Source: a candidate division WOR-3 bacterium
GTDB lineage: Bacteria > SDB-A
Assembly (NCBI GenBank): GCA_016926475.1
Contig: JAFGON010000087.1
Location: 1 to 11,064 of the forward strand
Length of the DNA stretch: 11,064 nucleotides
Reading direction: 5' to 3'
Below the pieces are notes generated by a model. The model worked only from the letters and a program-made list of their open reading frames with translations, was not told the origin of the DNA and made no database searches. The position numbers and the translations under genes are program-made. Numbering within the stretch: the first letter of the stretch is position 1; the number at the start of each line of letters is the position of its first letter. Shown here piece by piece: positions 1 to 11,064 of this stretch.

Positions 1-1110
1 CCCGAACCTTTGAAGATATGGACCAAGACAGAGGAAGGGGTTCTGGGAGCGCATATCTCGGCATTACTGCCCACCGGCGCAGACGCCGAGGTTTCGTACG
101 AGCTTTCGAAGGTCAATCAGACCTCCAACATATATCAGGATGAAAACTACTACGAGGGCAATGTTTTCTTCTCACTGTCACAGCCCATTTTGGGAAATTT
201 TCTTCCCCGAAATGAAATAAAATACTACGAAAGAAAATACGAGAGAGAGCTCAGAAATTTGGAAAGAACTGAAAGAAATGTTCTGTCGTCGCTTAGGGCT
301 AATTACGTCGATTTATACATACTCCAGCGCTCATTCCAGACTTTCAGTTCAATGGAGAGCCTTGCGTCGAGACAGTACGGCGAACTTGAACACCTCTACA
401 GAAGCGGTTATGTAGAAGAAGTTGAACTTCTCAGGGACCAGAGCAGACTCGGCCTGATAATACTTAAAAAACTCGAGACAGACTCAAAAATTTCAGAATG
501 CATGGAGGAACTCACGCTTTTGATAGGAGAAGATTCTTTCATCGCTATCGAACCGGAAAAGCCTGACTTTGCAGGCAATATCATGCCTCTTGCGCAATAT
601 GAACTTGAAAATCTTGAAGATGACATTGAAGACGCGGTTTACCTTCTCGAAAAGGAAAAATCCAACACGGGTATCTCGCTCGATCTTTCCGGATACTACG
701 GTTTAGACGGAAGGGACGAGGAGACTGTCGCCCTCTACGACGTTGAGGAGAACAGATGGGGAATCGCCGCCGGTATTACTGTGCCGATATTTCAGTTTTC
801 AGACAGGGAGAGGATAAAGGCGCTCGAATATTCACTGTCGGCGCTCAGAGAGAGAAAAGCCGGAGCAGAGGAGGAGCTGGAAACGGAGAGAAGAAAAATC
901 GAGACTGATGCCCAAAGACTCCTGGTCAGACTCGAAATTGCTAAAGCGACTTTCGGAGCGGCTGAAAAAGCGCTCTTGAGGACTCCGTGGGAGATGACTT
1001 CACCTTCCGAACAGCTCTCTTATCTGCAGGATTACACGGACGCGCTCGAAGCATACGGCGCCGTCCTCAAAGAATTGCTGGTTCTCGATCTTAATTTTGT
1101 GAATAAATAA
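1..1110 (+). CDS. TolC-like outer-membrane efflux protein, 5' end missing
   Basis: This is the outer-membrane channel that would let the RND pump encoded downstream expel its substrate across the outer membrane. The frame is open from base 1 and has no signal peptide, so the true start lies upstream. About 369 residues are visible against roughly 420-480 for the family, so perhaps 50-100 are missing; a TTG at base 10 is not a credible start. Two half-repeats of the TolC fold are recognisable. The first has a strand with the motif LSQPILGNF near residues 59-67 of the visible part, then charged coiled-coil helices to about 165. The second has AAGITVPIFQF near 256-266, then helices rich in Glu, Arg and Lys. 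The stop is TAA at 1108-1110, and the adaptor gene follows after 32 bases. Family call is firm from fold pattern plus operon context; substrate is unknown. Confidence 0.88.
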   Translation, partial: PEPLKIWTKTEEGVLGAHISALLPTGADAEVSYELSKVNQTSNIYQDENYYEGNVFFSLSQPILGNFLPRNEIKYYERKYERELRNLERTERNVLSSLRANYVDLYILQRSFQTFSSMESLASRQYGELEHLYRSGYVEEVELLRDQSRLGLIILKKLETDSKISECMEELTLLIGEDSFIAIEPEKPDFAGNIMPLAQYELENLEDDIEDAVYLLEKEKSNTGISLDLSGYYGLDGRDEETVALYDVEENRWGIAAGITVPIFQFSDRERIKALEYSLSALRERKAGAEEELETERRKIETDAQRLLVRLEIAKATFGAAEKALLRTPWEMTSPSEQLSYLQDYTDALEAYGAVLKELLVLDLNFVNK

Positions 1111-1142
1111 ATTTCGATTCGACCCTTTTTCAAGGAGGGGCT

Positions 1143-2186
1143 ATGAAAAAAATCGCCGTTTTGGCTGTAATAATTATCATAGTGCTGATCGTCGCTTTTT
1201 TCGCCGTGAAGAAATTCATTTTCGACAAGAAAAACAATAATTCCGTAGAAGAGATAGAAACCGAAGAAATTCCGCCTCTTGAGGTCAAGGGCGCGATTGC
1301 CGACAAGGGTGACGTCGCCGAATGGGTGGAGACCCTGGGAAGGGTGGACGCGACAAAAAGGGTGGACTTCATAAGCCCCTCAAACACAGTCATAGAAAGA
1401 CTCTATGTCGGGCAGGGAGACAGCGTCAGGTCGGGACAGGCGTTGGCTCAGCTCAGGTATTCAAGCGAGATGGCAAGCTATGAACAGGCGCTTTTCGACC
1501 TTGAAAAGGCGCGGACAAGGTTCGAGTACGGCCTCGAAACCGGCGACACCAACAGGAACCTCTTGAGGATAAGCTCCGGTTTGGTCGACGCCGAAAGACA
1601 GTATGCCTCGATAGCGAGGACCGTCCAGGACCTCAACATAAGAGCGCCTTTCAGCGGAGTAGTCACTAACATCACGCTTGAAGCGGGGAGCAGTGTCCGG
1701 CAGGGCGAACTCGTTTTGTCTGTAATATCAGGCGGTGGGCTCATAGTCAGATCTTACGTCCCCCAGACAGAACTCTGGGGGCTCGGTATAGGCAACGGAG
1801 CAATCGTTTCGTCAGTCGAAGGCGACAGAAAGAGCGAAGGAACGATTGTTTCGGTTTCGCCCGTCGTCGACGAACAGGGTACCGGAGAAGCGGTTGTGTC
1901 GGTCGAAGGACAGTGGAAGGTCGGGGAGATAGTGTCCGTCGAAATTCAGAGCGAGGTCTATCCGCAAAGACTTCGTGTTCCATACGACGCCGTTTTGAAC
2001 AGGCAGAACAAATTTTTAGTTTTTGTCGTCAGAGAAGGCAAGGCGAAATGGCAATGGGTGACCGTAGGCGAGAGGGGAAGGGACTACATAGAAATATTGG
2101 AAGGGGTCCAGGAAGGCGACACGGTACTTGTCGAGGGTCAGTTCACAATAGCCCACGACACAAAAGTTAAAGTTTTCTTTGAATGA
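1143..2186 (+). CDS. RND efflux periplasmic adaptor (membrane fusion protein, HlyD/AcrA type)
   Basis: This 347-residue protein should link the inner-membrane permeases to the TolC-like channel. The start is fixed by a strong Shine-Dalgarno, AAGGAGG at 1132-1138. Residues 4-22 form an uncleaved hydrophobic anchor with no lipobox cysteine. The two halves of the lipoyl-like barrel-sandwich are visible: VIERLYVGQGDSVRSGQAL at about 83-101 and LNIRAPFSGVVTNITLEAGS at about 164-183. A short helical hairpin at 106-163 separates them. A beta-barrel follows at about 198-270 and a membrane-proximal domain to the end, with EGVQEGDTVLVEGQF near 320-334. The hairpin is short compared with AcrA. The stop overlaps the next start as ATGA (2183-2186), so translation of the first permease is probably coupled. 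An adaptor for both downstream permeases is the natural reading. Confidence 0.93.
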   Translation: MKKIAVLAVIIIIVLIVAFFAVKKFIFDKKNNNSVEEIETEEIPPLEVKGAIADKGDVAEWVETLGRVDATKRVDFISPSNTVIERLYVGQGDSVRSGQALAQLRYSSEMASYEQALFDLEKARTRFEYGLETGDTNRNLLRISSGLVDAERQYASIARTVQDLNIRAPFSGVVTNITLEAGSSVRQGELVLSVISGGGLIVRSYVPQTELWGLGIGNGAIVSSVEGDRKSEGTIVSVSPVVDEQGTGEAVVSVEGQWKVGEIVSVEIQSEVYPQRLRVPYDAVLNRQNKFLVFVVREGKAKWQWVTVGERGRDYIEILEGVQEGDTVLVEGQFTIAHDTKVKVFFE

Positions 2187-4990
2187 AGTTCATTCAATTT
2201 TTTACCCAAAGACCCGTTCTGACAACGATGCTCTACACGGCTCTCGCCGTTCTCGGTGTTATATCACTTTTCAACCTTCCTTTCGAACTTCTTCCTGATA
2301 TAAGAAAACCTGAATACTCGGTTGTCTGCAGGTATTCAGGGGCGTCGCCGGAAATCGTCGAGCGCGAGATAACCGCCAACATAGAAGAAAGAGCTTATTC
2401 TGTCCGGGGGATTATGGACATAAGGTCGGTGTCGTCTGAGGGGCTGTCTATAGTCACTCTGTATTTTCACAGGGACACCGACATGAAAGCGGCGCTTCTC
2501 CAGCTACGCGAGAAAATGGACGAAGCTTACTGGTCTTTTCCCGAAGGCGCGGAAAGACCGACGATAATGACAACAGGTCCATCTTCCAGGCCTATAATGG
2601 GTGTATGGATTAAGGGTGAAAGAGAACTGATTGAAGGCGTGATATCGAGAAGGCTCGAACAGGTTCAGGGCGTCAGTGAAGCGAGAATTTTGGGCATTAT
2701 GAAAAAGAAGATAAAAATAACCGTCGAACCGGACCTTCTTGACGCCTACGGAATCTCACCGGACGAAATCAGCACGGCAATACTATCATACAATATTTCC
2801 GCACCGTCCGGTCTCGTGAAGGACGGAAGTTACACGTTTCCGCTCAGGTTCGTCTCGACGACTTACGACGTCGAATCTGTAGAAAACATACCTCTCAAGG
2901 GCGGATTGTTCAAACTCAAAGACGTCGCGACGATAGAGGAGACAGAAGAAGACAGGGATTGCGCTGTCTTTTACAACGGTGAATTCGGATATTTCGCCGA
3001 GATATACAGGGACTGGAACACGAATTCCATAAGGGTATCTGACAGGGTGAGGGATTTAACTCGGATTCTTGAAGAGGAATACCCGGAGCTCGAGTTCAGG
3101 GTTTCCTACGACGACGCCGATTTCATTAAAAATTCGATCAGGGACATTGTTTTGACTCTTTTGATCGGAGGAGTCCTCGCTTTCGCTGTTTTGTTTGTCT
3201 TCACCGGTAACAAAAGGATACCGCTCATACTCTCGGTGTCCATGCCGCTTTCCATCGTGCCGGCATTTTTCGTGTTTTACATTTTCAAAATTTCCATAAA
3301 CACTATGACTCTTGCTGGGCTGGCTCTCGCCATAGGAATGCTGGTCGATGCCTCGATAGTCGTCCTCGAAAACATAATAAGAAAGGGCGATTCGGTCGCA
3401 GGCGCGAGGGAAGTCGCCGTCGCGGTGATAACTTCAGTTTTGACGACAGTAGCGGTCTTTTTTCCGGTGGTCTACGTCCACGGAATCGCAGGTTCCATGC
3501 TTAAACCTTTGTCTTATTCGGTGATAATAACCCTGGCGCTTTCGCTTTTTGTAGCTTTCACGGTTCTGCCTCTTCTTTCGAAATCGATGAAAAAAGACCA
3601 GAACACTAAAATATATTCCGCGATAGAAAAAAAATTCGAAAAACTTTTAGACGGTTGCTACGAAAATAAAGCCGTTCTCTTTGTTGTGTTTGCTGTCTTT
3701 CTGGCGGTGGGATTGTCGGTGTTTTTTTTCATCAAAAAAGAGATGCTTCCCAGACTCGGCCAAGAGACTTTAATCGAATACGAACTACCGACCGGCACGG
3801 ATATTTCAGAAACTGAAAAAGTGGGCCTTCGGTTTGCCCGGTATTTCAACTCGAAAAAAATCGAGAACCTCTTTCTGGCGGGTAAGACAGACCCCTTCGG
3901 CATTTCGGGACAAAACAGCGGGGTTATGAGGGTTAAAGCGTGGAATTCACCCGGGGATTTAGACAAAATATTCGGAGATTATTCCGGTTTGAATTACTCT
4001 TACAGAGATTATAATCCTGTGACTGCAGACTTTTCATCTCTCGGGACCATAACCCTTAGAGGATACTACGAAGAATCCGGTGAGGGTGAATTGGTGAAAG
4101 GTATGATACAAAATGCTTTTCCGAACGCCGTGTTCACATACAGCCAGAAGATAAGAACTATTAATATAACTCTCAGAGAAGACCTTCTTTCACTTTTCGG
4201 ACACGACGCCGAAGATGTAGTGTCGAGGTTGAAGCTTTTTACGGGTGGAAGGGAGATATTAGACGTCGAGAGAGGCGAAGAAAATCTTGTTATCACACTC
4301 GAAGCGAGGGGGTCTCTGAGAGACCTGTCGCGTTTCAGGATAGGAAACCTTCCGCTAAAACTTTTTGCAAGGATAGACACGGTTGAGATAGACAAGGCGA
4401 TTACAAGGTTCAACGGCAAGAGGTGCGTGGAAGCCACTCTCCCCTACGAAGCGGGGTTCAGAGATCCGTCTTTTCCTTTCAGGGCAGAACTTGGCGGTGA
4501 AGCTGAGGAATACAGAAAATCACAGACCAGCGTAGCGTTTGCATTTATAGTCGCCGCTTTTTTGGTGTTTCTCATTCTCGCCTCATTTTACGAGTCGTTT
4601 AAACTGCCGTTTCTGATCATGATAACAGTTCCGTTCGCCGCTTCGGGATTCTTTCTCAGCCTTATCTTGACCGGAACAAGTCTGAACGCCATGTCTCTAA
4701 TAGGTCTTGTGGTTTTAGTCGGCATAGTAGTCAACAACGCCATAATCCTCGTCGACAAGGCGGAAAAGTTCAGAAAAGAGGGCGTTCCCTTACCCGGCAA
4801 AAAAGCCTCGGTGGAAAGACTCAGGGCAATACTGATGACAACTCTGACAACAGTTCTAGGGCTGCTTCCATTTTCGCTGGGCAATACTCTTCATTCACCT
4901 CTCGGCAGAGGAATAATCGGCGGTCTAATACTTTCAAGTTTTGTCTCCCTGCTTTTCATTCCTTTTGTCTATGATAGAGTTTTTCGTTAA
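2183..4990 (+). CDS. RND-family efflux permease, first of tandem pair
   Basis: This is a 935-residue inner-membrane proton-driven exporter of the AcrB/MdtB superfamily. It has the usual layout: TM1 at about 12-31, a first large periplasmic loop to about 318, TM2-TM6 at about 322-470, TM7 near 496-516, a second periplasmic loop, and TM8-TM12 from about 784 to the end. The TM4 signature reads GMLVDASIVVLEN. Asp389 matches the first of the two AcrB relay aspartates, but the second position is Ala390. In TM10 the AcrB lysine region reads VGIVVNNAIILVD (Asn851-Asn852), a common variant outside the AcrB clade. The protein is about 100 residues shorter than AcrB. The start is the ATG overlapping the adaptor stop, which gives the expected N-terminus MKFIQFFTQRPV. 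It overlaps the next permease gene by 20 bases. Substrate class (drug, lipid or other) is not determinable here. Confidence 0.94.
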   Translation: MKFIQFFTQRPVLTTMLYTALAVLGVISLFNLPFELLPDIRKPEYSVVCRYSGASPEIVEREITANIEERAYSVRGIMDIRSVSSEGLSIVTLYFHRDTDMKAALLQLREKMDEAYWSFPEGAERPTIMTTGPSSRPIMGVWIKGERELIEGVISRRLEQVQGVSEARILGIMKKKIKITVEPDLLDAYGISPDEISTAILSYNISAPSGLVKDGSYTFPLRFVSTTYDVESVENIPLKGGLFKLKDVATIEETEEDRDCAVFYNGEFGYFAEIYRDWNTNSIRVSDRVRDLTRILEEEYPELEFRVSYDDADFIKNSIRDIVLTLLIGGVLAFAVLFVFTGNKRIPLILSVSMPLSIVPAFFVFYIFKISINTMTLAGLALAIGMLVDASIVVLENIIRKGDSVAGAREVAVAVITSVLTTVAVFFPVVYVHGIAGSMLKPLSYSVIITLALSLFVAFTVLPLLSKSMKKDQNTKIYSAIEKKFEKLLDGCYENKAVLFVVFAVFLAVGLSVFFFIKKEMLPRLGQETLIEYELPTGTDISETEKVGLRFARYFNSKKIENLFLAGKTDPFGISGQNSGVMRVKAWNSPGDLDKIFGDYSGLNYSYRDYNPVTADFSSLGTITLRGYYEESGEGELVKGMIQNAFPNAVFTYSQKIRTINITLREDLLSLFGHDAEDVVSRLKLFTGGREILDVERGEENLVITLEARGSLRDLSRFRIGNLPLKLFARIDTVEIDKAITRFNGKRCVEATLPYEAGFRDPSFPFRAELGGEAEEYRKSQTSVAFAFIVAAFLVFLILASFYESFKLPFLIMITVPFAASGFFLSLILTGTSLNAMSLIGLVVLVGIVVNNAIILVDKAEKFRKEGVPLPGKKASVERLRAILMTTLTTVLGLLPFSLGNTLHSPLGRGIIGGLILSSFVSLLFIPFVYDRVFR

Positions 4991-7853
4991 AAGACCCGTA
5001 ACACTTATTTCCGTATACGCGGTCATGACCGTATTAGGGGTTATTTCCCTAATCAACCTACCAGTGGAGTTATACCCAGACACCGAATACCCGACAATGA
5101 GCGTTTTTGTCAGCTGGCAGGACGCTTCTCCGGAACTCGTCGAGAGGGAGATAACAAGGAAAATCGAAAGCGAGGTTTTCAGGCTTCAGGGTGTAAGAAA
5201 CGTATCTTCAAGGTCTGAAAGAGGGCAGAGCACGATAGAAATTGAGTTCGAGGCCTCGGTTGACGTAACATACCAGAAAGTTCTGCTGTCAGAAGCGCTT
5301 TCGGGCATCGAGTTTCCTATAGACGCGAGAGCTCCAGAGATTACCGAAAAATCTCCTGACGATCTAGAAAGCGGATACCCGGTGGTGCTTTCAGTATCTG
5401 GCCCTTACGAACTAATGGAGATGGGTGAAAAGGCGAGAGAAATCGAGGAACAACTTGAAAGGGTGGACGGGGTCAAGAATATATTGGTCTACGGCGACCC
5501 TGAAAAAGAAATTAGAGTGGAGATTTTCGACCCCAGATTTTCTCCCTATTCAGTATTGTCAGAGTTCATTAAAGAAGATGTTTCTGCGGGAAGAATCAGA
5601 ACCAGCGGAACTTCGATTCCAGTAACGGTCGAAGATCGCAAATACCCGCAGACCATGTACGTATATGGAAGGGATATTTCTAAAATTGCGCTCGTCAGTT
5701 ACGGAATAAGGGACCCGTATTATCTGAGCAGGATCAATGGAAATCCGGTTATAACCCTGAACATTGAAAAAAGAAACGACATCGGCCTTCTTGACTTCAG
5801 CAGAAACGTGAGAAAAGCCGTCGCGGACATAGAAATCAACGGAGATGTGACGGTAGATTTCGAAAGGGATGAAGCAGACGACATAAGGGAAAACATAAAA
5901 AAAATCTCGATATTAGGGATTATTGCCCTAATCGGAGTGTCTCTGTCCTTTCTTTTCACTATGAAAAACTTTTTTTCGGTGTTTCTTTTCTTCCTGACTA
6001 TTGCGTTTTCGACCCTTCTGACTTTCATTTGTGTATATTTTTCGAAACTTTCACTGAACGTATTCACACTGAGCGGCATAGCACTCGGCTTCGGCATGGT
6101 CGTTGACAATTCGATAATAGTCCTTGAAAACATTTTGAGACACAATGAAGAAGGGGAAGAAAATCCTCTTGTCGCCGGCGCGAAAGAAGTATTCCTGCCT
6201 GTCATAGCCTCGACTTTCACGACCATTGTAGTATTCGTTCCTTTTCTCTTTTTTCAGGGGACTTCGCGACAGCTCTATGTTCCTTTCGCACTTTCCGCTT
6301 CTTTCAGCCTTCTCTCTTCGATTTTCGTCGCCTTCACTTTGGTGCCGATTCTTTCAGGGCGGATAAAACCGAAGACGACGTACAGGCCTCGGTTTTACCT
6401 CTGGACACTGAGAAAAATGCTCAAAATTAGATGGGTTGTCATGCCGCTTGCCGTTTTGCTGATACTTTCAGGGGGGTGGATTTTCAAGGAAAAGGTCAGA
6501 AAAGGCGCCGCTTTCAGGTACGGCGAAGAGGACAGGCTCTACGTCAGGATACATTTGCCAAGTGGAAGCGACAAATCCGAAGTTCTTAAAATCGCAGGCG
6601 ACTTCGAGGAAAAAATTCTGGAGGAGACCGGTTACGAGAAATTTTTCACACTTATTTTAAGCAACATGATCATTCTTGAAATTGACTACGAGGAACCGTG
6701 CCAGCCAGCTTACGCCCTGAAAGAGAAACTTCAGAGGTTCGCTGTCAACTTCGCCAACTGCAGGATTGTCATTATCGGTATGGGGGATCCGTTTTTCACA
6801 GGCGGAGGGGGCGGAGGTTTTCCGCAGTTTTCTTTGAAGGGATACGACTATTACAGGCTCAACCAGTACGCCGAAGCAGTTAGGCTAAAACTTCTTCAAA
6901 ACCCGAGAATAGAAAACGTAGATTTGAACGCGTCTTTTTACGGCAGGGGCGCGCAGAAGGAATTTATTGTCTCTCCAAACAGAGTCATGCCGCTATACGG
7001 CTTCAATCCGGCCGTAGTAGCCAACGCACTGAGGAAAAAGGTGACCTCGTATCTTGTGACGGAAGAGGACAGGTTTGTTTTGAACATTTTCACAGACAGT
7101 TTGCTGAGAAAAGAAGACCTCCTGACACTGCGAGTTCAGTCCGGTTTTGAGTTGAGAGACCTTTGTTCACTCAGCGAAGTCGTTTATCCCCCCGTAATAG
7201 AACGAGAAAACCAACAGTACACAAAAATGATCTCCTACGACTACCAGGGACCTTACAAACAGGCCGAGGGGTTCAGACAGGCTTTCATGTCATCGGTACA
7301 CCTTCCCGAAGGTTTTGAACTCGGAGACGTCGAGTTTTACATGGAAGAGGAAGTCCTTAAAAAGAAAGAAATAATAATAGCGATAGCGCTTTCTCTTTTT
7401 CTTCTGTTGGCTGTGCTGTCCAGCCTTTATGAATCGCTTAGAAAACCTGTTCTGATTCTCGTCGTACTTCCGCTTTCATTTTTCGGCGTCGCATTAATTT
7501 ATTGGATTTTCAAAAAGGAATTCGACGCCAGTGCTTTTGTCGGATTGATACTTCTTCTGGGGATAGCGGTCAATGACGGGATAGTTCTGATTGATCATTT
7601 GACGAGGGGGAAAATGCAGGATGCAGACGAAATAATAAATAGATGCGGACACAGGTTCAGGCCGATTGTGATAACAACTGTGACAACACTCCTGGGGCTG
7701 ATACCATTTATATTTTCGAAACAGGATATATACGTCCTGTCAAAGCTTTCGATTTCCTGCGCGGGAGGGCTTGTCTTTTCGACGCTCGGAAGTCTTTTTA
7801 TACTGCCTGTGTTCTACTACACGTTTTTCGGCAGAAGAAAATCGTCGAGCTGA
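4971..7853 (+). CDS. RND-family efflux permease, second of tandem pair
   Basis: This is a second inner-membrane RND permease, 960 residues long from the ATG at 4971. I chose that ATG over the TTG at 4941 because it gives the family N-terminus MIEFFVKRPVTLISVY, aligning with the MKFIQFFTQRPV start of its neighbour. No Shine-Dalgarno precedes it; the upstream sequence is pyrimidine-rich. Translation probably depends on ribosomes ending the overlapping first permease gene (stop at 4988-4990). TM4 reads GMVVDNSIIVLEN (Asp379, Asn380) and TM10 reads LGIAVNDGIVLID (Asn868, Asp869), so its relay residues differ from those of the partner. TM7 lies near 488-506 and TM8 near 801-818. Six consecutive glycines occur at residues 611-616 in the second periplasmic domain; I recall glycine-rich loops here in related transporters. 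The two permeases are clearly divergent, not a recent duplication. A mixed trimer is possible but not shown. Confidence 0.94.
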   Translation: MIEFFVKRPVTLISVYAVMTVLGVISLINLPVELYPDTEYPTMSVFVSWQDASPELVEREITRKIESEVFRLQGVRNVSSRSERGQSTIEIEFEASVDVTYQKVLLSEALSGIEFPIDARAPEITEKSPDDLESGYPVVLSVSGPYELMEMGEKAREIEEQLERVDGVKNILVYGDPEKEIRVEIFDPRFSPYSVLSEFIKEDVSAGRIRTSGTSIPVTVEDRKYPQTMYVYGRDISKIALVSYGIRDPYYLSRINGNPVITLNIEKRNDIGLLDFSRNVRKAVADIEINGDVTVDFERDEADDIRENIKKISILGIIALIGVSLSFLFTMKNFFSVFLFFLTIAFSTLLTFICVYFSKLSLNVFTLSGIALGFGMVVDNSIIVLENILRHNEEGEENPLVAGAKEVFLPVIASTFTTIVVFVPFLFFQGTSRQLYVPFALSASFSLLSSIFVAFTLVPILSGRIKPKTTYRPRFYLWTLRKMLKIRWVVMPLAVLLILSGGWIFKEKVRKGAAFRYGEEDRLYVRIHLPSGSDKSEVLKIAGDFEEKILEETGYEKFFTLILSNMIILEIDYEEPCQPAYALKEKLQRFAVNFANCRIVIIGMGDPFFTGGGGGGFPQFSLKGYDYYRLNQYAEAVRLKLLQNPRIENVDLNASFYGRGAQKEFIVSPNRVMPLYGFNPAVVANALRKKVTSYLVTEEDRFVLNIFTDSLLRKEDLLTLRVQSGFELRDLCSLSEVVYPPVIERENQQYTKMISYDYQGPYKQAEGFRQAFMSSVHLPEGFELGDVEFYMEEEVLKKKEIIIAIALSLFLLLAVLSSLYESLRKPVLILVVLPLSFFGVALIYWIFKKEFDASAFVGLILLLGIAVNDGIVLIDHLTRGKMQDADEIINRCGHRFRPIVITTVTTLLGLIPFIFSKQDIYVLSKLSISCAGGLVFSTLGSLFILPVFYYTFFGRRKSSS

Positions 7854-7890
7854 GAAAATAAAATTGCTAAAACGAAGAGAACAAAGATAA

Positions 7891-7940
7891 TTTCTACCAC
7901 GACTGGTAATTCGCTGAAAGCGATTTAGCATAGCCGGAGA
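7891..7940 (+). repeat. 50-base repeat, copy 1 (hairpin core)
   Basis: This copy matches 10029-10078 at 44 of 50 positions, in the same orientation and without gaps. The best conserved part is TACCACGACTG followed by TAATTCGCTGAAAGCGATTT. The core TCGCT-GAA-AGCGA (7911-7923) is a perfect 5-base stem with a 3-base loop. Flanking bases GGTAA and TTAGC extend the stem with one mismatch. The repeat begins 37 bases after the second permease stop. There is no T run after the stem, so a terminator role is doubtful. It could be a genome-wide intergenic repeat of REP type; only two full copies are in this window. Confidence 0.85.
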
Positions 7941-7971
7941 TACTAAATTATCTTCTACACAAAAGGTTTTT

Positions 7972-7993
7972 ATTTGCCTTCGGCAAATTTGCC
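7972..7993. repeat. Nested inverted repeat, possible end-of-operon hairpin
   Basis: ATTTGCC (7972-7978) and GGCAAAT (7982-7988) form a 7-base stem with loop TTC. The second arm is also part of a perfect 12-base palindrome, GGCAAATTTGCC (7982-7993), so two mutually exclusive hairpins are possible. It lies 118 bases after the efflux operon stop and could stabilise or end that transcript. It lacks a T tract, so I do not call it a terminator. Confidence 0.5.
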
Positions 7994-8095
7994 AAGGAAA
8001 ACAAGAGAAGGAAGTAAAACTTTCTAACTTCGCAGTTTATGTCTTTTTTACTGTTGACAAATCTTAAGGACTAATGTGTTTTCCATGTGAGAGGC

Positions 8096-8108
8096 TACAA
8101 TGATTGTA
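8096..8108. repeat. 13-base perfect inverted repeat
   Basis: TACAAT-G-ATTGTA is a perfect 6-base dyad around one central base, in non-coding DNA between two convergent genes. It could be a protein-binding site, but there is no gene start nearby for it to control, so a chance AT-rich palindrome is equally likely. Confidence 0.35.
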
Positions 8109-8149
8109 TTTTAATATTTACCGAAGTCTTTTTAACCCTTTTTTATTAT

Positions 8150-8165
8150 TTTTTACCACGAATTC
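8150..8165 (+). repeat. Fragment of the 50-base repeat
   Basis: TTTTTACCACGA at 8150-8161 is identical to bases 10029-10040, the start of repeat copy 2. It then continues ATTC, which matches the repeat again after a 6-base gap (CTGCTA absent). It has the same orientation as both full copies, and the hairpin core is absent. It may be a degenerate third copy. With only 16 matching bases in AT-rich DNA this is suggestive, not proven. Confidence 0.35.
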
Positions 8166-8170
8166 TTTTC

Positions 8171-8211
8171 CTTGATATTTCCATAATCAAAGAAAAATTC
8201 CCAATATCAAG
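8171..8211 (-). terminator. Weak candidate 3' hairpin for the exported-protein gene
   Basis: CTTGATATT (8171-8179) and AATATCAAG (8203-8211) form a perfect 9-base stem around a 23-base loop. It begins 15 bases beyond the minus-strand stop codon, where a terminator would be expected. The stem is AT-rich, the loop is long, and on the minus strand it is followed by GAAAAG and not by T residues. I regard it only as a possible 3' structure. Confidence 0.25.
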
Positions 8212-8226
8212 AGCTGGCATTATATA

Positions 8227-9645
8227 TCAGTGAACCAACAAGCATTTCCTTGTGAAAGTTTTATCGTCATATATCATTTGGTAAAAATAGACTCCAGGTT
8301 CTGTCGAAATAGCATCCCAGACAACGGAATGTACACCTGCAGATTCGTACCTGTTCATAAGAGTCGTGATTTCCTGTCCGGCGGCGTTATAAATTTTTAT
8401 GATCACTCCTGATGGTTCTATACAATTATAAGTGATAATTGTCTTTTCTGTGAAAGGATTAGGATAATTTTGGAGGTGAGGTGTATTTGCTGGTATTGAA
8501 ATCAGACCTTCTTCAACTCCCGTCTCGTTGAGAAAAGCTCCATAGACATCGCCATCGGATAAATTCATGTCCACCCTTGTCCCGACAACCAGAAATTTAT
8601 TCCCGCCGAAACCTGATCCACCTACGGGAATTTTATTGTCTATCGAATCAAAAATGACAAATGGTTGTCCAATGGGGTCGCCTGATGGAGTCCAAAATCT
8701 TCCGAGGAGCTGACGGTCATTTATTTGAGTCCATGTTATTAGATAGTTGTTACCGTCAAAAGAAACAAAAGGCATAAGTGGGGTTTCTGTCGAGTCACAG
8801 ATTATTATCGTCTGTTCAACCGTTCCTGAAGTCGTGACAAATCTGCCGACAAGCCACCATGGTGATAATGTATCCTGTGCTTCGTGCTGACAAACCAGGT
8901 ATCTGTTTCCGTCAAAAGCGGTTGATGTAGGGTTATCACTAAGATATGGACCATTGTCAATTATAAAATTGTTACCTACTAATGTTCCATTCTTGCTTAT
9001 GAATTGACCATGGATATCGCTGTCGTAGCCTGAAATTCTTACAACCCATACTGCAAGGTAATTTACTCCGTCAAAGGCAACAGAAGTGCTCCTTGATGGA
9101 CTTTGGGTGATCTGTATTTGGCTCCCGATAAGACTTCCATTTCTGCTAACCCTCTGACCATATAAGACAGAGTCTGTTCCGACAAATATCACCATATATG
9201 TTGTGTCACAAAAGCATAGAGAAAAATCAGGATGGTTATCTGGGAGCGGTCCCGAAGCTATGGTGAAAAAAGAACCCACAAGATTACCCAATGTATCTAT
9301 GAGTTGACCGTTGACATCTCCAGTTGAATCTCTCCAAACGAGCAGATATTTAAAGCCGTCTGAAGCGACCAACACGCCTGGATGAAAAAGCCCTTGTTTA
9401 CCAACGGAGATTCTTTCACCGACGAGATTTGACGGGGGCGCGACCCTCTGTGCTGTTACACTGTAAGGGCTGATGCTGTCGCCGAGAATGGCGACAATGC
9501 CGTTATTCCCTGTCGCCCAGGCTGCACTTATGGAAGCTGCCGTATCAGGACCGACTGCAATAGGGAATGACTGTGACAGGAGATTTGCCGGCACGAGCAA
9601 AACTCCAAAAAAAATATTGAGAAAGGTCACAAGTTTTCTCAGCAT
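8227..9645 (-). CDS. Exported beta-propeller-like repeat protein with type IX secretion sorting domain
   Basis: The 472-residue product should be exported and attached to or released from the cell surface. The start ATG (9643-9645) follows a strong Shine-Dalgarno, AAGGAGG, at 9653-9659 on the complementary strand. A signal peptide covers about residues 1-26 (basic start, then a hydrophobic stretch ending LLSQS). Seven degenerate repeats of about 45-50 residues follow, near 38-82, 88-131, 139-181, 186-231, 240-283, 290-333 and 343-385. The best ones show FDGxNYLxxW, then a GxF or GxL strand, an NGTLVG-type turn and a final FxI strand. Seven such units fit a seven-bladed beta-propeller. Residues 391-472 form a typical Por/T9SS type A sorting domain, starting LQNYPNPF and containing IKIYNAAGQEITTL and GVYFYQM. 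No catalytic motif is visible. It is transcribed against the efflux operon and is unlikely to belong to it functionally. Confidence 0.9.
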   Translation of the reverse strand: MLRKLVTFLNIFFGVLLVPANLLSQSFPIAVGPDTAASISAAWATGNNGIVAILGDSISPYSVTAQRVAPPSNLVGERISVGKQGLFHPGVLVASDGFKYLLVWRDSTGDVNGQLIDTLGNLVGSFFTIASGPLPDNHPDFSLCFCDTTYMVIFVGTDSVLYGQRVSRNGSLIGSQIQITQSPSRSTSVAFDGVNYLAVWVVRISGYDSDIHGQFISKNGTLVGNNFIIDNGPYLSDNPTSTAFDGNRYLVCQHEAQDTLSPWWLVGRFVTTSGTVEQTIIICDSTETPLMPFVSFDGNNYLITWTQINDRQLLGRFWTPSGDPIGQPFVIFDSIDNKIPVGGSGFGGNKFLVVGTRVDMNLSDGDVYGAFLNETGVEEGLISIPANTPHLQNYPNPFTEKTIITYNCIEPSGVIIKIYNAAGQEITTLMNRYESAGVHSVVWDAISTEPGVYFYQMIYDDKTFTRKCLLVH

Positions 9646-9652
9646 GGTGATA

Positions 9653-9659
9653 CCTCCTT
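9653..9659 (-). promoter_or_regulatory. Shine-Dalgarno of the exported-protein gene
   Basis: On the minus strand AAGGAGG lies 7 bases before the ATG at 9643-9645. It fixes that start and argues against a longer overlapping minus-strand frame that reads through this region in another phase. Confidence 0.85.
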
Positions 9660-9692
9660 GTTATTTTTTTTGATGGAGAAAGATATTGAGGG

Positions 9693-9712
9693 AAAAAATC
9701 AACTGATTTTTT
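9693..9712. repeat. AT-rich inverted repeat upstream of the exported-protein gene
   Basis: AAAAAATCA (9693-9701) and TGATTTTTT (9704-9712) are perfect inverted copies separated by AC. The dyad lies about 50-70 bases upstream of the exported-protein start, so it could be an operator in that gene's promoter region. A chance AT-rich palindrome is also possible. Confidence 0.35.
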
Positions 9713-9963
9713 TTCGTTATGGAAAATAATTTCTTTTGAAATATGCCTTTGCAAAAGCTCATTGCAATAGAGAGGTTGTAAATTTAGATTTATTTTTTGG
9801 ATGTTTTCCCAGCAGTCCCATTTGCCAAAAAGCAGAGACTCCATTTTAAAATCACACTTTCGGTTCCTTATATTATACTCCGAAATGCAAGGGTGTAGTA
9901 TGAAGGTGTAAATAAAACACTTTTTAAATATTTTTACGGGTATGTTTTGTGCATTCACCGGAA

Positions 9964-10026
9964 TCATTATCATGCGGGGGAAGGCTTGTCTTTTCGAAAG
10001 TAAAAAAGGGTTAAGCTGAAAAAATA
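9964..10026 (+). pseudogene. Probable decayed remnant of the 3' end of the second RND permease gene
   Basis: Bases 9964-9997 match 7749-7782 (inside the second permease gene) at 28 of 34 positions, including a 15-base identical run GGCTTGTCTTTTCGA. Bases 9999-10026 match 7833-7860 (the last codons, stop and following bases) at 21 of 28. The order and orientation are the same, with about 49 bases missing between the two blocks. In the permease frame the first block reads SLSCGGRLVFSK against the intact SISCAGGLVFST, and the stop TGA is kept at 10017-10019. Repeat copy 2 starts two bases later, just as copy 1 follows the intact gene but with about 28 bases fewer. The blocks are short, so the remnant call is an inference. 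Confidence 0.5.
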
Positions 10027-10028
10027 GA

Positions 10029-10078
10029 TTTTTACCACGACTGCTAATTCGCTGAAAGCGATTTATCATAACCAAAGA
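10029..10078 (+). repeat. 50-base repeat, copy 2 (hairpin core)
   Basis: This copy matches 7891-7940 at 44 of 50 positions in direct orientation, 2138 bases apart. The core TCGCT-GAA-AGCGA is unchanged. The outer arms here are GCTAA and TTATC, with one mismatch; combining the left arm of this copy with the right arm of copy 1 (TTAGC) would give a fully paired outer stem. That suggests both descend from a longer perfect hairpin. The two copies bracket the exported-protein gene. Confidence 0.85.
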
Positions 10079-10359
10079 CAATGTGAAAATCATTTTATTT
10101 TCTTAATCTTAAAAACTTAATGCAATGTTTTCAACGAATCCGTGGGCAAATACCTTAGTTAATTAATAATTTCAATCTATCTGTATTTATTCCAGAGTTT
10201 TTTCAATCCTCCAGAAATCCCGATTTGTTATGATTTTTACTATTTTTTGAGGTATTTGAATTTCGCCGCAAAAACACTTTGACTAGTTTTCGATTTTGCT
10301 GATTTTCTCAAGTTTTTTTTAAATTGTCCGGAATTCTGCTTGTCAGGATTTTGTTCATT

Positions 10360-10389
10360 TTTACATCCCGTACTGCATTGAAATACAAT
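10360..10389 (+). promoter_or_regulatory. Candidate promoter for the lipoprotein gene
   Basis: TTTACA (10360-10365) and TACAAT (10384-10389) each match the sigma-70 consensus at five of six bases, with an 18-base spacer. Transcription would start near 10396, giving a leader of about 100 bases before the lipoprotein start. The host's own promoter consensus is unknown and the region is AT-rich, so this is tentative. Confidence 0.3.
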
Positions 10390-10392
10390 AGA

Positions 10393-10432
10393 AAGGAGGT
10401 GCCATCTCTTGTATATACTTCTTTGTTATTGA
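10393..10432 (+). promoter_or_regulatory. Orphan Shine-Dalgarno with possible seven-codon leader frame
   Basis: AAGGAGGT at 10393-10400 is the best ribosome-binding match in this region, yet no long frame starts after it. A TTG at 10409, nine bases downstream, opens a frame of seven codons ending at TGA (10430-10432). It could be a leader peptide for the lipoprotein gene or a relic. It sits at the predicted transcription start of the candidate promoter, so it might not even be transcribed. Confidence 0.2.
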
Positions 10433-10449
10433 GATGTAAAATATCACAA

Positions 10450-10465
10450 TTGAGTTTCAACTCAA
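10450..10465. repeat. Small perfect inverted repeat before the lipoprotein gene
   Basis: TTGAGTT and AACTCAA are perfect inverted copies separated by TC, giving a 6-base stem with a TTCA loop. It ends 15 bases before the weak GGAG of the lipoprotein gene (10481-10484). On the plus strand it is followed by A residues, so it is not a terminator. It could affect translation or bind a regulator. Confidence 0.4.
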
Positions 10466-10498
10466 AAAAAGGAATAAATTGGAGTGCTTTGATCGACA

Positions 10499-10975
10499 AT
10501 GGACAAGTCAATAACCGAACGATTTTCCCGTGTATTTGACTATCCCTCAAAGTTATTTTTCTTCATTTTATTATTGAGTTTTTCAGGATGCGTAATGAGG
10601 GATAAATGGATTACCGTGGACTGCAGGGTTTACGAGTGGACTCTGTACGACGAAATGAAAATTAGTCGGTTCTTTTACGGTGTCGACTCTCTCGTGCGTG
10701 GAGATTCCCTAGCGCCTGTTGAAAGTGCTTTCGCGTGCGTCCTTATAGAAGGTGATCTGGAGAAAATTTCTGAGATAAACCCCGATTCTGTGTACAAAAG
10801 AGGATTCACCGATTCGACCGGATTCCTTCATATATTCGGAGCCGCTACCGCGGGAATTTACGATATATGCATCTTAGTCGGAAAGGACGGATACCAAAAC
10901 GCGTCGATAATCGCAAAAGATCCACCTGACTCTTCACATAAACATGTTATTTCAGTCATTATTGCAGAGGAATGA
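10499..10975 (+). CDS. Small lipoprotein with carboxypeptidase-regulatory-like domain
   Basis: This 158-residue protein begins with a 30-residue signal: a polar N-terminus, then LFFFILLLSFSG and Cys31, a plausible lipobox with Phe at the -3 position in place of the usual Leu. It should therefore be lipid-anchored in the envelope. The C-terminal half, about 75-158, resembles the Ig-like carboxypeptidase-regulatory fold: a strand with FACVLIEG, then TDSTGFLHIFG, then AGIYDICILVGKDGY, where a turn glycine leads to a GxY strand. This pattern is common in surface proteins of FCB-type bacteria and says little about function. The start is the only ATG before the hydrophobic segment, and its ribosome site is weak (GGAG 14 bases upstream). 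It probably forms a transcription unit with the gene starting at 11017. I do not recognise a named family. Confidence 0.75.
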   Translation: MDKSITERFSRVFDYPSKLFFFILLLSFSGCVMRDKWITVDCRVYEWTLYDEMKISRFFYGVDSLVRGDSLAPVESAFACVLIEGDLEKISEINPDSVYKRGFTDSTGFLHIFGAATAGIYDICILVGKDGYQNASIIAKDPPDSSHKHVISVIIAEE

Positions 10976-11016
10976 AATTGCTTAAAAACCTCTGAAGCGA
11001 GGGAAAAACCGACGAC

Positions 11017-11064
11017 ATGAACAGGTCAGATTCAGAAGACAAAGATTTTTCCTTGTGGACGAAA
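11017..11064 (+). CDS. 5' end of an unidentified gene, cut by the window end
   Basis: An ATG at 11017 opens a frame that stays open for its 16 visible codons (MNRSDSEDKDFSLWTK) to the last base. A purine-rich GAGGG (10999-11003) lies 13 bases upstream, a little far for a ribosome site. It follows the lipoprotein gene after 41 bases on the same strand. The acidic start followed by LWTK would suit the N-terminus of a sigma factor, but this is a guess from very few residues. Confidence 0.45.
   Translation, partial: MNRSDSEDKDFSLWTK

Follow-up and report, generated by a model that had tools for sequence, protein, structure and literature searches.

How the same permease tail and the same 50-base repeat come to stand on both sides of a gene for an exported protein, intact on one side and decayed on the other, is the question raised by this locus. 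The window, i.e. the whole stretch of 11,064 nucleotides that was analysed, is the complete contig C87 of the 2.15-Mb draft genome (106 contigs) of a candidate division WOR-3 bacterium, and it carries a TolC-MFP-RND-RND efflux operon, a minus-strand exported-protein gene and a small lipoprotein-like ORF (Table 1). A preceding sequence-only reading had described three blocks repeated in the same order around the exported-protein gene, and had proposed either a tandem duplication of a segment or the entry of a 2.2-kb cassette by a recombination that duplicated its target.

Table 1. Features of the window discussed in the text, with the evidence on which each is placed.
Feature	Position	Strand	Evidence
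RND efflux permease, last gene of the TolC-MFP-RND-RND operon	4941-7853	+	ACR_tran, E 4.5e-119
Left permease-tail copy, intact and coding, including the stop codon	7749-7860	+	Alignment with 9964-10026, shuffles
Degenerate hairpin element, left copy (apparent extent)	7890-8043	+	Family pattern matches, anatomy, folds
50-base repeat, left copy (element end and first hairpin)	7891-7940	+	44/50 to 10029-10078
Element terminus TTTCTACCACGA	7891-7902	+	Family pattern matches
Hairpin 1 of left element	7904-7930	+	Folds
Hairpin 2 of left element	about 7972-8001	+	Folds
Weak right end CTTCGCAGTTTATGTC	8028-8043	+	12/16 to family right end
Further ACCACGA motif, perhaps left over from a different repeat unit	8149-8161	+	ATTTYTACCACGA with 1 mismatch, weak
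Exported protein with type IX secretion sorting tail, between the repeats	8227-9645	-	Por_Secre_tail
Right permease-tail copy, decayed	9964-10026	+	28/34 and 21/28; about 49 and 28 bp deleted relative to left
50-base repeat, right copy (element end and first hairpin, 10042-10068, only)	10028-10078	+	44/50, folds
Small lipoprotein-like ORF, right flank	10499-10975	+	ORF listing

All three colinear blocks were reproduced without gaps: 7749-7782 pairs with 9964-9997 (28/34), 7833-7860 with 9999-10026 (21/28) and 7891-7940 with 10029-10078 (44/50), while a repeat search returned the third block as 51 bp at 88% and 7755-7782 against 9970-9997 at 25/28. The sequence-only reading had judged a chance origin of the 15-base identity unlikely, and chance similarity is indeed ruled out by Markov shuffles (2000 each for loose and tight gaps), none of which beat the local alignment of 7700-7950 with 9900-10100; with loose gaps the alignment scored 114 (shuffled maximum 58) and with tight gaps 76 (shuffled maximum 31), and with tight gaps the tail blocks without the 50-mer scored 42 against a maximum of 29 in 2000 shuffles. 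The duplicated tail derives from the 3' end of the RND permease gene, in which the left copy is intact coding sequence; the right copy is non-coding, the only ORF over it lying on the minus strand and being probably spurious. Beyond the repeat, the right 50-base copy has no similarity to the left. Pattern searches, by which repeat copies in the genome were counted, found the whole 50-mer only twice, thereby ruling out a high-copy repeat made of the entire 50-mer. Since the permease tail and that part of the 50-mer which exceeds the family consensus described below occur only in the two window copies, a true local duplication is accepted alongside membership of a dispersed family.

The order of events can be read against a second operon in the same genome. 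Two TolC-MFP-RND-RND paralogues are present, one at 1-7902 of the window and one on contig C65 (locus L028), and in both of them the two RND genes overlap. The C65 operon matches that of the window at 80% of nucleotides over 7.9 kb, its permease at 88% of amino acids. In the aligned columns, the left and right copies agree against C65 at 10 sites, the right copy and C65 agree against the left at 1, and the left copy and C65 agree against the right at 9. The 10:1 pattern indicates that the right copy was derived from the 3' end of the window operon itself, at a time when the two operons had already separated; it upholds the earlier view of the right copy as a decayed duplicate of the left, and disfavours a third, unrelated paralogue as its source. 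The right copy has changed quickly since its duplication, as is expected of non-coding DNA. Moreover, AAAGATAATTTCCACCACGAAGGACACGAAG stands at the same place after the C65 permease, and the element to which the repeat belongs therefore predates the duplication of the operon.

These comparisons also bear on the possibility that the exported-protein gene once lay between two operons and that a deletion left only the last bases of the second, together with its repeat. The operon does duplicate in this genome, as C65 attests, and a deleted copy would leave just such a remnant, a permease 3' end with the same repeat behind it; however, sequence from farther upstream in the permease has left no trace before 9964, and, as the right copy is nearer to the window operon than to C65, a separate and more recent duplicate has to be assumed. 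We consider this course of events unlikely.

The 50-mer begins with TTTYTACCACGA, which is the edge of an intergenic repeat family dispersed in the genus, and its first bases, AATTTYTACCACGA, recur behind the C65 permease and in many further places in the genus, several of which stand at contig ends. Sites matching ATTTYTACCACGA with at most one mismatch number 26 in the genome of the window (G000; 2 for the reversed control), 22 in G001 and 16 in G002, against 2-4 for the reversed control in the three. Complete copies are mostly 135-250 bp long and have inverted ends, with hairpins of 20-36 bp separated by TACACGAAG. The recurring element, in the 20 stretches read, runs TTTCTACCACGAAG, hairpin, TACACGAAG, hairpin, CACGAAG and a central TATAAAATTTG...CAAATTTTATA hairpin, after which follow CTTCGTG, hairpin, CTTCGTG, hairpin and CTTCGTGGTTGATATC. 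Segments between the CACGAAG motifs form stems of 9.1 bp on average, compared with 4.6 when shuffled, and the hairpin sequences vary from unit to unit. One sub-type, ACCACGACTGnTAAT, is common to both window copies, C47, contig C61 of G001 and contig C48 of G002.

It is the first 15-20 bases of the 50-mer, taken together with its anatomy, that place it in this family. From the left copy, what seems to be a degenerate element runs on as far as about 8043, where the 12/16 match to the family's right end is weak, being equalled by 1.2% of shuffles; terminal inverted repeats are clear in other copies of the family. In folding, the hairpins of the window surpass shuffles by a moderate margin only (z about -2).

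Contig C28 of the same genome holds an array in which a gene of the GxxExxY family (TIGR04256, E 4.8e-45) lies between the inverted halves; this gene is a clear member of the family, and the ends around it agree in type with the window repeat, whereas the window repeat itself has no GxxExxY gene. GxxExxY (TIGR04256 / PF13366 PDDEXK_3) is known as a protein family, to which, to our knowledge, no role has been ascribed. The GC content of the C28 gene (L131:313-684) is about 24%, that of the window genes 43-52%. In G001 and G002 the repeats are present and a GxxExxY gene was not found.

The association of GxxExxY genes with inverted termini extends well beyond this genus. In a first set of loci, inverted repeats better than those of every one of 200 shuffles flanked the gene at 12 of 17 testable GxxExxY loci and at 0 of 30 control loci, the latter being other genes of the same sampled genome set; a stricter test, applied to a second set (80 loci from many phyla, all in named genomes), was passed by 40 of 74 GxxExxY loci as against 0 of 54 pairs of far pieces, taken 1.1-1.4 kb away. 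At a few of the 40 passing loci (e.g., L237, L263, L279 and L302) the inverted repeats are of other sequence. The common inverted sequence, TTnACCACRRAGnnACACRRAG, is kept across phyla (about 75 GxxExxY genes): it is inverted on 76 of 150 near sides and in the other orientation on 13, and occurs in 1 of 129 far pieces, it being these controls, rather than the raw count, that carry the argument, since the motif was written after the data had been seen. The collection was scanned with five GxxExxY proteins as the query, a 13-protein alignment having proved too diverse. The outer ends are mostly 0.44-0.57 kb apart (25 loci), and no evident common target duplication was seen by eye in the outer flanks of these 25. 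D, ExK and QxxxY are retained in the proteins, which is what a PD-(D/E)XK nuclease would be expected to show.

These observations suggest an undescribed family of tiny mobile elements around the GxxExxY ends. We put forward, tentatively and at somewhat less than even odds, that GxxExxY genes form the cores of widespread mobile elements of about 0.44-0.57 kb, each with a single small PD-(D/E)XK nuclease and with ends made of inverted TTnACCACRRAG/ACACRRAG stacks, whose hairpin-expanded miniatures gave rise to ACCACGAAG-type repeats, including that of the window. The dispersed elements would accordingly be miniature relatives of GxxExxY elements, and the window repeat an old one. The open-access literature, to which our search was mostly confined, yielded no mention of these repeat sequences and no description of mobility or of conserved inverted ends for GxxExxY / PDDEXK_3 genes.

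Among known systems, the family may be set beside MITEs in that it is likewise short, gene-less, intergenic and dispersed (although the full 50-mer occurs only twice), with inverted ends that are shared by a gene-bearing copy, namely the one in the C28 array; it departs from them in its structure, which consists of numerous exchangeable hairpins set between repeats of 7-9 bp, and in that its presumed partner here is a PD-(D/E)XK nuclease rather than a known transposase. In a CRISPR array, unique, non-palindromic spacers separate identical repeats that are no shorter than about 21 bp; here the constant part measures 7-9 bp and the spacers are hairpins, and this candidate was rejected. The 23S_rRNA_IVP genes (four-helix bundle, PF05635) resemble the GxxExxY loci in being small genes bracketed by inverted stacks of short sub-repeats, which were found at 14 of 23 testable loci (L201-L230, 41 sampled genomes); in contrast, their sub-repeat is locus-specific (e.g., AGAAGACAGAAGACAGAATACAGG) and not ACCACRRAG, and none of the 23S_rRNA_IVP loci examined carries the window repeat. 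REP, BIME and REPIN sequences with their RAYT transposases are described as mosaic intergenic hairpin arrays of alternating orientation (PMC3116915, PMC3733652). The present family shares that architecture, but has far fewer copies, unit-specific hairpin sequences, CACGAAG separators and no GTAG or CGTC foot tag; a REPIN reading was rejected, as no palindrome tagged with GTAG or CGTC is found in the hairpin units listed.

With regard to the gene between the repeats, the layout of the locus is at first sight that of an integrative element, with a duplicated gene 3' end at both borders and a single long gene, that of the exported protein, between them. In a cassette model built on the sequence-only reading, a 2.2-kb unit carrying this gene would have entered at the permease 3' end and taken its place, leaving the old tail on the far side. 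A gene 3' end and a repeat at each border are what such an entry would produce, and neither the exported protein nor the small ORF has an orthologue in the genus (the best full-length-type match to the former, at 28%, is in G003, of a sister genus; a homologue of the latter was sought in 12 relatives, and a Pfam or NCBIfam family for it, in both cases with no hit). Against this, no integrase or transposase family is found among the six window proteins scanned, in agreement with what had been noted from the sequence, the repeat is a member of a dispersed family that already stands at the paralogous C65 site, and the GC content of the exported gene (43%) is near that of the operon genes (45-52%). 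Integrase-type cassette entry is thus not supported, and we judge it to be improbable; of the earlier account of origin, the decayed duplicate stands, by the 10:1 sites, and plain target duplication by a cassette is not supported, given that the 50-mer has as its edge a member of a dispersed family. A scan of genome contigs with the permease gave neither a closer relative nor an empty site. Of the nearest relatives, G001 is without the operon, G002 stops inside the permease and G003 differs downstream. As the exported gene and the small ORF are without orthologues in the genus, the spot is variable and the exported gene is a lineage-specific gene within it; variability of the spot does not of itself make that gene a mobile cassette. 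In G004, a genome that is 59% complete, the exported protein has at least 67 matches, of which nearly all fall on the sorting tail; this points to numerous type IX secreted proteins in that organism.

The window is therefore most likely composed of a degenerate miniature relative of GxxExxY elements and a local duplicate that comprises the end of the element and the tail of the operon, the two being separated by a lineage-specific exported-protein gene. In the reading that we favour, with a probability of roughly 55%, a degenerate MITE-like element behind the pump operon was spread by a GxxExxY-type element, and its end was locally duplicated together with the permease tail. The 50-mer would be the outer end and first hairpin of that dispersed intergenic hairpin element, which would already have lain immediately behind the efflux operon when the latter was duplicated in this genome. 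Because termini of this type bracket GxxExxY genes across bacteria, the family was presumably spread by an element of that kind, of which C28 would hold one gene-bearing copy. After the operon copies had diverged, about 190 bp, comprising the permease tail, a spacer and the left end of the element, would have been duplicated about 2.1 kb downstream through an event of local recombination or replication that ended at the hairpin, and the right copy, freed from coding constraint, would then have lost about 49 and 28 bp and drifted.

From the first hairpin, at which it ends, the copied block reaches outward only, into the permease; this would also fit a movement of the hairpin element itself, taking the permease-tail flank 2.1 kb downstream as in one-ended transposition, and the dispersal of the family speaks for such mobilisation. 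Yet further copies that carry a flank were not identified, only one end is present in the right copy, and mobility is itself presumed; we hold this variant to be rather improbable. Within the window alone, this amounts to a modest local duplication. Of wider relevance is that the same kind of inverted ends accompanies GxxExxY genes in many phyla, and that the genus of the window has both gene-bearing and gene-less versions; if the proposal is true, a type of interspersed repeat in environmental genomes would be explained, and a nuclease that possibly spreads it would be named. In G003, a GxxExxY gene with ACCACAGA-type ends lies directly upstream of the same efflux operon (L029, contig C423), and a ACCACAGA-type repeat directly follows the permease stop of that operon.
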